DNA of 62,119 bases from an uncultured Lachnospiraceae bacterium (GTDB lineage: Bacteria > Bacillota > Clostridia > Lachnospirales > Lachnospiraceae): positions 1 through 62,119 of the forward strand of contig CADATP010000003.1 in the NCBI GenBank assembly GCA_902790935.1, in the 5' to 3' direction. Under the pieces are notes generated by a model. That model made no database searches. It was not told where the DNA came from and worked only from the letters and a program-made list of their open reading frames with translations. How positions within the stretch are numbered: position 1 is the stretch's first letter; every line of letters starts with the position of its first letter. A program made the position numbers and the translations under genes. Positions 1 through 62,119 of the stretch are shown one piece after another.

Positions 1-121
1 AAACGGTAATCTCGGAGAGATCTTCAAGAATATACGTGCCGTTTCCAAGGAGCAGGTTTGCGACGGAAATTCTGTTATTCCCTATATTGCCGTAGACGGC
101 GTTGTAATTTCAGGAAAATAA
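1..121 (+). CDS. C-terminal end of an unidentified protein (partial)
   Basis: An open frame enters from the left edge (first full codon at base 2) and stops at the TAA at 119-121, giving about 39 residues that end in VDGVVISGK. The piece is hydrophilic and shows no motif that I recognise. The next gene has its own promoter-like site just downstream, so this one need not share its transcript. The coding assignment rests only on the open frame and ordinary codon use; the function is unknown. Confidence 0.5.
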   Translation, partial: NGNLGEIFKNIRAVSKEQVCDGNSVIPYIAVDGVVISGK

Positions 122-141
122 GCGCAAATTAAAAAGGTTTG

Positions 142-150
142 TGATATAAT
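142..150 (+). promoter_or_regulatory. Extended -10 promoter for the EAL gene
   Basis: TGATATAAT is a perfect -10 hexamer (145-150) preceded by the TG extension at 142-143, with no good -35 box. The 11-base string GTGATATAATC around it recurs exactly at 4734-4744, upstream of the H-cluster chemoreceptor gene. Transcription would begin near 157, about 48 bases before the EAL start codon. Confidence 0.6.
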
Positions 151-204
151 CGGAGATAAGAAACTAAAAACGGGTGTTTGCTTTTATGTGCGAGGCACAA
201 TACT

Positions 205-2121
205 ATGGAAACAGAGATTATTAGGTATTACGAGAATTATACTCCCGTAGCCGATATTACCGTTATAGCTACTTGCCTGGTTTTTGTTATACTCATATAT
301 AACGCGTATATAAACAAAAACAAATCGTTTCTTTATCTCCGGTTTATCATCGGATCTTTGGCAATCTCTGCCATTTTTGATCTGCTGTATCATATTGCCA
401 TGAATTATGTGGGAGGTATTAATAACCTTCTGATCTATCTTCCGAGGGCGGCTTATCATATCGGCCTCTTTACGGTTATGTGGCTTTATGTCCTTTACAC
501 CAAGGAAGTAATGGGCCTTGACAAAAAGGCGGGCAGACCGTATTTCTATGCGGCAGCCGTTGCGTGGATAGCTATAGTTGGATATGAGGCAGTCGGCACA
601 TATCTGCATTTTGGTTTTTATATTGATGAGAATCTGAATGTTCACAGAGGCTTCCCGATTTTCCCCGTTGGATATATATACTATGTTGTTCTTATAGCTG
701 TGATGGTTTTCTTAAATCGGAGCAAGTTTATCAAGCAGGTGATAATCAGTATGGTGGAGACCGTCGGCGTCTCAATCGCCATAATGGGAATCCAGCAGCT
801 CCACAATCAGTCATCCTTTACAACGGTCACTTTTCTTTTCCCTATATATGCTCTTTTGTACCATATTCATTCAAGCCCGTATGACGTTGAAACGGGGTCT
901 GTCAGCGAACATGCTTTCTTTGATTTTGTGGAGCTGGCGAAGCAAAAAAACGAGGAATACTACTTTATGAGCATGTATATGCATGATTTTGAAGGTAAAG
1001 GACGCAAGTACCCGAGAAGGATTCAACAGGCTGTGAGGTATTTCTCCACAAGATTTTTCAAGTCGGCTACGCTGTTTCAGATTTCCGGCGGCCACATGAT
1101 ACTGGTGGTAAGTATAAATAAAAATCCGGGATACAGGGAAAGATCCCAGTGGATGCTGGACGAGTTTTTGACAGTTTATCCACAATATAGGATAGATTAT
1201 AAGATAGTATTCTTCGGTATGGACAAGAGGATAGAGGACGGAATCGACTATATAAATTTTGTAAGATTTATCCATGACTCGATACCGCAAAACACGATTG
1301 TCCGCGCCGATAAAAAAGATGTCGACAGGTATATGAGAAACAAGTACATTGTTTTTGAACTTGAAGATATCATTAAAAAGAACGATTTAAACGATCCGAG
1401 AGTACTTGTATACTGCCAGCCGGTCTACAATATCCGGACGGGGAAGTTTGATACCGCCGAGGCTCTGATGCGAATGCAGCTGCCGGCTATGGGAATGGTT
1501 TACCCGGATACTTTTATCCCTATAGCCGAGAAAAAGGATTATATCAGTATGCTTACCAAGATAATCCTTTCAAAAACCTGCCGCGCCATTAAGGAGCTTA
1601 TGGAAAAAGGGTACAACGTCAAGAGGATATCGGTCAATTTCTCTGTGTATGATATGAGGGCGGATGACTTTTGCGAAACGGTCGAAACTATAATCGGCAG
1701 CTCCGGAGTTCCCTTTGACAAGGTGGCCATCGAACTTACCGAATCGCAAAATGAACAGGACTTCGAGCTCATAAAGACGAGGATAAGTGAGCTGAAAGGC
1801 AGTGGCATCAAGTTCTATCTTGATGATTTCGGAACAGGATATTCCAACTTTGAGAGGATCATGGAGCTGCCCTTCGATATAGTAAAGTTTGACAGGTCCC
1901 TTGTTATGGCATCCGGAAACGACGAGAGATACAGAACAATGGTATCAAACCTTGCAAGAATGTTCCGAGAAGTACATTATTCCGTATTGTATGAGGGAAT
2001 AGAAAACGAGGATGACGAAAAGCGCTGCATAGAGATGAGCGCTAAATATCTTCAGGGGTATAAATATTCCAAACCTATCCCGATCGAACGACTTACAGAC
2101 TATTTTGAAAAGATCGGATAG
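205..2121 (+). CDS. Membrane-anchored EAL-domain cyclic-di-GMP phosphodiesterase
   Basis: The product (638 residues from the ATG at 205; an in-frame TTG at 178 is less likely) probably hydrolyses cyclic di-GMP to pGpG. Residues 1-225 hold about seven hydrophobic segments, so the enzyme sits in the membrane with its catalytic end in the cytoplasm. The middle part, about 225-385, has the place and size of a degenerate GGDEF domain, with no GGDEF motif visible. The EAL domain fills the C-terminal 250 residues: EAL at 419-421, VNFS, ELTE, DDFGTGYSNF from 540, VKFDRS, EGIE and QGYKYSKP are all present, so the metal- and substrate-binding residues look intact. A GGDEF cyclase lies 4.7 kb downstream. 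The signal sensed is unknown. Confidence 0.9.
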   Translation: METEIIRYYENYTPVADITVIATCLVFVILIYNAYINKNKSFLYLRFIIGSLAISAIFDLLYHIAMNYVGGINNLLIYLPRAAYHIGLFTVMWLYVLYTKEVMGLDKKAGRPYFYAAAVAWIAIVGYEAVGTYLHFGFYIDENLNVHRGFPIFPVGYIYYVVLIAVMVFLNRSKFIKQVIISMVETVGVSIAIMGIQQLHNQSSFTTVTFLFPIYALLYHIHSSPYDVETGSVSEHAFFDFVELAKQKNEEYYFMSMYMHDFEGKGRKYPRRIQQAVRYFSTRFFKSATLFQISGGHMILVVSINKNPGYRERSQWMLDEFLTVYPQYRIDYKIVFFGMDKRIEDGIDYINFVRFIHDSIPQNTIVRADKKDVDRYMRNKYIVFELEDIIKKNDLNDPRVLVYCQPVYNIRTGKFDTAEALMRMQLPAMGMVYPDTFIPIAEKKDYISMLTKIILSKTCRAIKELMEKGYNVKRISVNFSVYDMRADDFCETVETIIGSSGVPFDKVAIELTESQNEQDFELIKTRISELKGSGIKFYLDDFGTGYSNFERIMELPFDIVKFDRSLVMASGNDERYRTMVSNLARMFREVHYSVLYEGIENEDDEKRCIEMSAKYLQGYKYSKPIPIERLTDYFEKIG

Positions 2122-2135
2122 GGCGTATTTAGGTG

Positions 2136-2176
2136 AAAAAAGTTTGTAGCAATTGACAATTTGCACAAACTTTTTT
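2136..2176 (+). terminator. Rho-independent terminator after the EAL gene
   Basis: AAAAAAGTTTGT (2136-2147) pairs perfectly with ACAAACTTTTTT (2165-2176), and GCAA/TTGC pair inside the loop. The A-run and T-run on either side make it potentially bidirectional. It separates the EAL gene from the nrdD control region. Confidence 0.75.
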
Positions 2177-2187
2177 CTTCTTTTTCG

Positions 2188-2235
2188 ACACAATATTTTG
2201 TTATTAAATATTTACAAAGATACTATATCTTGTTA
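2188..2235 (+). promoter_or_regulatory. Tandem NrdR boxes upstream of nrdD
   Basis: Two 16-base sites resemble the NrdR consensus acaCwAtATaTwGtgt: ACACAATATTTTGTTA at 2188-2203 and ATACTATATCTTGTTA at 2220-2235. Their starts are 32 bases apart, about three helical turns, the usual phasing of paired NrdR boxes. The second box lies inside the spacer of the predicted nrdD promoter, so NrdR-(d)ATP bound there would block RNA polymerase. The consensus and phasing are established knowledge; the sites are read directly. The nrdR gene itself is not in the window. Confidence 0.75.
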
Positions 2236-2239
2236 GAAT
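2211..2239 (+). promoter_or_regulatory. Sigma-A promoter of nrdD
   Basis: TTTACA (2211-2216) and TAGAAT (2234-2239) are separated by exactly 17 bases, and the second NrdR box covers that spacer. The start point would be near 2246, giving a leader of about 100 bases. The leader contains an inverted repeat AGGGCA...TGCCCT (2251-2277) and the string GGGCATATTTAGGTG (2252-2266), which nearly repeats GGGCGTATTTAGGTG at 2121-2135. Confidence 0.7.
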
Positions 2240-2343
2240 ATTATCTCGAAAGGGCATATTTAGGTGCTTTTTGCCCTATGGGAACTATATTATGTAAACT
2301 TATCGGCGCTGCCGAAAAGATACAAAAGGAGAGAGATTCTAAC

Positions 2344-4515
2344 ATGAAAATCATTAAGCGTAGCGGAGCGGAAGTCGAGTTCGACAGCCAAAAAATAATT
2401 ACCGCGGTTACCAAAGCGAACAATTCTGTTATTCCAAGTGAAAGGATGACCGAACTTCAGATTCGCCGTATCGCGGAGGATGTTGAGATAGCTGTATCGA
2501 ACATGAACCGTTCTCTTGGCGTGGAAGAGATTCAGGATATAGTCGAGAACCAGATAATGAATCAGCGCGCATTCGAGGTAGCGCGTCATTATATTACTTA
2601 TCGTTATACTCGTGAGCTCGTTCGTAAATCAAATACTACAGACGAGCAGATACTTTCACTTATCGAGTGCAACAACGAGGAAGTAAAGCAGGAAAACTCC
2701 AACAAAAACCCTACCATAGTCAGCGTTCAGCGTGATTATATGGCAGGAGAAGTCAGCAAGGATATCACCCGCAGATTCCTTATTCCCAACGATATAGCTC
2801 AGGCTCATGAGCAGGGACTCATTCACTTCCATGATGCCGATTATTTTGCGCAGCATATGCACAACTGCGACCTCGTAAACCTCGAGGATATGCTTCAAAA
2901 CGGTACCGTTATTTCCGGAACTATGATCGAGAAACCCCACAGCTTTTCTACCGCATGTAACATTGCTACCCAGATAATCGCACAGGTTGCATCCTGCCAG
3001 TATGGCGGTCAGAGTATTTCCTTAACACACCTCGCCCCTTTTGTGGATGTCAGCCGCAACAAGATAAGAGAGCAGGTTACCGAGGAGTTAAAGGGACTTA
3101 ACGCTTCTGCGGAGGATATCGAGCGTATTACCGAAAAGCGCCTTCGCGAGGAAGTTAAAAACGGCGTTCAGATGGTACAGTATCAGGTTGTAACCCTTAT
3201 GACCACCAACGGCCAGGCGCCTTTCGTTACCGTATTTATGTACCTTAATGAGGCCAGAAATCCTCAGGAGAAAAAGGATCTTGCTCTTATCATTGAGGAG
3301 ATGTTAAAGCAGCGCTATGAAGGCGTTAAGAACGAAAAGGGAGTATGGATCACCCCTGCCTTCCCTAAGCTTATTTACGTTCTTGAGGAAGACAATATCC
3401 ATGAGGACAGCGAGTTCTACTATTTAACTCAGCTTGCAGCAAAATGTACAGCTAAGAGACTTGTTCCCGATTATATCTCCGAGAAGATCATGATCCAGAA
3501 CAAGGTTGATAAAAACGGAGAGGGCCACTGTTACACCTGTATGGGATGCAGAAGCTTCCTTACTCCTTATGTTGATGAAAACGGAAAGCCCAAGTATTAC
3601 GGACGTTTCAACCAGGGTGTTGTTACCGTTAACCTCGTAGATATCGGCCTTTCCGCAGAGAAAAATCTCGACAGATTCTGGGAGATCTTCGACGAGAGAA
3701 TGAAGCTTTGCCACAAGGCACTTCAGGCTCGTCACGAGCGTCTTACCGGTACCGTCTCGGATGTTGCGCCTATCCTTTGGCAGCACGGAGCGCTCCTTCG
3801 TCTTAAAAAGGGAGAAAAGATAGATAAATATCTTCACGGAGGATATTCCACCCTTTCCCTTGGATATGCAGGACTTTGGGAGTGCGTATACAGTCTTATC
3901 GGAAAGAAACTCACCGAGCCCCAGGGCAAGGAACTCGGTCTTCAGATCATGAAGAAGTTAAACGAGTACACCGCGCGCTGGAAGGCTGAAGAGGATATTG
4001 ACTATTCCCTTTACGGAACCCCTCTCGAGAGTACAACTTACAAATTTGCAAAGTGCCTCCAGAAGCGTTTCGGAATCATCGAAGGTGTTACTGACAAGAA
4101 CTACATTACAAACAGCTATCATGTGCATGTTACCGAGAAGATCGATGCCTTTTCAAAGCTTTCGCTTGAGGCTGAGTTCCAGGCACTTTCACCCGGAGGA
4201 GCTATCTCTTACGTAGAAGTTCCCAATATGCAGGATAACCTTGAAGCTGTTCTTTCCATCATCAAGTACATCTATGACCATATAATGTACGCTGAGCTCA
4301 ATACCAAGTCGGATTACTGCCAGGTTTGCGGATACGACGGAGAGATCGAAATTAAGGAAAACGAGGACGGAAAGCTTATCTGGAGATGCCCCAGCTGCGG
4401 AAACCAGGACCAGAATAAGCTCAATGTAGCCAGACGTACCTGCGGCTATATCGGAACTCAGTTCTGGAACCAGGGAAGAACTCAGGAAATAAAAGAAAGA
4501 GTCCTTCATCTGTAA
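2344..4515 (+). CDS. nrdD: Anaerobic (class III) ribonucleoside-triphosphate reductase
   Basis: NrdD reduces ribonucleoside triphosphates to deoxyribonucleotides with a glycyl radical, which requires strict anaerobiosis. The start is the ATG at 2344 behind AAAGGAGAG; the open frame extends upstream to 2161 through the promoter and so is not all coding. The 723-residue product has an N-terminal ATP-cone (about 1-90) that begins MKIIKRSGAEVEFD, the reductase barrel, a zinc site with CQVC and CPSC near 650-685, and the C-terminal radical loop RRTCGYIGTQFW with Gly701 as radical residue. The length is normal for the family. The activating enzyme NrdG, often the next gene, is not downstream or elsewhere in the window. 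Tandem NrdR boxes point to repression by NrdR. Confidence 0.96.
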   Translation: MKIIKRSGAEVEFDSQKIITAVTKANNSVIPSERMTELQIRRIAEDVEIAVSNMNRSLGVEEIQDIVENQIMNQRAFEVARHYITYRYTRELVRKSNTTDEQILSLIECNNEEVKQENSNKNPTIVSVQRDYMAGEVSKDITRRFLIPNDIAQAHEQGLIHFHDADYFAQHMHNCDLVNLEDMLQNGTVISGTMIEKPHSFSTACNIATQIIAQVASCQYGGQSISLTHLAPFVDVSRNKIREQVTEELKGLNASAEDIERITEKRLREEVKNGVQMVQYQVVTLMTTNGQAPFVTVFMYLNEARNPQEKKDLALIIEEMLKQRYEGVKNEKGVWITPAFPKLIYVLEEDNIHEDSEFYYLTQLAAKCTAKRLVPDYISEKIMIQNKVDKNGEGHCYTCMGCRSFLTPYVDENGKPKYYGRFNQGVVTVNLVDIGLSAEKNLDRFWEIFDERMKLCHKALQARHERLTGTVSDVAPILWQHGALLRLKKGEKIDKYLHGGYSTLSLGYAGLWECVYSLIGKKLTEPQGKELGLQIMKKLNEYTARWKAEEDIDYSLYGTPLESTTYKFAKCLQKRFGIIEGVTDKNYITNSYHVHVTEKIDAFSKLSLEAEFQALSPGGAISYVEVPNMQDNLEAVLSIIKYIYDHIMYAELNTKSDYCQVCGYDGEIEIKENEDGKLIWRCPSCGNQDQNKLNVARRTCGYIGTQFWNQGRTQEIKERVLHL

Positions 4516-4551
4516 AAAAATAATTATTTTTAAAAAATTCACAGAATTTTA

Positions 4552-4590
4552 ACCAATTAAGTTATAGTTTTATGTTATAACTTAATTGGT
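4552..4590 (+). repeat. 15-bp perfect inverted repeat after nrdD
   Basis: ACCAATTAAGTTATA (4552-4566) is followed nine bases later by its exact reverse complement (4576-4590). The stem is AT-rich and has no T-run directly after it, so it may stabilise the nrdD 3-prime end or form the first half of a two-hairpin end structure with the element at 4596-4657. Confidence 0.6.
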
Positions 4591-4595
4591 GCCGA

Positions 4596-4657
4596 GGGTC
4601 ATAGGAACTCAAGCCGGTTGTGGAAACACATAAGGCGATTCTTATGGCCCCTTTTTT
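4596..4657 (+). terminator. Branched terminator-like RNA structure after nrdD
   Basis: GGGTCATAGGAA (4596-4607) pairs with TTCTTATGGCCC (4639-4650), with two G-U wobbles, and a T-run follows at 4652-4657. Inside the stem are GCC/GGC (4613-4615 with 4634-4636) and GTG-GAAA-CAC (4620-4629), a GNRA-type tetraloop hairpin. The branched interior is more elaborate than an ordinary terminator. I could not match it to a known riboswitch core. Confidence 0.6.
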
Positions 4658-4734
4658 ATGCCTTCATCTATGCGATTTGTCCGAATTTTTATATAATTTT
4701 CAGAATTTTTATCCTAATATTTGTTTGCAAAAAG

Positions 4735-4743
4735 TGATATAAT
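4735..4743 (+). promoter_or_regulatory. Extended -10 promoter of the H-cluster chemoreceptor gene
   Basis: TGATATAAT at 4735-4743 is a TG-extended perfect -10, without a clear -35 box. It sits in the same 11-base context as the promoter of the EAL gene (141-151). The predicted start is near 4750, about 50 bases before the ATG. Confidence 0.6.
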
Positions 4744-4801
4744 CCTCTTATTGATAAAAATTTACCTTTTTATGGGAACGAAGGTGGATAGGAGAAGAAT
4801 T

Positions 4802-6754
4802 ATGTTAGGAAACGGACTTGTTTTTACCAATGACAAATGTGTCGGATGTAACAAATGTATCAGTGTCTGTAGCGCCATGGGTGCCTGCGTATCTGAAGAA
4901 CCGGACGAAAACGGAAAGTCCCGGATTGACGTAGACGGTGACAGATGTATAGCCTGCGGTGCCTGCTTTGATGTCTGCATGCACGGCGCAAGAGAGTATC
5001 TTGATGATACCGAAAGATTCTTCGAAGACCTGAAAAAGGGAGAAAGCATCTCTGTACTTATCGCTCCCGCTTTCAAGGCGAATTACCCGGATGAATATGA
5101 ATCTGTGCTGGGAGGCTTAAAAGCTTTAGGCGTAAAGCGATTTATAAGCGTATCCTTTGGTGCGGATATTACTACCTGGGGCTATATCAACTATATTCAG
5201 AAAAACAACTTCCTCGGCGGCATTTCTCAGCCTTGCCCCGCTGTTGTAGGATATATTGAAAGATATATGCCCGAACTTATTCCCGATCTTTTCCCCGTAC
5301 AAAGCCCTATGATGTGTACCGCGATTTATGCAAAGAAGCAGATGGGCATTACGGACAAACTCGCATTCATCAGCCCCTGTATAGCTAAAAAAATGGAGAT
5401 CGACGATCCCAACAACAACAAGGGATATATTTCTTATAATGTAACCTTCGATCATCTTATGGAGTATGTACGTAAGAATAACGTAAAGGGTGCTCCCTGC
5501 AGCGATGAGATTGAATACGGACTCGGATCCATCTACCCTACTCCCGGCGGACTTAAGGAAAATGTTTACTGGCTCCTTGGAGAAAGCGTATTTATCCGCC
5601 AGATCGAGGGCGAAAAGAGGATGTACCATTTCCTTAAGGAAAACAAGAACAGGATCACATCCAAAAAGACCCCTTATCTGTTTATCGACGCCTTAAACTG
5701 CGAGAATGGTTGTATCTGCGGAACGGGTACGGATCCTGAAATCTCAGAGACGGATAATGCGCTCTACGCTCTTCTTAATATAAGAGAATCTGTTAAAAAG
5801 AGCGGAAAGAAGGGAGCCTGGGCAAAGAACAATACTCCCGAAAAGAGACTTGCCGCGTTAAACAAACAGTTTGCAAATCTTAATCTCGATGATTATCTGA
5901 GAAAATATACCGACAAATCAAAGAGCTGTCCTATCAAGACTCCTTCAAACGCCGATCTTGACCGTATCTTCAATGATATGATGAAAAAGGATGAGGAGTC
6001 GAGAAATATCAACTGCTCCTGCTGCGGATACGATACCTGCAAGGATATGGCTACAGCTATCTTTAACGGATTTAACCACAAGGATAACTGTGTTCACTAC
6101 CTGAAGGGTCTTGTTGAGGAAGAAAGGGAGAACGCTCAGACGCTTGTTGTTGAGGAAAGAAAGCAGCTTGATGCGCAAAAGGAAGCTCTCTTTGAGACCA
6201 TCAGAGTTGTCAACGAGAATTTCGATACGTTAAGGCAATCCATCGACGAGATGGTAGGCGGAAACGATATGAATGCCCAGGAAAGCACGGGCATCTCGCA
6301 GGATGTGGGAAATGTGGAAGAATTCTGCCATACTATGAAGGAGTCCATGGGCGGTATCCTTGAAGCTCTCCAGGAATTACAGACAAGCAACGAGAGAGTT
6401 GTTGATATCGCTTCACAGACAAATCTCCTTGCGCTCAACGCTTCCATAGAGGCGGCGAGAGCCGGAGAAGCGGGCAGGGGCTTTGCAGTCGTTGCGGATG
6501 AGATAAATCATCTCGCTTCCGATTCAAGGGCTACAGCCGAGGGAACAGCGGTTAACAACAATGCCATCAAGGTAGCGGTTGACGCTATGGTGGAGAATAT
6601 CTCAAAACTTCTTGAGATCGTTAACACCGTAAATTCAAGAACTCAGAATCTTGCGGCTTCAACCGAGGAGATTTCGGCTTCTACCACGCTCATCCTTGAG
6701 ACAGTAGACAGTGTGGGACGCGAACTCGAAAAACTGGCTTCACAGGCCGAATGA
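4802..6754 (+). CDS. Cytoplasmic [FeFe]-hydrogenase-like sensor with chemoreceptor signalling domain
   Basis: The start is the ATG at 4802 behind AGGAGA, giving 650 residues and no membrane segment. In order there are two [4Fe-4S] ferredoxin motifs ([11 protein letters not shown] and [11 protein letters not shown], residues 13-60), a hydrogenase H-cluster domain (about 80-330), a further Cys motif [10 protein letters not shown] (404-413) and a C-terminal methyl-accepting signalling hairpin with [19 protein letters not shown]-cluster ligands can be assigned as Cys145, Cys193 and Cys300/Cys304, with PCIAK keeping the active-site lysine. The usual TSCCP loop reads SQPCP, so the proton-relay cysteine (Cys299 in clostridial CpI) is replaced by proline. 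This suggests a redox, H2 or CO sensor that signals to a CheA-type kinase rather than a working hydrogenase. No hydrogenase maturase genes are nearby. Confidence 0.88.
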
Positions 6755-6763
6755 TCTTAAATA

Positions 6764-6772
6764 TGGTATAAT
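6764..6772 (+). promoter_or_regulatory. Extended -10 promoter of the GGDEF gene
   Basis: TGGTATAAT at 6764-6772 is a TG-extended consensus -10 in the short gap after the chemoreceptor stop codon. Transcription would begin near 6779 and leave a leader of about 20 bases that holds the GGAGG at 6792-6796. Confidence 0.5.
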
Positions 6773-6801
6773 AACCAAAATGAAGTTTTTTGGAGGTAAT
6801 G

Positions 6802-8100
6802 ATGTCGGATACACGCTCATTTAAAAATGTTATTTCTCAAAAGCTTTTGGCAATTGTTATTATACCTACGATGCTTTTGGCGGCCGCTGCGGCTATAATC
6901 GGTTATAATCTTACCCTCAAGGCTCTTACAAAGGGCCTTGAAGGTGAGCTTAGCGCGGTGGCTGCCATGACAGCTTTAAATATAAATACTCTCCATCCCG
7001 GAGATTATGAGCTTGTGGGAGAAGAAGGCCTCAGCCTTTTAAAGGGTGGAGAGGACATCACCAGAAACTATGAACTTGTGGATATGGTGGGAGACGAGAC
7101 GGGACTCGAAGTAAGCCTTATCTACAAGGATACAAGAATTCTTACTACCATAACTGACAAATCCGGCACAAGGATCGTCGGAACCGGTATCGCCGAACAG
7201 GTTGAGCAAAAACTCGAAGAAACTGACGGCGGTATTTTCTACGAAAGAACCCTTATCGGTAAGGAAAACTTTCTATCTTATTATTATCCCCTTACAAATT
7301 CAGACGGAAAACATGTTGGGGCTCTTGAAATCTGCAGCCCTTATCTTCCTTTGTCTACTCTGGCCTGGAGACCGGCTATGGTCATAACCGCTATGATAAT
7401 CCTGGTTATGGTTGTACTTATTGTGCTTATCTACAATCACAGCAAGGATTCGGGAAGCGCGACATTAAAGCTTCTTAAGTTCACCCAGCAGGCCGCTAAG
7501 GGCAACGATGCGGTAGAGCTTGATCCTTCTGTGCTTACAAGGGATGATGAACTGGGATCTATCGGAAATTCCGTTCTCGAAATGCACAGAGCCCTGAGAG
7601 ATATGATGGACAAGGACGCGCTTACAAAGCTCTTTAACAGGCGAAGCGCCAACAGAAAACTCGATTTAATAAGGTCTCACTATGTAAACGGCGGGAAGTC
7701 CTATTCTGTCGCTATCGGGGATATCGATTTCTTTAAAAAGGTTAACGATACCTACGGACACGATGCCGGAGATCTGGTACTTATAACCGTTTCCGATATT
7801 TTGCAAAAGCATCTTAAAAATCTTGGTTTCGTGGCAAGATGGGGCGGAGAGGAGTTTCTTCTTGTATTTGACAAGATGGATGTAAAGGAGGCTGAGACAA
7901 AGCTCTGGAGTATTCTTGAGGAACTTCGCGCCACAGAGATAGCCTACGAAAATCTTATTATTAAAGTCACAATGAGCTTCGGTGTGGTCTGCGCTCCCGA
8001 CCTTGATCAGGACGAGATTATAAAGCTTGCTGACGAAAATCTATATTATGCAAAGGAAAGCGGAAGAAATCGCGTAATTTCAATGATTCCCAAGGCGTAA
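6802..8100 (+). CDS. Membrane diguanylate cyclase with periplasmic sensor domain
   Basis: The protein should condense two GTP into cyclic di-GMP. Of two adjacent ATGs the one at 6802 is better spaced from GGAGG (6792-6796), giving 432 residues. Hydrophobic helices near 10-33 and 192-215 bracket an extracytoplasmic domain of about 155 residues that looks like a single-Cache sensor (GTGIAEQVEQKL region). A linker follows, then a GGDEF domain from about 270 with DKDALTKLFNRR, GDIDFFKKVNDTYGHDAGD and the active-site GGEEF at 348-352. No RxxD inhibitory site is visible five residues before GGEEF, so product inhibition may be absent. The EAL protein at 205-2121 is the nearest counterpart. Confidence 0.9.
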   Translation: MSDTRSFKNVISQKLLAIVIIPTMLLAAAAAIIGYNLTLKALTKGLEGELSAVAAMTALNINTLHPGDYELVGEEGLSLLKGGEDITRNYELVDMVGDETGLEVSLIYKDTRILTTITDKSGTRIVGTGIAEQVEQKLEETDGGIFYERTLIGKENFLSYYYPLTNSDGKHVGALEICSPYLPLSTLAWRPAMVITAMIILVMVVLIVLIYNHSKDSGSATLKLLKFTQQAAKGNDAVELDPSVLTRDDELGSIGNSVLEMHRALRDMMDKDALTKLFNRRSANRKLDLIRSHYVNGGKSYSVAIGDIDFFKKVNDTYGHDAGDLVLITVSDILQKHLKNLGFVARWGGEEFLLVFDKMDVKEAETKLWSILEELRATEIAYENLIIKVTMSFGVVCAPDLDQDEIIKLADENLYYAKESGRNRVISMIPKA

Positions 8101-8179
8101 AAGTATATTTTTGTTATAAATATGCAACAAAATGCATAGATTTTCGCAAATTATCCTTGTATACATGTATAATTTGTTA

Positions 8180-8208
8180 TTGACAAATGGTATTTAATCT
8201 CTTAAAAT
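8180..8208 (+). promoter_or_regulatory. Near-consensus sigma-A promoter upstream of livK
   Basis: TTGACA (8180-8185) and TAAAAT (8203-8208) are 17 bases apart. Transcription would start near 8215, only about 16 bases before the terminator hairpin at 8231. A 12-base palindrome TATACATGTATA (8160-8171) lies just upstream and could be a regulator site. A second weaker -10 (TGGTAAAAT, 8256-8264) follows the terminator. Confidence 0.7.
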
Positions 8209-8230
8209 CTTCGATATAAAGCCAATGAGG

Positions 8231-8256
8231 GCCTTCCAAAACGGGAAGGCTTTTTT
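8231..8256 (+). terminator. Rho-independent terminator inside the livK leader
   Basis: GCCTTCC (8231-8237) pairs with GGAAGGC (8244-8250), followed by six Ts. It could end transcription from the GGDEF gene, but it also lies downstream of the strong promoter at 8180-8208 and so may attenuate livK transcription or create a short leader RNA of about 40 nt. Confidence 0.8.
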
Positions 8257-8298
8257 GGTAAAATCGCGACAAGCGAAGAAAACTCGGAGGAAATGATT

Positions 8299-9531
8299 AT
8301 GAAAAAGAAATTACTTTCTGTAGTTCTTGCAGGACTCATGGCTATGTCACTTGCAGCCTGTGGTGCTCAGGGAAATGCAGGCTCTGAGGGAAGCGCATCT
8401 TCCGCTTCAGAGCTTCCTACCGCTCCCACAGAGGACGGAAGCCTTAAGGGAACCTTAAAGGTTGGTCTTATCGGACCCCTTACCGGAGCCGCTGCTCTTT
8501 ACGGAAATGCTGTAGACAACGGAGCAAAGATCGCTGTTGAAGAGATCAATGCTGAGGACAGTGCTTTCCAGATCGATTACAAGGCTCAGGACGATGAGCA
8601 TGACGCAGAGAAATCCGTTAACGCATACAACCAGCTTAAGGACTGGGGCGTACAGGTTATCGTAGGTACCGTTACCACTACTCCCTGCATCGCAGTAAGC
8701 GCAGAAGCAAATAGCGATCGTATCTTTATGCTTACTCCTTCAGCATCAGCTGCTGATGTTACCGCTAATAAGGACCAGACTTATCAGCTTTGCTTCTCAG
8801 ACCCCAACCAGGGATCTGCTTCAGCTCAGTATATTTCCGAGAACGGACTTGCTACCAAGGTAGCTATCATCTACAAGAATGATGATGCATATTCAACCGG
8901 AATCTACCAGACCTTTAAGACAAAGGCTGCAGAGCTTGGACTTGAAGTTGTTTCAGAGACCACCTTCATGGACGGAAGCGACAATGACTTTACCGTACAG
9001 CTTACCGATGCCAAGGACAAGGGCGCAGACCTGGTATTCCTTCCCATGTACTACACCCCCGCATCTCTTATCCTTTCACAGGCCGATGCAATGGGATATG
9101 CTCCCACCTTCTTCGGTGTAGACGGAATGGACGGAATCCTTGGAATCGAAGGATTTGATACCTCTCTTGCAGAGGATGTAATCCTTCTTACTCCTTTCGC
9201 TGCAGACGCTACCGACGATCTTACCGTTAACTTTGTTACCAAGTTCGAGGCTGCTTACGGCGAGACTCCTATTCAGTTCGCAGCTGACGGATATGACTGC
9301 CCTAAGGCAATCCACGCTGCTCTTAAGTACTACGCAGCAAACAACGGCGGACTTGATGTAGACAAGTTATCGGCATCCGATCTTTGCCAGATTCTTATTT
9401 CTGTACTTTCAGATCCTGCTTTCTCTGTAGACGGTGTTACCGGTGAAAAGATGCAGTGGTCTTCAAACGGAGAAGTAAACAAGGCTCCTAAGGGAATGGT
9501 TATCAAGAACGGCGTATACGTTGGTCTCTAA
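8299..9531 (+). CDS. livK: Branched-chain amino acid ABC transporter, substrate-binding lipoprotein
   Basis: This is the extracytoplasmic receptor of the Liv transporter. The ATG at 8299 has the best distance from GGAGG (8286-8290); an ATG at 8293 is too close. The 410-residue product begins with a lipoprotein signal (MKKKLLSVVLAGLMAMSLAAC), so it is cut before the cysteine and lipid-anchored. The mature protein shows LKVGLIGPLTGAAALYGNA and other features of the type I periplasmic-binding Leu/Ile/Val receptor fold. The permeases and ATPases follow in the order livH, livM, livG, livF. A stem-loop between livK and livH would let the receptor be made in excess over the membrane parts. Ligand preference cannot be read from sequence. 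Confidence 0.93.
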   Translation: MKKKLLSVVLAGLMAMSLAACGAQGNAGSEGSASSASELPTAPTEDGSLKGTLKVGLIGPLTGAAALYGNAVDNGAKIAVEEINAEDSAFQIDYKAQDDEHDAEKSVNAYNQLKDWGVQVIVGTVTTTPCIAVSAEANSDRIFMLTPSASAADVTANKDQTYQLCFSDPNQGSASAQYISENGLATKVAIIYKNDDAYSTGIYQTFKTKAAELGLEVVSETTFMDGSDNDFTVQLTDAKDKGADLVFLPMYYTPASLILSQADAMGYAPTFFGVDGMDGILGIEGFDTSLAEDVILLTPFAADATDDLTVNFVTKFEAAYGETPIQFAADGYDCPKAIHAALKYYAANNGGLDVDKLSASDLCQILISVLSDPAFSVDGVTGEKMQWSSNGEVNKAPKGMVIKNGVYVGL

Positions 9532-9570
9532 TAAAAACTAATGATACGCGAATAGATGTAGATCATCAGT

Positions 9571-9600
9571 CGGGGCTGTCATGGCGGCGGCCCCGATTTT
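9571..9600 (+). terminator. Stem-loop between livK and livH
   Basis: CGGGGC (9571-9576) pairs with GCCCCG (9590-9595), followed by ATTTTCG. The short T-run suggests partial termination or protection of the livK message from decay, a common arrangement after the receptor gene of an ABC transporter. Confidence 0.6.
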
Positions 9601-9666
9601 CGCTTTATTGAAAAGGCACTTTTTTACCGTAAAGCAAAAATATATTTAATACCGAAAGGCAACAAT

Positions 9667-10539
9667 ATGTTAAATTATCTGATCAGCGGAATAAGCTTAG
9701 GCAGTGTATACGCCATCATCGCTTTGGGCTATACAATGGTTTATGGAATTGCGAAGATGCTTAATTTTGCACACGGAGATATTATTATGGTCGGCGGATA
9801 TGCTGCGTTTTGCGCTTCCTCATATCTCGGATGGCCTGTTCCTCTTTGCGTGCTTTTTTCTATGATGGTTTGCACGATCTTAGGTATCGTCATAGAGAAA
9901 CTTGCATATAAACCTCTTCGAAATGCCACAAGCCTTGCAGTGCTTATTACTGCGATCGGCGTGTCTTACTTTTTACAGAATATCGCGCTTTTAATCTGGA
10001 CATCGAATCCCAAGGCTTTCCCCAATATGGCTGATTTCGTTCCTCCCATTAAACTTGGAGATATCACAATTCCTTCAGTCACTGTTATTACGGTTGCGGC
10101 AAGTGTCATCATAATGATCGCCCTCACCCTCTTTACCGGAATGACCAAGATGGGTAAGGCAATGCGCGCCGTATCCGAGGATAAGGGCGCAGCTCAGCTT
10201 ATGGGTATCAACGTAAACGCTACGATCTCAACTACCTTCGCCATCGGATCCGGACTTGCGGCTATCGCCGGAGTCCTCCTTTGCTCGGCATATCCTACCC
10301 TTATGCCCACAACGGGATCCATGCCCGGTATCAAGGCCTTTACAGCTGCCGTACTTGGGGGAATCGGCTCCATCCCCGGAGCTATGCTCGGAGGAATTCT
10401 TTTGGGAGTTTTGGAGAAATTTGCACAGGCCTATATTTCAACACAGCTTTCTGATGCCATCGTTTTTGCGGCACTTATTGTAGTACTGCTTGTTAAACCT
10501 ACCGGTCTTCTTGGCAAGAAGATTACGGAGAAAGTCTAA
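9667..10539 (+). CDS. livH: Branched-chain amino acid ABC transporter, permease LivH
   Basis: LivH is one of the two membrane subunits of the Liv importer. The ATG at 9667 follows GAAAGGCAAC. The 290-residue product is almost wholly hydrophobic, with about eight membrane segments, and starts LNYLISGISLGSVYAIIALGYTMVYG, typical of the family. The cytoplasmic loop MRAVSEDKGAAQLMGINV is the coupling region that contacts the ATPases. The stop is followed 14 bases later by livM, with AAGGAGG in the gap. Length and order are normal. Confidence 0.94.
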   Translation: MLNYLISGISLGSVYAIIALGYTMVYGIAKMLNFAHGDIIMVGGYAAFCASSYLGWPVPLCVLFSMMVCTILGIVIEKLAYKPLRNATSLAVLITAIGVSYFLQNIALLIWTSNPKAFPNMADFVPPIKLGDITIPSVTVITVAASVIIMIALTLFTGMTKMGKAMRAVSEDKGAAQLMGINVNATISTTFAIGSGLAAIAGVLLCSAYPTLMPTTGSMPGIKAFTAAVLGGIGSIPGAMLGGILLGVLEKFAQAYISTQLSDAIVFAALIVVLLVKPTGLLGKKITEKV

Positions 10540-10553
10540 GGAGGTTTAAAGAT

Positions 10554-11636
10554 ATGGGAAAAAAGATAAACTTCCTCGGAAAAACAAATAAAAATTCATT
10601 AATGGGTCTCATCAATTTTGGAATTATCATCGTCTTTTTTGCGATAATAACGATCCTCAAAGGGGCGGGGGGACTTACAAATGCTCTTGAAGGCCAGCTT
10701 ATTCCGATCTGCGCTTATATCATAATGGCTCTTTCATTAAACCTCGTAGTAGGTATCTCGGGAGAACTTTCTCTCGGACATGCGGGATTTATGAGCGTCG
10801 GCGCATTTACCGGTGTGATCGTAGCCGGAGCCATGAAGTATAACGGGGTTAATGCGAATCTCCCCAGGCTTATAGTTGCTATCGTAGTAGGAGCAATACT
10901 TGCGGCTATAGCAGGTATTCTTATCGGAATCCCTGTACTTCGTCTTCGCGGAGACTATCTTGCGATTGTTACTCTTGCTTTCGGTGAGATAATCAAAAAC
11001 GTACTTAACTGCCTGTATGTGGGCGTAGATGCTGCGGGACTTCACTTCTCCGTTACCGATGAGGCGCATATGGATATGGCTGCAGGAGGAACTACTCTTG
11101 TCAGAGGCCCTATGGGAGCCGTAGGAATTTCAAAAGCTTCATCTTTTACGGCGGGTATTGTTTTGATACTTCTTGTACTTTTTGTGATCCAGAACCTTGT
11201 TAACAGCCGTACGGGCCGAGCTATTATGGCTATCCGCGACAACAGGATCGCTGCGGAGGCTTCGGGAATCAATGTTACAAAGTATAAGATGATCGCTTTT
11301 GTTACATCGGCTGCTATTGCCGGAGCTGCAGGTGCGTTATATGCACTTAACTACTCCACCATCGTGCCCAAGAAGTTTGACTTTAATACTTCGATCCTTG
11401 TGCTGGTATTTGTAGTCCTCGGAGGAATCGGAAATATGACGGGATCCATCATAGCGGCAGCCGTACTTACGATCCTTCCCGAACTTTTCAGACAGTTCCA
11501 GGATTATCGTATGCTGGTATATGCCATCGTGCTGATCCTTGTTATGATTGCCACCAACAGTGAAAAGATTCGCGCTTTATGGAAGCGGTTTACCGGACTT
11601 TTTTCTTCAAAGAAAGGGGGCAGCGTAAATGAGTAA
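10554..11636 (+). CDS. livM: Branched-chain amino acid ABC transporter, permease LivM
   Basis: LivM is the second membrane subunit and pairs with LivH. The ATG at 10554 follows a strong AAGGAGG. The 360-residue product has about nine hydrophobic helices, the characteristic LNLVVGISGELSLGHAGFMSVGA stretch (residues 61-83) and the coupling loop AIRDNRIAAEASGINV. Its last eight bases overlap the start of livG (ATGAGTAA), which indicates translational coupling. Confidence 0.94.
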   Translation: MGKKINFLGKTNKNSLMGLINFGIIIVFFAIITILKGAGGLTNALEGQLIPICAYIIMALSLNLVVGISGELSLGHAGFMSVGAFTGVIVAGAMKYNGVNANLPRLIVAIVVGAILAAIAGILIGIPVLRLRGDYLAIVTLAFGEIIKNVLNCLYVGVDAAGLHFSVTDEAHMDMAAGGTTLVRGPMGAVGISKASSFTAGIVLILLVLFVIQNLVNSRTGRAIMAIRDNRIAAEASGINVTKYKMIAFVTSAAIAGAAGALYALNYSTIVPKKFDFNTSILVLVFVVLGGIGNMTGSIIAAAVLTILPELFRQFQDYRMLVYAIVLILVMIATNSEKIRALWKRFTGLFSSKKGGSVNE

Positions 11637-12492
11637 CAATCCTAACGAAACAAAGTATATAGAAGTACCCGGACCCGGAAAGATTCCGGAAAGAGACAGA
11701 GGTAAGCGCCCCGTTTTGGAGGCAAGCCATCTCGGGATTGACTTCGGCGGTCTTACTGCGGTTGATGAATTTAATATAGCTATCGGCGCCACAGAGATCG
11801 GTGGGCTTATAGGTCCTAACGGAGCCGGAAAGACTACGGTTTTCAACCTTCTTACCAAGGTTTATCAGCCTACCAGAGGCGTGATCATGCTTGACGGTAA
11901 GGATACCCACGGTATGAACACAACCCAGGCGAATCAGGCCGGAATCGCGAGAACTTTCCAGAATATCAGGCTTTTTGACAAGCTTACCGTTGAAGAGAAT
12001 GTAAAGATAGGTCTTCATAACTCCATTGGTTATCATCTTCCTTCTGCTGTGCTCAGACTTCCGAGATACTGGAAAGAGGAAAAGAAGGCTCATGACCGTG
12101 CTCTTGAGCTTCTTGATATCTTTGATATGGCTGACCTTGCGGATGTGCGCTCTTCATCGCTTCCCTACGGAGCACAGAGACGCCTTGAAATAGTAAGAGC
12201 CCTTGCTACAAATCCCAAGGTGCTGCTTCTTGATGAGCCCGCGGCGGGAATGAACCCTTCGGAGACCGAAGAGCTTATGAACAATATAAGAAAGATCCGC
12301 GATACATTCAATATCGCTGTACTTCTCATTGAACATGATATGAACCTTGTTATGGGAATTTGCGAAAATATCATTGTTCTTAACTTTGGAAAGATCATCG
12401 CTAAAGGTACGCCCAGCGAGATTCAGAAAAATCCCAAGGTTATCGAGGCCTACCTCGGAAATACCGCGGAAGGGGAGGAAGCAGATGTCTGA
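11629..12492 (+). CDS. livG: Branched-chain amino acid ABC transporter, ATPase LivG
   Basis: LivG is one of two cytoplasmic ATPases of the Liv importer. The 287-residue protein has Walker A GPNGAGKTT, Q-loop, a signature that reads LPYGAQRRLEI instead of the classical LSGGQ (usual for LivG), Walker B VLLLDEPAAGMNP and a switch His in LIEHDM. About 20 extra polar residues precede the ATPase core. It overlaps livM by 8 bases at its start and livF by 8 bases at its end (ATGTCTGA), so the three genes are probably translated in concert. Confidence 0.94.
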   Translation: MSNNPNETKYIEVPGPGKIPERDRGKRPVLEASHLGIDFGGLTAVDEFNIAIGATEIGGLIGPNGAGKTTVFNLLTKVYQPTRGVIMLDGKDTHGMNTTQANQAGIARTFQNIRLFDKLTVEENVKIGLHNSIGYHLPSAVLRLPRYWKEEKKAHDRALELLDIFDMADLADVRSSSLPYGAQRRLEIVRALATNPKVLLLDEPAAGMNPSETEELMNNIRKIRDTFNIAVLLIEHDMNLVMGICENIIVLNFGKIIAKGTPSEIQKNPKVIEAYLGNTAEGEEADV

Positions 12493-13198
12493 TACACTTC
12501 TTAAAGTAGATGATTTAAACGTATATTATGGCAATATCCACGCCATCAAGGGAGTATCCTTTGAAGTAAAAGAAGGGGAGATAGTAACCCTTATCGGAGC
12601 CAACGGTGCCGGAAAATCCACAACTCTTAATACTGTAAGCGGACTTTTAAAGCCGAGAACAGGAACAATAGAGTTTTGCGGAAAGAGTATTGCGGGAATG
12701 CCGGCTCACAGAATTGTTCGCGACGGACTTGCTCTCTGCCCCGAGGGGAGAAGAGTGTTCTTACAGCTTTCAGTTAAGGAAAACCTTGAAATGGGTGCCT
12801 ATACCCGCTCGATGAGTGAGGTAGGGGAATCCATCGAAAAGGTTTATGAGCTTTTCCCCAGATTAAAAGAAAGATACAAGCAGGTGGCGGGAACCTTATC
12901 AGGCGGAGAACAGCAGATGCTTGCCATGGGCCGCGCCCTTATGAGTAAGCCGAGACTTATGATGCTTGACGAGCCCTCAATGGGACTTGCACCTATACTT
13001 GTGGATCAGATCTTTGATATCATAGGGGATCTTCACAAAGCCGGAACAACTATCCTTCTTGTAGAGCAGAACGCCAGAAAGGCTCTCGCTGTAGCTGACA
13101 GGGCTTATGTCCTTGAGACCGGAAGGATCGTTAATACAGGAACCGGAAGCGAGCTTCTCCACGATGACAGCGTTAAAAAAGCTTATCTTGGCGGCTGA
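12485..13198 (+). CDS. livF: Branched-chain amino acid ABC transporter, ATPase LivF
   Basis: LivF is the partner ATPase of LivG. The start is the ATG at 12485 behind GGGGAGGAAGC; longer frames reaching back to 12347 lie within livG and are rejected. The 237 residues hold Walker A GANGAGKST, signature LSGGEQQMLAM, Walker B LMMLDEPSMGLAP and VEQNARKAL. It is the last gene of the transporter operon and is followed by a clear terminator. Confidence 0.95.
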   Translation: MSDTLLKVDDLNVYYGNIHAIKGVSFEVKEGEIVTLIGANGAGKSTTLNTVSGLLKPRTGTIEFCGKSIAGMPAHRIVRDGLALCPEGRRVFLQLSVKENLEMGAYTRSMSEVGESIEKVYELFPRLKERYKQVAGTLSGGEQQMLAMGRALMSKPRLMMLDEPSMGLAPILVDQIFDIIGDLHKAGTTILLVEQNARKALAVADRAYVLETGRIVNTGTGSELLHDDSVKKAYLGG

Positions 13199-13232
13199 GG
13201 AAACTCTACGAATAAAAACAGTTTATCGAAAA

Positions 13233-13263
13233 GTCTGCTCTTTTTGGAGAGCAGGCTTTTTTT
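13233..13263 (+). terminator. Rho-independent terminator of the liv operon
   Basis: GTCTGCTCT (13233-13241) pairs with AGAGCAGGC (13248-13256) with one G-U wobble, followed by seven Ts. It closes the livKHMGF unit. Confidence 0.9.
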
Positions 13264-13427
13264 AGAGGGAAAAGAAAGTCCGATAAGCTTATATGAAATG
13301 GAAACCAAAAGGCTTTATTCCGATTTCGGACATTTAAAGGTTGCTTTAATCGGGAATATGTGAGAAAATAAATCGTTGTAGTCTGCCCGGATTATCTTTT
13401 ATGGGGGCTGCAAGCCTGGAGAAAACT

Positions 13428-14171
13428 ATGAAGATTTTGCTCTTAAACGGAAGCCTCAGAGGCGGCAGAAGCTCATCCCTTAAGGTAGCACATGCTTTCA
13501 TTAACGGAATTCTTGAAGCAGTTCCGGATGCCGAGGTTACAGAGGTTGCCCTTAAGGATAAAAAAATTGAACATTGCATGGGGTGCCTTTGCTGCTGGAA
13601 AAACGAAAAAGGCAAGTGCATCATCCATGATGATATGGACGAGATCAGAGATCTTGTAATGGACAGTGATGTGATCATCGAGAGCTTCCCACTTTACTTT
13701 TTTGGACAGCCCTCAAAGATGAAGGCCTTTGTTGACCGTATGATCTCCTATGTATCCGAGTACAGAGGCGTGGGAGGCAACGAAGAAAGCGGCAGCTTCC
13801 TTCACAAAATGCGTTACCCGGAGCTTATGCAAAAAAAGCTTGTACTTGTTTCAAGCTGCGGATATGAAAAGACTGAAGGCTGTTACGGCCCTATAAAGCA
13901 GCAGTATGATATTATCTGCGGCGAAGGAAACTACACTCTCATCACCTGTGCTCAGGGCGGTATGATCGCTGAAGAGACCTTACAGTCAAAGGTAGAGAAA
14001 TATTTAGTCAGATTCACTGAAGCCGGAAAAGAATTTGCCCGTGAGGGAAAAGTCAGCGAGGAAACCCTTGCGAAGCTTGCAATCCCTATGCTCGGACATA
14101 ATACATTTGAGAAGATAATAAACCTCAACTGGGACGATCCCAATGTCGGTCCTTACGGCAGAAAGGGTTAG
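13428..14171 (+). CDS. Flavodoxin-fold NAD(P)H oxidoreductase with iron-sulfur motif
   Basis: The start is taken as the ATG at 13428 behind CTGGAGA; an upstream ATG at 13401 lacks a site. The 247-residue product begins MKILLLNGSLRGGRSSSLK, the FMN-binding loop of the NADPH-dependent FMN reductase / iron-sulfur flavoprotein family. Residues 50-64 (HCMGCLCCWKNEKGKC) contain a CX2CX2CX7C pattern, followed by DDM, consistent with a [4Fe-4S] cluster as in iron-sulfur flavoproteins. It probably moves electrons between NAD(P)H or ferredoxin and an unknown acceptor. Two bases after its stop lies the acyltransferase gene, so the two are co-transcribed and it may serve the acyl-chain cluster that follows. 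Confidence 0.8.
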   Translation: MKILLLNGSLRGGRSSSLKVAHAFINGILEAVPDAEVTEVALKDKKIEHCMGCLCCWKNEKGKCIIHDDMDEIRDLVMDSDVIIESFPLYFFGQPSKMKAFVDRMISYVSEYRGVGGNEESGSFLHKMRYPELMQKKLVLVSSCGYEKTEGCYGPIKQQYDIICGEGNYTLITCAQGGMIAEETLQSKVEKYLVRFTEAGKEFAREGKVSEETLAKLAIPMLGHNTFEKIINLNWDDPNVGPYGRKG

Positions 14172-14173
14172 AG

Positions 14174-14818
14174 ATGTCTTTTATAAATGCGATTTTAAAA
14201 GGGATAGCAAAATTTCTGTTTTGGGCATCCTACCCTGTTTTGAGATTTATCTACCCTATGAAGATCCACTTTGAGGACAAGCCTGAAACGGAAGAAGCGC
14301 TCGCTAAAAGCTGCGTTGTCTTTTCTAACCATCTTGGATACGTAGAAGGGCTTTTTATGACAAGGCTTTTGAAAAAATACAGGGTGTGGACCTTTGTCGG
14401 TAAGGACTGGTACGACAAAAAGCCGATAAACTGGCTCTTCAGAAACCTTCCCTATATCTCCATCGACAGAAAGAGCGGGCTCGATACCGAGTGGCTTGAT
14501 ACTACTAAGGAGATAATGGCAGGTGGATCCTCCGTATATATTCTTCCGGAGGGACATACAAGTCCTGCGGGATCTATGGATACTTTTAAGCCGGGATTTC
14601 TTGTGCTTGCAAAGCAAACAGGCGCTACGCCGGTTCCCATATTTATAAGCCGCAAGATCAAGCCTTTCAGACTTACGCATCTTGTTATCGGTAAGCCAAT
14701 GGTTATGGACCTTAATGAAAAAGGCAGACCCTCACAGGTACTTAAGAAGTACTGCGAGGAATGCAGGTCTTATGTGGAGGGACTCGGAGATAAGCTCTCC
14801 CACGGGGAGATTAAATAG
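14174..14818 (+). CDS. PlsC-like lysophospholipid acyltransferase, atypical catalytic motif
   Basis: This 214-residue protein belongs to the glycerophosphate/lysophospholipid acyltransferase fold. It has a hydrophobic N-terminus (IAKFLFWASYPVLRFIYP) for membrane association, the acceptor-site block SNHLGYVEG and the PEGHTS block. The usual catalytic motif is HX4D; here it is His53-X4-Glu58, and the usual PEGTR reads PEGHTS. Such changes occur in clostridial relatives, but they leave open whether the acceptor is lysophosphatidate or something else. It lies between a redox flavoprotein (2-base gap) and an acyl carrier protein, suggesting that it transfers acyl groups made by the following genes. 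Confidence 0.8.
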   Translation: MSFINAILKGIAKFLFWASYPVLRFIYPMKIHFEDKPETEEALAKSCVVFSNHLGYVEGLFMTRLLKKYRVWTFVGKDWYDKKPINWLFRNLPYISIDRKSGLDTEWLDTTKEIMAGGSSVYILPEGHTSPAGSMDTFKPGFLVLAKQTGATPVPIFISRKIKPFRLTHLVIGKPMVMDLNEKGRPSQVLKKYCEECRSYVEGLGDKLSHGEIK

Positions 14819-14903
14819 ATTATGACCGCTTAGCGGATTCATATAAATGGATATTTATCGTCTGATAGGTGTCCGGAGATTTTTACACGAAAGGAAGTTA
14901 AAA

Positions 14904-15152
14904 ATGAACGAGAAAGAACTTGAAGTAGCAGCTAAGATCAAGAGCATGGTATCAGAGAATCTTAACATTCCTGAAGAAGAGCTTGACTATGAGATTCCCC
15001 TCTTTGGTGAAGGAATCGGACTTGACTCAGTAGATTCACTTGAGATCATTTCATGCATCGACAACGAGTTCGGTGTTGTTATGACAGGTGTTCCCAAGGA
15101 GCATTTCTACAACGTAACCAGCCTTACCAAGTACGTTGTTGAACACATGTAA
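14904..15152 (+). CDS. Acyl carrier protein
   Basis: This 82-residue acidic protein carries acyl chains on a phosphopantetheine arm. The start is the ATG at 14904 behind AAAGGAAG. The four-helix ACP pattern is clear, with the modified serine at Ser42 in GLDSVDSLEI. It differs from housekeeping AcpP, which usually reads GADSLDTVE, so a dedicated ACP is possible. Upstream are the flavoprotein and acyltransferase; downstream, after a 320-base structured spacer, is the ketosynthase. Whether another ACP exists elsewhere in the genome cannot be seen here. Confidence 0.93.
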   Translation: MNEKELEVAAKIKSMVSENLNIPEEELDYEIPLFGEGIGLDSVDSLEIISCIDNEFGVVMTGVPKEHFYNVTSLTKYVVEHM

Positions 15153-15160
15153 AAATATCG

Positions 15161-15317
15161 GGGACTAAAGCGTATCAGGGCGTCATGCTTGCATGTAAGA
15201 CCTGATATGCTTTAAGGACCCTAAAACCACATGAGCATATAGCGGTAATTTGAATAAATTACCGCGGATGCGAATGCGGTTTAGAATTGCGGAAGCTGCT
15301 TTGCAGCGAAGCAATTC
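15161..15317 (+). promoter_or_regulatory. Structured intergenic RNA, three hairpins between ACP and ketosynthase
   Basis: Hairpin 1: AAAGCGTATCAGG (15167-15179) pairs with CCTGATATGCTTT (15201-15213) with one wobble, capped by CATGC/GCATG (15184-15195) and closed by GGG/CCC (15161-15163, 15219-15221). Hairpin 2: GCGGTAATTT (15242-15251), loop GAAT, AAATTACCGC (15256-15265), perfect. Hairpin 3: GAATTGC (15284-15290) with GCAATTC (15311-15317) enclosing GCTGC-TTT-GCAGC. None has a T-run, so simple termination is unlikely; mRNA stabilisation, processing or regulation is more plausible. There is no open frame with coding character in this stretch. Confidence 0.7.
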
Positions 15318-15370
15318 GTGATATTTTTACGTAACATTTTATTACGCGATATTATTCCGTGATATTTTTT
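15317..15370 (+). repeat. Three imperfect copies of CGYGATATTWTT
   Basis: CGTGATATTTTT (15317-15328), CGCGATATTATT (15345-15356) and CGTGATATTTTTT (15358-15370) lie in direct orientation, with a CGTAA/TTACG inverted repeat between the first two. A TTGACA at 15382-15387 follows, but I see no convincing -10. The repeats could bind a regulator of the ketosynthase gene. Confidence 0.45.
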
Positions 15371-15472
15371 ATACTAAGAATTTGACACTTTTACTCAAGC
15401 CGGAGCCCTATGGGTAAGCCGGTTAAAAGTTGTGTTTATAAATATATTTATTATTTTACAGGAGTAAATAAA

Positions 15473-17851
15473 ATGAATAAGCCTATTAATACCCGTTGCG
15501 TAGTTACCGGTCTCGGTATGATCAATGCTATCGGAAACAGCGTGGATGAATGCTGGGACAACGCTCTTATCGGAAAAGAAGGAATTGACGTTGTAAAGTC
15601 GGTTAATGCCGATGAGTGCTACGCTAATCTCGGCGCAGAAGTTGACTGCGATGAGCTTGACAAGTACGAAGGCGTTGACAGAGCTTCCAAGCTTTGCCTT
15701 AAGGCTTCTGAAGAAGCTTTCAAGGATGCCGGGATCGATATGAAGAATGAAGATGCCACAAGATTCGGTGTAATCATGGGAAGCTGTGTCGGCGGCGTAG
15801 TAAGTATCGACAATTACGTAGCTAACGGCGAGAAGACCGAAGACATCAGAAAGATGACCATCTCCCCAATTGCTAACCACGTTGCAAACATGGTTGGTGC
15901 ATGCGGAGTTATTTCAAACGTAGGTAATGCCTGTGCGGCAGGAAGCATCAGCGTAGCGTACGCATGCGAGCTTATCCGTGCCGGAGTTGCTGATATGTTT
16001 ATCGTCGGAGGCGCTGACGCTTTTGCAGCAGTTCCCTTTGCCGGATTCCATGCGCTTCACGCTCTTTCCGAGAAGCCCTGCTCACCTTTCAACCACTCAA
16101 ACGGAATCACTCTCGGTGAAGGTGCCGGAGCAATCGTTGTTGAGTCATATGAGCACGCTAAAAAGAGAAATGCCAAGATTTACTGTGACGTACTTGCAGC
16201 AGGTGTCAGCAGCGATGCACACCACATCACAGCGCCCAGACCCGACGGAATCGGACAGATGTATGCTATCCGTACCGCAATCGCTAATTCCGGCATTAAG
16301 CCTGAAGATATCGGATATGTTAATGCTCACGGAACAGGAACCGCTAAAAATGACGAGGCGGAGTTCCTTTCACTTCATGCGATCTTCGACGATGTAAACG
16401 ACGATCTCTCTGTAAGCTCCACTAAGGCAATGGTTGGACACTGCCTCGGTGCAGCAGGAGCTATCGAAGCGGTATATGCGATCAAGGCTCTTACAACAGA
16501 CATCATTCCTCCCACCATCGGTTATACCGAGGAGGATCTTGAGGCTCTTAAGGAAAAGGCAGGAAAGATTGACTTTATGCCTAACAAAAAGAGAGAAAAG
16601 AAGCTTGATTACGTTATGAGCAACTCTTTCGCATTCGGTGGAAGCAATGCAAGTATCATCTTCTCAAAGGGTGAAGGAAACGTAGCCGAGGTTTGCAATG
16701 ACGAGCCCATCTATATTACAGGTATGGGTATTGTCAGCCCTCTCGGAAACGGTGTTTCCAACTATATCGAGAAGGTTAAGGCAGGAGAGACTATTGACAG
16801 TAATTCAGTTTTCTCCGAGACCACCAAGGAAGATTATGATAAGTATGACGTAAAGATGGCATTTTACCGTAAGCTTGATAAGCTTTCTCTTATGCAGGTT
16901 GTTTCCGGCCTTGAGGCCCTTGAGAGCGCAGGAATCGAGATCGCAGACGACAAGGCTGAGGATTACGGTATGATCATCGGTACCGATGACGGACCTCTTA
17001 CCACAGTTTACAAGTTCCAGGAGAACATCAATACAAACGGTACAAAGAGCGGATCTGCATTCAACTTCCCCAATACAGTTTACAATGCAGCCGGCGGATA
17101 TCTTTCAATCAAGACAAATATGCGCGGCGTAAACGTAACCGTAACCAACGGCGCTCAGTCAGGTATGAGCTCACTTTGCTACGCTTACAATGAGATCCGC
17201 CAGAACCATGCAAAGGTTATGCTTGCCACCGGTACTGACGAGAACAGCGATGTTATGGAAAAGCTTTATCGCCAGCTCGGAAGCGTTGCCAAAGGAAAGG
17301 CAGAGCTTTACAAGAATACAGGTATGGCAATGAGCGACGGAAGTACAACTGTTGTACTTGAAAGCGCAGAGAGCGCAAACGCAAGAGGTGCTAAGAAGTA
17401 CGCACAGGTCGCAGGATACGGTATGACCCACGCCGTTACCGAGTACGGTAAGGTAGCCGGAACCGATAAGGGACTTGAGGATGCCATCGCCATCGCACTT
17501 AAGGATGCAGGAATCACTGTTTCCGATATCGATGCAGTTTACGGCTTCGGAAACGGTGAAGAAGCAGTTGATAATATCGAAAAGAACGTATACGGAAAGC
17601 TCATCGGAGCAAAGACCCCCGTTCACAACGTAAGAGCATATGTCGGAGAAAGCCGCAGCGCAGCCTGCGCTCTTTCAATCGCTACTGCAGCCCTTACTTT
17701 AAGCGGTGAGCTTGGTTCAGAGCAGAAAGCATTCTTCTTCGGAGATACAGTTACTGAAGGAAAGGCTGATACTTCAGCTTATAAGTATGTACTTGCAACA
17801 GCAGGTTCCGAAGGCGGATCCTACTGCGCTGTTGTACTTAAGAAGGCTTAA
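15473..17851 (+). CDS. Tandem ketosynthase: active KS fused to a catalytically dead, CLF-like KS
   Basis: The start is the ATG at 15473 behind ACAGGAG; the product has 792 residues, twice the size of FabF. The first half (about 1-405) is a full beta-ketoacyl-ACP synthase with nucleophile Cys154 in NACAAG, His286 in NAHGTGT and His323 in GHCLGAAGA. The second half (about 412-792) has the same fold landmarks (PIYITGMGIVSPLG, ATAGSEGGSYCAVVL) but reads NGAQSG at 559-564, so the Cys is missing and a Gln (562) sits next to it. Neither histidine motif survives (GFGNGE and ESRSAACAL). A condensing KS beside a Cys-to-Gln partner is the hallmark of KS-alpha/chain-length-factor pairs; here both are in one chain. 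It probably elongates an ACP-bound chain whose length the second half sets. Confidence 0.9.
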   Translation: MNKPINTRCVVTGLGMINAIGNSVDECWDNALIGKEGIDVVKSVNADECYANLGAEVDCDELDKYEGVDRASKLCLKASEEAFKDAGIDMKNEDATRFGVIMGSCVGGVVSIDNYVANGEKTEDIRKMTISPIANHVANMVGACGVISNVGNACAAGSISVAYACELIRAGVADMFIVGGADAFAAVPFAGFHALHALSEKPCSPFNHSNGITLGEGAGAIVVESYEHAKKRNAKIYCDVLAAGVSSDAHHITAPRPDGIGQMYAIRTAIANSGIKPEDIGYVNAHGTGTAKNDEAEFLSLHAIFDDVNDDLSVSSTKAMVGHCLGAAGAIEAVYAIKALTTDIIPPTIGYTEEDLEALKEKAGKIDFMPNKKREKKLDYVMSNSFAFGGSNASIIFSKGEGNVAEVCNDEPIYITGMGIVSPLGNGVSNYIEKVKAGETIDSNSVFSETTKEDYDKYDVKMAFYRKLDKLSLMQVVSGLEALESAGIEIADDKAEDYGMIIGTDDGPLTTVYKFQENINTNGTKSGSAFNFPNTVYNAAGGYLSIKTNMRGVNVTVTNGAQSGMSSLCYAYNEIRQNHAKVMLATGTDENSDVMEKLYRQLGSVAKGKAELYKNTGMAMSDGSTTVVLESAESANARGAKKYAQVAGYGMTHAVTEYGKVAGTDKGLEDAIAIALKDAGITVSDIDAVYGFGNGEEAVDNIEKNVYGKLIGAKTPVHNVRAYVGESRSAACALSIATAALTLSGELGSEQKAFFFGDTVTEGKADTSAYKYVLATAGSEGGSYCAVVLKKA

Positions 17852-17874
17852 TATAGGCAGAAAGGGAAGATCAA

Positions 17875-18624
17875 ATGGAAAATGTACAGGAAGTAAAAAC
17901 TGCCCTTGTAACAGGTGCGTCAAGAGGTATAGGCAGAGCCTGCGCCATCGCTCTCGGAAAGGCAGGATATAAGGTAGGAGTTAACTACAACTCCAACGAA
18001 GCCGCTGCACAGGAAGTTGTTAAGGCAATCGAAGAGGCCGGAAGCGAAGCAATCGCCATCAAGGCCAATGCCTCAAATCTTAAGGAAGTACAGGATATGA
18101 TGCGTACCTTCGTTAAGACCTTCGGAAAGATCGATCTTCTTGTAAATAATGCAGGTATCGTTAAGGATGAATATGTTATGATGATGAATCCCGATACCAT
18201 AGATATGTGTCTTGATCTCAATATCAAGGGATATCTCTACTGTTCACAGCAGGCGGCTGTCAAGATGTTCTCCAAGAAGAAGGGATGCATCGTTAACGTT
18301 TCATCCGTCAGCTCTGTACTTGCTGTTCCCGGACAGTCTGTATACAGCTCAACCAAGGGAGCTGTTAACTCTATGACAGCTACTATGGCAAAGGAACTTG
18401 CGCCCTACGGAATCAGAGTAAACGCAGTAGCTCCCGGATTTATCGCTACAGAGATGATCGAGGCAATACCTGAGGAAAAGAGAGAACAGTACATTAAGGA
18501 TATTCCCCTCGGAAGATTCGGAACGGCGGATGAGGTCGCAAATGCGGTAGTTATGCTTGCAAGCGATGCATGCTCATATGTTACCGGACAGGTTCTCGTA
18601 CTTGACGGAGGACTCAGCTTATGA
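17875..18624 (+). CDS. fabG: 3-oxoacyl-ACP reductase (SDR family)
   Basis: This enzyme reduces the beta-keto group made by the ketosynthase, using NAD(P)H. The 249-residue short-chain dehydrogenase has the cofactor loop TGASRGIGRA (residues 13-22), NNAG, the catalytic Ser in VSSVSSV, the YSSTK pair (Tyr-X3-Lys) and a C-terminus ending VLVLDGGLSL, all typical of FabG. It starts 23 bases after the ketosynthase stop and overlaps the dehydratase gene by 4 bases (ATGA). The assignment to acyl-ACP rather than another ketone rests on the context and family resemblance. Confidence 0.92.
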   Translation: MENVQEVKTALVTGASRGIGRACAIALGKAGYKVGVNYNSNEAAAQEVVKAIEEAGSEAIAIKANASNLKEVQDMMRTFVKTFGKIDLLVNNAGIVKDEYVMMMNPDTIDMCLDLNIKGYLYCSQQAAVKMFSKKKGCIVNVSSVSSVLAVPGQSVYSSTKGAVNSMTATMAKELAPYGIRVNAVAPGFIATEMIEAIPEEKREQYIKDIPLGRFGTADEVANAVVMLASDACSYVTGQVLVLDGGLSL

Positions 18625-19064
18625 TGAATATTAACGAGGTTCAAAAGAGGATTAAACAGCGTCCCCCGTTTCAGATGATCGAAAAGATCGTCGAGATAAG
18701 AGACGGAGAGTACGCAAAGGGAATTAAAAACGTATCCATCAATGAGCCCTATTTTATGGGTCATTTCCCTGATACCCCTATAATGCCCGGCGTGCTCCTT
18801 ATCGAAGCAGCTGCACAGCTTTGCTCCGTGACCATAGAGAGCGAAGGGACCGACGAGAGCCTTATCTACGTTCTTCTTAAGGTTGATGAGTTCAAATTTG
18901 TTAAGCCCGTAATTCCCGGTGACGTATGCGAGATCGAAGTAACCAAGACTGCAGGCGGTGCAGGCCTCGTAAAATTCGACGTGAAGATTTCCGTCGACGG
19001 CGCCCTCCGCGCCAAGGGCAAACTCGCTTTCACATCGATGCCCAAGGAAGCGGTATACAATTAA
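18621..19064 (+). CDS. fabZ: 3-hydroxyacyl-ACP dehydratase (FabZ-like hotdog)
   Basis: The 147-residue hotdog protein removes water from 3-hydroxyacyl-ACP to give trans-2-enoyl-ACP. Catalytic His48 in GHFPDTPIMPG and Glu62 in LIEAAAQL match FabZ. The start ATG at 18621 overlaps the fabG stop; a second ATG follows at 18624. Sequence such as RPPFQMIEKIVE near the N-terminus is normal for FabZ. No enoyl reductase gene accompanies it in this block. Downstream lies a 370-base structured spacer before fabD. Confidence 0.9.
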   Translation: MMNINEVQKRIKQRPPFQMIEKIVEIRDGEYAKGIKNVSINEPYFMGHFPDTPIMPGVLLIEAAAQLCSVTIESEGTDESLIYVLLKVDEFKFVKPVIPGDVCEIEVTKTAGGAGLVKFDVKISVDGALRAKGKLAFTSMPKEAVYN

Positions 19065-19077
19065 TGCAATAAACTCG

Positions 19078-19406
19078 GGCCTAGGCCGCACATATTATTT
19101 CCTGCGCGAAGATAACACTCCGTATTGCGCACTCAATAACATGTACGCCCTCTCCCTCGAGTATTCCATAAGAGGCGAGAACTTAGATTTATAAGTGGAC
19201 TCCCGCGAGTGTGATTCAATCCGGTCTCGGGCACATTGCCGGATTGAACATCACGCTCGACCAACTGCTGTATACAGCCACCGAATATAAATATGCACTT
19301 CGAAGAGCGTCCGCAGTGTCGGCACTTAGCAAGAACGCAGTTCGCGCTTAGTACCGCTACACGAGGACACCGACGATAGTGAACTCTGAGAAGTGCATAT
19401 TCATAT
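19078..19406 (+). ncRNA. Highly structured noncoding region between fabZ and fabD
   Basis: The 370 bases between fabZ and fabD hold no plausible gene but a chain of strong stems. The main ones are: CGAGTGTGATTCAATCCGG (19206-19224) pairing with 19239-19259 over 19 bp with one wobble and a 2-nt bulge; a 12-base palindrome GCTGTATACAGC (19267-19278); and a long-range stem joining 19285-19307 to 19384-19406 (about 20 bp). The last encloses an inner hairpin around 19332-19356 (ACTTAGC...GCTTAGT, with GAAC/GTTC). Smaller stems precede them: GGCCTAGGCC (19078-19087), TGCGC/GCGCA, CGCC-TCT/AGAGGCG and ACTTA/TAAGT. CCC/GAG at 19202-19209 could alternatively pair with CTCGGG (19226-19231). It ends 28 bases before fabD. 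This may be an unrecognised cis-regulatory RNA, a processed ncRNA, or the remnant of a mobile element. Confidence 0.5.
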
Positions 19407-19433
19407 GAGGTGGCGTCAGAGAAAGGAAGAGAC

Positions 19434-20390
19434 ATGTCAAAACGTGTTTTTATGTTTCCCGGCCAGGGAAGCCAGTACATCGGAATGGCGAAGGATTTTT
19501 ACGACGCCTATCCCGAATCAAAGGAAGTTTTTGAGAAGGCAAGCGCAGCCGCAGGATTCTCTGTAGAGCAGCTTTGCTTTGAAGAAAACGAAAAATTAAA
19601 CATTACAGAGTATACCCAGATTTGTATGCTCGCAGCTGAAGCGGCAATCTACGCAGCAGTTGTAAAAGAAGGCATCACATGCGATGTAACCGCAGGTTTA
19701 AGCCTTGGCGAGTACGGAGCACTTATCGCATCCGGTGCACTTACCATGGAGGATGCGTTCAAGGTTGTAAGAAAGCGCGGAATGTTTATGCAGGCGGCTG
19801 TTCCCGAAGGCGGAGCAATGGCTGCTATACTTAACCTTGACCCTTCGGTTGTTGCTGATGTATGCAAGGAAGTACAGGAAGCAGGCCCTGCGGCAGACGC
19901 CGGAAGTTACACACTTCCCTACGTTGTATCCGTAGCTAACTACAACAGCCCTGTACAGATCGTTATTACAGGAAGAGAAGATGCGGTTAAAAAGGCATCA
20001 GATCTTTGCGTTGAGCGCGGCGCAAGAAGAGCGGTTCCTCTTAAGGTAAGCGGACCTTTCCATTCAGCTCTCTTAGAGGGCGCAGGAAAGCAGCTCGGCG
20101 AAGTGCTTGAAACCGTTACCATAAACGACATTAAAGTTCCTTATCTTGCAAACGTTAATGCAGATTATGTAACGGACAGCACGCAGGTTAAGCCTCTACT
20201 TACAGCACAGGTTTCATCATCAGTTAGGTGGCAGCAGACTCTCGAAAGACTTCTTGCTGACGGAGCAGACGAGTTTGTGGAGATCGGACCCGGAAGCACA
20301 CTTACAGGTTTTGTTAAGAAGCTTAACAAAGATGTTAAGACAGTGAATATTGAAAAGTTAGAAGACCTTAAGGCATATCTCGAGGCATAG
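19434..20390 (+). CDS. fabD: Malonyl-CoA:ACP transacylase
   Basis: FabD loads malonyl groups onto ACP for chain elongation. The start is the ATG at 19434 behind AAAGGAAGAG; a GTG at 19410 lies in the RNA stem. The 318-residue product has FPGQGSQYIGM near the N-terminus, nucleophile Ser90 in AGLSLGEYGAL (the common form is GHSLGEY) and catalytic His210 in SGPFHSALL. Length and ending are normal. It is followed within 10 bases by accDA. Confidence 0.93.
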   Translation: MSKRVFMFPGQGSQYIGMAKDFYDAYPESKEVFEKASAAAGFSVEQLCFEENEKLNITEYTQICMLAAEAAIYAAVVKEGITCDVTAGLSLGEYGALIASGALTMEDAFKVVRKRGMFMQAAVPEGGAMAAILNLDPSVVADVCKEVQEAGPAADAGSYTLPYVVSVANYNSPVQIVITGREDAVKKASDLCVERGARRAVPLKVSGPFHSALLEGAGKQLGEVLETVTINDIKVPYLANVNADYVTDSTQVKPLLTAQVSSSVRWQQTLERLLADGADEFVEIGPGSTLTGFVKKLNKDVKTVNIEKLEDLKAYLEA

Positions 20391-20399
20391 AGGTTTAAG

Positions 20400-22043
20400 A
20401 TGGGAAACAATGTTGAAACATGCCCCGGCTGTAAAGCTGAGGTTGAGTGGTCCAAAGTAAAGGAGAACAATTATGTTTGTCCTGAATGCGGAAGACTTTT
20501 TAGGGTATGGACCGACAATAGAATAAAAATGATTGCCGATCAGGGAACATTTGAAGAAATGTTTAGCGAGATCGGAACAACAAATGTACTCGGAACTCCC
20601 GAGTATGAAGAAAAATTCAAACAGGCTCAGGAAAAGACAGGACTTTCGGAAGGCGTAACCGTTGGCAAGTGCCTCATCGGAGGACATGAAGCCGCCCTTG
20701 GAGTTATAGATTCAAGATTCCTTATGGGAAGTATGGGACACGCGGTCGGCGACCGTATCACAAGCGTAGTTGAATACGCTACAAAGGAAAAACTTCCCGT
20801 TATTCTTTTCTGCTGTTCGGGCGGAGCAAGAATGCAGGAGGGTATAGTTTCTCTTATGCAGATGGAGAAAACATCCGCTGCCTTGAAGAAACATTCGGAA
20901 GCCGGACTTTTATATATTTCAGTTTTGACAGACCCGACAACCGGCGGAGTTACCGCAAGCTTTGCGATGCTTGGAGATATTATCCTCGCGGAGCCCGACG
21001 CTATGATCGGATTCGCCGGACCCAGAGTTATTGAACAGACTATCGGCGAGAAGCTTCCTGAGGGCTTCCAGAGAGCGGAGTTCCAGCTCGAGCATGGTTT
21101 TGTAGACAGGGTTGTGGAGAGAAAAGATTTAAAACCCACTTTGGTTAAAATTCTTGAAATCCACTCAAAGAAGGGCAAGTACGCTGATTTCAAAGAATCA
21201 GATGAAAAGGTGTACTACGGACCTACCGAGATCATGAAGGAGCGTGCCGCAAAGGCAGAGACTCTTTCAGCCTGGCAGAAGGTTCAGGAAGCCAGAAAGG
21301 TATCAAGACTTGGTGCTGCCGAGTATATAGGAGCGATCTTTGACGACTTTATAGAGCTCCACGGAGACAGATATTTCAGAGATGATCCGGCTATTATGGG
21401 CGGTATCGCTTATCTTGACGGTCAGCCGGTTACCGTGATCGGCGTAAACAGAGGACGAAGCTTTGATGAGTGCCGGGCACACAATTTCGGTATGCCCTCA
21501 CCTGAAGGATACAGAAAAGCTTTAAGACTTATGAAACAGGCGGAAAAGTTCGGACGCCCTATTATTACATTTGTTAATACTTCCGGAGCATATCCCGGTA
21601 AGGAAGCCGAGGAAAACGGTCAGGGAGAAGCGATTGCAAGAAACCTTTTTGAAATGTCTTCTCTTAAGACCCCGGTTCTTGCCATAATGATCGGAGAAGG
21701 CGGAAGCGGCGGAGCTATTGCCCTTGCTGTCGGAAATGAAGTATGGATGACGGAGAATGCAATCTATTCGATCCTCTCACCCGAGGGATTCTCTTCTATC
21801 CTATGGAAGGACGGAAGCCGTAAGGAAGAAGCTTCTGAGGTTATGAAGATTACCGCGCAGGATCTCAAAAAGCTCGGAGTTATTGAGGAGATCATTCCCG
21901 AATACGGCGGAGCTGATGAGGCGGCTTTATCCTCTATTGCCAGCGATATGAAGGGCAGAATCAGAGCATTCCTTACAAAGGTAGAAGGAAAGAGCGGCGA
22001 GCAGCTTGCCGAGGAAAGATACGCTCGGTTTAGAAAGTTTTAA
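20400..22043 (+). CDS. accDA: Acetyl-CoA carboxylase carboxyltransferase, fused beta-alpha subunits
   Basis: This protein moves CO2 from carboxybiotin to acetyl-CoA, making malonyl-CoA. AccD and AccA, separate in most bacteria, are joined here in one 547-residue chain. The beta part (1 to about 265) starts with a C4 zinc ribbon (Cys8, Cys11, Cys27, Cys30) and has SGGARMQEG; the alpha part (about 285-547) has [15 protein letters not shown] and [11 protein letters not shown]. Such fusions are known in Clostridia. The biotin carrier (AccB) and biotin carboxylase (AccC) are not in the window and must be encoded elsewhere. Last member of the acyl-chain block. Confidence 0.94.
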
Positions 22044-22155
22044 TAATTTGCAGGTCTTTTAAAAACTAAATATTTATCCGATTACACCGATATCTTAAGC
22101 AACAGATGAATAGTAAGTGCAAGGATGTGCTTTTGTTTAACATGGAGGTGTAAAC

Positions 22156-22797
22156 ATAGGAAGAAGTTTCAAAAACAATAAAGGATTATCCCTTATTGAA
22201 CTAATAATCGTTATTGCCATTATGGCGGTTTTGGTGGGAATTATCACTCCCATGTTTGTAAAACATATAGAGAAGTCAAAGAAGGCAAAGGATGTTTGGA
22301 CAGCAGATCAGATCGCAAAAGCGGTTCAGGTTGCTTTCATCGAAAATCCCGAGGCTGAAGAGGCTTTTGAAAGCTGGACCGGATCTCAGTATACTGTTAG
22401 CGCTACCGTAAACGGGGTAACAAGTTCTTATAAAGTTTGTCTTGTCGCTTCAAGCGGTACCCAGAATACCAATAAGGTTTCAAACTGCTTTAACGGAGGA
22501 TCGAAACCTTTTTATGTAAGCAAGACTGACGGAAGCGATGGCTTCTACGGGTGTATAAATGAACAGCTTGGTCTTGATACAAAGAAGATGAACAGCGCCA
22601 TTACTCCCAAGTATTCAAAGAAAAAAGAGGGAGTTACTTCTATCGGAGGAAGAGCGCCGGGAGTGCTTGACAGATACAGGATAGTAAAGAGAGTCGACAA
22701 CGGCCAGATGGAAATCTGGGCAGCTCAGGCAAACCCTTACGGCGGATTCCCCGTATACAGATTGTGGCCTGTACCGGATGATATTTATTTCGAGTAA
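22156..22797 (+). CDS. Type IV pilin-like protein with apparent ATA start
   Basis: The frame carries a classic prepilin signal: NNKG followed by LSLIELIIVIAI, with cleavage after Gly and Glu at position 5 of the mature protein. To include it, translation must begin upstream of the first ATG (22222). GGAGG at 22144-22148 is seven bases before an in-frame ATA at 22156; a stop (TAA, 22138) lies above and there is no ATG, GTG or TTG between. So either ATA is the real start codon, or an ATG was lost. The 213-residue protein has one N-terminal membrane/assembly helix and a hydrophilic globular part ending PVYRLWPVPDDIYFE. No secretion ATPase, prepilin peptidase or other pilin gene is nearby. Confidence 0.75.
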   Translation: MGRSFKNNKGLSLIELIIVIAIMAVLVGIITPMFVKHIEKSKKAKDVWTADQIAKAVQVAFIENPEAEEAFESWTGSQYTVSATVNGVTSSYKVCLVASSGTQNTNKVSNCFNGGSKPFYVSKTDGSDGFYGCINEQLGLDTKKMNSAITPKYSKKKEGVTSIGGRAPGVLDRYRIVKRVDNGQMEIWAAQANPYGGFPVYRLWPVPDDIYFE

Positions 22798-22827
22798 AAA
22801 CTTAAGACTTTATATGAATCAAAACAG

Positions 22828-22853
22828 CGGCAACTTGTAGGGTTGCCGTTTTT
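22828..22853 (+). terminator. Rho-independent terminator after the pilin gene
   Basis: CGGCAAC (22828-22834) pairs with GTTGCCG (22842-22848), followed by TTTTTG. It separates the pilin gene from prmA. Confidence 0.85.
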
Positions 22854-22909
22854 GTGTTATTCTTAAAGGAGATTTTTTATCGCAAACAGGCGATTTTTGG
22901 AGACTATTT

Positions 22910-23911
22910 ATGCGTTGGATGAGATATAGGATTAAAACAAAAACAGAGGCTGAGGATATTATTATCTCCACTCTTTACGATATAGGGCTTGAAGGGGCAC
23001 AGATAGAAGATAAGATACCTCTCACGCCCCTTGAAAAAGAGCAGATGTTTGTCGATATTTTGCCGGATGCCCAAGATGACGACGGAGTAGCGTACCTTAA
23101 CTTTTTCGTTGAGCTTGAAGAAAACGGAAAAGTACTGGTAGAGGGTGAGGAAACCGCTCCCGAAGAGCTAAAGGACAGGATTCAGGCAGAGCTTGACGAG
23201 CTTAAGGAGTTTAACTTAGATATAGGCGAGGGCTCGATCGAGCTTGAAAGTACTGAGGATATTGACTGGATCAACAACTGGAAACAGTATTTCCATCATT
23301 TTTATATAGATGATATACTTGTCATCCCTTCATGGGAAGAAATCCCTGAGGATGACAAGGCAAAGATGGTATTTCATATAGACCCGGGAACAGCATTCGG
23401 AACGGGGATGCATGAGACGACCCAGCTTTGTATCCGTCAGATAAGGAAATATGTTACTTCAGACACGGAACTTCTCGATGTGGGTACCGGAAGCGGAATT
23501 CTCGGAATCCTGTCTTTAATGATGGGAGCGAAACACGTAGTCGGAACGGACCTTGACCCTTGCGCCGTACCTGCGGTTGCGGACAATTTAAAGAATAACG
23601 GCGTCAGCGAGGAAGGCTTCGATCTGATAATCGGAAATATTATTACCGAGAAGGAAATTCAGGATAAGGCGGGATACGAAAAGTACGATATCGTAGTTGC
23701 GAACATCTTAGCGGATGTGCTTGTGCCGCTTACCCCTGTTATCGTAAGTCAGATGAAAAAGGGTGCCGTATATATTACATCCGGAATCCTTAATGACAAT
23801 GATAAAGAATTCAGAGTAAAGAAGGCTTGCTCCGAAGCAGGACTGGAAGTGATCGAGACAACTTACCAGGGTGAATGGTGCTCGGTAACAGCTAAAAAGC
23901 CGGTAAGTTAA
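22910..23911 (+). CDS. prmA: Ribosomal protein L11 methyltransferase
   Basis: PrmA trimethylates lysines and the N-terminus of ribosomal protein L11, using S-adenosylmethionine. The 333-residue product has an N-terminal substrate domain and a Rossmann methyltransferase domain with the signature DPGTAFGTGMHETTQLC (about 157-173), LLDVGTGSGILGI and VVANILADVLVPL. The ATG at 22910 follows TTTGGAGAC. Downstream rsmE is a usual neighbour of prmA in Firmicutes; here a CobL-like gene separates them. Confidence 0.93.
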   Translation: MRWMRYRIKTKTEAEDIIISTLYDIGLEGAQIEDKIPLTPLEKEQMFVDILPDAQDDDGVAYLNFFVELEENGKVLVEGEETAPEELKDRIQAELDELKEFNLDIGEGSIELESTEDIDWINNWKQYFHHFYIDDILVIPSWEEIPEDDKAKMVFHIDPGTAFGTGMHETTQLCIRQIRKYVTSDTELLDVGTGSGILGILSLMMGAKHVVGTDLDPCAVPAVADNLKNNGVSEEGFDLIIGNIITEKEIQDKAGYEKYDIVVANILADVLVPLTPVIVSQMKKGAVYITSGILNDNDKEFRVKKACSEAGLEVIETTYQGEWCSVTAKKPVS

Positions 23912-23964
23912 GATCTTTTGATTTAAAGGGTATTGGGAAAACAAATGTATATTGGGAGGTAACT

Positions 23965-24870
23965 ATGGGAGATCAGCTTTTTACAAATACGCAAATAATT
24001 TCTTGGCTTCAGTATTTTTCGGAGAACACAGACCTTGATTTAGAGCATGTTAAGCTTCTTGATATTACCAAGAAGAATAAAAACATTATTCCTACGGTCG
24101 AGGCACACAGATGCTGTCTTGTCTTTACGGAAGCCGGTCATAAAGATATCTTCTATCGTATGTACAATGCCGGACTCGGTGACTGCACGGTGATCTACAA
24201 CGAGGGAAGCGAGCCTGCGGGAGAGATCAAAAAGAGCAAGCTTTCCGAGATGATAGACCGCGGGATAAATGCTTCTGCAGGGATGCTTATATTAAACCCC
24301 AATGCTAGAAGTACATACAAATTTGGTATGGACAATTCCGTGTTTACCCCCGGATCTGTTAAATACGTAGGCTCTGAGATCAGAGCCATAATCCTTTCGA
24401 AGATGCAGATAGAAGAAGGAAAGAATATCTGTGTTATCTCCGGCGAGTCAATTGTTGTTGAAGCCGGAATCCTCAACGGGGACGGTACGATTGTTGCTGT
24501 TGAGTATAATTCAAACGACAGAAGCGCTCTCGAAGATAATGTGGACAGATTTGGACTCCATAACGTAAAGATCGTTGATCACGTGGATGAAGAAAACTTT
24601 AAGAATCTGCCTGTCCCCGATGTAACAATGCTTGTGGCCAGTGCCAGCATGGAGCAGGAGATGGAATACTTACTTTCTTTAAATCCGGAGATGGAATTTG
24701 TTATTTACACTCTTGATTTTGTGACTGCCGCATCAATGCCTGCTCTTTGTGAAAGATTTAAAATGGCAGATCCCGAGATCATCCAGATCTCAGTCTCCAA
24801 GCTTGGAAGAAAGAATAGTTTTGAGAATCAGCCCGCGCCATGGATAATAACCTGCCGCGGCGGTAAATAG
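23965..24870 (+). CDS. Shortened CobL/CbiT-like methyltransferase homologue with altered SAM loop
   Basis: The 301-residue product (ATG 23965, RBS GGGAGG) resembles the C-terminal half of CbiE joined to CbiT, as in CobL. Residues 55-110 follow the CbiE end (VFTEAGHKDIFYRMYNAGLGD). The segment around FGMDNSVFTPGSVKYVGSEIRAIILSKMQI matches the CbiT entry GIPDEEF...TKxEVRA. The SAM glycine loop, normally DIGCGTG, reads VISGESIVVEAG. The end (RKNSFENQPAPWIITC) matches the CobL ending. The first half of CbiE is missing and no cobalamin gene is near. A role in cobalamin synthesis is doubtful; a diverged paralogue acting on another substrate, placed between two ribosome methyltransferase genes, is possible. 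The family assignment is my reading and not a search result. Confidence 0.6.
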   Translation: MGDQLFTNTQIISWLQYFSENTDLDLEHVKLLDITKKNKNIIPTVEAHRCCLVFTEAGHKDIFYRMYNAGLGDCTVIYNEGSEPAGEIKKSKLSEMIDRGINASAGMLILNPNARSTYKFGMDNSVFTPGSVKYVGSEIRAIILSKMQIEEGKNICVISGESIVVEAGILNGDGTIVAVEYNSNDRSALEDNVDRFGLHNVKIVDHVDEENFKNLPVPDVTMLVASASMEQEMEYLLSLNPEMEFVIYTLDFVTAASMPALCERFKMADPEIIQISVSKLGRKNSFENQPAPWIITCRGGK

Positions 24871-24876
24871 ATTAAT

Positions 24877-25638
24877 ATGTATCAGTTTTTTGTGGATGAA
24901 TCCCAAATAAATATTGACTCAAAGCGTGTTTTTATAGAAGGACCGGATGTAAATCATATAAAAAATGTCCTTCGGATGAAGCCCGGTGAGGAAGTTAATG
25001 TTTCAAACGGAGTAGACGGCAAGGAGTACAGATGCGCGATACTTGATATGAACGAGGCGGTAGTAAACCTTGAGCTTCGCTTTATCAAGGAGGACGGGAA
25101 CGAGCTTCCCGTTGATGTTACGCTTTATCAGGGACTTCCTAAGGCTGATAAAATGGAATTGATAATCCAGAAATGCGTTGAACTGGGCGTAAAGAGGATC
25201 GTTCCTGTTTCTATGAAACGCTGTGTGGTTAAGCTTGAGGAGAAAAAAGCTTCCTCAAAGGTTTCAAGATGGCAATCCATCGCCGAGGCTGCCGCAAAGC
25301 AGAGCAAGAGAGGAATAATACCTGAAATAGGACAGGTTGTTTCCTTCCCTGAGGCAGTGTCTGACGCTTCAAAAAGCGATATAATGCTACTGCCGTATGA
25401 GATGGCAGACGCTGATGCTATGGACAAAACAAGAGCGGTCTTTAACGGACTTAAGGCCGGCCAAAATGTTTCGGTATTTATAGGCCCCGAGGGCGGATTT
25501 GACGAGGGCGAGATTGAATTGGCAAAAAAGGCCGGAATGGAGATCATTACTCTCGGAAAGAGAATCCTTCGGACCGAGACGGCCGGAATGATGGTGATGA
25601 GTTTTATTGTGTTTGCGTCCGAAGGCAAGAACGCCTGA
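24877..25638 (+). CDS. rsmE: 16S rRNA m3U1498 methyltransferase
   Basis: RsmE methylates N3 of U1498 in 16S rRNA and has a SPOUT (knotted) fold. The 253-residue product shows an N-terminal PUA-like part (MYQFFVDESQI... EGPDVNHIKNVLRMKPGEE) and the knot-forming motifs GLPKADKMELIIQKCVELG, VFIGPEGGFDEGEIE and LGKRILRTETAG. It begins six bases after the CobL-like gene and belongs to the prmA operon. Confidence 0.94.
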   Translation: MYQFFVDESQINIDSKRVFIEGPDVNHIKNVLRMKPGEEVNVSNGVDGKEYRCAILDMNEAVVNLELRFIKEDGNELPVDVTLYQGLPKADKMELIIQKCVELGVKRIVPVSMKRCVVKLEEKKASSKVSRWQSIAEAAAKQSKRGIIPEIGQVVSFPEAVSDASKSDIMLLPYEMADADAMDKTRAVFNGLKAGQNVSVFIGPEGGFDEGEIELAKKAGMEIITLGKRILRTETAGMMVMSFIVFASEGKNA

Positions 25639-25656
25639 AGGCGATAAAGGTTTAAT

Positions 25657-26220
25657 ATGTCTAAACAAAGTTGGAAACCCGGAAATATGCTTTATCCGGT
25701 ACCTCCGGTAATGATCAGCTGTAAGTCCGGAGAAGAAAAAGCAAATATTGTAACGGTGGCATGGGCAGGGACCGTTTGTTCCGAGCCTCCGATGGTATCC
25801 ATATCGGTAAGGCCATCAAGATACTCCCATCACTTGATATCCGAAAGCGGAGAGTTTGTACTGAATCTTGTGACCGAGGATCTGGTCAAGGCCTGTGACT
25901 GGTGCGGCGTCAGATCAGGAAAAGATTTTGACAAGTTTAAAGAGATGAGACTTACGGAGTATGTATCCGAATATATGAAAACCCCGGCTATTTCCGAAAG
26001 CCCGGTTAACATTTACTGCAAGGTGGAGAATGTTTTAAGCCTCGGCTCACACGATATGTTTATAGGTAAGGTCCTCGGCGTTACTGTAGATGAGGCTTAT
26101 ATGGACGAAAAGGGACGGTTTGCCCTGGAAAAGACGAACCTTGTGGCTTATTCTCACGGAGAGTATTATTCCCTCGGAAAGTATCTTGGAAAATTCGGCT
26201 ACTCGGTAAAGAAAAAATAG
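25657..26220 (+). CDS. Flavin reductase family protein
   Basis: The 187-residue product belongs to the split-barrel flavin reductase (FMN-binding, DIM6/NTAB) family: PVPPVMISCKSGEEKANIVTVAW, then SISVRPSRYSHHLI and FVLNLVTEDLVKACDWCG. Such proteins bind FMN and often supply reduced flavin or act as redox partners; the physiological partner is unknown. It starts 19 bases after rsmE and precedes the cysteine desulfurase gene, so all may share a transcript. Confidence 0.88.
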   Translation: MSKQSWKPGNMLYPVPPVMISCKSGEEKANIVTVAWAGTVCSEPPMVSISVRPSRYSHHLISESGEFVLNLVTEDLVKACDWCGVRSGKDFDKFKEMRLTEYVSEYMKTPAISESPVNIYCKVENVLSLGSHDMFIGKVLGVTVDEAYMDEKGRFALEKTNLVAYSHGEYYSLGKYLGKFGYSVKKK

Positions 26221-26253
26221 TAAAGAACCAAAGATAGATTGCAAGGACAGAAA

Positions 26254-27423
26254 ATGGAAATATATTTAGACAATTCCGCGACCACAAAGGTTTACCCTGA
26301 GGTCGCGCAATTTATGACAAAGGTAATGTGCGAGGATTACGGTAATCCCTCGAGTATGCATACAAAAGGTTTAGAGGCGGAAAAATATATTAAGGATTCG
26401 AAGGATATTTTTTCAAGGATCCTTAAGTGTGAGCCCAAAAACATTTACTTTACTTCCGGAGGAACTGAATCCGACAACCTGGCTATCATCGGAAGTGCGC
26501 AGGCATATAAAAGGCGCGGAAAGCATCTGATCACAACAAAGATAGAGCACCCGGCCGTTTTAAACTCCTTTAAGTACCTTGAAGGAGAAGGCTTTGAAGT
26601 GACTTATCTTCCGGTAAATGAGCTTGGAGTTGTAAGCCCGGAGGACCTTAAGGCCGCCCTTTGTGACGATACTATCCTTGTTTCCGTAATGCATACCAAT
26701 AACGAGATAGGAAGCCTTATGCCAATCGAGGAGATAGGGAAGGTCATCAAGGAAAAGAATCCCGAGATAGTCTTCCATGTTGATGCCGTGCAGGGATTTG
26801 GAAAAGCTCAGATTGTGCCTAAGAAGATGGGCATCGATCTTTTATCCGTCAGCAGCCATAAAATCCACGGTCCTAAAGGAATGGGCGTTTTGTATGTAGG
26901 CGATAAGGTCAGGCTTTTACCTATATCTTACGGTGGAGGGCAGCAGGGAGGACTAAGAAGCGGTACCGAGAACGTACCGGGAATTGCCGGTATGGGTCTT
27001 GCTGCCAAAAAGATTTACGAGAATCTTGCTGCCGATACAGACCGGATGTATGCTCTTAAAGAGAAGCTTATAAAGGGAGCTTTGGAGTTTGGAAATGTAA
27101 AAGCAAACGGAGTGAGCGGAGATTTATCCGATCTAAGACAGACGGCTCCCCATATAGTAAGCCTATCCTTTGAGGGAATCAGGGCAGAGGTCCTGCTCCA
27201 TGCTTTAGAGGATAAGGGCATATATGTTTCTGCGGGAAGCGCCTGCTCAACCCATAAGCCAGAACCCTCCGCAACGCTTAAAGCAATCGGACTTGAAAAG
27301 GAGCTTTTGGACTGTACACTTAGGTTTTCTATGTCTGAGCTTACAGACGAAGATGAAATAAAACAAACCCTTAAGGCACTTGAAGAGATATTGCCCTTCC
27401 TTAGAAGGTTTGTGAGAAAGTAA
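26254..27423 (+). CDS. Cysteine desulfurase (NifS/IscS type)
   Basis: This PLP enzyme takes sulfur from cysteine and passes it on as persulfide. The start is the ATG at 26254 behind CAAGGACAG. The 389-residue product begins MEIYLDNSATTKVYPEV, has the PLP lysine in SSHKIHGPKG and the persulfide cysteine in GSACSTHKPEPS. The next gene is thiI, so this desulfurase is likely the dedicated sulfur donor for tRNA 4-thiouridine, as with NifZ-ThiI in Bacillus, and perhaps for thiamine. General Fe-S assembly cannot be excluded. Confidence 0.93.
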   Translation: MEIYLDNSATTKVYPEVAQFMTKVMCEDYGNPSSMHTKGLEAEKYIKDSKDIFSRILKCEPKNIYFTSGGTESDNLAIIGSAQAYKRRGKHLITTKIEHPAVLNSFKYLEGEGFEVTYLPVNELGVVSPEDLKAALCDDTILVSVMHTNNEIGSLMPIEEIGKVIKEKNPEIVFHVDAVQGFGKAQIVPKKMGIDLLSVSSHKIHGPKGMGVLYVGDKVRLLPISYGGGQQGGLRSGTENVPGIAGMGLAAKKIYENLAADTDRMYALKEKLIKGALEFGNVKANGVSGDLSDLRQTAPHIVSLSFEGIRAEVLLHALEDKGIYVSAGSACSTHKPEPSATLKAIGLEKELLDCTLRFSMSELTDEDEIKQTLKALEEILPFLRRFVRK

Positions 27424-27487
27424 TAGTATATAAAAATGCAAAAATGCGGTAAAGGTGCAAACCTGAGTTAGGCAAAGCCGTAGGAAT

Positions 27488-28846
27488 GTGAGAAATATAG
27501 TGAAAAAAGAATTATTTACAGATTTTTTAATTAAATATGCGGAAATCGGTATCAAGGGAAGAAACAGATTTATGTTTGAGGATGCCCTTGTCGGAAGGAT
27601 AAGATCCGCCCTGGAGAATGTTGACGGTACCTTTAGAGTATACAAGACTCCGGGAAGAATATTTGTGTCTGCCGAGTCTGAATTTGAATTTGATGAGGTT
27701 GTAGACGCCCTTTCCCATGTATTCGGAATCGTGGGGATCTGCCCTGTTGTAAAGATTGAAAAGGATACACCTGAGAGCCTATATGCTGCAGTGGTCTCTT
27801 ATATGAAAGAAATGTATGGAGAGAAGCTTTGCGCTAAGGGCGAAACAGGTGAGAAATCAGTAAGGATTCTGCAGGAAAAAGGGTTTACTGCATCAACAAG
27901 CGAAGATATTTTAGCGGATGCCAATTTTGGAAAAGTAAAATGGCAGGAAGCGCTTCCCTCAATAGACAGAAAGAAGGAGGATACTACCTCCTTCAAGATC
28001 TTTGCGAGACGCGAGAGCAGAAACTTCCCTCTTGACTCAATGGAACTTAACATTGAAGTCGGAGAAGCGGTTCTTAATGCATTTACCGGACTTAAAGTAG
28101 ATGTTCATCACCCCGAGATGATCATATATGTCGAGATAAGAGATAAGATTTATCTCTATTCGGAAATTCTGCCCGGCCCCGGGGGAATGCCTGTGGGAAC
28201 CGGCGGACACGCAATGCTCCTTCTTTCGGGAGGGATCGATTCTCCCGTAGCCGGATATATGATGGCAAAAAGAGGAGTTACTATAGATGCGGTATATTTC
28301 CATGCTCCGCCCTATACGTCCGAAAGAGCACTTCAAAAGGTTGTCGATCTTGCAAAGATCATCTCCAAATACACCGGACCGATCAATATGCATGTGATCA
28401 ATTTCACGGACATACAGCTGGCTATCTATGAAAAATGCCCTCATGATGAACTTACCATCATTATGAGAAGGTATATGATGAGGATCGCTGAGCATCTGGC
28501 GGAAAAAGCAGGAGCGCTTGCCCTTGTAACCGGAGAAAGCGTAGGGCAGGTGGCATCACAGACCCTTGCATCTTTGGTATGCACAAATGAAGTTTGCAAT
28601 CTTCCTGTGATAAGACCTCTTATCTGCTTTGATAAACAGGATATCGTAGAGATTTCAGAGAAGATCGGAACTTACGAAACTTCAATTCTTCCTTTTGAGG
28701 ATTGCTGTACCATATTTGTTGCGAAGCACCCGGTAACAAAACCTCTTCGCCACGTAATTGAAAAGCATGAGCATAACCTTGACGAGGTAATAGAGGGTCT
28801 CCTTGAAAAGGCATACGAGACAGACAGGGTAATTGAGATCAGATAG
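27488..28846 (+). CDS. thiI: tRNA 4-thiouridine synthase ThiI
   Basis: ThiI adenylates U8 of tRNA and transfers sulfur to it. The 452-residue product has a ferredoxin-like and THUMP RNA-binding N-terminal half and a PP-loop ATPase (LLSGGIDSPVAGYMMAKRG). It ends without the rhodanese domain of enteric ThiI, as usual for Firmicutes, where the adjacent desulfurase delivers the sulfur. The start is uncertain: GTG codons at 27488 and 27500 both fit, each with a poorly spaced AGGA at 27483-27486. Confidence 0.93.
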   Translation: MRNIVKKELFTDFLIKYAEIGIKGRNRFMFEDALVGRIRSALENVDGTFRVYKTPGRIFVSAESEFEFDEVVDALSHVFGIVGICPVVKIEKDTPESLYAAVVSYMKEMYGEKLCAKGETGEKSVRILQEKGFTASTSEDILADANFGKVKWQEALPSIDRKKEDTTSFKIFARRESRNFPLDSMELNIEVGEAVLNAFTGLKVDVHHPEMIIYVEIRDKIYLYSEILPGPGGMPVGTGGHAMLLLSGGIDSPVAGYMMAKRGVTIDAVYFHAPPYTSERALQKVVDLAKIISKYTGPINMHVINFTDIQLAIYEKCPHDELTIIMRRYMMRIAEHLAEKAGALALVTGESVGQVASQTLASLVCTNEVCNLPVIRPLICFDKQDIVEISEKIGTYETSILPFEDCCTIFVAKHPVTKPLRHVIEKHEHNLDEVIEGLLEKAYETDRVIEIR

Positions 28847-28917
28847 TTTGGAAAGCAGAAAAAGAAGCGCCCCTGCTGAGGAAGTTTATCTGAGGAATCT
28901 CACGTGGGGGATTTCAC

Positions 28918-28947
28918 AAAAAAAGAGCATCTCGTTTGAGATGCTCT
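28918..28947 (-). terminator. Rho-independent terminator of the HPr-like gene
   Basis: AGAGCATCTC (28924-28933) pairs perfectly with GAGATGCTCT (28938-28947). Read on the minus strand the hairpin is followed by seven Ts (the A-run at 28918-28924). The same stem could also help end thiI transcription from the other side. Confidence 0.85.
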
Positions 28948-28975
28948 GAATAATCTTTTAAGAAGAAGTAAGGGC

Positions 28976-29206
28976 TTAAGCCTCATACTTCGCAAGTACA
29001 GCAAGTACTTCTTCAGCACCGTCTTCGGTGTGGATGTTAAGGTCGATGGGCTTTGAAAGATCAAGTGAAAAGATTCCCATGATTGACTTTGCATCGATTA
29101 CGTATCTTCCGGATACAAGATCGAAATCATAGTCGAACTTGGTGATGTCGTTTACAAAACTCTTAACCTTGTCGATTGAATTAAGTGAAATCTTAATAGT
29201 CTTCAT
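28976..29206 (-). CDS. HPr-like protein lacking the phosphorylated histidine
   Basis: The 76-residue product has the HPr fold pattern: DAKSIMGIFSLDL matches the HPr Ser46 region and GAEEVLAVLAKYEA the C-terminus. HPr proteins carry the PTS phosphate on His15 in GLHARPA; here that place reads NSIDKVKSF, so PTS phosphotransfer is not possible, while the serine of KSIMG remains. It may be a regulatory relative phosphorylated only on serine, or an unrelated binding protein. The start at 29206 is eight to ten bases from GGAGG; an ATG at 29224 overlaps the site. It is the only clear minus-strand gene and has its own promoter and terminator. Confidence 0.85.
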   Translation of the reverse strand: MKTIKISLNSIDKVKSFVNDITKFDYDFDLVSGRYVIDAKSIMGIFSLDLSKPIDLNIHTEDGAEEVLAVLAKYEA

Positions 29207-29250
29207 AACTATTTTTACCTCCATAAAAACCTTTTTTTTGCTACGAGTTC

Positions 29251-29279
29251 ATCTTAATTTAGAAACCGTTTTATGTCAA
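29251..29279 (-). promoter_or_regulatory. Promoter of the HPr-like gene
   Basis: On the minus strand TTGACA (complement of 29274-29279) and TAAGAT (complement of 29251-29256) are separated by 17 bases. Transcription would begin near 29244 and run toward the gene start at 29206. Confidence 0.7.
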
Positions 29280-29323
29280 GGAAAAAAGATACAGAAAAAG
29301 GGACAAACTTTTTGGGAAAAACA

Positions 29324-30730
29324 ATGAAAAAAGTTGCATTTCACAATCTGGGCTGCAAGGTAAACTCATACGAAATGGAAGTAATGCAGCAGATTATACA
29401 AAATAATGGATATGAAATTGTGCAATTTACACAAAAAGCTGACGTGTATATTGTCAATACATGTACCGTAACTAATATTGCAGACAGAAAAAGCAGACAG
29501 ATGCTTCACAGGGCAAAACAGCTTAACCCCGAGGCGGTTGTGGTAGCCGTTGGTTGTTACGCACAGACCGGAGCAGCGGATCTTGAAAAGGATGCGTCTG
29601 TTGATATAATCGTAGGAAACAATCATAAAACCGAGATAGCGGCCATACTCGATGAGTATTTTAAGACGCATAATTCCATAACCGACGGTGAGAAGGTTGA
29701 AGTACTTTCGGATTTAACCGGACCTTCCGAATACGAGAATGCTACTATAGGTGAGGGAGAGAGCAGAACAAGAGCAGACGTAAAGATCCAGGACGGTTGT
29801 AACCAGTTTTGCAGTTATTGTGCCATACCTCTTGCCAGAGGAAGAGTCAGAAGCCGCAGACCTGAAGATGTGATAAAGGAAATACTTACTCTTGCGGAAA
29901 ATGGACACAAAGAAATCGTGTTGACAGGTATTCATATTTGCTCTTACGGAATAGATTTTGATGATGAAGCCTGGGCTAAAGGGGAGATAAAACCAAAAAC
30001 GCGAGAAGGTGAAAACGGAGCTGTTAAAGATTACAGGGGAGAAACAAAGCTGTTTGATCTTATCGAGATGATAGATAAAGCTGTCCCGGAGGATAAGATT
30101 TCAAGGATCAGACTCGGCTCCCTCGAACCAAGGGTTATTACTCCCGAAAACGTAAAGAGGCTTGTAAGTATCCAAAGGGTATGCCCGCATTTCCATTTAT
30201 CTCTTCAGAGCGGATGCGACGAGACTCTTAAAAGGATGAACCGTCACTATACGACATCGGAGTTTAAGGACGGCGTTGAGCTCCTTAGAAAGGCATACTC
30301 AGAAGCCGGGAAAAATGTCGCTATTACTACGGATGTCATAGTAGGCTTTCCGGGAGAGACTGAAGAAGAATTCGAGATTACCCGCAAATTCCTTGAAGAT
30401 ATTAAACTTTATGAAATGCATATCTTCAAGTACTCAAGGCGAAAGGGTACCGTTGCGGACAGATTACCCGGTCAGCTTACGGATGCGGTAAAAAGCAAAA
30501 GGAGCGATGTGCTTCTCGAAATGACCGCAAGGCATTCCGCTTTGTACCGCAGACAGTACGTAGGGACTGAAGTGTGCGTACTTGCCGAAGAATATAAAAA
30601 CGGTTATACAAGCGGCCATACTTCCGATTATGTAAAGGTAAGCATTAAAGGGGATATCCCTGAGGGAAGCCTTGTCCCCGTAAGGGTGGTAAGCATCAGC
30701 GAATCCGGTGAGTTGTCAGGGGTGAAATAA
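29324..30730 (+). CDS. mtaB: tRNA t6A37 methylthiotransferase MtaB
   Basis: MtaB is a radical SAM enzyme that adds a methylthio group to t6A at position 37 of tRNAs. The 468-residue product has three N-terminal cysteines for an auxiliary [4Fe-4S] cluster (LGCKVN, NTCTVTN, VGCYAQ) and the radical SAM CX3CX2C in CNQFCSYCAIP. A TRAM-like tail follows (VLAEEYKNGYTSGHTSDYVKV). The opening FHNLGCKVNSYE favours MtaB over MiaB or RimO. The start is placed at ATG 29324; a longer frame from 29273 has no ribosome site. Confidence 0.88.
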   Translation: MKKVAFHNLGCKVNSYEMEVMQQIIQNNGYEIVQFTQKADVYIVNTCTVTNIADRKSRQMLHRAKQLNPEAVVVAVGCYAQTGAADLEKDASVDIIVGNNHKTEIAAILDEYFKTHNSITDGEKVEVLSDLTGPSEYENATIGEGESRTRADVKIQDGCNQFCSYCAIPLARGRVRSRRPEDVIKEILTLAENGHKEIVLTGIHICSYGIDFDDEAWAKGEIKPKTREGENGAVKDYRGETKLFDLIEMIDKAVPEDKISRIRLGSLEPRVITPENVKRLVSIQRVCPHFHLSLQSGCDETLKRMNRHYTTSEFKDGVELLRKAYSEAGKNVAITTDVIVGFPGETEEEFEITRKFLEDIKLYEMHIFKYSRRKGTVADRLPGQLTDAVKSKRSDVLLEMTARHSALYRRQYVGTEVCVLAEEYKNGYTSGHTSDYVKVSIKGDIPEGSLVPVRVVSISESGELSGVK

Positions 30731-30766
30731 GAGCAGATCTGAAGAATTTGTTACGAAAATAAGAAT

Positions 30767-30795
30767 TTGCGCCTGCGTCAAATATATAGTAAAAT
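30767..30795 (+). promoter_or_regulatory. Promoter of the ireB-ruvX-yrzB block
   Basis: TTGCGC (30767-30772) and TAAAAT (30790-30795) are 17 bases apart, leaving a leader of about 60 bases before ireB. Confidence 0.6.
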
Positions 30796-30863
30796 ATCTT
30801 AATAGGCTAATATGGTATTTGCGGAAGGTGCCGCAACTAATATAAACGGAAAGAGGTAGCAAC

Positions 30864-31130
30864 ATGGCTGATTTGGGGAACACACAGTACTTTGAAGTTC
30901 AGACAGAGCCTCCTACAGGGGTGAAGGAAGTACTCGCACTTGTATATGAGGCGTTACAGGAAAAGGGATACAATCCTGTCAATCAGATTGTCGGATATAT
31001 TATGAGCGGCGATCCCACATACGTTACCAGTTACAACAATGCCCGCAGCCTTATTATGAAGGTTGAGAGAGACGAGCTTGTTGAGGAGCTGCTTAACAGT
31101 TATATCAGAAATCGCGGTTGGGAGCAGTAA
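30864..31130 (+). CDS. ireB: IreB family regulatory phosphoprotein
   Basis: The 88-residue product matches the UPF0297/IreB family over its whole length (MADLGNTQYFEV...VKEVLALVYEALQEKGYNPVNQIVGY...GDPTYVTSYNNARSLI). In enterococci IreB is a substrate of the Ser/Thr kinase IreK and modulates cephalosporin resistance; the role in clostridia is less clear. It is followed three bases later by ruvX, the conserved order in Firmicutes. Confidence 0.93.
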   Translation: MADLGNTQYFEVQTEPPTGVKEVLALVYEALQEKGYNPVNQIVGYIMSGDPTYVTSYNNARSLIMKVERDELVEELLNSYIRNRGWEQ

Positions 31131-31133
31131 TAC

Positions 31134-31559
31134 ATGAGGATCATGGGGCTTGATTTCGGCTCGAAAACGGTTGGCGTCGCTTTGAGTGACCCGCTTCTTA
31201 TCACCGCCCAGGCGCATGAAATAATCAGGCGGGAAAGAGAGAATAAGCTTCGCCAGACTTTGGCGCGTATCGAAGAACTTTGCGAGGAGTTTGAGATAGG
31301 CAAGATCGTTTTGGGGCTGCCGTTACATATGAACGGAGACGAGGGAGTAAGAGCGCAGCTTTCTATGGAATTCAAGGAAAGCCTTGAGAGAAGAACGGGA
31401 CTTCCCGTGATCATGTATGATGAGAGGCTGACAACGGTTGAAGCGGACGAGATCATGAAGGAAGTCGGAGTCCGCAGAGAAAACCGCAAGGAGTATGTTG
31501 ATATGATAGCTGCGCAGATCATTTTGCAGGATTATCTTGACAATACTTCCGATAAATAA
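31134..31559 (+). CDS. ruvX: Putative pre-16S rRNA nuclease / Holliday junction resolvase RuvX (YqgF)
   Basis: The 141-residue RNase H-like protein starts MRIMGLDFGSKTVGVALSDP, with the catalytic aspartate in LDFGSK, and has VLGLPLHMNGDEG and YDERLTTVEAD, both diagnostic of YqgF. In E. coli it trims pre-16S rRNA; a Holliday junction role has been proposed in other species. It sits between ireB and yrzB. Confidence 0.93.
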   Translation: MRIMGLDFGSKTVGVALSDPLLITAQAHEIIRRERENKLRQTLARIEELCEEFEIGKIVLGLPLHMNGDEGVRAQLSMEFKESLERRTGLPVIMYDERLTTVEADEIMKEVGVRRENRKEYVDMIAAQIILQDYLDNTSDK

Positions 31560-31599
31560 TTGATTTAATCCCTTATCAGGGAGAAATAACAGGTAAACT

Positions 31600-31890
31600 A
31601 TGAGTGAAAACAAGCTTGAAAAAGTAATATTCAATCCCGAAGGGGAAGATCCGGTTGAGTTTTTCGTATTGGAACAGACAAGGATCGGAGGGTACAATTA
31701 TATCCTTGTGACCGATTTCGAAGAGGGAGACGGAGAGGCTCTTATTCTCAAGGATCTTTCCGAGGACGGCGATAAAGAGAGCAGATACATCATCGTGTCG
31801 GATGATGCGGAGCTGGAGGCCGTTGCTTCGGTGTTTGAAGATATGCTTGAGGATGTGGATCTGATTTCCGGAGACGAAGGAGAAGTCTGA
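31600..31890 (+). CDS. yrzB: DUF1292 (YrzB-like) protein
   Basis: The acidic 96-residue protein has the DUF1292 pattern: a central part KVIFNPEGEDPVEFFVLEQTRIGGYNYILVTD followed by acidic stretches ending in SGDEGEV. Function is unknown. Its place after ireB and ruvX is conserved in Firmicutes. Confidence 0.88.
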   Translation: MSENKLEKVIFNPEGEDPVEFFVLEQTRIGGYNYILVTDFEEGDGEALILKDLSEDGDKESRYIIVSDDAELEAVASVFEDMLEDVDLISGDEGEV

Positions 31891-31916
31891 TCCGTCCTAA
31901 GCTATAAGGAGGAAAT

Positions 31917-33599
31917 TTGAGTAAGAAGAAAAATAAAGATAAACCCGCTCTGACGGGCCTTAAGATCATTCCTTTGGGAGGCCTTGAACAGATCGGAATG
32001 AATATAACTGCCTTCGAGTACGAAGACAGTATTATTGTAGTGGATTGCGGCCTTTCTTTCCCGGCGGATGATATGCTGGGTGTAGACCTTGTAATCCCCG
32101 ATGTTACGTATTTAAAGGATAATATCGATAAAGTAAAAGGGTTTGTTATAACCCACGGTCATGAGGACCATATCGGGGCGCTGCCGTATGTGCTTAAGGA
32201 TATAAATGTTCCTGTATATGCAACGCGTCTTACTATGGGAATTATTGAGAATAAGCTGACAGAACATGAGCTTATGGATGTGACCCGCAGAAAAGTCGTT
32301 AAATTCGGTCAGTTTATAACCCTTGGCAAGTTCAGGGTAGAGTTTATCAAGACAAATCACAGTATAGTTGATGCTGCGGCACTGGCTATATATTCCCCTG
32401 CGGGAATAATTGTTCACACAGGTGATTTTAAAGTTGACTATACGCCTGTGTACGGAGATGCCATCGATCTGCAGAGATTTGCCGATCTCGGAAGAAAGGG
32501 AGTCCTTGCGATGATGTGCGACTCTACAAATGCCGAGAGACCGGGCTATACACCTTCCGAAAAAACTCTTGGAAGGATGTTTGATAACCTTTTTGAGGAA
32601 CATAAAAACACCAGGATATTTGTTGCGACCTTTGCTTCAAATGTGGACAGGGTTCAGCAGATCATCAACTCTGCTCATAAATTCGGCCGAAAGGTAAGTG
32701 TCGAGGGCAGGAGCATGGTAAGTATCATCGAGACTGCTCAAAAGCTTGAATGCATCAGCATCCCTGAAGATACGCTGGTTGACCTTGACCTTATCAAGAA
32801 CTATCCTCCCGAAAAGCAGGTTATAATCACAACCGGAAGCCAGGGAGAGAGTATGGCGGCTCTCAGCCGAATGGCAAACGGAACTCACAGAAAACTGACC
32901 ATTGGTGCCGGAGATACGGTAATCTTTTCATCCCACCCCATACCGGGTAATGAAAAGTCCGTTACAAAGATCATCAACGAGCTTCTTGCAAAGGGAGCCG
33001 ATGTAATATTCCAGGATGTCCATGTATCCGGACATGCCTGTCAGGAAGAGATAAAGCTTATCTATACACTTGTCCAGCCCAAGTTTGCAATACCCGCCCA
33101 CGGAGAGTTTAAGCATCTTAAGGCACAGGCGAAGATTGCCGAAGAGCTCGGAATGGACAAGGATCATATAAAGATCCTGTCCTCCGGCGATGTCCTTGAG
33201 TTTGGCGAGGATTATGCCGTAGTTACCGGAAAGGTTCCCACGGGTGATATTCTTGTAGACGGACTGGGAGTCGGAGATGTTGGTAATGTCGTTTTAAGAG
33301 ACAGACAGCATCTTGCCGAAGACGGCATAATGATAGTTGTTATGTGCCTTGATGAGATATCCGGCGAGCTGGTGGCAGGCCCTGATATAGTATCAAGAGG
33401 TTTCGTTTATATGAAGGAATCCGAAGATCTTATTGAGGAGGCAAGGCTCCTTGTTCAGGAAACCGTTGAGGGATATATAGCAAGACATATTACCGACTGG
33501 GGCAAGATCAAGTCCGGAACAAAGGACGCGCTCAGCGAGTTTGTCTGGAAGAAGACAAAGCGTCGTCCCATGATCCTTCCTGTGATTCAGGAGGTTTAA
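31917..33599 (+). CDS. Ribonuclease J
   Basis: RNase J is a 5-prime exonuclease and endonuclease in mRNA decay and rRNA maturation. The 560-residue product has the metallo-beta-lactamase motif HGHEDHIGALP, then HTGDFKVD, the beta-CASP part with IFVATFASNVDRVQQI and a C-terminal domain (FVWKKTKRRPMILPVIQEV). The start is a TTG at 31917, three bases after a strong AGGAGGAAA; there is no ATG that gives the conserved N-terminus. The next gene is ylbF-like, a family that also touches RNA decay. Confidence 0.93.
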   Translation: MSKKKNKDKPALTGLKIIPLGGLEQIGMNITAFEYEDSIIVVDCGLSFPADDMLGVDLVIPDVTYLKDNIDKVKGFVITHGHEDHIGALPYVLKDINVPVYATRLTMGIIENKLTEHELMDVTRRKVVKFGQFITLGKFRVEFIKTNHSIVDAAALAIYSPAGIIVHTGDFKVDYTPVYGDAIDLQRFADLGRKGVLAMMCDSTNAERPGYTPSEKTLGRMFDNLFEEHKNTRIFVATFASNVDRVQQIINSAHKFGRKVSVEGRSMVSIIETAQKLECISIPEDTLVDLDLIKNYPPEKQVIITTGSQGESMAALSRMANGTHRKLTIGAGDTVIFSSHPIPGNEKSVTKIINELLAKGADVIFQDVHVSGHACQEEIKLIYTLVQPKFAIPAHGEFKHLKAQAKIAEELGMDKDHIKILSSGDVLEFGEDYAVVTGKVPTGDILVDGLGVGDVGNVVLRDRQHLAEDGIMIVVMCLDEISGELVAGPDIVSRGFVYMKESEDLIEEARLLVQETVEGYIARHITDWGKIKSGTKDALSEFVWKKTKRRPMILPVIQEV

Positions 33600-33616
33600 A
33601 CTTAGAGGTGTCATTA

Positions 33617-33943
33617 ATGATGAATAAAGAAGTTAAAGACGCTGTAGACAATCTTATAAACACAATAAAGTCTGATGAGGTTTTCAAGGAGTACCATAAA
33701 CAACTTGACCTCTTAAGACAGGAACCTGAGCTGAAAAGGCAGGTTGATGATTTCAGAAAGAGAAATCACGAGATGCAGATGAGCGAGGATCTTGATTTTG
33801 CCAAGCTCTCTGCGTTTCAGGAGGAGTTTAAGACGCTGCGCGAAAATCCGCTTGTGGACAGCTTTCTTGCAGCTGAGCTTGATTTCTGCAGGATGATGCA
33901 GAACATCAATTTTTCTATCGTTGAATCGGTAGATTTTGAATAA
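33617..33943 (+). CDS. YlbF/YmcA family protein
   Basis: The helical 108-residue protein (ATG 33617 or 33620, RBS AGAGGTG) follows the YlbF/YmcA pattern: VKDAVDNLINTIKSDEVFKEYHKQL, then ELKRQVDDFRKRNHEMQ and NPLVDSFLAAELDFCRMMQNI. In Bacillus such proteins form the Y-complex that modulates RNase Y and development. Its place directly after RNase J fits a link to RNA turnover. Confidence 0.85.
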   Translation: MMNKEVKDAVDNLINTIKSDEVFKEYHKQLDLLRQEPELKRQVDDFRKRNHEMQMSEDLDFAKLSAFQEEFKTLRENPLVDSFLAAELDFCRMMQNINFSIVESVDFE

Positions 33944-33977
33944 TGGGAAAAGAAAGACTTTTTCCGAGGATCAGATT

Positions 33978-34538
33978 ATGAAAAAAAACAGTTCTAACAA
34001 TGAAATGATCGGCAGAGTTGCCGGCGTAGCAGGAAACGTATTTGATACTGTACTGCAGATTCTTCTTATCGTGGCGATAGTCCTCGTCATATCAAAGGGG
34101 GCCAAGACCGCGTACGATTACGGTTACAGGATTTATACCGAAAAGCCCATGGCTGCCAGTGTGGGAAAAGACGTTGAAGTAACAATACCTTTGGATTTCA
34201 ACGCTCTTGAGCTGGGTAAGCTCTTTGAGAGCAAGGGACTTGTGAGAGATTCCAAGCTTTTGGCGCTTCAGTATTACGCATCGGAGTATCGTGAGTACGT
34301 TAAGGGCGGAACCTATACCTTAAGCACTACCATGACAGCCGAGGAGATGTTCGGAGCGATTGCTCAGGTAAACATCGAAAAGGAGGAACTCCTTAAGGAG
34401 GCTGAAGAGCAAAAGAAGGCCGAGGAAGAGGCCGCCGCAAAGAAAGCTGAAGAAGCTGAGGAGGATGCGGAAGAAGGCGGAGTCCAGGAAATTGAAATGG
34501 GCGATGATTCAGACCTTACGGAGGATAATGTCAGATGA
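33978..34538 (+). CDS. Membrane protein with MltG-like N-terminal domain, no catalytic domain
   Basis: The start is ATG 33978 (RBS CGAGGA). The 186-residue product has a cytoplasmic stub, one membrane helix (VLQILLIVAIVLVISKGA, about 25-42) and an external domain with VTIPLDFNALELGKLFESKGLVRD and EYVKGGTYTLSTTMTAEEMF. That domain matches the LysM-like first part of endolytic transglycosylase MltG (YceG). The catalytic part (about 200 residues) is absent, and a tail of Lys/Glu/Ala-rich helix and acidic residues takes its place. It may bind glycan strands or regulate a separate MltG. It overlaps trmR by 4 bases (ATGA). Confidence 0.7.
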   Translation: MKKNSSNNEMIGRVAGVAGNVFDTVLQILLIVAIVLVISKGAKTAYDYGYRIYTEKPMAASVGKDVEVTIPLDFNALELGKLFESKGLVRDSKLLALQYYASEYREYVKGGTYTLSTTMTAEEMFGAIAQVNIEKEELLKEAEEQKKAEEEAAAKKAEEAEEDAEEGGVQEIEMGDDSDLTEDNVR

Positions 34539-35200
34539 CGGAAGAGGACAGATTATCCGTCTTTATGAACCTGATGGATCGTGGTAACGGTCCTTTTCTG
34601 GATCTTATAGAGCAGGAAGCACTTGAGGGCGGAGTGCCGATCATTCGGAGAAGTACCCAGAGTCTCTTGCGATTTTTGATAAAGCTTTCAAAGCCGAAAC
34701 GCATCCTTGAGATAGGGACAGCGGTCGGCTTTTCTGCTTTACTTATGAGTGAAGCGGGTTCCGAAGAGTTAAGGATAGATACGATAGAAAAGTACGAAAA
34801 AAGAATCCCTGTGGCAAAGGGTAATTTTGAGAGAGCTTTTAAAGAAAAGGCCTGCAATATGACCGACCTTTCAAGGATAAAGCTCTTCGAAGGGGATGCT
34901 TTTGATATATTGCCGACTCTCGAGGGAGAGTATGATATGATCTTTATGGATGCAGCCAAGGGACAGTATATCAACTGGCTTCCGGAGATTATGCGCCTCC
35001 TTGGGAAAGGCGGAATGCTTGTATCCGACAACTGCCTGAGAGAGGGAGATATCTGCGAATCGAGATTTGCGGTAACAAGAAGAAACCGTACGATCCATTC
35101 AAGGATGAGAGAGTATATCTACGAGCTTTGCCACCGGGATGACCTTGAAACCGTACTTTTAAATATCGGAGACGGAATGACTCTCAGCACAAAGCTTTAA
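34535..35200 (+). CDS. trmR: O-methyltransferase, probable tRNA 5-hydroxyuridine methyltransferase TrmR
   Basis: The 221-residue SAM-dependent O-methyltransferase (class of catechol O-methyltransferases) has LEIGTAVGFSALLM, LFEGDAFDILP, MIFMDAAKGQYI and LVSDNCLREGDI. The adjacent U32 protease-like gene matches the B. subtilis yrrM-yrrN-yrrO order. There TrmR methylates 5-hydroxyuridine at tRNA position 34 to give mo5U, and the U32 proteins make the hydroxyl. The specific substrate is inferred from this context. Confidence 0.8.
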   Translation: MTEEDRLSVFMNLMDRGNGPFLDLIEQEALEGGVPIIRRSTQSLLRFLIKLSKPKRILEIGTAVGFSALLMSEAGSEELRIDTIEKYEKRIPVAKGNFERAFKEKACNMTDLSRIKLFEGDAFDILPTLEGEYDMIFMDAAKGQYINWLPEIMRLLGKGGMLVSDNCLREGDICESRFAVTRRNRTIHSRMREYIYELCHRDDLETVLLNIGDGMTLSTKL

Positions 35201-35236
35201 AAAGCTTAAAAGATTTGATCAAAACCGGAGATTTAG

Positions 35237-36580
35237 ATGAAAGAAAAGAAAAAACCGGAACTGCTTTGTCCTGCAAGCAGTCTTGAAGTGTTAAAGTGCG
35301 CGGTAGACTACGGCGCAGATGCGGTATACATTGGCGGAGAAGCCTTTGGACTGAGAGCCAAGGCAAAGAACTTTTCCCATGAAGATATGGAAAAAGGAAT
35401 TGCCTACGCCCATTCCAAAGGTGTAAGAGTGCATGTTACCGCCAACATTCTTGCTCACAACTACGATCTTGAAGGGGCGAGAAAATATTTTGAAGAATTA
35501 AAGGAACTTGGCCCCGATGCGCTTATAGTTGCAGATCCCGGGATGTACAGCATCTGCAGAGAGGTCTGGCCGGAGGCGGAAATACATATTTCGACTCAGG
35601 CGAACAATACAAATTATGAGACATATAAGTTTTGGTGGAGACAGGGGGCAAAGCGAGTAGTCAGCGCAAGAGAACTCTCACTGCTTGAGATTGCACAGAT
35701 CAGAAAGAACATTCCGGAAGAGATGGAAATAGAGAGCTTCGTCCATGGAGCTATGTGCATTTCCTACTCCGGAAGATGCCTACTTTCCAATTTCTTTACC
35801 GGAAGGGATGCCAATCACGGAGCTTGTACGCACCCCTGCAGGTGGAAATACGGAGTATATGAAAAGGAAGATGGTGAGCCTATATACGCAGTCAGCGAGG
35901 AAAGCCGGCCCGGAGAGTATTTACCTGTATATGAAAATGAAAGAGGTACGTATATCTTTAACTCCCGGGATCTTTGCATGATCGACCATATCCCGGAACT
36001 CGTGGAGGCAGGGATCGATTCCTGGAAGATAGAGGGACGTATGAAAACGGCGCTCTATGTTGCCACAGTTGCGAGAACCTACCGCAAAGCAATAGATGAC
36101 TACTTTGAAGATCCGGAAAAGTACAAGGCAAATATGCCCTGGTATAAGGAACAGATCGCCAAGTGCACATACAGGAAGTTCTGTACCGGATTCTTTTTCG
36201 GAAAGCCGGATGAAGACAGCCAGATATACGACAACAATACCTACTCAAGTGACGCTGTTTTCCTTGCAATCCCGGAGAAAAAGATAACGGAAACGGACGC
36301 AAATGGCGTAGAAAGAACTCTTTTCGGATTTACTCAAAAGAATAAATTCTCCGTAGGTGACGAGATAGAGATCATGAAGCCGGACGGAAGAGATATAAGG
36401 ACAAAGGTTCTTGAAATGTACCATGTCTGTGACGGCAGCAATTTCGAAAAAGAGGAAAAGGAACGCTTTGCCATAGATGGTAAAGAATGCATCAAAGTTT
36501 CCGCCTGTCCTCACGCTGAGGAGAAGGTCTGGGCAGTATTTTCCAAAGAACCTGATGTGGGAGATATCCTGAGACAGTGA
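35237..36580 (+). CDS. trhP: U32 family protein, probable tRNA U34 hydroxylation enzyme TrhP
   Basis: The 447-residue product has the U32 family signature around FVHGAMCISYSGRCLLSNFF and GACTHPCRWKY, whose four cysteines probably hold an Fe-S cluster, and an N-terminal barrel with PELLCPASSLEVLKCAVDYGADAVYIGG. Although classed as peptidases, TrhP/YrrO proteins are needed for 5-hydroxyuridine in tRNA. It directly follows trmR, which would methylate that product. Only one U32 gene is seen, where Bacillus has two (yrrN, yrrO). Confidence 0.85.
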   Translation: MKEKKKPELLCPASSLEVLKCAVDYGADAVYIGGEAFGLRAKAKNFSHEDMEKGIAYAHSKGVRVHVTANILAHNYDLEGARKYFEELKELGPDALIVADPGMYSICREVWPEAEIHISTQANNTNYETYKFWWRQGAKRVVSARELSLLEIAQIRKNIPEEMEIESFVHGAMCISYSGRCLLSNFFTGRDANHGACTHPCRWKYGVYEKEDGEPIYAVSEESRPGEYLPVYENERGTYIFNSRDLCMIDHIPELVEAGIDSWKIEGRMKTALYVATVARTYRKAIDDYFEDPEKYKANMPWYKEQIAKCTYRKFCTGFFFGKPDEDSQIYDNNTYSSDAVFLAIPEKKITETDANGVERTLFGFTQKNKFSVGDEIEIMKPDGRDIRTKVLEMYHVCDGSNFEKEEKERFAIDGKECIKVSACPHAEEKVWAVFSKEPDVGDILRQ

Positions 36581-36599
36581 TAAAAGAGATTACTTTTAC

Positions 36600-36628
36600 T
36601 TGTATCTGACTTTTTTTTGAGATATTAT
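36600..36628 (+). promoter_or_regulatory. Promoter of glnN
   Basis: TTGTAT (36600-36605) and TATTAT (36623-36628) are 17 bases apart. Transcription would begin near 36635; a small GGG/CCC hairpin (GGGTTTATGCCC) lies in the leader before the ATG at 36674. Confidence 0.6.
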
Positions 36629-36673
36629 TGAAAAAGGGTTTATGCCCAAATGCAACTGAAAGGTATTTAAAAC

Positions 36674-38785
36674 ATGAGCGAAGCACTTAACGTTGAAGAG
36701 TTGTTCGGAAGCAAAGTCTTTAATCTCGGAAAGATGAGAGAGAGGCTTCCCAAAGGCGTATTTAAAGAAGTTAAAAATGTTATGGACCGGGGAGGCGAGC
36801 TTTCAAAAGAGTCCGCGGATGTGGTAGCTAAGGCTATGAAGGACTGGGCCGTTGAAAACGGCGCAACCCATTACACCCACTGGTTCCAGCCTCTCAACGG
36901 AATTACTGCCGAAAAGCATGATGCATTCGTTACCCATCCCGATGAAGAGGGAAGAACCCTTATGGAGTTTTCCGGTAAGGAACTTATAAAGGGAGAGACT
37001 GACGCCTCTTCTTTCCCATCGGGCGGACTCAGAGCAACCTTCGAGGCCAGAGGATATACAGTTTGGGATATAACTTCACCCGCTTTCTTAAAAGAGGATG
37101 CTACGGGTGTAATTCTTTGTATTCCCACGGCTCTTTGCTCTTATACGGGAGAAGCTCTTGATAAAAAGACGCCGCTCCTCAGATCGATGGAGGCTATCAG
37201 CACACAGGCCCTGCGTATCGTCAGACTTTTTGGAAATACTGAGGCTACTAAGGTAACTCCTTCTGTTGGAGCTGAGCAGGAGTACTTCCTTGTTGACCAT
37301 GAAAAATACTTAAAGAGACCCGATCTCATCTTCTCCGGAAGAACTCTTTTCGGAGCTCCCGCGCCCAAGGGACAGGAGCTTGAGGACCATTACTTCGGAG
37401 CAATCAGAGAAAGAATCGGTTCTTATATGAAGGACCTTAACATCGAGCTCTGGAAGCTCGGCGTTACTGCCAAGACACAGCATAACGAAGTGGCCCCCGC
37501 CCAGCATGAGCTTGCGCCTATTTACGAGACGGCAAATATTGCCGTAGACCACAACCAGCTTGTTATGGAGACTATGAAAAAGGTGGCTTGTCGTCACGGA
37601 CTCAACTGCCTGCTTCATGAGAAGCCTTTTGCGGGTGTAAACGGATCCGGTAAGCATGACAACTGGTCCCTTACTACGGATAACGGAGTGAATTTACTTG
37701 ATCCCGGTAAGACTCCCAATGAAAATATTCAGTTTTTGCTTGTTCTTGCCTGCATTTTAAAGGCTGTTGATATTCATGCGGATCTTTTAAGACAGAGTGC
37801 AGCTGATGTAGGAAATGATTTAAGACTTGGAGCTGACGAGGCACCGCCTGCCATCATCTCCGTTTTCCTCGGAGAACAGCTTGACGACGTTGTAAGACAG
37901 CTTATTGAGACCGGAAGCGCTGACCACTCTATCCAGGGTGAAAAGCTTATAACCGGTGTATCCACTCTTACAGATATTGAAAAGGACGCAACGGACAGAA
38001 ACCGTACATCGCCTTTTGCCTTTACGGGCAATAAATTTGAGTTCCGTATGGTAGGCTCCAGCGATTCAATTGCCAGCCCCAATACCACTCTTAACGCTAT
38101 TGTGGCGGAGGCTTTCTGCGAGGCAGCGGACAGACTTGAAAAGGCTGCAGATTTCGATATCGAGGTACATGACCTTATCAAGGAATATCTTACCGAGCAC
38201 CAGAGAATCATATTTAACGGTGACGGATATGCGAAGGCATGGGTAGAGGAGGCTGAAAGAAGAGGACTTCCCAATATCACATGCACCATAGACGCTGCGG
38301 CATCTCTTACTACGGATAAGGCAGTTAAGCTTTTCGAAAAGTTTGGAATATACAGTAAGACCGAGCTTGAATCCCGTAAGGAAATCACATACGAGACATA
38401 CTCAAAGACCACCAATATTGAGGCTCTTACTATGATCGATATGGCGAAGAAGCTCTATATCCCCGCTGTTATCGAGTATACAAAGACTCTTGCGGATACT
38501 GTTAAGGTTGTTAAGGAAGTGGGCGAAGTCGCCACTGTTCAGGCGCAGGTGCTTAAGGATGTGACAGCACAGCTCGGTAAGGCAAGCAAAGCTCTTTCGG
38601 AGCTTGAAGCAGCCACTGCAAAGGCCGCTTCGATAAAGAACGCCAAGGATCAGGCGTATGCCTTTAAGGATGAAGTAAAGGTATCTATGGATGAACTCAG
38701 AAAAGCTGTCGATACTCTTGAAACCCTCGTAGACAAAAAGGTTTGGCCGGTTCCTTCATACGCGGACCTTATCTTTGAGGTTTAA
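36674..38785 (+). CDS. glnN: Glutamine synthetase type III
   Basis: GlnN joins ammonia to glutamate using ATP. The 703-residue length and the motif set are those of the large type III enzyme: WFQPLNGITAEKHDAF, SFPSGGLRATFEARGY, GAEQEYFLVDHEKY, NEVAPAQHELAPIYE, HEKPFAGVNGSGKHDNWS and EFRMVGSS. Type III enzymes are common in Bacteroidetes and in rumen/gut clostridia. The gene has its own promoter and terminator; I see no glutamine riboswitch in the short leader. Confidence 0.95.
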   Translation: MSEALNVEELFGSKVFNLGKMRERLPKGVFKEVKNVMDRGGELSKESADVVAKAMKDWAVENGATHYTHWFQPLNGITAEKHDAFVTHPDEEGRTLMEFSGKELIKGETDASSFPSGGLRATFEARGYTVWDITSPAFLKEDATGVILCIPTALCSYTGEALDKKTPLLRSMEAISTQALRIVRLFGNTEATKVTPSVGAEQEYFLVDHEKYLKRPDLIFSGRTLFGAPAPKGQELEDHYFGAIRERIGSYMKDLNIELWKLGVTAKTQHNEVAPAQHELAPIYETANIAVDHNQLVMETMKKVACRHGLNCLLHEKPFAGVNGSGKHDNWSLTTDNGVNLLDPGKTPNENIQFLLVLACILKAVDIHADLLRQSAADVGNDLRLGADEAPPAIISVFLGEQLDDVVRQLIETGSADHSIQGEKLITGVSTLTDIEKDATDRNRTSPFAFTGNKFEFRMVGSSDSIASPNTTLNAIVAEAFCEAADRLEKAADFDIEVHDLIKEYLTEHQRIIFNGDGYAKAWVEEAERRGLPNITCTIDAAASLTTDKAVKLFEKFGIYSKTELESRKEITYETYSKTTNIEALTMIDMAKKLYIPAVIEYTKTLADTVKVVKEVGEVATVQAQVLKDVTAQLGKASKALSELEAATAKAASIKNAKDQAYAFKDEVKVSMDELRKAVDTLETLVDKKVWPVPSYADLIFEV

Positions 38786-38810
38786 TCTGTATTCATAAAC
38801 ATACTTTTAA

Positions 38811-38859
38811 GGCCCGGTGCTTCTTTAAAGCAGAAGTGCCGGGCCCTCTGTTATCAGAG
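38811..38859 (+). terminator. Two stacked hairpins after glnN
   Basis: GGCCCGGTGCTTCT (38811-38824) pairs with AGAAGTGCCGGGCC (38832-38845) over 14 bp with two wobbles. CTCTG-TTAT-CAGAG (38846-38859) follows immediately. There is no T-run, so it may stabilise the glnN mRNA end or terminate inefficiently. Confidence 0.6.
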
Positions 38860-38910
38860 TCTGAAAAGACCGTTTTTATATTTCTGACGAAAAAGAGGAT
38901 TTAGACTGAT

Positions 38911-39837
38911 ATGTTACTTTTAAAGCAAATGGCTATTTTGTTTATCATTATGATGATCGGATATATATGCCGTAAGATAAAGATGATCACGGACGAAGGC
39001 TCAAAAGTACTTTCCGCCATCGTGGTTAATGTAGCCAACCCCTGCCTTATCCTTTCGGCGGGGATCAATAAAGAAAGTACTGTAAAAGGAATGATGCTGG
39101 TAAAAACGGCGCTTCTTGCTGCCCTAGTCTTTGCCTTTTTGATAATCATAGCCTTGTTTCTTCCGAGGCTTATAAAAGCAAGACCGGAGAACAGAAGCGT
39201 ATACAGGGTTATGACTATCTTTTCGAATATCGGATTTATGGGATTCCCTGTGATATCGGCTGTTTACGGAAGCGATGCACTGCTGTACGCATCAATCTTT
39301 TTAATACCGTACAATATCCTTATATACACATACGGTATCGCTGCGCTCTGCGACGGAGGTGAAAAGGACAAAACAAATCCTTTAAAGAAAATCTTTAATG
39401 TCGGTGTTATAGCCTGCGTCCTTACGATAGTTTTATACCTTACAGGGATAAAGGTGCCGATGGTTATCGAAAACGTAACTTCCTCCCTTAGCGAGCTGAC
39501 GGCGCCTCTTTCGATGATAGTGATCGGGGCGGCTCTTGGAAAGATAAGCTTAAAGTCGCTTTTTACGGATTTCAGACTGATACTGTTCTCTGCCATAAAG
39601 CTTATCGTTATCCCGATAGCAGGAATGTTTATAGTCAGTTTCCTTAATCTTCCGCCGGAACTTAATGGCGTTATGCTTATAATGCTGGCGACACCGGTGG
39701 GAAGTATGACGGCTATGCTGGCCCAGCAGTACGGCGGAAATACGGACCTGGCCTCGAGAGGCGTGGCTCTTACGACCCTTTTCTCCGTGGGCACAATTCC
39801 TTTAGTTTCCTGGATCGTCACATTTTTTGTCAAATAG
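38911..39837 (+). CDS. AEC (auxin efflux carrier-type) family transporter
   Basis: The 308-residue integral membrane protein has about ten hydrophobic helices and the AEC family pattern: GYICRKIKMITDEGSKVLSAIVVNVANPCLILS near the N-terminus and GVMLIMLATPVGSMTAMLAQQYGGNTDLASRGVALTTL near the end. Family members export or import organic acids such as malate; the substrate cannot be told. There is no regulator gene adjacent. Confidence 0.88.
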   Translation: MLLLKQMAILFIIMMIGYICRKIKMITDEGSKVLSAIVVNVANPCLILSAGINKESTVKGMMLVKTALLAALVFAFLIIIALFLPRLIKARPENRSVYRVMTIFSNIGFMGFPVISAVYGSDALLYASIFLIPYNILIYTYGIAALCDGGEKDKTNPLKKIFNVGVIACVLTIVLYLTGIKVPMVIENVTSSLSELTAPLSMIVIGAALGKISLKSLFTDFRLILFSAIKLIVIPIAGMFIVSFLNLPPELNGVMLIMLATPVGSMTAMLAQQYGGNTDLASRGVALTTLFSVGTIPLVSWIVTFFVK

Positions 39838-39859
39838 CCAAAAAAATTTAAAAAAAGAC

Positions 39860-39888
39860 TTGCATTTGGCGTCATGTTCGTGTATACT
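39860..39888 (+). promoter_or_regulatory. Promoter of tRNA-Gln
   Basis: TTGCAT (39860-39865) and TATACT (39883-39888) are 17 bases apart, about 30 bases before the tRNA. Confidence 0.75.
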
Positions 39889-39920
39889 TCATTAAGTCGC
39901 GCGGATAAATGACGCGGTAA

Positions 39921-39992
39921 AGGGCTATAGCCAAATGGTAAGGCAGCGGATTCTGATTCCGTCATTTGGAGGTTCGAGTCCTCCTAGCCCTG
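39921..39992 (+). tRNA. tRNA-Gln (anticodon CUG)
   Basis: AGGGCTA (39921-39927) pairs with TAGCCCT (39985-39991), with discriminator G at 39992. The D arm contains AGCCAAATGGTAAGGC. The anticodon loop TTCTGAT, closed by GCGGA/TCCGT, gives anticodon CTG for glutamine. The T arm has GGAGG-TTCGAGT-CCTCC. CCA is not encoded. It is a single-gene transcript with its own promoter and terminator. Confidence 0.95.
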
Positions 39993-39998
39993 CTTGAA

Positions 39999-40028
39999 AA
40001 CCTGTGAGAGTGGCTCACAGGTTTTTTT
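39999..40028 (+). terminator. Rho-independent terminator after tRNA-Gln
   Basis: AACCTGTGAG (39999-40008) pairs perfectly with CTCACAGGTT (40014-40023) and the T-run continues to 40028. Confidence 0.92.
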
Positions 40029-40098
40029 CATATTTTGTACAAGATGCAACAGAGGTTTATCTTTTTAAAGTTATACAACTTATGAAGAGGGATTAAAA

Positions 40099-40800
40099 AT
40101 GTATTCATTTGATTCAAGGGTAGGATTCAGTAAGGTGGACTTTCAAAAAAAGATCACCATCAACTCTATCGTCGATTATTTTCAGGATGCCTCGACTTTT
40201 CACTCCGAGGATCTTGGCGTTGGGTATGATTATCTTATTCCGAGGAATCTCGGATGGGTTATAAATACCTGGCAGATAGACATAACGAGATACCCCATGT
40301 ATCTTGAAAAGGTACGGATCTGTACCGTTCCCTACAAATTCAGGGGATTTCTCGGATACAGAAACTTTTGGATCGAGGACGAAAAGGGCGAGATTCTTGT
40401 TAAGGCAAACTCTATGTGGAGCCTTATCGATATAAAGAATATGAAGCCCGCTAAGGTTCCCGACGATCTCCCGGGTGTATACGGAAGCGCCGAACCGATG
40501 GATATGGATTACGAAAACGGAAAGATCCGTATTCCACAGTCCGCAGAAAAGAGAAATGAGATCGTAGTTGAGCCTCATTTCCTTGACCCCAATAAGCATA
40601 TGAACAACGGACAGTACGTTAATATCGCTTCTTCATATCTTCCGGAGGGATTTGAGATAAAAAGACTTAGGGCTGAGTACAGGAGCCAGGCTTTTCTCGG
40701 AGACAAGATAAATCCTGTTTTCGGCTTTGAGGACGGAAAGTACGTGGCATCTCTTAACAACGAAGAAGGAAAGCCCTATTCGGTAATTGAATTCTCGTAG
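40099..40800 (+). CDS. Acyl-ACP thioesterase
   Basis: The 233-residue double-hotdog protein resembles bacterial FatA/FatB-like thioesterases: GFSKVDFQKKITINSIVDYFQDASTFHSEDLG, then LGWVINTWQIDITRYP, and the second hotdog with HFLDPNKHMNNGQYVNIA. The D-x-N-x-H-x-x-N pattern (DPNKHMNN) fits the catalytic region. It should release free fatty acids from ACP. It is not adjacent to the acyl-chain block at 13.4-22.0 kb, but could unload that ACP or the housekeeping one. Confidence 0.9.
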   Translation: MYSFDSRVGFSKVDFQKKITINSIVDYFQDASTFHSEDLGVGYDYLIPRNLGWVINTWQIDITRYPMYLEKVRICTVPYKFRGFLGYRNFWIEDEKGEILVKANSMWSLIDIKNMKPAKVPDDLPGVYGSAEPMDMDYENGKIRIPQSAEKRNEIVVEPHFLDPNKHMNNGQYVNIASSYLPEGFEIKRLRAEYRSQAFLGDKINPVFGFEDGKYVASLNNEEGKPYSVIEFS

Positions 40801-40884
40801 TTTTTTGGATTTTTATAGATTTTGGCTAATTAAAAGAAAGAGGTCCGGCTGCAAAAACGCCGGCACCAAAGAGGACGGAATAAC

Positions 40885-41730
40885 ATGTTTAAATTAGGAC
40901 AGTATCAGACACTTAAAGTAGTTAAGCAGGTGGAATTCGGAGTATACCTGGCGGAGGAAGGCGCTAAGGACGAGCGCATACTTCTCCCCGCAAGACAGGT
41001 TCCCGAAGGGACTAAGGTGGGAGACAGCCTTGAGGTATTTCTCTATAAGGATTCTGAGGACAGACCTATTGCCACCACCCACAGACCGCTCCTTTCAATG
41101 GGAGAGGTGGCAAGACTTAAAGTAAGCCAGGTCACAAAAGTCGGTGCCTTTTTATCCTGGGGACTTGATAAGGATCTATTCCTTCCCTTCAAGCAGCAGA
41201 CATATAAAGTATCAGAGGGCGACGAGGTACTTGTTGCTATGTACCTTGATAAGAGCAGCAGGCTTTGTGCTACTATGAACGTATATGAATGTCTGAGAAA
41301 TGATTCAACATATCGTAAAGACAATACCGTAACCGGTACCGTTTACCAGATAAGCCGGAATTTCGGTGCTTTTGTAGCGGTAGACGATCTGTATTCGGCT
41401 CTTATACCGGCAAAGGCTATGTTCGGAGCGGCGGGAGAGATAAAGATAGGGCAAAAGATCACCGCACGAGTTGCATCGGTCCTTCCCGACGGAAGACTTG
41501 AGCTTGCGGTAAGAGATAAAGGCTATTTACAGAGAAACGAAGATTCGGAAGCGATCCTTCATCTTATAAAGGAAGCAAAGGGAGTCCTTCCCTTCAGCGA
41601 TAAGGCATCCCCGGAGCTTATCTTTGAAAAGACCGGTATGAGCAAGGCACAGTTTAAACGCGCAGTCGGAAAGCTCTTAAAAGAAGGAAAGATAAATCTT
41701 GCACCCGACAGGATCGAACTTAGAAAGTGA
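40885..41730 (+). CDS. CvfB-like S1 RNA-binding protein
   Basis: The 281-residue product has repeated S1-like RNA-binding domains (QYQTLKVVKQVEFGVYLAEEG, then VARLKVSQVTKVGAFLSWGLDKDLFLP, then VTGTVYQISRNFGAFVAVDD) and a C-terminal winged helix (EKTGMSKAQFKRAVGKLLKEGKI). This is the layout of CvfB/YitL, an RNA-binding regulator of virulence gene expression in staphylococci. Its target here is unknown. Confidence 0.9.
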   Translation: MFKLGQYQTLKVVKQVEFGVYLAEEGAKDERILLPARQVPEGTKVGDSLEVFLYKDSEDRPIATTHRPLLSMGEVARLKVSQVTKVGAFLSWGLDKDLFLPFKQQTYKVSEGDEVLVAMYLDKSSRLCATMNVYECLRNDSTYRKDNTVTGTVYQISRNFGAFVAVDDLYSALIPAKAMFGAAGEIKIGQKITARVASVLPDGRLELAVRDKGYLQRNEDSEAILHLIKEAKGVLPFSDKASPELIFEKTGMSKAQFKRAVGKLLKEGKINLAPDRIELRK

Positions 41731-41776
41731 CTTTTTGACATAATTCTAAAGAAAAAATAAAGTTATGTAAATTAAC

Positions 41777-41804
41777 TTGATTCTTTTACCTTGTGTGCTA
41801 TAAT
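41777..41804 (+). promoter_or_regulatory. Promoter of yjfB
   Basis: TTGATT (41777-41782) and the perfect TATAAT (41799-41804) are 16 bases apart. It looks like a sigma-A promoter; I do not see a sigma-D flagellar pattern. Confidence 0.65.
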
Positions 41805-41867
41805 CAAATTAACCAAAAGGATTTGGTCTTTTTAGTGTGATTCAAGGATGAATCAGGAGGTGATAAT

Positions 41868-42065
41868 ATGAATTTTTCTATTACTCAGCTTTCGCCTGCA
41901 GTAAGCCAGGCAAACCTTAATACCGATTTCGGTGTAAAGATGCTTGCTAAAACTATGGATACCAATGAGCAGATCGGCGAGAATCTCGTAGGGATGATCG
42001 ATGCCGCTGCTATGGAGAGAAGCGTTAATCCTGCAGTCGGAGGAAACTTTGACATGTCTGTTTAA
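41868..42065 (+). CDS. YjfB-like putative motility protein
   Basis: The 65-residue product matches the small YjfB family in its ends: MNFSITQLSPAVSQANLNTDFGVKMLAKTMD and an N-P-A-V-G-G-N-F-D-M-S-V tail. The gene has an exceptionally strong ribosome site (AGGAGGTGATAAT) and its own promoter and terminator, suggesting high expression. The family is annotated as motility-related from genome context; the molecular role is unknown. No flagellar genes occur in the window. Confidence 0.8.
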   Translation: MNFSITQLSPAVSQANLNTDFGVKMLAKTMDTNEQIGENLVGMIDAAAMERSVNPAVGGNFDMSV

Positions 42066-42090
42066 GGCGGACAAAAGAATTAGGACTTAG

Positions 42091-42122
42091 AGAGCCAAGA
42101 GATGATCTTGGCTCTTTGTTAT
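42091..42122 (+). terminator. Rho-independent terminator after yjfB
   Basis: AGAGCCAAGA (42091-42100) pairs perfectly with TCTTGGCTCT (42106-42115), followed by TTGTTATTTTT. Confidence 0.85.
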
Positions 42123-42181
42123 TTTTCACAGTAAAATCTTTCAAAGAGACAAAAACATAAAATAAAATGACGAAAAACTCA

Positions 42182-42222
42182 AAAAAATGACCAAAAAAGA
42201 GTTGATTTTTTGGTCATTTTTT
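42182..42222 (+). repeat. 17-bp perfect inverted repeat before the CdaR-like gene
   Basis: AAAAAATGACCAAAAAA (42182-42198) is followed, after the loop GAGTTGA, by its exact reverse complement (42206-42222). A near copy of the left arm core, AAAATGACGAAAAA, lies just upstream at 42175-42188. The structure could be a bidirectional terminator or an operator with TGACC half-sites. It is 59 bases before the start of the CdaR-like regulator. Confidence 0.65.
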
Positions 42223-42280
42223 AGTACAGTTTATATAGTGCCTTTTTATGGGGCATTCGTATTCTTAGTTGGAGGAATAT

Positions 42281-43366
42281 ATGATCTCAAATCAGATTTT
42301 ACAGAATACTCTCGATGGGCTCAGCTCCATTTCCGGAGCCGCTTTAAGCGTTATGGATCCGGAGGGAAAAGTTGCCGCTTCTACTGCCGATCTGTCGGTT
42401 TGTTCACACCCCGCAGCTGAATTTGCAAAGTCACCTGCTGATTCGCAGGAAATTTCAGGATATCAGTATTTCAAGATTTACGATGAGCAGAGCCTGGAAT
42501 ATGTTCTTGTTGTGGGCGGAAGCGGTGAAGAAAAGTACGTTGTGGGAAGAATGGTTGCCTTCCAGATCCAGAGCCTTCTTGTAGCTTATAAGGAGCGCTT
42601 TGACAAGGACAACTATATCAAGAACCTTCTTCTCGACAATCTGCTCCTTATTGATATTTACAGCAGATCCAAGAAGCTTCATATCCAGACGGAAGTTCCC
42701 AGAGTAGTATTTGTAATTGAGTGCGCTAAGGGCAAGGACAATAACCTTTTAGACCTTACCAAGACCGCAATAGGAAGCAGCAAGGATTTTGTCACAGCTG
42801 TTGATGAAAAGAACGTTATCGTTGTAAAAGAGCTTGCTTCTATGGAAGCTACCAAGGAGATCGCAAAGACTATCAAGTCTCTCTCGGATTTTTACCATAA
42901 AGAGGGAGTTAAAGGGCTTCGTATCGCATACGGTACCGTTGTGCCCGAGATCAAGGAAGTCAGCCGTTCCTACAAGGAAGCCCGTATGGCAGCCGACGTA
43001 GGAAGAATATTCTTCGAGGAAAGAGAAGTAGTAGCGTACAGTCAGCTCGGAATAGGTCGTCTTATCTACCAGCTTCCCATTCCGCTTTGCAAGATGTATA
43101 TCGAAGAAATCTTCGGAACCAAGTCACCCGATGATTTTGATGAAGAGACGATCACAACGATTCAGAAATTCTTCGAGAACAATCTTAATGTATCCGAGAC
43201 CTCGAGACAGTTATTCATCCACAGAAATACGCTTGTTTACCGCCTTGATAAGCTCCAGAAGAGCACAGGGCTCGATCTTCGCGCTTTCGAGGACGCGATT
43301 ACCTTTAAGATTGCGCTTATGGTAGTTAACTACATGAAGTGCATAGAGGAGAACGAATACAGATAA
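42281..43366 (+). CDS. CdaR/PucR-type transcriptional regulator
   Basis: The start is ATG 42281 behind TTGGAGGAA. The 361-residue product has an N-terminal sensor part (SSISGAALSVMDPEGKVAAST), a GGDEF-like middle (VKGLRIAYGTVVPEIKEVSRSYKEARMA) and a C-terminal helix-turn-helix (LNVSETSRQLFIHRNTLVYRLDKLQKSTGLDLR), the order seen in sugar diacid regulators such as CdaR. The effector is unknown and no diacid genes are near. It lies 13 bases before ftsE; whether it controls that operon cannot be judged. Confidence 0.87.
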   Translation: MISNQILQNTLDGLSSISGAALSVMDPEGKVAASTADLSVCSHPAAEFAKSPADSQEISGYQYFKIYDEQSLEYVLVVGGSGEEKYVVGRMVAFQIQSLLVAYKERFDKDNYIKNLLLDNLLLIDIYSRSKKLHIQTEVPRVVFVIECAKGKDNNLLDLTKTAIGSSKDFVTAVDEKNVIVVKELASMEATKEIAKTIKSLSDFYHKEGVKGLRIAYGTVVPEIKEVSRSYKEARMAADVGRIFFEEREVVAYSQLGIGRLIYQLPIPLCKMYIEEIFGTKSPDDFDEETITTIQKFFENNLNVSETSRQLFIHRNTLVYRLDKLQKSTGLDLRAFEDAITFKIALMVVNYMKCIEENEYR

Positions 43367-43379
43367 TTTTGAGGCTATT

Positions 43380-44126
43380 ATGACATCGAAAGAGAAAAAA
43401 CAGTTAAAACGAGACAAATTTGTGGAAGAGAACGGGATCATCTGCCTTGAGAACGTAAGTATGAATTACCCCGAGCAGGGAGCCCCCGCCATCGACAATA
43501 TCTCTTTACGTATAAACAGGGGAGAGTTCGTATTTATCACGGGAGACAGCGGATCCGGAAAATCCACTATGATCAAGCTCCTTTTAAGAGAGCTTGTTGC
43601 CACACACGGAAACGTTTTTGTTAACGGATACAACACTAAAAAGCTCAGACACGGACAGATTCCCCAGTTTAGAAGAAATCTGGGAGTCGTATTCCAGGAC
43701 TTCAGACTTTTAAGGGACAGAAACGTTTACGAGAACGTTGCTTTTGCGCAGAGAATAATCGAAGTGCCTTCATCCCAGATGAGGCGCAACGTACCCAATA
43801 TCCTGTCTATGGTAGGACTTGCGGGTAAATATAAATCGGACGTCAGAAAATTATCCGGCGGTGAACAGCAGAGAGTTGCTCTTGCCAGAGCCCTTATCAA
43901 CAAGCCGTCAATCCTTCTTGCTGATGAGCCTACCGGTAACCTCGATCCCAACAATTCATGGGAGATCATGAAGATGATCGAGGAGATCAATGAGATGGGT
44001 ACAACAGTTGTTGTGGTAACCCATAGCCCCGAGATCGTAAATGCGATGAAAAAGCGTGTAGTTACGATGCGCAAGGGAATCATAGTCAGCGACGAGGAAG
44101 AGGGACTTTACATCAATGAAGATTAG
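43380..44126 (+). CDS. ftsE: Cell division ATP-binding protein FtsE
   Basis: FtsE is the ATPase of the FtsEX complex, which activates peptidoglycan hydrolases at the septum or wall. The 248-residue product has Walker A GDSGSGKST, signature LSGGEQQRVALARAL and Walker B LLADEPTGNLDP. The usual N-terminus (MI..NVS..Y) is preceded by about 20 extra charged residues. It overlaps ftsX by 11 bases. Confidence 0.96.
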   Translation: MTSKEKKQLKRDKFVEENGIICLENVSMNYPEQGAPAIDNISLRINRGEFVFITGDSGSGKSTMIKLLLRELVATHGNVFVNGYNTKKLRHGQIPQFRRNLGVVFQDFRLLRDRNVYENVAFAQRIIEVPSSQMRRNVPNILSMVGLAGKYKSDVRKLSGGEQQRVALARALINKPSILLADEPTGNLDPNNSWEIMKMIEEINEMGTTVVVVTHSPEIVNAMKKRVVTMRKGIIVSDEEEGLYINED

Positions 44127-45015
44127 TACATTTTTCTATACATTATGGCAGGGAGTCCGCAACCTTTTCAGGAACGGATGGTATTCCCTTGCCTCAATAT
44201 CAACGATCGCAGCCTGCCTGTTTTTGTTCGGACTTTTCTTTTCTGTTGTTTTCAACATAAGAAATATCCTCCTTACCGCAGAAGAGGCAGTTTCAATCAC
44301 GGTTTTCTTTAACGATGATGTCAGCGATGAGAGAGTTAAGGAAATCGGTGAAGAGATCAAAAAAAGAACCGAAGTAGCATCAGTCAAGTTCCATGATGAC
44401 GATGAGATCTGGGCTGAATTCGGTGAGGCGTATTACGGCCCCGATTATGCCGAAGGCTTCCCGGAGAACCCTCTTGAGGGAGACCACAACTACGAAGTAT
44501 TCTTAAGCGACGTTTCAATGCAGGATACTCTTGTAAACTGGCTTCAGAGTAAGAGCGAGGTACGAAAGGTCAATTACTCGGAGGTGACGGCAGACACCCT
44601 TACCGGAGTCAACAGCCTTATTGCTTATGTTTCCATCGCAATCATCGCTATCCTTTTGGCGGTAAGTATATTCCTTATCAGCAACACGGTCAGAGTCGGA
44701 ATATCCGTCAGAGCCGAAGAGATAAGTATTATGAAATACGTCGGTGCTACGGACTTTTTCGTAAGAGCGCCCTTTGTACTGGAAGGAATGCTTATAGGAC
44801 TTATCGGTTCGGTGATCCCGCTGCTTCTTATTCACGAGCTTTACGATTATGTTATCAGATACGTGACTGAAAGATTTGCGATACTCAGCAGCATGCTTAA
44901 TTTCCTGCAGATAGACGAGATCTTTAAGTATCTTATGCCTGTTTGCCTTGTTGTCGGCGTAGGAATCGGATTTATAGGAAGCCTTGCTACAGTACGTAAG
45001 CATTTGAGAGTTTGA
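44116..45015 (+). CDS. ftsX: Cell division protein FtsX
   Basis: The 299-residue membrane partner of FtsE has an N-terminal helix, an extracellular domain (about 50-165) and three more helices. The extracellular loop, rich in acidic residues, is the part that binds and activates the hydrolase in relatives. The following gene encodes just such an EnvC/PcsB-like M23 protein, starting two bases after the ftsX stop. Confidence 0.95.
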   Translation: MKISTFFYTLWQGVRNLFRNGWYSLASISTIAACLFLFGLFFSVVFNIRNILLTAEEAVSITVFFNDDVSDERVKEIGEEIKKRTEVASVKFHDDDEIWAEFGEAYYGPDYAEGFPENPLEGDHNYEVFLSDVSMQDTLVNWLQSKSEVRKVNYSEVTADTLTGVNSLIAYVSIAIIAILLAVSIFLISNTVRVGISVRAEEISIMKYVGATDFFVRAPFVLEGMLIGLIGSVIPLLLIHELYDYVIRYVTERFAILSSMLNFLQIDEIFKYLMPVCLVVGVGIGFIGSLATVRKHLRV

Positions 45016-45016
45016 T

Positions 45017-46294
45017 ATGAAAAACAATAAAGCATTTAACAAAATGAGTGAAAAAAGAGCTAAGGCAGTCTGTCTATTTATGACGGCTGCACTGGCTCTT
45101 TTGTGCGTACTCCCCGTACAGGGAGCTAAAGCTGCTCCGGCATACACAAGTATTTCCAGCGACTCCATCAAGCAAAAACAGCAGGAGATCGAGAAAGCAA
45201 AGAAAGACAAAGCTGATATCCAGAGCAAAAAGTCCAATGTCGAGAGTATCAAGAAAAATCTTGAGCAGCAAAAGAATGATATAAATGAGTATATAAGGCA
45301 GATCGACGAGACCCTGGAGGAAATGAATTACAATATAATGGATCTCGAGGACCAGATCGCGATATTAGAGGTCGATATCGAGAGAACAGAGAAAGAGTAT
45401 GAGCAGGCCAAGGCCGATGAGGAGGCGCATTACGAGGCTATGAAGCATCGTATGAAGATGATGTATGAAAAGGATGAGACAAGTATCCTTACCAGCCTTC
45501 TGACATCTACAAGTCTTAGAGATCTTTTGAATCGTATGGATTATATCGAGGCTGTCGTCGCGTACGATAAGGCTTCATGGGAACAGCTCAAGACCACGAG
45601 AGCATATGTGGACCTTTGCTACCAACAGCTCGAGCTTTCGAAAGAGTCTGTGGATGAGGCTAAGCAAAATGTCGAGGCCGAGAAGGCCAATATGGAAGAA
45701 TTAAGGCTCGAAAAAGAAGCACAGCTTCAGGAATATGTCAGAAGCATCGCGGCATCTCAGGCAGAGATCGACTCTCTTTCAAACCAGATAGATGAGTTTG
45801 ACGATGAGATCGAAGCCTTAAACAAAGCCATCGAAGTAGAGCAAAAACAGATCTGGCTGGCTCAGCAGGGACAGGCTAAGACATACGACGGCGGAAGCTT
45901 TGTATTCCCCATAGCTTCTTACAAATATATATCAAGTAAGTACGGATGGAGAAACCATCCTATCTACGGAGTTCAAAAGTTCCACAGCGGAGTTGACCTT
46001 GCGGCTAACTACGGAACAGCCATTTATGCGGCTTATGCAGGGGTTGTAGCCGGAGCGGGATACAATTCCTCTATGGGCAATTATGTTATGATCAATCATG
46101 GTGACGGACTTTATACCGTTTATATGCATGCATCCTCCCTTTACGTAAAGGAAGGCGATGTGGTCAGCACGGGTCAGACCATCGCAGCCGTTGGAAGTAC
46201 CGGAGCTTCAACCGGTAACCACCTGCATTTTTCCGTAAGACTTAACGGAGAGTACGTGGATCCCAATGGTTATATATATTTTTATGATACCTAA
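45017..46294 (+). CDS. EnvC/PcsB-like murein hydrolase or activator, coiled coil plus M23 domain
   Basis: The 425-residue product has a signal peptide (hydrophobic AVCLFMTAALALLCVLPVQG), long coiled coils (about 50-275, rich in Lys, Glu, Gln) and a C-terminal M23/LytM domain. Zinc ligands are present: FHSGVDL (His, Asp) and HLHFSV (His-x-His), so unlike E. coli EnvC it may cut peptidoglycan itself. Next to ftsEX it is the likely effector that FtsX switches on. Confidence 0.93.
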   Translation: MKNNKAFNKMSEKRAKAVCLFMTAALALLCVLPVQGAKAAPAYTSISSDSIKQKQQEIEKAKKDKADIQSKKSNVESIKKNLEQQKNDINEYIRQIDETLEEMNYNIMDLEDQIAILEVDIERTEKEYEQAKADEEAHYEAMKHRMKMMYEKDETSILTSLLTSTSLRDLLNRMDYIEAVVAYDKASWEQLKTTRAYVDLCYQQLELSKESVDEAKQNVEAEKANMEELRLEKEAQLQEYVRSIAASQAEIDSLSNQIDEFDDEIEALNKAIEVEQKQIWLAQQGQAKTYDGGSFVFPIASYKYISSKYGWRNHPIYGVQKFHSGVDLAANYGTAIYAAYAGVVAGAGYNSSMGNYVMINHGDGLYTVYMHASSLYVKEGDVVSTGQTIAAVGSTGASTGNHLHFSVRLNGEYVDPNGYIYFYDT

Positions 46295-46312
46295 AAAGGA
46301 ATATTACTTAAG

Positions 46313-47548
46313 ATGGAAGAAAATAAACAGGGAAAGAAACAGCTGATAATCGGAATCCTCATTGGAGCCCTTGTAATGGGGATCGCTATGATGATAGTCG
46401 TTATCGGCGTGGTTAGAAAATACAACAAAAGCTATATTTCTGAAGGCTCCTTTGTAGAAGTCTCAGATACAGTCCTCGATGAGGAGACAGTCAAAAAACT
46501 TGAGCAGGTTCAAAGCCTGATAGACGGTAAATCCATATACGAGATAGACAGAGACAAGCTCCGCGAAGGAATGGTGGAAGGCCTTCTTGCGGGAACGGGC
46601 GACAGATACGCGACCTACTATACTCCCGAAGAGATACAGCAGCAGATGGACAGCTACAGCGGAAAATTCTTCGGAATCGGCGTTGTTATGGGGCCGGATG
46701 AGAACAAGAATATCTACGTACACCAGGTTTACTCCGATTCACCCGCTGAAAGAGCCGGGATGAGAGAAGGGGACATCATAACAAAGGTTGACGGAACCGA
46801 TGTTACGGAGATGGATCTTGACGGAATTGTCTCTATGGTCAGAGGAGAAAAGGGTACTAAGGTCGTAATTACCGTATACAGAGAGACTGATAATAAAGAG
46901 TATGACCTTACGGCGATCCGAGACGAGATCAAGGAAGAAGTCATCGAGTACAAGATGCTTGAGGACAATATCGGATATATCCACATCGAGGAATGGTATG
47001 ACACCACGGGAGAACAGTTCTCGGATGCACAAAAGACCCTTGAAGAGGAGGGGATGAAGTCGCTGATTGTAGACCTCAGGTCAAATACAGGCGGCCTTGT
47101 GAGCGCTACGGTTGATGTACTTGAGTGCTTCCTTCCCGAAAGCGATGTGCTTTATGTTGAAGACAATACGGGAAAGAGATCCGCGTATAAGGCTTATTAC
47201 GAAGATGAAATAAATATACCTGTTGTTATACTGACCAATGGTTATACTGCCAGTGCGTCTGAAATCTTTACCGGGGCTCTTAAGGATTACGACAAGGCAA
47301 TAAGTATCGGCACAAAGACATATGGTAAGGGAGTTGTCCAGTCTTTCTATTATCTTTTTGACAACTCTGCTTTAAAGCTTACAACTGAACAGTACTTTAC
47401 ACCTAACGGAACCGCTCTTGACGGAAACGGAATAGACCCGGATATCGAGGTCGAGCTTGATGCCGATGCCTATTATGACCCGGAAAATCCTGTTGATAAT
47501 CAGCTTGAAGAGGCTGTTAATTATTTAAAGAAACAAGGAGGGTACTAA
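46313..47548 (+). CDS. S41 family C-terminal processing peptidase
   Basis: The 411-residue product has one N-terminal membrane helix (LIIGILIGALVMGIAMMIVVIGVV), a PDZ domain (about 130-210, SPAERAGMREGDIITKVDG) and the S41 protease core with nucleophile in NGYTASASEIF and lysine in TKTYGKGVVQ. It sits in the ftsEX-hydrolase unit and may process the hydrolase or other wall proteins, as CtpA-type proteases do for hydrolases elsewhere. Confidence 0.93.
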   Translation: MEENKQGKKQLIIGILIGALVMGIAMMIVVIGVVRKYNKSYISEGSFVEVSDTVLDEETVKKLEQVQSLIDGKSIYEIDRDKLREGMVEGLLAGTGDRYATYYTPEEIQQQMDSYSGKFFGIGVVMGPDENKNIYVHQVYSDSPAERAGMREGDIITKVDGTDVTEMDLDGIVSMVRGEKGTKVVITVYRETDNKEYDLTAIRDEIKEEVIEYKMLEDNIGYIHIEEWYDTTGEQFSDAQKTLEEEGMKSLIVDLRSNTGGLVSATVDVLECFLPESDVLYVEDNTGKRSAYKAYYEDEINIPVVILTNGYTASASEIFTGALKDYDKAISIGTKTYGKGVVQSFYYLFDNSALKLTTEQYFTPNGTALDGNGIDPDIEVELDADAYYDPENPVDNQLEEAVNYLKKQGGY

Positions 47549-47549
47549 A

Positions 47550-48245
47550 TTGAGGAAGTATGTAGCAGAATTTGTAGGAACTATGGTGCTTGTCGTATTG
47601 GGGTGCGGCACGGCAATGCTGGTTGGGTGCGACGCGGCAAACGGAAGCGGATATTTGCTCACCGCTCTTGCCTTCGGACTGACTATAGTAGCTATGGCTT
47701 ACAGCATCGGTAATGTATCGGGATGTCATATCAACCCGGCGGTATCATTAGGGGTACTGATAAGCGGCGGGATGACAGGCAAAGATTTTTGCGGATATGT
47801 AATATCCCAGTGCCTCGGAGCTTTTGCCGGATCCGGACTCCTTGCTCTTATCTTCAAGATCGGAAATGTAGAGGATAAGACCGGCGGCTTTGGAACAAAC
47901 GGACTGGCCGGAGTCGGTGGAAACTATGCTGCGGGACTCCTTGTTGAGATTGTGCTTACATGCATCTTTGTACTTGCCATACTCGGAGTAACATCCAAAA
48001 AGGCATCTCATGGATCCTTCGGCGGACTTGTAATCGGACTTACGCTTGTGGTTGTCCATATCCTTGGAATCGGACTTACCGGAACAAGCGTTAACCCCGC
48101 AAGAAGCTTCGGACCCGCTCTTATCGCTCTTATAAACGGTAATGTGACGCCTATTGCTCAGCTTTGGGTGTTCATTGTCGGACCCCTTGTGGGAGCTTCA
48201 ATCGCCGCATTCCTTTATAAGTTCCTTGAAGGAAAGGCAAATTAG
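47550..48245 (+). CDS. Aquaporin, water-type (AqpZ-like)
   Basis: The 231-residue channel protein has six hydrophobic helices and both NPA motifs (HINPAVSLG and SVNPARSFG). VVHILGIGLTGTSVNPARS keeps the His, Thr and Arg of the AqpZ selectivity filter, which argues for water rather than glycerol. The start is a TTG at 47550, six bases after AAGGAGGG and one base past the ctp stop. Its place behind wall hydrolase genes suggests osmotic adjustment during growth, which is an inference. Confidence 0.92.
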   Translation: MRKYVAEFVGTMVLVVLGCGTAMLVGCDAANGSGYLLTALAFGLTIVAMAYSIGNVSGCHINPAVSLGVLISGGMTGKDFCGYVISQCLGAFAGSGLLALIFKIGNVEDKTGGFGTNGLAGVGGNYAAGLLVEIVLTCIFVLAILGVTSKKASHGSFGGLVIGLTLVVVHILGIGLTGTSVNPARSFGPALIALINGNVTPIAQLWVFIVGPLVGASIAAFLYKFLEGKAN

Positions 48246-48256
48246 GATTAGAATTA

Positions 48257-48290
48257 AAGGTGCTACCGAAGAGGTGGCACCTTATTTTTA
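48257..48290 (+). terminator. Rho-independent terminator after the aquaporin gene
   Basis: AAGGTGCTACC (48257-48267) pairs with GGTGGCACCTT (48273-48283) with one wobble, followed by ATTTTTATTT. Confidence 0.85.
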
Positions 48291-48333
48291 TTTATGGGAA
48301 AGATTTAAAGCTAAGAGGAAGCACTTAAGTAGA

Positions 48334-49269
48334 ATGGCGCTAACCGTTGGTGAATATCTTAAAAGTAAATATGGGTGTAAAGTATACCGTATCGCTTTAG
48401 ACGGAGGTTTCACCTGCCCTAACAGGGACGGAAAGATATCTACAGGCGGCTGCATCTTTTGTTCAGCGGGAGGAAGCGGGGATTTCGCCGAAAGCAGAGA
48501 ACTTTCCATATCGGAGCAGATTGAAAAGGGTAAGGAAAGAGTAGCGGGGAAAATAAAGGACGGAAAGTATATTGCGTATTTCCAGGCTTTTACGAATACG
48601 TATGCCCCGGTAAGCAAACTTAGAAGCCTTTTTACCGAGGCGATAAACCATCCTGATATAGTGGGTATGTCTATCGCCACGAGACCTGACTGCCTGCCGG
48701 AAGATGTTCTGGATCTTTTGGATGAGCTTAACAGGATCAAACCTGTCTGGGTGGAGCTTGGGCTTCAGACGATCCATGAAAGGACGGCGGAGTATATCAG
48801 AAGAGGATATCCTCTTGCAGTGTACGACAGGGCGGTTTCGGAGCTAAAAAAGAGAAATATTTCTTTTATAACCCATGTGATACTTGGACTTCCGGGGGAA
48901 AGATGCGAGGATATGGAAGAGACGGTCAGGTATGTTTGCGGATTATCGGGTACCGAGAAGAGCGCGGACTACAAAGAGCAGAGATCAGATGATAAAGCAA
49001 TCACCGCCGATCCAAACGGTATAAAGCTCCAGCTTCTGCATGTGCTTAAGGGTACAGACCTTGCAAAGGACTACGAAGCGGGGAAATTTACAGTTTTGTC
49101 CGAAGATGAATATATAGCGATACTTGAAAGACTTTTAAAGATCATCCCCGATTCTGTTATAATCCACAGGCTTACAGGGGACGGACCAAAGAAAGATCTT
49201 ATAGCTCCTCTTTGGAGCGCAGATAAAAAGCATGTTTTAAACCGTATCAACAGGATACTTGCCCGTTAA
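48334..49269 (+). CDS. Radical SAM protein, TIGR01212/YtqA family
   Basis: The 311-residue product begins MALTVGEYLKSKYGCKVYRIALDGGFTCPNRDG. It has the special cysteine pattern of this family (TCPNRDG ... GGCIFCSAGG, C-x11-C-x2-C) and later ATRPDCLPEDVLDLL and HVILGLPGERCEDMEE. Radical SAM chemistry with unknown substrate; an RNA target has been suggested for relatives. The start is uncertain since AGAGGAAG lies 13 bases before the ATG at 48334; the longer frame upstream runs through the terminator. Confidence 0.85.
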   Translation: MALTVGEYLKSKYGCKVYRIALDGGFTCPNRDGKISTGGCIFCSAGGSGDFAESRELSISEQIEKGKERVAGKIKDGKYIAYFQAFTNTYAPVSKLRSLFTEAINHPDIVGMSIATRPDCLPEDVLDLLDELNRIKPVWVELGLQTIHERTAEYIRRGYPLAVYDRAVSELKKRNISFITHVILGLPGERCEDMEETVRYVCGLSGTEKSADYKEQRSDDKAITADPNGIKLQLLHVLKGTDLAKDYEAGKFTVLSEDEYIAILERLLKIIPDSVIIHRLTGDGPKKDLIAPLWSADKKHVLNRINRILAR

Positions 49270-49289
49270 TCTTTTTGAGGAGGACGCTT

Positions 49290-49670
49290 ATGAAGGGATA
49301 CAAAATGGAAATAGCTAAGACGAAGCAGGGAGTCCCGGTTTCGTCAAAAAAAGCGGACCTTGAAGCTGAAAAAAAGAGAGAAAAGGAGAACGAAAAAAAG
49401 CTTCTTGAGTCTCTTGTGGCAGATGATATAGAAAATAAGCCGAATCGCTGCAGAATCTGCGGGGCAAAGCTTGGATACGACGGACTCGGAGAGTACACAT
49501 GCCCTGACTGCGGCCATAAGGAATATGATGATTACGGTCTGGTCAGGAGCTTTTTGGAAGAGCATCCCGGGGCGACCGCCATTCAGGTGGAAAAAGGTAC
49601 CGGCGTATCAAGAAACAAGATCACAAAGATGATCGCAGACGATAAGTTTATTGCGAAGATTAATAAATAA
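49290..49670 (+). CDS. Small zinc-ribbon and helix-turn-helix protein
   Basis: The 126-residue product (ATG 49290, RBS GAGGAGGA) has a charged coiled N-terminus ([14 protein letters not shown]), a C4 zinc ribbon (CRICG...CPDCGHKEY, about 50-75) and a helix-turn-helix-like end ([24 protein letters not shown]). The zinc-ribbon-plus-HTH layout resembles the flagellar operon protein YvyF and related small regulators. Function unknown; it lies 15 bases before uvrB and may share its transcript. Confidence 0.75.
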
Positions 49671-49684
49671 AGGGTTTTGCGCAT

Positions 49685-51667
49685 ATGGATTTCAAATTAC
49701 ATTCTCCTTATAAGCCAACAGGAGACCAGCCTCAGGCTATTGAGGACCTGGTTAAGGGTTTTAAGGAAGGCAACCAATTTCAAACACTTCTTGGCGTTAC
49801 AGGCTCCGGTAAAACCTTTACCATGGCCAATGTTATTGCGGCTTTAAACAAGCCTACGCTTATCATCTCGCACAACAAAACTCTTGCCGGTCAGCTCTAT
49901 GGCGAGATGAAGGAATTCTTTCCTGAAAATGCTGTCGAATATTTTGTATCATATTACGATTATTATCAGCCGGAGGCGTATGTGCCCCAGTCCGACACAT
50001 ATATCGCAAAGGATTCGTCTATAAATGATGAGATAGATAAGCTGCGCCTTTCGGCAACAGCGTCTCTTTCGGAGAGAAGGGATGTTGTGGTAGTGGCCTC
50101 TGTTTCCTGCATATACGGACTCGGAAGCCCCGATGAATATAAGGGTATGATCCTTTCCCTTCGCCCGGGACAGGAGATAGGAAGGGACGATGTGGTAAGG
50201 TCCCTTGTGGATATGCAGTATGAGCGAAATGATATGGAAAAAAAGCCCGGATGCTTTACCGTACACGGGGATACTTTGGAGTTTTTCCCGGCTCAGGGCG
50301 GAGATTATCTTATCAGGGTTGAATGGTTCGGAGACGAGATAGACCGTATTGTTGAAGTAGAGCCAATGAACGGACGTATGAAGGCTACACTTGAGCATAT
50401 AGCGGTTTTCCCGGCTTCACATTATGTTGTATCTCCTGACAGGATCAAGGTTGCATGCGACGAGATTGAAAAGGAGCTGGAAGAGAGAGTTAAATACTTT
50501 AAGGGAGAGGACAGACTTATAGAGGCACAGCGCATCTCCGAGAGGACGAACTTCGACGTTGAGATGCTTCGTGAGACGGGATTTTGCTCCGGGATAGAAA
50601 ACTACTCCAGACACCTTTCGGGAATGAAGGCGGGTGAGCCGCCTATGACACTTATGGACTTCTTCCCCGAGGATTTCCTTATAATCATCGACGAGTCACA
50701 CATGACGATACCGCAGATAAGAGCCATGTACGCCGGAGACAGATCGAGAAAGACAACGCTAGTGGATTATGGCTTCAGACTTCCCAGTGCCCTTGATAAC
50801 AGGCCCCTTAATTTTGATGAGTTTGAGGACCATATAAATCAGATGCTCTTTGTGTCGGCAACACCCTCTACGTATGAAGCGGAGCATGAGCTCCTTCGTA
50901 CGGAACAGGTAATACGCCCTACGGGACTTCTTGATCCCGAGGTGGATGTGCGCCCGGTTGAGGGACAGATAGACGACCTCCTCGGAGAGATCAGAAAAGA
51001 GACGGCAAATAAACATAAAGTCCTTATCACAACTCTCACAAAACGCATGGCGGAGGATTTAACGGAGTACTTAAGAGAGGCCGGCGTTCGCGTAAAGTAT
51101 ATGCACTCGGATATAGAGGCTTTAGAGAGAGCGAAGATAATCCGCGATATGCGTCTTGACGTATTTGACGTTCTTGTGGGTATCAACCTTTTAAGAGAGG
51201 GATTGGACATACCGGAGATCACTCTTGTTGCGATCCTTGATGCCGATAAGGAAGGATTCCTTAGAAGCGAGACCGCTCTTATCCAGACTATCGGAAGAGC
51301 TGCAAGAAACTCTGAAGGCCATGTGATCATGTATGCGGATGTGATGACGGATTCGATGAAAAATGCCATTGGTGAGACAAATCGCCGTCGCGAGATTCAG
51401 CAAAAATACAACGAAGAGCACGGAATTACCCCAACAACCATCCAAAAGTCAGTCCGTGAGCTTATCAGTATCTCCAAGGAAATCGCCAAGGAAGAAGTAC
51501 GCTTTGAGAAGGATCCCGAATCCATGAACCCCGCTGAGATAGGGAAACTCATGGATAAACTCGAGAAGCAGATGCGCAAGGCGGCTGCTGAGCTTGACTT
51601 CGAAACTGCTGCTGAGCTTAGAGATAAAATTGTCGATCTTAGAAAAGCTATTGGGAATCATGCATAA
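49685..51667 (+). CDS. uvrB: Excinuclease ABC subunit B
   Basis: UvrB is the damage-verifying helicase-like subunit of nucleotide excision repair. The 660-residue product has [10 protein letters not shown] (Walker A, residues 39-48), the beta-hairpin region [16 protein letters not shown], helicase motif [11 protein letters not shown] and a C-terminal UVR domain ([20 protein letters not shown]) that binds UvrC. uvrA follows 4.7 kb downstream after four unrelated genes, instead of directly as in many Firmicutes. Confidence 0.97.
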
Positions 51668-51709
51668 AAACAGGCCCGAGATTTCTACTTTTCGAATAAT
51701 ACAGAGTTA

Positions 51710-51718
51710 TGATATATT
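51710..51718 (+). promoter_or_regulatory. Extended -10 promoter of the PilZ gene
   Basis: TGATATATT at 51710-51718 resembles the TGATATAAT sites before the EAL and chemoreceptor genes. There is no strong -35 box. Confidence 0.45.
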
Positions 51719-51769
51719 CATTTGTGGGGTAAAAGCATTACTCAAATTTATTACTTAAGAGAACTACAA

Positions 51770-52441
51770 ATGGGTACCGAAGATTTAAAGAGAAAGTATG
51801 GCATCGGAGAGGTAGAAGGGGATGTTTCTATCGAAGTGAGAGCCGATGAAAAAAATGTTACTCTCACATCAAGGACTATCGGCAGGGGGACGGACTATAT
51901 CGATGTGCTTCCTTTTACGTATAACGGAAAGGTTCTGTCCTTTCAGGGATCCGGCTTGCATATAAAGCTTGGCGCCGTAATGGGACCTATGCACATTGAG
52001 TTTGGCGTTCAAGAGATAAAGCTGGCGAGAACGGACGACGGAAGTCTGGCTCACAGAGTTTTCAGCAGCGAGAAAAACGGGCTGAAAAACTTACGAGAGT
52101 ACAAAAGATTCAGTCTTATAGAAGAGGGAACCTTTACTCTTTTGGGCTCTCAAAAGGAATACGACTGCGAAGTAAGAGATATAAGCTACGGAGGCTTTGG
52201 CGTTGTTGTAAAGGGGCGAGAGTATATTCCGGTCAAGGAGCTTTTGAATCTGTCTTTTGCCTGCCATATCGGAGTTGTACCGATCTCGATCAAGACCAAT
52301 GGCCTTATCGCCAGAGCGCAGTACAACGGAGACAGAGATGAAACTATAATAGGGGTTAAGCTACTTGTAAACAATTCATCGGTCAAAGAGGCTGTAAACC
52401 GTATACAGCGTGAAGAGCTTCAAAAAATAAAACATGCATAA
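51770..52441 (+). CDS. PilZ-domain cyclic-di-GMP receptor
   Basis: The start is ATG 51770 (weak site AGAGAACTAC). The 223-residue product has an N-terminal barrel-like part (about 1-115, YcgR-like PilZN in style) and a C-terminal PilZ domain with the cyclic-di-GMP ligands R-x3-R (REYKR) and D-x-S-x-x-G (RDISYGGFG). Such proteins act as brakes on flagella or regulate exopolysaccharide. It connects with the GGDEF and EAL genes at the start of the window and the EPS genes at its end, by function and not by operon. Confidence 0.85.
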   Translation: MGTEDLKRKYGIGEVEGDVSIEVRADEKNVTLTSRTIGRGTDYIDVLPFTYNGKVLSFQGSGLHIKLGAVMGPMHIEFGVQEIKLARTDDGSLAHRVFSSEKNGLKNLREYKRFSLIEEGTFTLLGSQKEYDCEVRDISYGGFGVVVKGREYIPVKELLNLSFACHIGVVPISIKTNGLIARAQYNGDRDETIIGVKLLVNNSSVKEAVNRIQREELQKIKHA

Positions 52442-52461
52442 CTGAATCTGATTAAACTATA

Positions 52462-52489
52462 AAAGGTTGCTAAATGCAGCCTTTTTTTG
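52462..52489 (+). terminator. Rho-independent terminator after the PilZ gene
   Basis: AAAGGTTGC (52462-52470) pairs with GCAGCCTTT (52476-52484), with one wobble, and the T-run continues to 52488. Confidence 0.85.
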
Positions 52490-52535
52490 TAAAATAGAAA
52501 TGTTTGGGAAGATGAAAATCTTTTGGAGGTTTAAG

Positions 52536-54023
52536 ATGTCTAACTATTTTATTGACATGTTGTCGGAAGAGGAACAGAAGGTCATTTACTATGTACCTAC
52601 ATTTGCCGATTTTTTAAAGAAGGTTGAAAAGGACTTTGCCGAAAAGCCCGCTACTACAGACGGCAAGATCACGTACAGCTTTAAAGAACTTGTAAGCCGC
52701 GTGGCAAAGAGACGTGCCGTACTTGCGGCAGCAGGCGTTAAGCCCGGAGATAAGGTCGGCGTTATCGCAAGAAACGACCTTGACGCGATGGAGTGGTTCT
52801 TGGCAGTACCCTCATACGGAGCAATCCTTACGATGCTTCCGGTACAGCTCGGCGCCGAGCAGATTACCGGCATATCCATGAAGTTCGGCTTTGCCGCTTT
52901 GGTAGCTGCGGATGAGTTTAAACCTCTTACTGAAAATGTTAAATGTAAAGTAATTTCATCTACGGAAATCGCTGATACTGAGGCACCCTACGGAGATGTA
53001 AAGAAAGAGTCCGTTGCCGCTATCTACTTTACAGGCGGAACGACCGGCGCTCCTAAAGGAGTTATCCTTACCCACGGAGCTCTTATGAGAGGTGCTTTAA
53101 ACGGCTGTTATCAGCCCGGCGGAGTATTTGACCACAGAGTAATGGTTATCCTTCCCATGTCCCATATCTTCGGATCTGTAATGGGATTCCTTTCCGTACT
53201 TTTTACAGGTTCCACCGTTATCGCCTGCACGGATATGAGAGCTGCGGTAGGACAGATCCCTGTTCTTAAGCCTACTTTCCTTGTGCTCGTACCCGGACTT
53301 GTAGAAGTTATCTTAGGACTTGCAAAGCTTAAAGGAAAAGGTTTCCTCGGAGATCTTAAGAAGATGATCGTTGGAGCGGCTCCCGTTCCTCCCAGGCTTA
53401 TTAAGGATGCTGCCGAGTTTGGAATTAAGCTCTATCCCGGATACGGACTTACCGAGGGAGCTAACCTTACATCCGCAAATATTGATATCGAAAATAAGCC
53501 CGAGTCTATGGGTAAGATTTACCCTGAGCAGGAGGTAAAGGTTGTAGACGGTGAGCTCTGGATAAAGGGCGACAATGTAATGGTAGGATACGCCGGAAAT
53601 CCCGAAGAGACTGCTAAGGTTATGGAGGACGGATGGCTTAAGACCGGTGACCTTGTAAGGTTTGATGAGGACGGATTCCTCTATATTACCGGAAGGATCA
53701 AGAACCTTATCATACTATCCAATGGTGAGAATGTATCTCCCGAGGAACTCGAGGAATACTTCTATAAAGACGCAAGGGTAAAGGATTGCCTTATCCGCGA
53801 GATGCAACTTGGCGGCAATACCGTTATCGGCGTCGAGATACTTCCTCTTGAGCCCACTGTAGCCGGAAAGAGTGATGAAGAGATACAAAAGGCTATGGAA
53901 GATCTTACTGCGTCTGTAAATGCGGGACTTCCCAGCTATATGCAGGTTGCAAAGGTAGTAGTCAGAAAAGAAGACTTCCCTCGCACCGGTGCTATGAAGA
54001 TTGATAGAAACAAAGTAAAATAG
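52536..54023 (+). CDS. Acyl-adenylate-forming enzyme (AMP-dependent acyl-CoA/ACP synthetase type)
   Basis: The start is ATG 52536 behind TTTTGGAGG; a small ATCTT hairpin sits just above the site. The 495-residue product has the phosphate loop YFTGGTTGAPKGVILTH, YPGYGLTEG, GDLVRFDEDGFLYITGR and the C-terminal lysine in TGAMKIDRNK, so it should adenylate a carboxylic acid and transfer it to a thiol (CoA or ACP). Its substrate is unknown. The next gene, six bases on, encodes a patatin-like phospholipase that could release fatty acids for it. Confidence 0.88.
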   Translation: MSNYFIDMLSEEEQKVIYYVPTFADFLKKVEKDFAEKPATTDGKITYSFKELVSRVAKRRAVLAAAGVKPGDKVGVIARNDLDAMEWFLAVPSYGAILTMLPVQLGAEQITGISMKFGFAALVAADEFKPLTENVKCKVISSTEIADTEAPYGDVKKESVAAIYFTGGTTGAPKGVILTHGALMRGALNGCYQPGGVFDHRVMVILPMSHIFGSVMGFLSVLFTGSTVIACTDMRAAVGQIPVLKPTFLVLVPGLVEVILGLAKLKGKGFLGDLKKMIVGAAPVPPRLIKDAAEFGIKLYPGYGLTEGANLTSANIDIENKPESMGKIYPEQEVKVVDGELWIKGDNVMVGYAGNPEETAKVMEDGWLKTGDLVRFDEDGFLYITGRIKNLIILSNGENVSPEELEEYFYKDARVKDCLIREMQLGGNTVIGVEILPLEPTVAGKSDEEIQKAMEDLTASVNAGLPSYMQVAKVVVRKEDFPRTGAMKIDRNKVK

Positions 54024-54028
54024 GTGAA

Positions 54029-54886
54029 ATGATGGCATCAAAGACAGGACTTATTCTTGAAGGAGGCGCGATCCGCGGTATTTTTACAGCCGGAGTGCTT
54101 GACTGTCTCCTTGACAAAAATGTATATTTCCCGTATGTATCGGGAGTATCGGTGGGGGTAAGCAACGCGTCCGGATTTGTATCAAGACAAAAGGGACGTT
54201 CCAAAAAAATATTGACCCATGAAAACACAAGAAGCTTTTATGGCCTCCCCAATATTCTCAGAACAGGAAAGGTTCTGGATCTTGATGAGTGTATCATAAA
54301 ATACGCTTACGATAACTTCCCTTACGATTTTGAGACTTTTCATAAATCGGAGACTCTCTGGGAGGCTGTTGTAGCCAATTGTGAGACGGGTAAGCCCGAG
54401 TATGTATCGGACTTTCAGACAGACAGAGAGGCTCTGGATTTTTGCAAAGCTTCCTGTTCTCTTCCCTTTATCTGCAAGCCGATAGAGCTTCGCGGAAAAA
54501 AGTATCTTGACGGATCTTTGGCGGATTCTATTCCCTTCCAGAGAGCCCTTGATATGGGATGCGACAAGATAGTTTTGATCCTTACGAAGGCAGATCTTCA
54601 CGAAGCGACGGATTACAAGAAGCTGAGCTTCCTTGTCAACTTCTTCTATCGCAGAAAATATCCTCATCTTGCCGATACCATACTTGGCCGTAAAGACCAG
54701 TACTTAAGGCAGATGAAAGAGATCGAGAAGATGGAACGTGAGGGAAGGGCGATGATCATAAAGCCTGACGAGACTACCGTTGCGCACTTCGAAACCAATA
54801 GAGATAAACTTGAGAAATGCTATCAGGACGCATATAAGCTTATGGAACGAAGATATGACGAGTTGAAAGCATTTATGGAAAGCTGA
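54029..54886 (+). CDS. Patatin-like phospholipase (RssA/YjjU type)
   Basis: The 285-residue product has the patatin features: oxyanion loop EGGAIRGIFTAGVLD (residues 9-23), nucleophile serine in GVSVGVSNA and catalytic Asp in LDGSLADSIP. It should hydrolyse acyl esters of lipids. It lies directly behind the adenylating enzyme, consistent with fatty acid recycling or lipid remodelling. A regulatory role like RssA is possible. Confidence 0.9.
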   Translation: MMASKTGLILEGGAIRGIFTAGVLDCLLDKNVYFPYVSGVSVGVSNASGFVSRQKGRSKKILTHENTRSFYGLPNILRTGKVLDLDECIIKYAYDNFPYDFETFHKSETLWEAVVANCETGKPEYVSDFQTDREALDFCKASCSLPFICKPIELRGKKYLDGSLADSIPFQRALDMGCDKIVLILTKADLHEATDYKKLSFLVNFFYRRKYPHLADTILGRKDQYLRQMKEIEKMEREGRAMIIKPDETTVAHFETNRDKLEKCYQDAYKLMERRYDELKAFMES

Positions 54887-54899
54887 TACAGGTACAGAT

Positions 54900-56306
54900 A
54901 TGCAGATAGTTACCACCGAAGTTGAAAGAGCGTTCAGAAGCTGGCTTAAAAAGCAGGTATACGGTGATGGAATGAGGGTATATACCGACAATGAGATCAC
55001 CGCGTACGCTTATGCCTTGAGGAGTTCTTGCGAAAAGGCCGGTAATCTGCAGATCAAAAATTTTTTTTATTACAATAATCCCGGGCAGCTCGGAGACGAG
55101 ATAGAGTATCTTAAGATCGATAAGGACTTTATCGATATTGACAGGGCCGGAAACGGTACGTTAAGTGCTGCCCTGGATCTTTATTTGTTTTATCTTGAGA
55201 ATGGGCCCGAAAGTACGGCCCCCGAGATTCATGCAAGGTTCTATTTATCTGAAGAGAAATCTGATATCGAGCGTAAGGACACCTCACCCTTAGAATTCTA
55301 TTACCACGAAGTACCTATGAAGCCTGTGCAGAGAGTATATTACGGTGCTCCCGGTACGGGTAAGTCTTATAATGTACGTAAGCTTCTCGAGAAAGAATTT
55401 CCCAATGAAGAAATATTGCGGACGCATATTAAGCGTGTAATATTCCATCCGGCATATACATACGGAGATTTTATTGGGGCGATAAAGCCTTTGATATCCT
55501 TAGAAAAGCCTCTCGATTATGTATACGTTGCGGGGCCTTTTTCAGAGCTGCTTAAGGCTGCTTTTTTAAATCCGGAAGAAAAGTATTATCTTATTATTGA
55601 GGAAATAAACAGGGGGTATGCTCCGGCCATATTCGGAGATGTCTTCCAGCTTCTTGACAGGGGGCCGGAAGGAAAGAGCGAGTATCCAATTGTAAACAGA
55701 GACCTTGGAGCGTACTTTTCAAGAGATCCCTGGATGAAAAATATCTTTTATGACGGGATGATATGGCTTCCGGCAAATTTTAATATAATCGCAACAATGA
55801 ATACCGCCGACGAGAATATTTTCGTGATGGACAACGCGTTTAAGCGGAGATTTGAACTGGTGTATGTGCCGATAGATTTTGATATTTTGCCGGAGGAGAT
55901 GAAAGAAGAGAAAAAAATCTTTTCCGGGGAAAGAGATCTTAAGGAGGTCTTTGAGGATTCTGAGGTAAACGCCAAGATCGCCGGATTGCTCTACGAAAAA
56001 GGGAAGCTAAAGCGGAACTGGAGTACGTTTGCTGCTATCGTCAACAATATGATCGACGCGGAGAACCTTGAGGGAAAGAAGCGGGGGCTCCCACATAACG
56101 CTCTTATCGCTGAAAACAAGAAGTTGGGACCGTTCTTCGTAAAACCGGAAGAACTGGAAGATGCGGATCTTTTCTTTAATAAGGTTATCTTTTACCTTAA
56201 ACAGGATGTTTTCGCTGATTCTTCCAGGTATTTTACCGGGTCATTTGAAGAAATATACGATAAATACAAAATAGCCGGGGGAGATATATTCGAGTTGCTT
56301 GTATAA
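54900..56306 (+). CDS. Orphan McrB-like AAA+ NTPase
   Basis: The 468-residue product has an N-terminal domain of about 130 residues without recognisable match (RSWLKKQVYGDGMRVYTDNEI...) followed by an AAA module of the McrB class. Walker A is GAPGTGKS at 149-156, Walker B is YYLIIEEINRG, and MNTADE (300-305) followed by MDNAFKRRFEL is the McrB-type sensor/arginine region. In McrBC restriction, McrB is the GTPase that recognises modified DNA and McrC the nuclease; no mcrC lies beside it (uvrA follows). It may be a stand-alone NTPase, or its partner may be encoded elsewhere. Confidence 0.85.
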   Translation: MQIVTTEVERAFRSWLKKQVYGDGMRVYTDNEITAYAYALRSSCEKAGNLQIKNFFYYNNPGQLGDEIEYLKIDKDFIDIDRAGNGTLSAALDLYLFYLENGPESTAPEIHARFYLSEEKSDIERKDTSPLEFYYHEVPMKPVQRVYYGAPGTGKSYNVRKLLEKEFPNEEILRTHIKRVIFHPAYTYGDFIGAIKPLISLEKPLDYVYVAGPFSELLKAAFLNPEEKYYLIIEEINRGYAPAIFGDVFQLLDRGPEGKSEYPIVNRDLGAYFSRDPWMKNIFYDGMIWLPANFNIIATMNTADENIFVMDNAFKRRFELVYVPIDFDILPEEMKEEKKIFSGERDLKEVFEDSEVNAKIAGLLYEKGKLKRNWSTFAAIVNNMIDAENLEGKKRGLPHNALIAENKKLGPFFVKPEELEDADLFFNKVIFYLKQDVFADSSRYFTGSFEEIYDKYKIAGGDIFELLV

Positions 56307-56330
56307 CTGACAGTAAGGTGAAAAGAAATA

Positions 56331-59225
56331 ATGAAGTCTCAAAATAACAGTAAGGCGGATAATGACAGCAGAGCGCAGGCTGTTAAGATGCTGCCAAGAA
56401 ATACTATAAGAGTAAGAGGGGCGAAAGAGAATAATCTTAAAAACATTGATGTGGAGATTCCCAGGGACTCGCTGGTCGTTATGACCGGTGTATCCGGTAG
56501 CGGTAAATCTTCACTTGCTTTTGATACGATTTACGCGGAGGGACAGAGACGCTATATGGAGTCGTTGTCCTCCTACGCAAGGCAGTTCCTTGGCCAGATG
56601 GAAAAGCCCAATGTTGAGAATATCGAGGGACTATCCCCTGCCATATCCATCGACCAAAAATCAACCAACCGCAATCCACGCTCAACAGTAGGAACCGTGA
56701 CAGAGATCTACGATTACTTCAGGCTTTTGTATGCCCGAATAGGTATACCCCATTGCCCGAATTGCGGAAGAGCTATTGAGCGCCAAAGCGTAGACCAGAT
56801 GGTTGACAGGATCCTTTCTCTTCCCGAAGGAACTAAGATTCAGATACTTGCTCCGGTTGTAAGAGGAAGAAAGGGACAGCATGAAAAGGTTATAGAAAGA
56901 GCCAGACGCGGTGGATACGCAAGAGTAAGAGTTGACGGTATCCAGTATGACCTCTCCGAAGATATAAATCTCGAAAAGAACAATAAACATAATATCGAGA
57001 TAATCATCGACAGGCTTGTTGTTAAAGAGGGTATCTCTTCGAGGCTTGCCGATTCAATAGAAAACGCATTAAAGCTTGCTGAAGGCCTTTTATTTGTTGA
57101 TGTGATAGACGGAGAAATGCTTACTTTCTCCTCGAGCTACGCCTGCCCTGACTGCGGTATAAGTATACCTGAGGTTGAGCCGAGAAGCTTTTCATTTAAC
57201 AATCCATTCGGTGCCTGCCCTGTATGCGCCGGACTGGGATATAAGATGGAGTTTGATGCCGATTTAATGATACCGGATCAGTCTCTTTCCATCAACGAGG
57301 GCGCTATAGCGGTACTTGGATGGCAGAGTGCAAACAGCAAGGGAAGCTTCACAAACGCGGTACTTGAAGCTTTATGTAAAGAGTTTAAATTTGATCTGGA
57401 TACTCCTTTTGAAAAATATCCCGATAAGATCAAGGATATCCTTATAAACGGAACCGAAAGGGAAGTTGCTGTCCACTATACCGGACAGCGCGGAAGCGGT
57501 GTGTACCCAATCGCTTTTGAAGGACTTATCAAAAATGTTGAAAGAAGATACCGGGAGACCTTTTCCGAAACTTCAAAGGCTGAGTATGAGACCTTTATGC
57601 GGATAACACCCTGCTCTGAATGCGGAGGTAAAAGGCTTAAGAAAGAATCACTCGCGGTAACCGTCGGTGATAAAAACATATATGATCTCACAACTCTTTC
57701 AGTACTTGATCTGGCTAAGTTTTTAGATGGTCTCTCGCTGTCAAGCCAGCAGTCTCTTATTGGAGAACAGATCCTTAAAGAGATCAAGGCAAGAGTGGGA
57801 TTCCTTATAAATGTAGGACTTGATTATCTTTCTCTTGCAAGGGCAACTGCTACGCTTTCCGGAGGAGAAGCCCAAAGAATAAGACTTGCAACGCAGATCG
57901 GATCGGGTCTTGTGGGAGTGTGCTATATACTTGATGAGCCTTCTATAGGATTGCATCAAAGAGATAACGACAAACTGCTGGCGACTCTTAAGAATCTTCG
58001 CGACCTCGGAAATACACTGATCGTTGTTGAGCATGACGAGGATACGATGCTTGCTGCCGACTATATCGTTGATATCGGCCCCGGCGCCGGTTCACACGGC
58101 GGAGAAGTCATAGCTACCGGAACCGCGGAAGAGATCATGAAAGTACCTGAGTCGGTAACCGGTCAGTATCTTTCGGGGAAAAAGAAGATACCTGTGCCTG
58201 AGAGCCGAAGAAAGCCTACGGGCTGGCTTACTGTTAAGGGAGCGCAGGAAAATAACCTGAAAAATATTGATGTTAAGTTCCCCCTCGGAGTCTTTTGCTG
58301 CGTAACAGGAGTTTCGGGAAGCGGAAAGAGCTCGCTTGTTAACGAGATTCTTTATAATCAGCTTGCCAAGAAGCTTAACAGAGCGCGCACAATCCCGGGA
58401 AAGTTTAAATCCATAACCGGTATCGAGAAACTTGATAAGGTTATCTGTATCGACCAGAGTCCTATCGGGAGGACGCCGAGATCAAATCCCGCTACTTATA
58501 CCGGTGCCTTTGATCTTATAAGAGATCTCTTTGCGTCTACTGTTGATGCCAAAACAAGAGGGTACAGTAAGGGGAGATTCTCCTTTAATGTTAAGGGCGG
58601 ACGATGTGAAGCCTGTTCCGGAGACGGAATCGTAAAAATTGAGATGCATTTCCTTCCCGATGTATATGTCCCTTGCGAAGTATGCGGAGGAAAGCGGTAC
58701 AATCGGGAGACTCTTGATGTAAAGTACAAGGGTAAGAGTATATTTGATGTTCTTGATATGAGGGTTGAGGAAGCACTTGGATTCTTTGAAAATGTTCCTT
58801 CCATCAGAAACAAGATCCAGACACTGTATGATGTTGGCCTCGGATATATCAAACTGGGACAGCCGTCCACGGAGCTTTCGGGCGGTGAGGCTCAGCGGAT
58901 CAAACTGGCTACAGAGCTTTCAAGACGCTCTACGGGAAAGACTATTTACATCCTTGACGAGCCTACTACGGGACTCCACTTTGCGGATGTACATAAGCTC
59001 GTCGAGATTCTCCACAGGCTTGCCGACGGCGGAAATTCCGTTGTTGTTATAGAGCACAATCTGGATGTTATAAAGTGTGCCGACTATATCATTGATATGG
59101 GACCCGAAGGCGGAGACCGCGGCGGATGCGTTATTGCCGAAGGCACTCCCGAACAGGTAGCAAAATGTAAAGAATCTTATACCGGATTCTATGTAAAGAA
59201 AATGCTTGAAAAGGGGAAAGAATGA
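56331..59225 (+). CDS. uvrA: Excinuclease ABC subunit A
   Basis: UvrA is the damage sensor of nucleotide excision repair. The 964-residue product has two ABC ATPase halves: [14 protein letters not shown] and [14 protein letters not shown] as Walker [13 protein letters not shown] and [12 protein letters not shown] as signatures, and the zinc-finger CXXC pairs (CPNC, CPDC, CEAC, CEVC). About 25 extra polar residues precede the conserved start [14 protein letters not shown]. Its stop overlaps the next gene by 4 bases (ATGA). Confidence 0.97.
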
Positions 59226-60034
59226 CATTACAACTTCTTGTTTCCTGTGTAGGACAGGATGTGCAGGCTCTTTGCAATAAAATGAACATCGGAAGCGATG
59301 CCATAATCATCAATCAAAAGTCCGAGTATAAGGCTGAGAGTTTTAACCATAACGGAAACCTTATAAAGGCGCTGTCTATGAATGAAAAGGGCGTTGGTTT
59401 ATCGAGGACTACAGCGCTTCAGAGAGCAAGTGCCGACATCGTACTCTTTGGCGACGAGGATATCGTGTACGCGGAAGGATATGAAAAAACAGTTCTTGAT
59501 GAATTTGAGAAAAATCCCGGAATCGATCTTATCCTCTTTAACGTCAGAGTCTGCGAGGAGAGACGTACATACTGGACGGATAAAGCCCACAGAGTTCACA
59601 GATGGAACTGCGGAAGATATCCCGCTTACAGTATAGCGGCTCGCCGAAAAAAACTGCATGAACTTGGAATAACTTATCACCTTTGGTTCGGCGGCGGCGG
59701 CATTTTTTCCAACGGAGAAGACAGCCTTTTTTTGAACGACTGTCTGAAAAAAGGTATGAAGCTTTTGGCAGTGCCTGCTTGCATTGGGGAGGAAAAGCCC
59801 AGAGAAAGCGGCGAGCTATCAACCTGGTTTAACGGGTATGACGAAAAGTTTTTCTACGACAGAGGGGTTCTGTACCATTACTTATACGGCGCCCTGGCAC
59901 CTGCTATGTCCCTCAGATGGCTCCTGAAAAATAAGTCATATATGTGTGAGAGCGTTTCCTATAAGAGAGCGAAGGCACTTATGAGATACGGGGCAAAGCT
60001 GCGACTGCCCTATGAAGAGGCTTTTAGAGATTGA
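59222..60034 (+). CDS. Glycosyltransferase family 2-like protein
   Basis: The 270-residue product starts inside the uvrA stop codon (ATGA overlap). It has [25 protein letters not shown], typical of GT2 enzymes in capsule loci with an acidic D-x-D-like block (DED), and [17 protein letters not shown], the ED motif. The N-terminus ([11 protein letters not shown]) is of the short type seen in polysaccharide clusters. It probably adds a sugar to an exopolysaccharide repeat unit, together with the following genes. Confidence 0.82.
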
Positions 60035-60080
60035 AGTTTTGACCTGCGGATAAAAGATTTAAAACGAGTGAGGAAAGAAT

Positions 60081-61187
60081 ATGTGGGAGACCAGCTACGC
60101 AAGAGAACCTATAAACTATAAATTGTTTTTCTTAAAACTCCTTAAAAAGCTCTGGCTTTTACCTATAACCATTGTCATCTTTTCGATTTTGGTCGGAGGT
60201 ATTTACTGCTTTGTAAATTTTGGAGTTAAAGACGGATATAAGTACAGGGCAAGGACTATTTATCATGTAACCTTTGACAGCGACGGTGCGGATGAAGAGT
60301 ACGCCTACTACAACTATTATACCTGGCAGGAGCTTATACATACCGATTATTTTACCGACGCTTTAGAGAAAGAGTTTGCCGGAAGACTGACAAGGGAAGA
60401 GATCATATCGGATACTTACGCTACCATTGAATCGGATTATCGATATCTTTATACAAAAACAACTACCGGGGATCCAAATCTTTCGATAGAGGTGGAGAAT
60501 GCTCTTTCCAAGCTTATCTGCGAATTCCCCATAGGCAAAAAGGAGATTGCTGCCATCGAGGTGGTTGACGCAGCGGACGAGGGTGATATCGAAGATATAT
60601 CTCTTATCTTTGTTAAAAGAGCCTTTATCTTCGGCGCTGTGATCGGATGCATTTTGTTTTTTGCCATAGCTGTATTTTACGCTTGCGTTGACACATCGGT
60701 TTATCTTCCTGCCACTCTGGAAAAAAGGTATCATATAAGAACTCTCGGCGCTGTATCCATGCCGGAGTTTGCAGATAACTGTAAGTATCTGCTCGGAGAT
60801 AAAAAACGGGTTGCCTTTTTGGAACTTGACGAGTCTGCGAGGACTCTTACGGAGGAAATTGTTTCAAAAGATGAGGATGTATCTCTAAGCGTCAGAAGTA
60901 TGAGACGTCTTTCGAAGGAAGCTCTTAATACAAGCTACAGGGAAGTCCTTACCGGAAATTACGACAGGGATTATTACGGCTTTTGCGATTTTCTTAAAGA
61001 AGGCTTCTGCGATATTTTAAGGGACCATGACGCGGTTGTGGTTGCGGTAAAGGCGGCCGCACATAACGGAAAGAAAGTCGAGAGAGTCGTTGAACAGCTC
61101 ACAAGGCAGGATATAGGTATTACGGCATTTTTACTTACCTGCGAGGATGAGTGGCTGCTTAGAGCCTACTACGGCAAAAAGGGTTAA
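60081..61187 (+). CDS. Wzz/Wzc-like chain-length protein with degenerate kinase domain
   Basis: The 368-residue product has membrane helices near 22-45 and 180-205 that bracket an external domain, as in polysaccharide co-polymerases. The cytoplasmic tail (about 205-368) follows the bacterial tyrosine-kinase layout (LEKRYHIRTLGAVSMPEF at its start, then VVVAVKAAAHNGKKVERVVEQLTRQDIGITAFLLT and YYGKKG), but the place of Walker A reads VAFLELDESARTLTEE and no P-loop is left. It probably sets chain length without kinase activity. It precedes the EpsG-like polymerase gene. Confidence 0.75.
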   Translation: MWETSYAREPINYKLFFLKLLKKLWLLPITIVIFSILVGGIYCFVNFGVKDGYKYRARTIYHVTFDSDGADEEYAYYNYYTWQELIHTDYFTDALEKEFAGRLTREEIISDTYATIESDYRYLYTKTTTGDPNLSIEVENALSKLICEFPIGKKEIAAIEVVDAADEGDIEDISLIFVKRAFIFGAVIGCILFFAIAVFYACVDTSVYLPATLEKRYHIRTLGAVSMPEFADNCKYLLGDKKRVAFLELDESARTLTEEIVSKDEDVSLSVRSMRRLSKEALNTSYREVLTGNYDRDYYGFCDFLKEGFCDILRDHDAVVVAVKAAAHNGKKVERVVEQLTRQDIGITAFLLTCEDEWLLRAYYGKKG

Positions 61188-61190
61188 GCT

Positions 61191-62119
61191 ATGGTAATGT
61201 ACTTTTTTTTGACCGCCGTATGCCTTGTATTTGCGTATTTTGTCAATACCGCTTATCGCAGAGAAGGCGCATATGTCGGCGATAAAAAAATAAATACTTC
61301 CCTTCCCACAAGGCAGGAAATCGTAAACCGGCTTATGCTTGTGAGTATTTTTCTTGTTTTGTTTGGGTTATCCGCTTTAAGATACGGGATCGGAAACGAC
61401 TATTGGACGTATAGATATGAGTTTCTTGATATTCACCGTGCGGACACAAAGATTTCTTTTGAGATCGGTTTTCAGCTTTTTGTCAGGATAATGCAGTTTA
61501 TTGTCGGGGTAGACAACTATATTCCGATATTCGCCGTGATATCCTTTTTTACCTGTCTGTTTTTTGTAAAAGGAATCTACGATACGGCGGATTACTTTGT
61601 CCTTAGCTTTTTCATCTTTATGGCTAACGGCTTTTACTTTATGAGCTTTAGCAATGTGAGATATTATTTTGTGCTCGCGCTGGTGATCTACTCTATGAAG
61701 TATCTCTTTAAGCGCCGATTTGTGCCCTTTTGCCTTATTATCTGTTTCGCGGCCTTTTTCCATATGACGGCGCTTCTTGTTATACCGGCGTACATACTCG
61801 CTTACTTTTTGAAATGGTCTAAGAAGACGATCTGGATGATACCGGCGGCGGCCCTTGTCCTCATCTTTGGACGTATCCCCATAAGAAGGCTGCTATTTGT
61901 CTTTTATCCCTACTATGAAGGGGACAAGATTCTGGATGTGGCAACCTATTCCTGGGTCAATATAGCCAAGTGTGCGGCAATACTTATACTTGCTCTTGTC
62001 TTTTATAAAAAGAGCATTTCGGGTGATGCAAAGGCTGAAACTTTCTTTAATCTGAACCTGTTCGCTCTCTTGCTATATACCTGCGCTACCTATGTCCCGG
62101 AGCTTAGCAGAGTCTGCTA
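61191..62119 (+). CDS. EpsG-like polysaccharide polymerase (partial, runs off the right edge)
   Basis: From ATG 61191 (or 61197) an open frame continues to the last base, about 309 codons without stop. The product is very hydrophobic with at least eight helices, and SALRYGIGNDYWTYRYEF (about 63-80) matches the EpsG/Wzy family start motif (RxxxG.D). Such proteins join repeat units of exopolysaccharide outside the membrane. With the Wzz-like and glycosyltransferase genes it marks the start of an EPS cluster that continues beyond the window. Confidence 0.8.
   Translation, partial: MVMYFFLTAVCLVFAYFVNTAYRREGAYVGDKKINTSLPTRQEIVNRLMLVSIFLVLFGLSALRYGIGNDYWTYRYEFLDIHRADTKISFEIGFQLFVRIMQFIVGVDNYIPIFAVISFFTCLFFVKGIYDTADYFVLSFFIFMANGFYFMSFSNVRYYFVLALVIYSMKYLFKRRFVPFCLIICFAAFFHMTALLVIPAYILAYFLKWSKKTIWMIPAAALVLIFGRIPIRRLLFVFYPYYEGDKILDVATYSWVNIAKCAAILILALVFYKKSISGDAKAETFFNLNLFALLLYTCATYVPELSRVC

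What the first reader, a model, noticed from the sequence alone, without database searches (positions are those of the whole stretch)
15473..17851. Ketosynthase fused to a dead, CLF-like ketosynthase in one protein
Seen: two complete KS-length domains in 792 residues. The first keeps Cys154, His286 and His323; the second has NGAQSG at the nucleophile position and lacks both histidine motifs. Known: type II PKS and aryl polyene systems use a KS-alpha with a Cys-lacking partner (chain length factor) to fix chain length. Inference: a single-chain KS-CLF in an anaerobic gut-type Firmicute, distinct from normal FabF, may define a dedicated acyl or polyene product.
Basis: partly seen in the sequence, partly recalled or inferred. 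Interest (0 to 1): 0.8.

Follow-up and report, generated by a model that had tools for sequence, protein, structure and literature searches.

The report
Single-chain ketosynthase with dead partner
A gut bacterium carries one protein that fuses a working chain-building enzyme to a dead copy of itself, in a gene set that also occurs in rumen and gut bacteria of three phyla and seems to build a special lipid chain whose structure is not known.

Summary
Window 15473-17851 (+) encodes a 792-residue protein: an intact ketosynthase (Cys154, His286, Lys318, His323), then a full-length ketosynthase fold that has lost its nucleophile and both histidines. In 62 aligned sequences the first half's four catalytic residues are invariant; the second half lacks Cys in 61 and both His in 62. 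AlphaFold predicts one confident pseudo-dimer (pLDDT 92, pTM 0.94); its best PDB match over both halves is the KS-CLF didomain of PfaC (6riw, loose fit). It is a single-chain KS-CLF, here a discrete enzyme. Conserved neighbours: ACP, FabG, FabZ, an iron-sulfur-type flavodoxin, a lysophospholipid-type acyltransferase, often FabD and AccD/A. Relatives occur in Lachnospiraceae, Ruminococcus, Treponema and Anaeroplasma, and in cultured Lachnospira eligens ATCC 27750. FabK is near the fusion in 0 of 79 named loci. The window's genome (83% complete) shows no other FabF, FabK, FabH or FabZ, so a housekeeping role cannot be excluded; 16 of 30 carrier genomes tested keep ordinary FabF and FabK too. Best reading: a dedicated synthase of a fixed-length, probably unsaturated acyl chain for a lipid. 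Product unknown. New variant of a known kind.

The parts
15473..17851 (+). KS-CLF fusion, 792 aa: residues 1-403 active ketosynthase, 409-792 catalytically dead ketosynthase fold
14847..15152 (+). acyl carrier protein (likely true start near 14904; a relative's frame, L085, begins at MNEKELEV)
   Evidence: Pfam PP-binding; DS-DS-E around the phosphopantetheine serine kept in at least 95% of 60 rows
14174..14818 (+). lysophospholipid/AGPAT-type acyltransferase
   Evidence: PF01553; found in 50 of 79 neighbourhoods
13401..14171 (+). flavodoxin-fold flavoprotein with conserved C-x2-C-x2-C-x7-C (C59, C62, C65, C73), iron-sulfur-flavoprotein type (type name recalled)
   Evidence: PF02525/PF03358; cysteines kept in at least 95% of 67 rows; 66 of 79 neighbourhoods
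17875..18624 (+). FabG-type ketoreductase
   Evidence: 72 of 79 neighbourhoods
18621..19064 (+). FabZ-type dehydratase
   Evidence: NF000582 above cut-off; 69 of 79 neighbourhoods
19410..20390 (+). FabD malonyl-CoA:ACP transacylase (likely true start near 19434)
   Evidence: TIGR00128 above cut-off; 41 of 79 neighbourhoods
20400..22043 (+). AccD-AccA fused carboxyltransferase
   Evidence: AccD/A in 41 of 79 neighbourhoods
15153..15326 (+). Clostridiales-1 RNA (RF01699) in the gap between ACP and KS-CLF; link to the system unproven
   Evidence: 108.4 bits, gathering 48; directly before KS-CLF also in L084, L086, L119, L104

Best explanation
The protein is a single-chain KS-CLF. The first half condenses malonyl-ACP with the growing chain; the second half is its catalytically dead partner and, as in known KS-CLF pairs, would shape the tunnel and fix chain length. 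FabG and FabZ, encoded next door, reduce and dehydrate each unit; FabD and AccDA supply malonyl units; the dedicated ACP carries the chain; the lysophospholipid-type acyltransferase moves it onto a lipid. With no known enoyl reductase in the window's cluster, the chain probably keeps double bonds, unless the conserved iron-sulfur-type flavoprotein or a FabK elsewhere reduces them. Shown here: gene content, conservation, loss of catalytic residues; predicted here: fold and pseudo-dimer. Inferred: chain-length control, reduction level, lipid acceptor.
Against: No product is known. In 8 of 30 carrier genomes neither FabF nor FabK was found, in 2 more FabK but no FabF, so in those it may be the housekeeping condensing enzyme (many are incomplete MAGs). 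The 6riw superposition is loose (rmsd 7.1, 18% identity), and VIA-align's 50 rows cover only the first half and do not list 6riw. Phylogeny does not place the first half with KS-alpha rather than FabF. Iga11 Asp113 is Val106 here in 62 of 62. FabI and FabV were not searched for in the other loci.
Confidence: 0.58

Rival explanations
1. It is the ordinary membrane fatty-acid synthase of these bacteria, with KS-CLF in the place of FabF and with FabK or the conserved flavoprotein as enoyl reductase.
For: Window genome: no other FabF, no FabK above 21 bits (16), no FabH (17), no other FabZ (18), and of four further SDRs reached by the FabG model none fits FabG or an enoyl reductase best (three are EF-P reductase and gluconate 5-dehydrogenase types, the fourth is a weak match). 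G013, 94% complete, also lacks FabF, FabK, FabH and a second FabZ. G047 (99% complete) and Anaeroplasma bactoclasticum have FabK but no FabF; the Anaeroplasma operon also holds AccB, AccC, AccD, AccA, FabD and BirA. PlsX adjacent in 7 of 79 (107).
Against: 16 of 30 carriers keep FabF and FabK besides. Four same-genus genomes without the fusion (G003, G009, G010, G023) show no FabF, FabK, FabH or FabZ of family strength at all, so loss of FAS without this cluster is tolerated; FakA for imported fatty acids is in 19 of 19.
Confidence: 0.25
2. It elongates imported fatty acids (FakAB, PlsX, acyl-ACP) instead of building chains from acetate.
For: FakA in 19 of 19 genomes, and a second FakA in 8 of 9 fused same-genus genomes against 0 of 8 unfused; the second copy lies in an acyl-handling operon in the three loci looked at. 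No FabH in the window genome. PlsX adjacent in 7 of 79.
Against: FabH loss is compatible with priming by decarboxylation of malonyl-ACP (recalled for actinorhodin KS-CLF). The FakA link may be shared ancestry: 0 of 2 fused genomes of other genera have the second copy.
Confidence: 0.12
3. The second half is a passive tandem duplicate; the first half works as a normal FabF homodimer.
For: First half scores well as FabF (363.6 bits) and superposes closely on it.
Against: The dead half is full length and present in 62 of 62, with its own invariant positions (R466, K467, D469, G527-F530, T535-G542, R728), and the model packs the halves confidently.
Confidence: 0.05

Closest known systems
KS-CLF didomain of PfaC, PUFA synthase (PDB 6riw)
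   Same: KS followed by CLF in one chain (title of 6riw); intramolecular dimer proposed for PUFA synthases (passage in PMC13311796); best Foldseek hit of the whole model.
   Different: PfaC is part of a multidomain megasynthase (recalled); here the didomain is a free enzyme beside separate ACP, KR, DH and MAT genes. 18% identity, rmsd 7.1.
Discrete KS-CLF heterodimers: actinorhodin (1tqy), ishigamide Iga11-Iga12 (6kxd), and, by my reading of its two chains, 9s5h
   Same: Cys-less partner; AFGG-type motif in most KS-alpha compared; His replaced by Glu/Asp in all 6 Streptomyces and G077 CLF rows.
   Different: Two genes there, one here. No Gln at the Cys position as in actinorhodin CLF (Gln is one residue on); no Iga11 Asp113 equivalent.
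Aryl polyene clusters (ApeO-ApeC)
   Same: KS-CLF with ACP, KR, DH and lysophospholipid acyltransferase genes (E. coli locus).
   Different: ApeC is about half size and separate (PMC8358021 passages); the E. coli locus carries a second KS, LolA and an MMPL transporter, and the Pseudoalteromonas one an aromatic ammonia-lyase; none was found around the window gene.
FabF / type II FAS
   Same: First half 31-46% identical to FabF sequences in most comparisons; same fold.
   Different: Fused to a dead partner; no enoyl reductase found in the window's cluster.

Membership tests
KS-CLF pair | intact KS with Cys-His-His | tested here: met
   62 of 62
KS-CLF pair | partner of KS fold without nucleophile | tested here: met
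   predicted KS fold; no Cys in 61 of 62, no His in 62 of 62. Anaeroplasma (L134) keeps a Cys but lacks the His residues
KS-CLF pair | the two pack as a dimer | tested here: met
   predicted only: pTM 0.94, 6riw over both halves (rmsd 7.1); no experimental structure
KS-CLF pair | partner sets chain length | not testable with these tools
   needs an in vitro assay; model coordinates not available for a tunnel
Aromatic type II PKS (actinorhodin type) | Gln at the lost Cys position of CLF (seen in 1tqy_B) | tested here: not met
   Gln at that position in 0 of 62, Ala in 31; Gln follows it in 58 of 62
Highly reducing type II PKS (ishigamide type) | acidic release residue Asp113 in KS | tested here: not met
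   Val106 in 62 of 62; role of Asp113 from passages of PMC8358021
Aryl polyene cluster | aryl starter genes, second KS ApeR, LolA/MMPL export | tested here: not met
   none among the 21 window proteins scanned around the gene; a second KS near the fusion in 0 of 79 loci; starter and export genes of the other loci were not tested by models
PUFA synthase PfaC | KS-CLF inside a multidomain megasynthase protein (recalled) | tested here: not met
   792-aa protein with only the two KS units
FabF (KAS II) | passes TIGR03150 cut-off 493.75 bits | tested here: not met
   488.2 bits for the whole fusion, just below; 363.6 for half 1. It does pass the looser subfamily model NF005589 (463 against 387)
Type II FAS gene set | enoyl reductase with the set | tested here: not met
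   none in the window cluster, none annotated in the L. eligens stretch, FabK in 0 of 79 neighbourhoods; FabI and FabV were not searched in the other loci or genome-wide
KS-alpha clade | first half groups with KS-alpha, not FabF | tested here: inconclusive
   quick tree support 92; AU test rejects neither placement

The most novel reading that the evidence does not exclude
An alternative acyl synthase of anaerobes: a single-chain KS-CLF replaces FabF, an iron-sulfur flavoprotein replaces FabK/FabI as the enoyl reductase, and, where AccBC are missing, malonyl units come by transcarboxylation from oxaloacetate through a shared biotin carrier. It spread between phyla and can outlive the ordinary fatty-acid synthase.
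Probability: 0.1. Interest if true: 0.85.

Novelty: new variant of a known kind. Interest (0 to 1): 0.6.

Why it matters
Chain-length control by a dead ketosynthase is a central question in polyketide and fatty-acid biosynthesis. A free, single-chain KS-CLF is a simpler object for engineering and structure work than heterodimers or megasynthases. The system is present in gut and rumen bacteria that include strains with culture-collection or isolate names (Lachnospira eligens ATCC 27750, Anaeroplasma bactoclasticum ATCC 27112, Ruminococcus bromii YE282), so its lipid product can be looked for directly. Genomes that keep this cluster but show no FabF and no FabK raise the question of what lipid is worth keeping.

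Tried and rejected
Celluxanthene/yellow affinity substance: passages read in PMC12144888 and PMC11839114 show a type I iterative PKS, so it is unrelated. Thiolase identity of the second half: rejected. The third FabF-model hit in the genome (C72, 22 bits) lies in a 399-aa frame that I read as a thiolase by eye. Second half as a malonyl decarboxylase (KSQ type): unlikely, since both histidines are gone (the lysine site is Arg in the window but Lys in several relatives). Phage origin: no PHROG family; the 10 phage records listed of 30 matched are 30.6-32.6% identical, which I read as host FabF in phage bins. Promoter scan: 11 sites against 12.8 expected, uninformative. VIA-align of the whole model lists only first-half matches in its 50 rows, and not 6riw. 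Literature: searches gave no papers; the listings (8 of 8; 20 of 47; 20 of 210; 15 of 42; 2 of 2) held none that I recognised, from titles and abstract starts, as a discrete fused KS-CLF; two searches served other questions; the library is open access only. The type II PKS catalogue PMC10132072 has no 'fused' or 'fusion' in its main text (find).

Full report
Observation. The open frame at 15473-17851 (+) gives 792 residues. A Shine-Dalgarno-like AGGAG precedes the ATG at 15473. Pfam and NCBIfam find two ketosynthase units; the FabF model scores 363.6 bits on the first and 133.5 on the second. The first half has Cys154, His286, Lys318 and His323. The second half has NGAQSG, GFGNG and GESR at the corresponding sites.

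Conservation. One scan of GTDB genome contigs gave 273 relatives, of which the best 80 were kept. By record title they fall in Bacillota (63), Spirochaetota (9), Mycoplasmatota (6), Bacteroidota (1, probably mislabelled) and one unplaced. I screened 69 of the 80, and the 61 without stops or N went into alignment A3 with the window. In these 62 rows the four catalytic residues of half 1 are invariant. Half 2 lacks Cys in 61 rows and has Gly-Glu (60) or Gly-Asp (2) at the second histidine site. Gln562, next to the lost nucleophile, is kept in 58 of 62. The linker between residues 399 and 416 is 15-18 residues long. In a sample of 397 genomes of the same family, 8 carry a second half scoring above 180 bits in one long frame (738-832 aa).

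Phylogeny. A quick tree of 68 rows puts the first halves with KS-alpha enzymes (support 92) and FabF in its own clade (97); second halves form their own clade, and a distant fusion family (L015, L016) is sister to each half separately (91 and 89), which fits one old fusion. But AU tests on 60 rows (8 left out) reject neither first half + FabF (p 0.51) nor first half + KS-alpha (p 0.64). Origin is unresolved. The AFGG motif of half 1 resembles most KS-alpha rows and ApeO, against GFGGH in 14 of 14 FabF rows.

Neighbourhood. In 79 of the 80 named loci (L152 had no labelled fusion frame; 46 have more than 4 kb on both sides) I found FabG in 72, FabZ 69, flavodoxin 66, ACP 59, acyltransferase 50, FabD 41, AccD/A 41, TetR 25, patatin-like 19, PlsX 7, AccB and AccC 7 each, PPTase 5; FabK and standalone FabF in none (labels by blastp to 17 reference proteins or by family, four family names checked on one member each). 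FabI and FabV were not among the references. The flavodoxin keeps C-x2-C-x2-C-x7-C in at least 95% of 67 rows, the compact motif that I recall from iron-sulfur flavoproteins. L. eligens ATCC 27750 carries the set on its 627-kb replicon, followed by PlsX, with no enoyl reductase annotated in the 26 kb shown.

Genome content. The window's genome (83% complete) has no other FabF, no FabK (three matches of about 20 bits only), no FabH, no other FabZ and no AccC at E 1e-40. Of the other SDRs that the FabG model reaches, three score 205-225 bits and are best described as an EF-P reductase and two gluconate 5-dehydrogenases; a fourth (62 bits) has only a weak match, and a fifth (23 bits) was not scanned. 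Its one Biotin_lipoyl match lies in a Na+-pump decarboxylase-type cluster (OadA, OadB, MmdC-like, MmdA). G013 (94% complete) also lacks FabF, FabK, FabH, a second FabZ and AccC. Over 30 carrier genomes tested for both, 16 have FabF and FabK, 4 FabF only, 2 FabK only (G047, 99% complete; Anaeroplasma G470), 8 neither; many are incomplete MAGs. Four same-genus genomes without the fusion show no FabK, FabH or FabZ and no FabF of family strength. FakA is in 19 of 19. So this group may live on imported fatty acids, and the cluster is kept independently of the housekeeping synthase. In G014, G007, G016 and G053 the FabK-FabG-FabF-FabZ set, as far as its locus was fetched, shows no FabD or Acc gene, so the fusion cluster may also feed it.

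Mechanism. KS-CLF condenses, FabG reduces, FabZ dehydrates, and the acyltransferase delivers the chain to a lipid; gene content is shown, the reaction order is inferred from these families. The missing enoyl reductase is the main gap. Without one the product would be a conjugated polyene, as in aryl polyene and ishigamide pathways. The ishigamide KS uses Asp113 to release the keto intermediate (PMC8358021 passage); here that site is Val106 in 62 of 62, so that feature is absent; the same passages say ApeO and ApeR also have no such acid. The AccDA without AccC suggests an unusual carboxyl donor in the window's genome and its near relatives (inference), while seven loci, titled Anaeroplasma (2), Acholeplasmatales (3), Clostridium (1) and Bacillales (1), carry AccB and AccC in the cluster.

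RNA. A Clostridiales-1 RNA (108.4 bits) fills the gap before the KS-CLF start. Of 25 fusion loci scanned (window plus 24), 6 have it, 5 of them directly before KS-CLF (L087 holds only 45 bases before the gene). Another copy lies on a different contig of the same genome, at L176 10740-10913, and 7 canonical FAS loci have none. It is therefore dispersed, and a link is unproven.

Verdict. A real, conserved single-chain KS-CLF in a discrete acyl-synthase gene set of anaerobes: a new variant of a known kind, with unknown product and an open question whether it sometimes replaces housekeeping FAS.

Noticed in passing
window 15153-15326: Clostridiales-1 RNA (RF01699, function unknown to me) between ACP and KS-CLF; directly before KS-CLF also in L084, L086, L119, L104; other contexts in L096 and L176 (same genome, other contig). 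L096 also has a TwoAYGGAY RNA between KS-CLF and FabG.
   Followed up: partly
L173 4817-13315 (G000 contig 47): Second FakA lies in an acyl-handling operon: AMP-ligase-ACP, LPLAT, ACP, LRAT-domain protein, alpha/beta-hydrolase, DegV, FakA (Pfam). Second FakA in 8 of 9 fused same-genus genomes, 0 of 8 unfused; similar gene order seen in L174 and L175.
   Followed up: partly
window 20400-22043; L197 5512-11188: AccDA present but no AccC found in the genome at E 1e-40; the one Biotin_lipoyl match is in an OadA/OadB/MmdA-type cluster. Source of malonyl-CoA unclear; transcarboxylation is possible.
   Followed up: partly
window 4721-6754: Iron-hydrogenase large-subunit domain and ferredoxin motifs fused to a methyl-accepting chemotaxis signalling domain.
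   Followed up: no
L015, L016 (G077, G050): A second, distant KS-KS fusion family (31% identical) in a different gene set; neighbours read by eye in L044 and L046 include ACP, FabZ-like and ABC-transporter genes.
   Followed up: partly
L134: Anaeroplasma bactoclasticum keeps a Cys at the nucleophile site of the dead half (NGCQSG) but no histidines; 1 of 62.
   Followed up: no
G471 (Ruminococcus bromii YE282): 21 FabF-model hits, some in fusion-length frames (790 and 776 aa) and many in very long PKS-like frames on contig 52.
   Followed up: no
L095: Record titled Bacteroides sp. has a Lachnospiraceae-type cluster at 71% identity; probably a mislabelled MAG.
   Followed up: no
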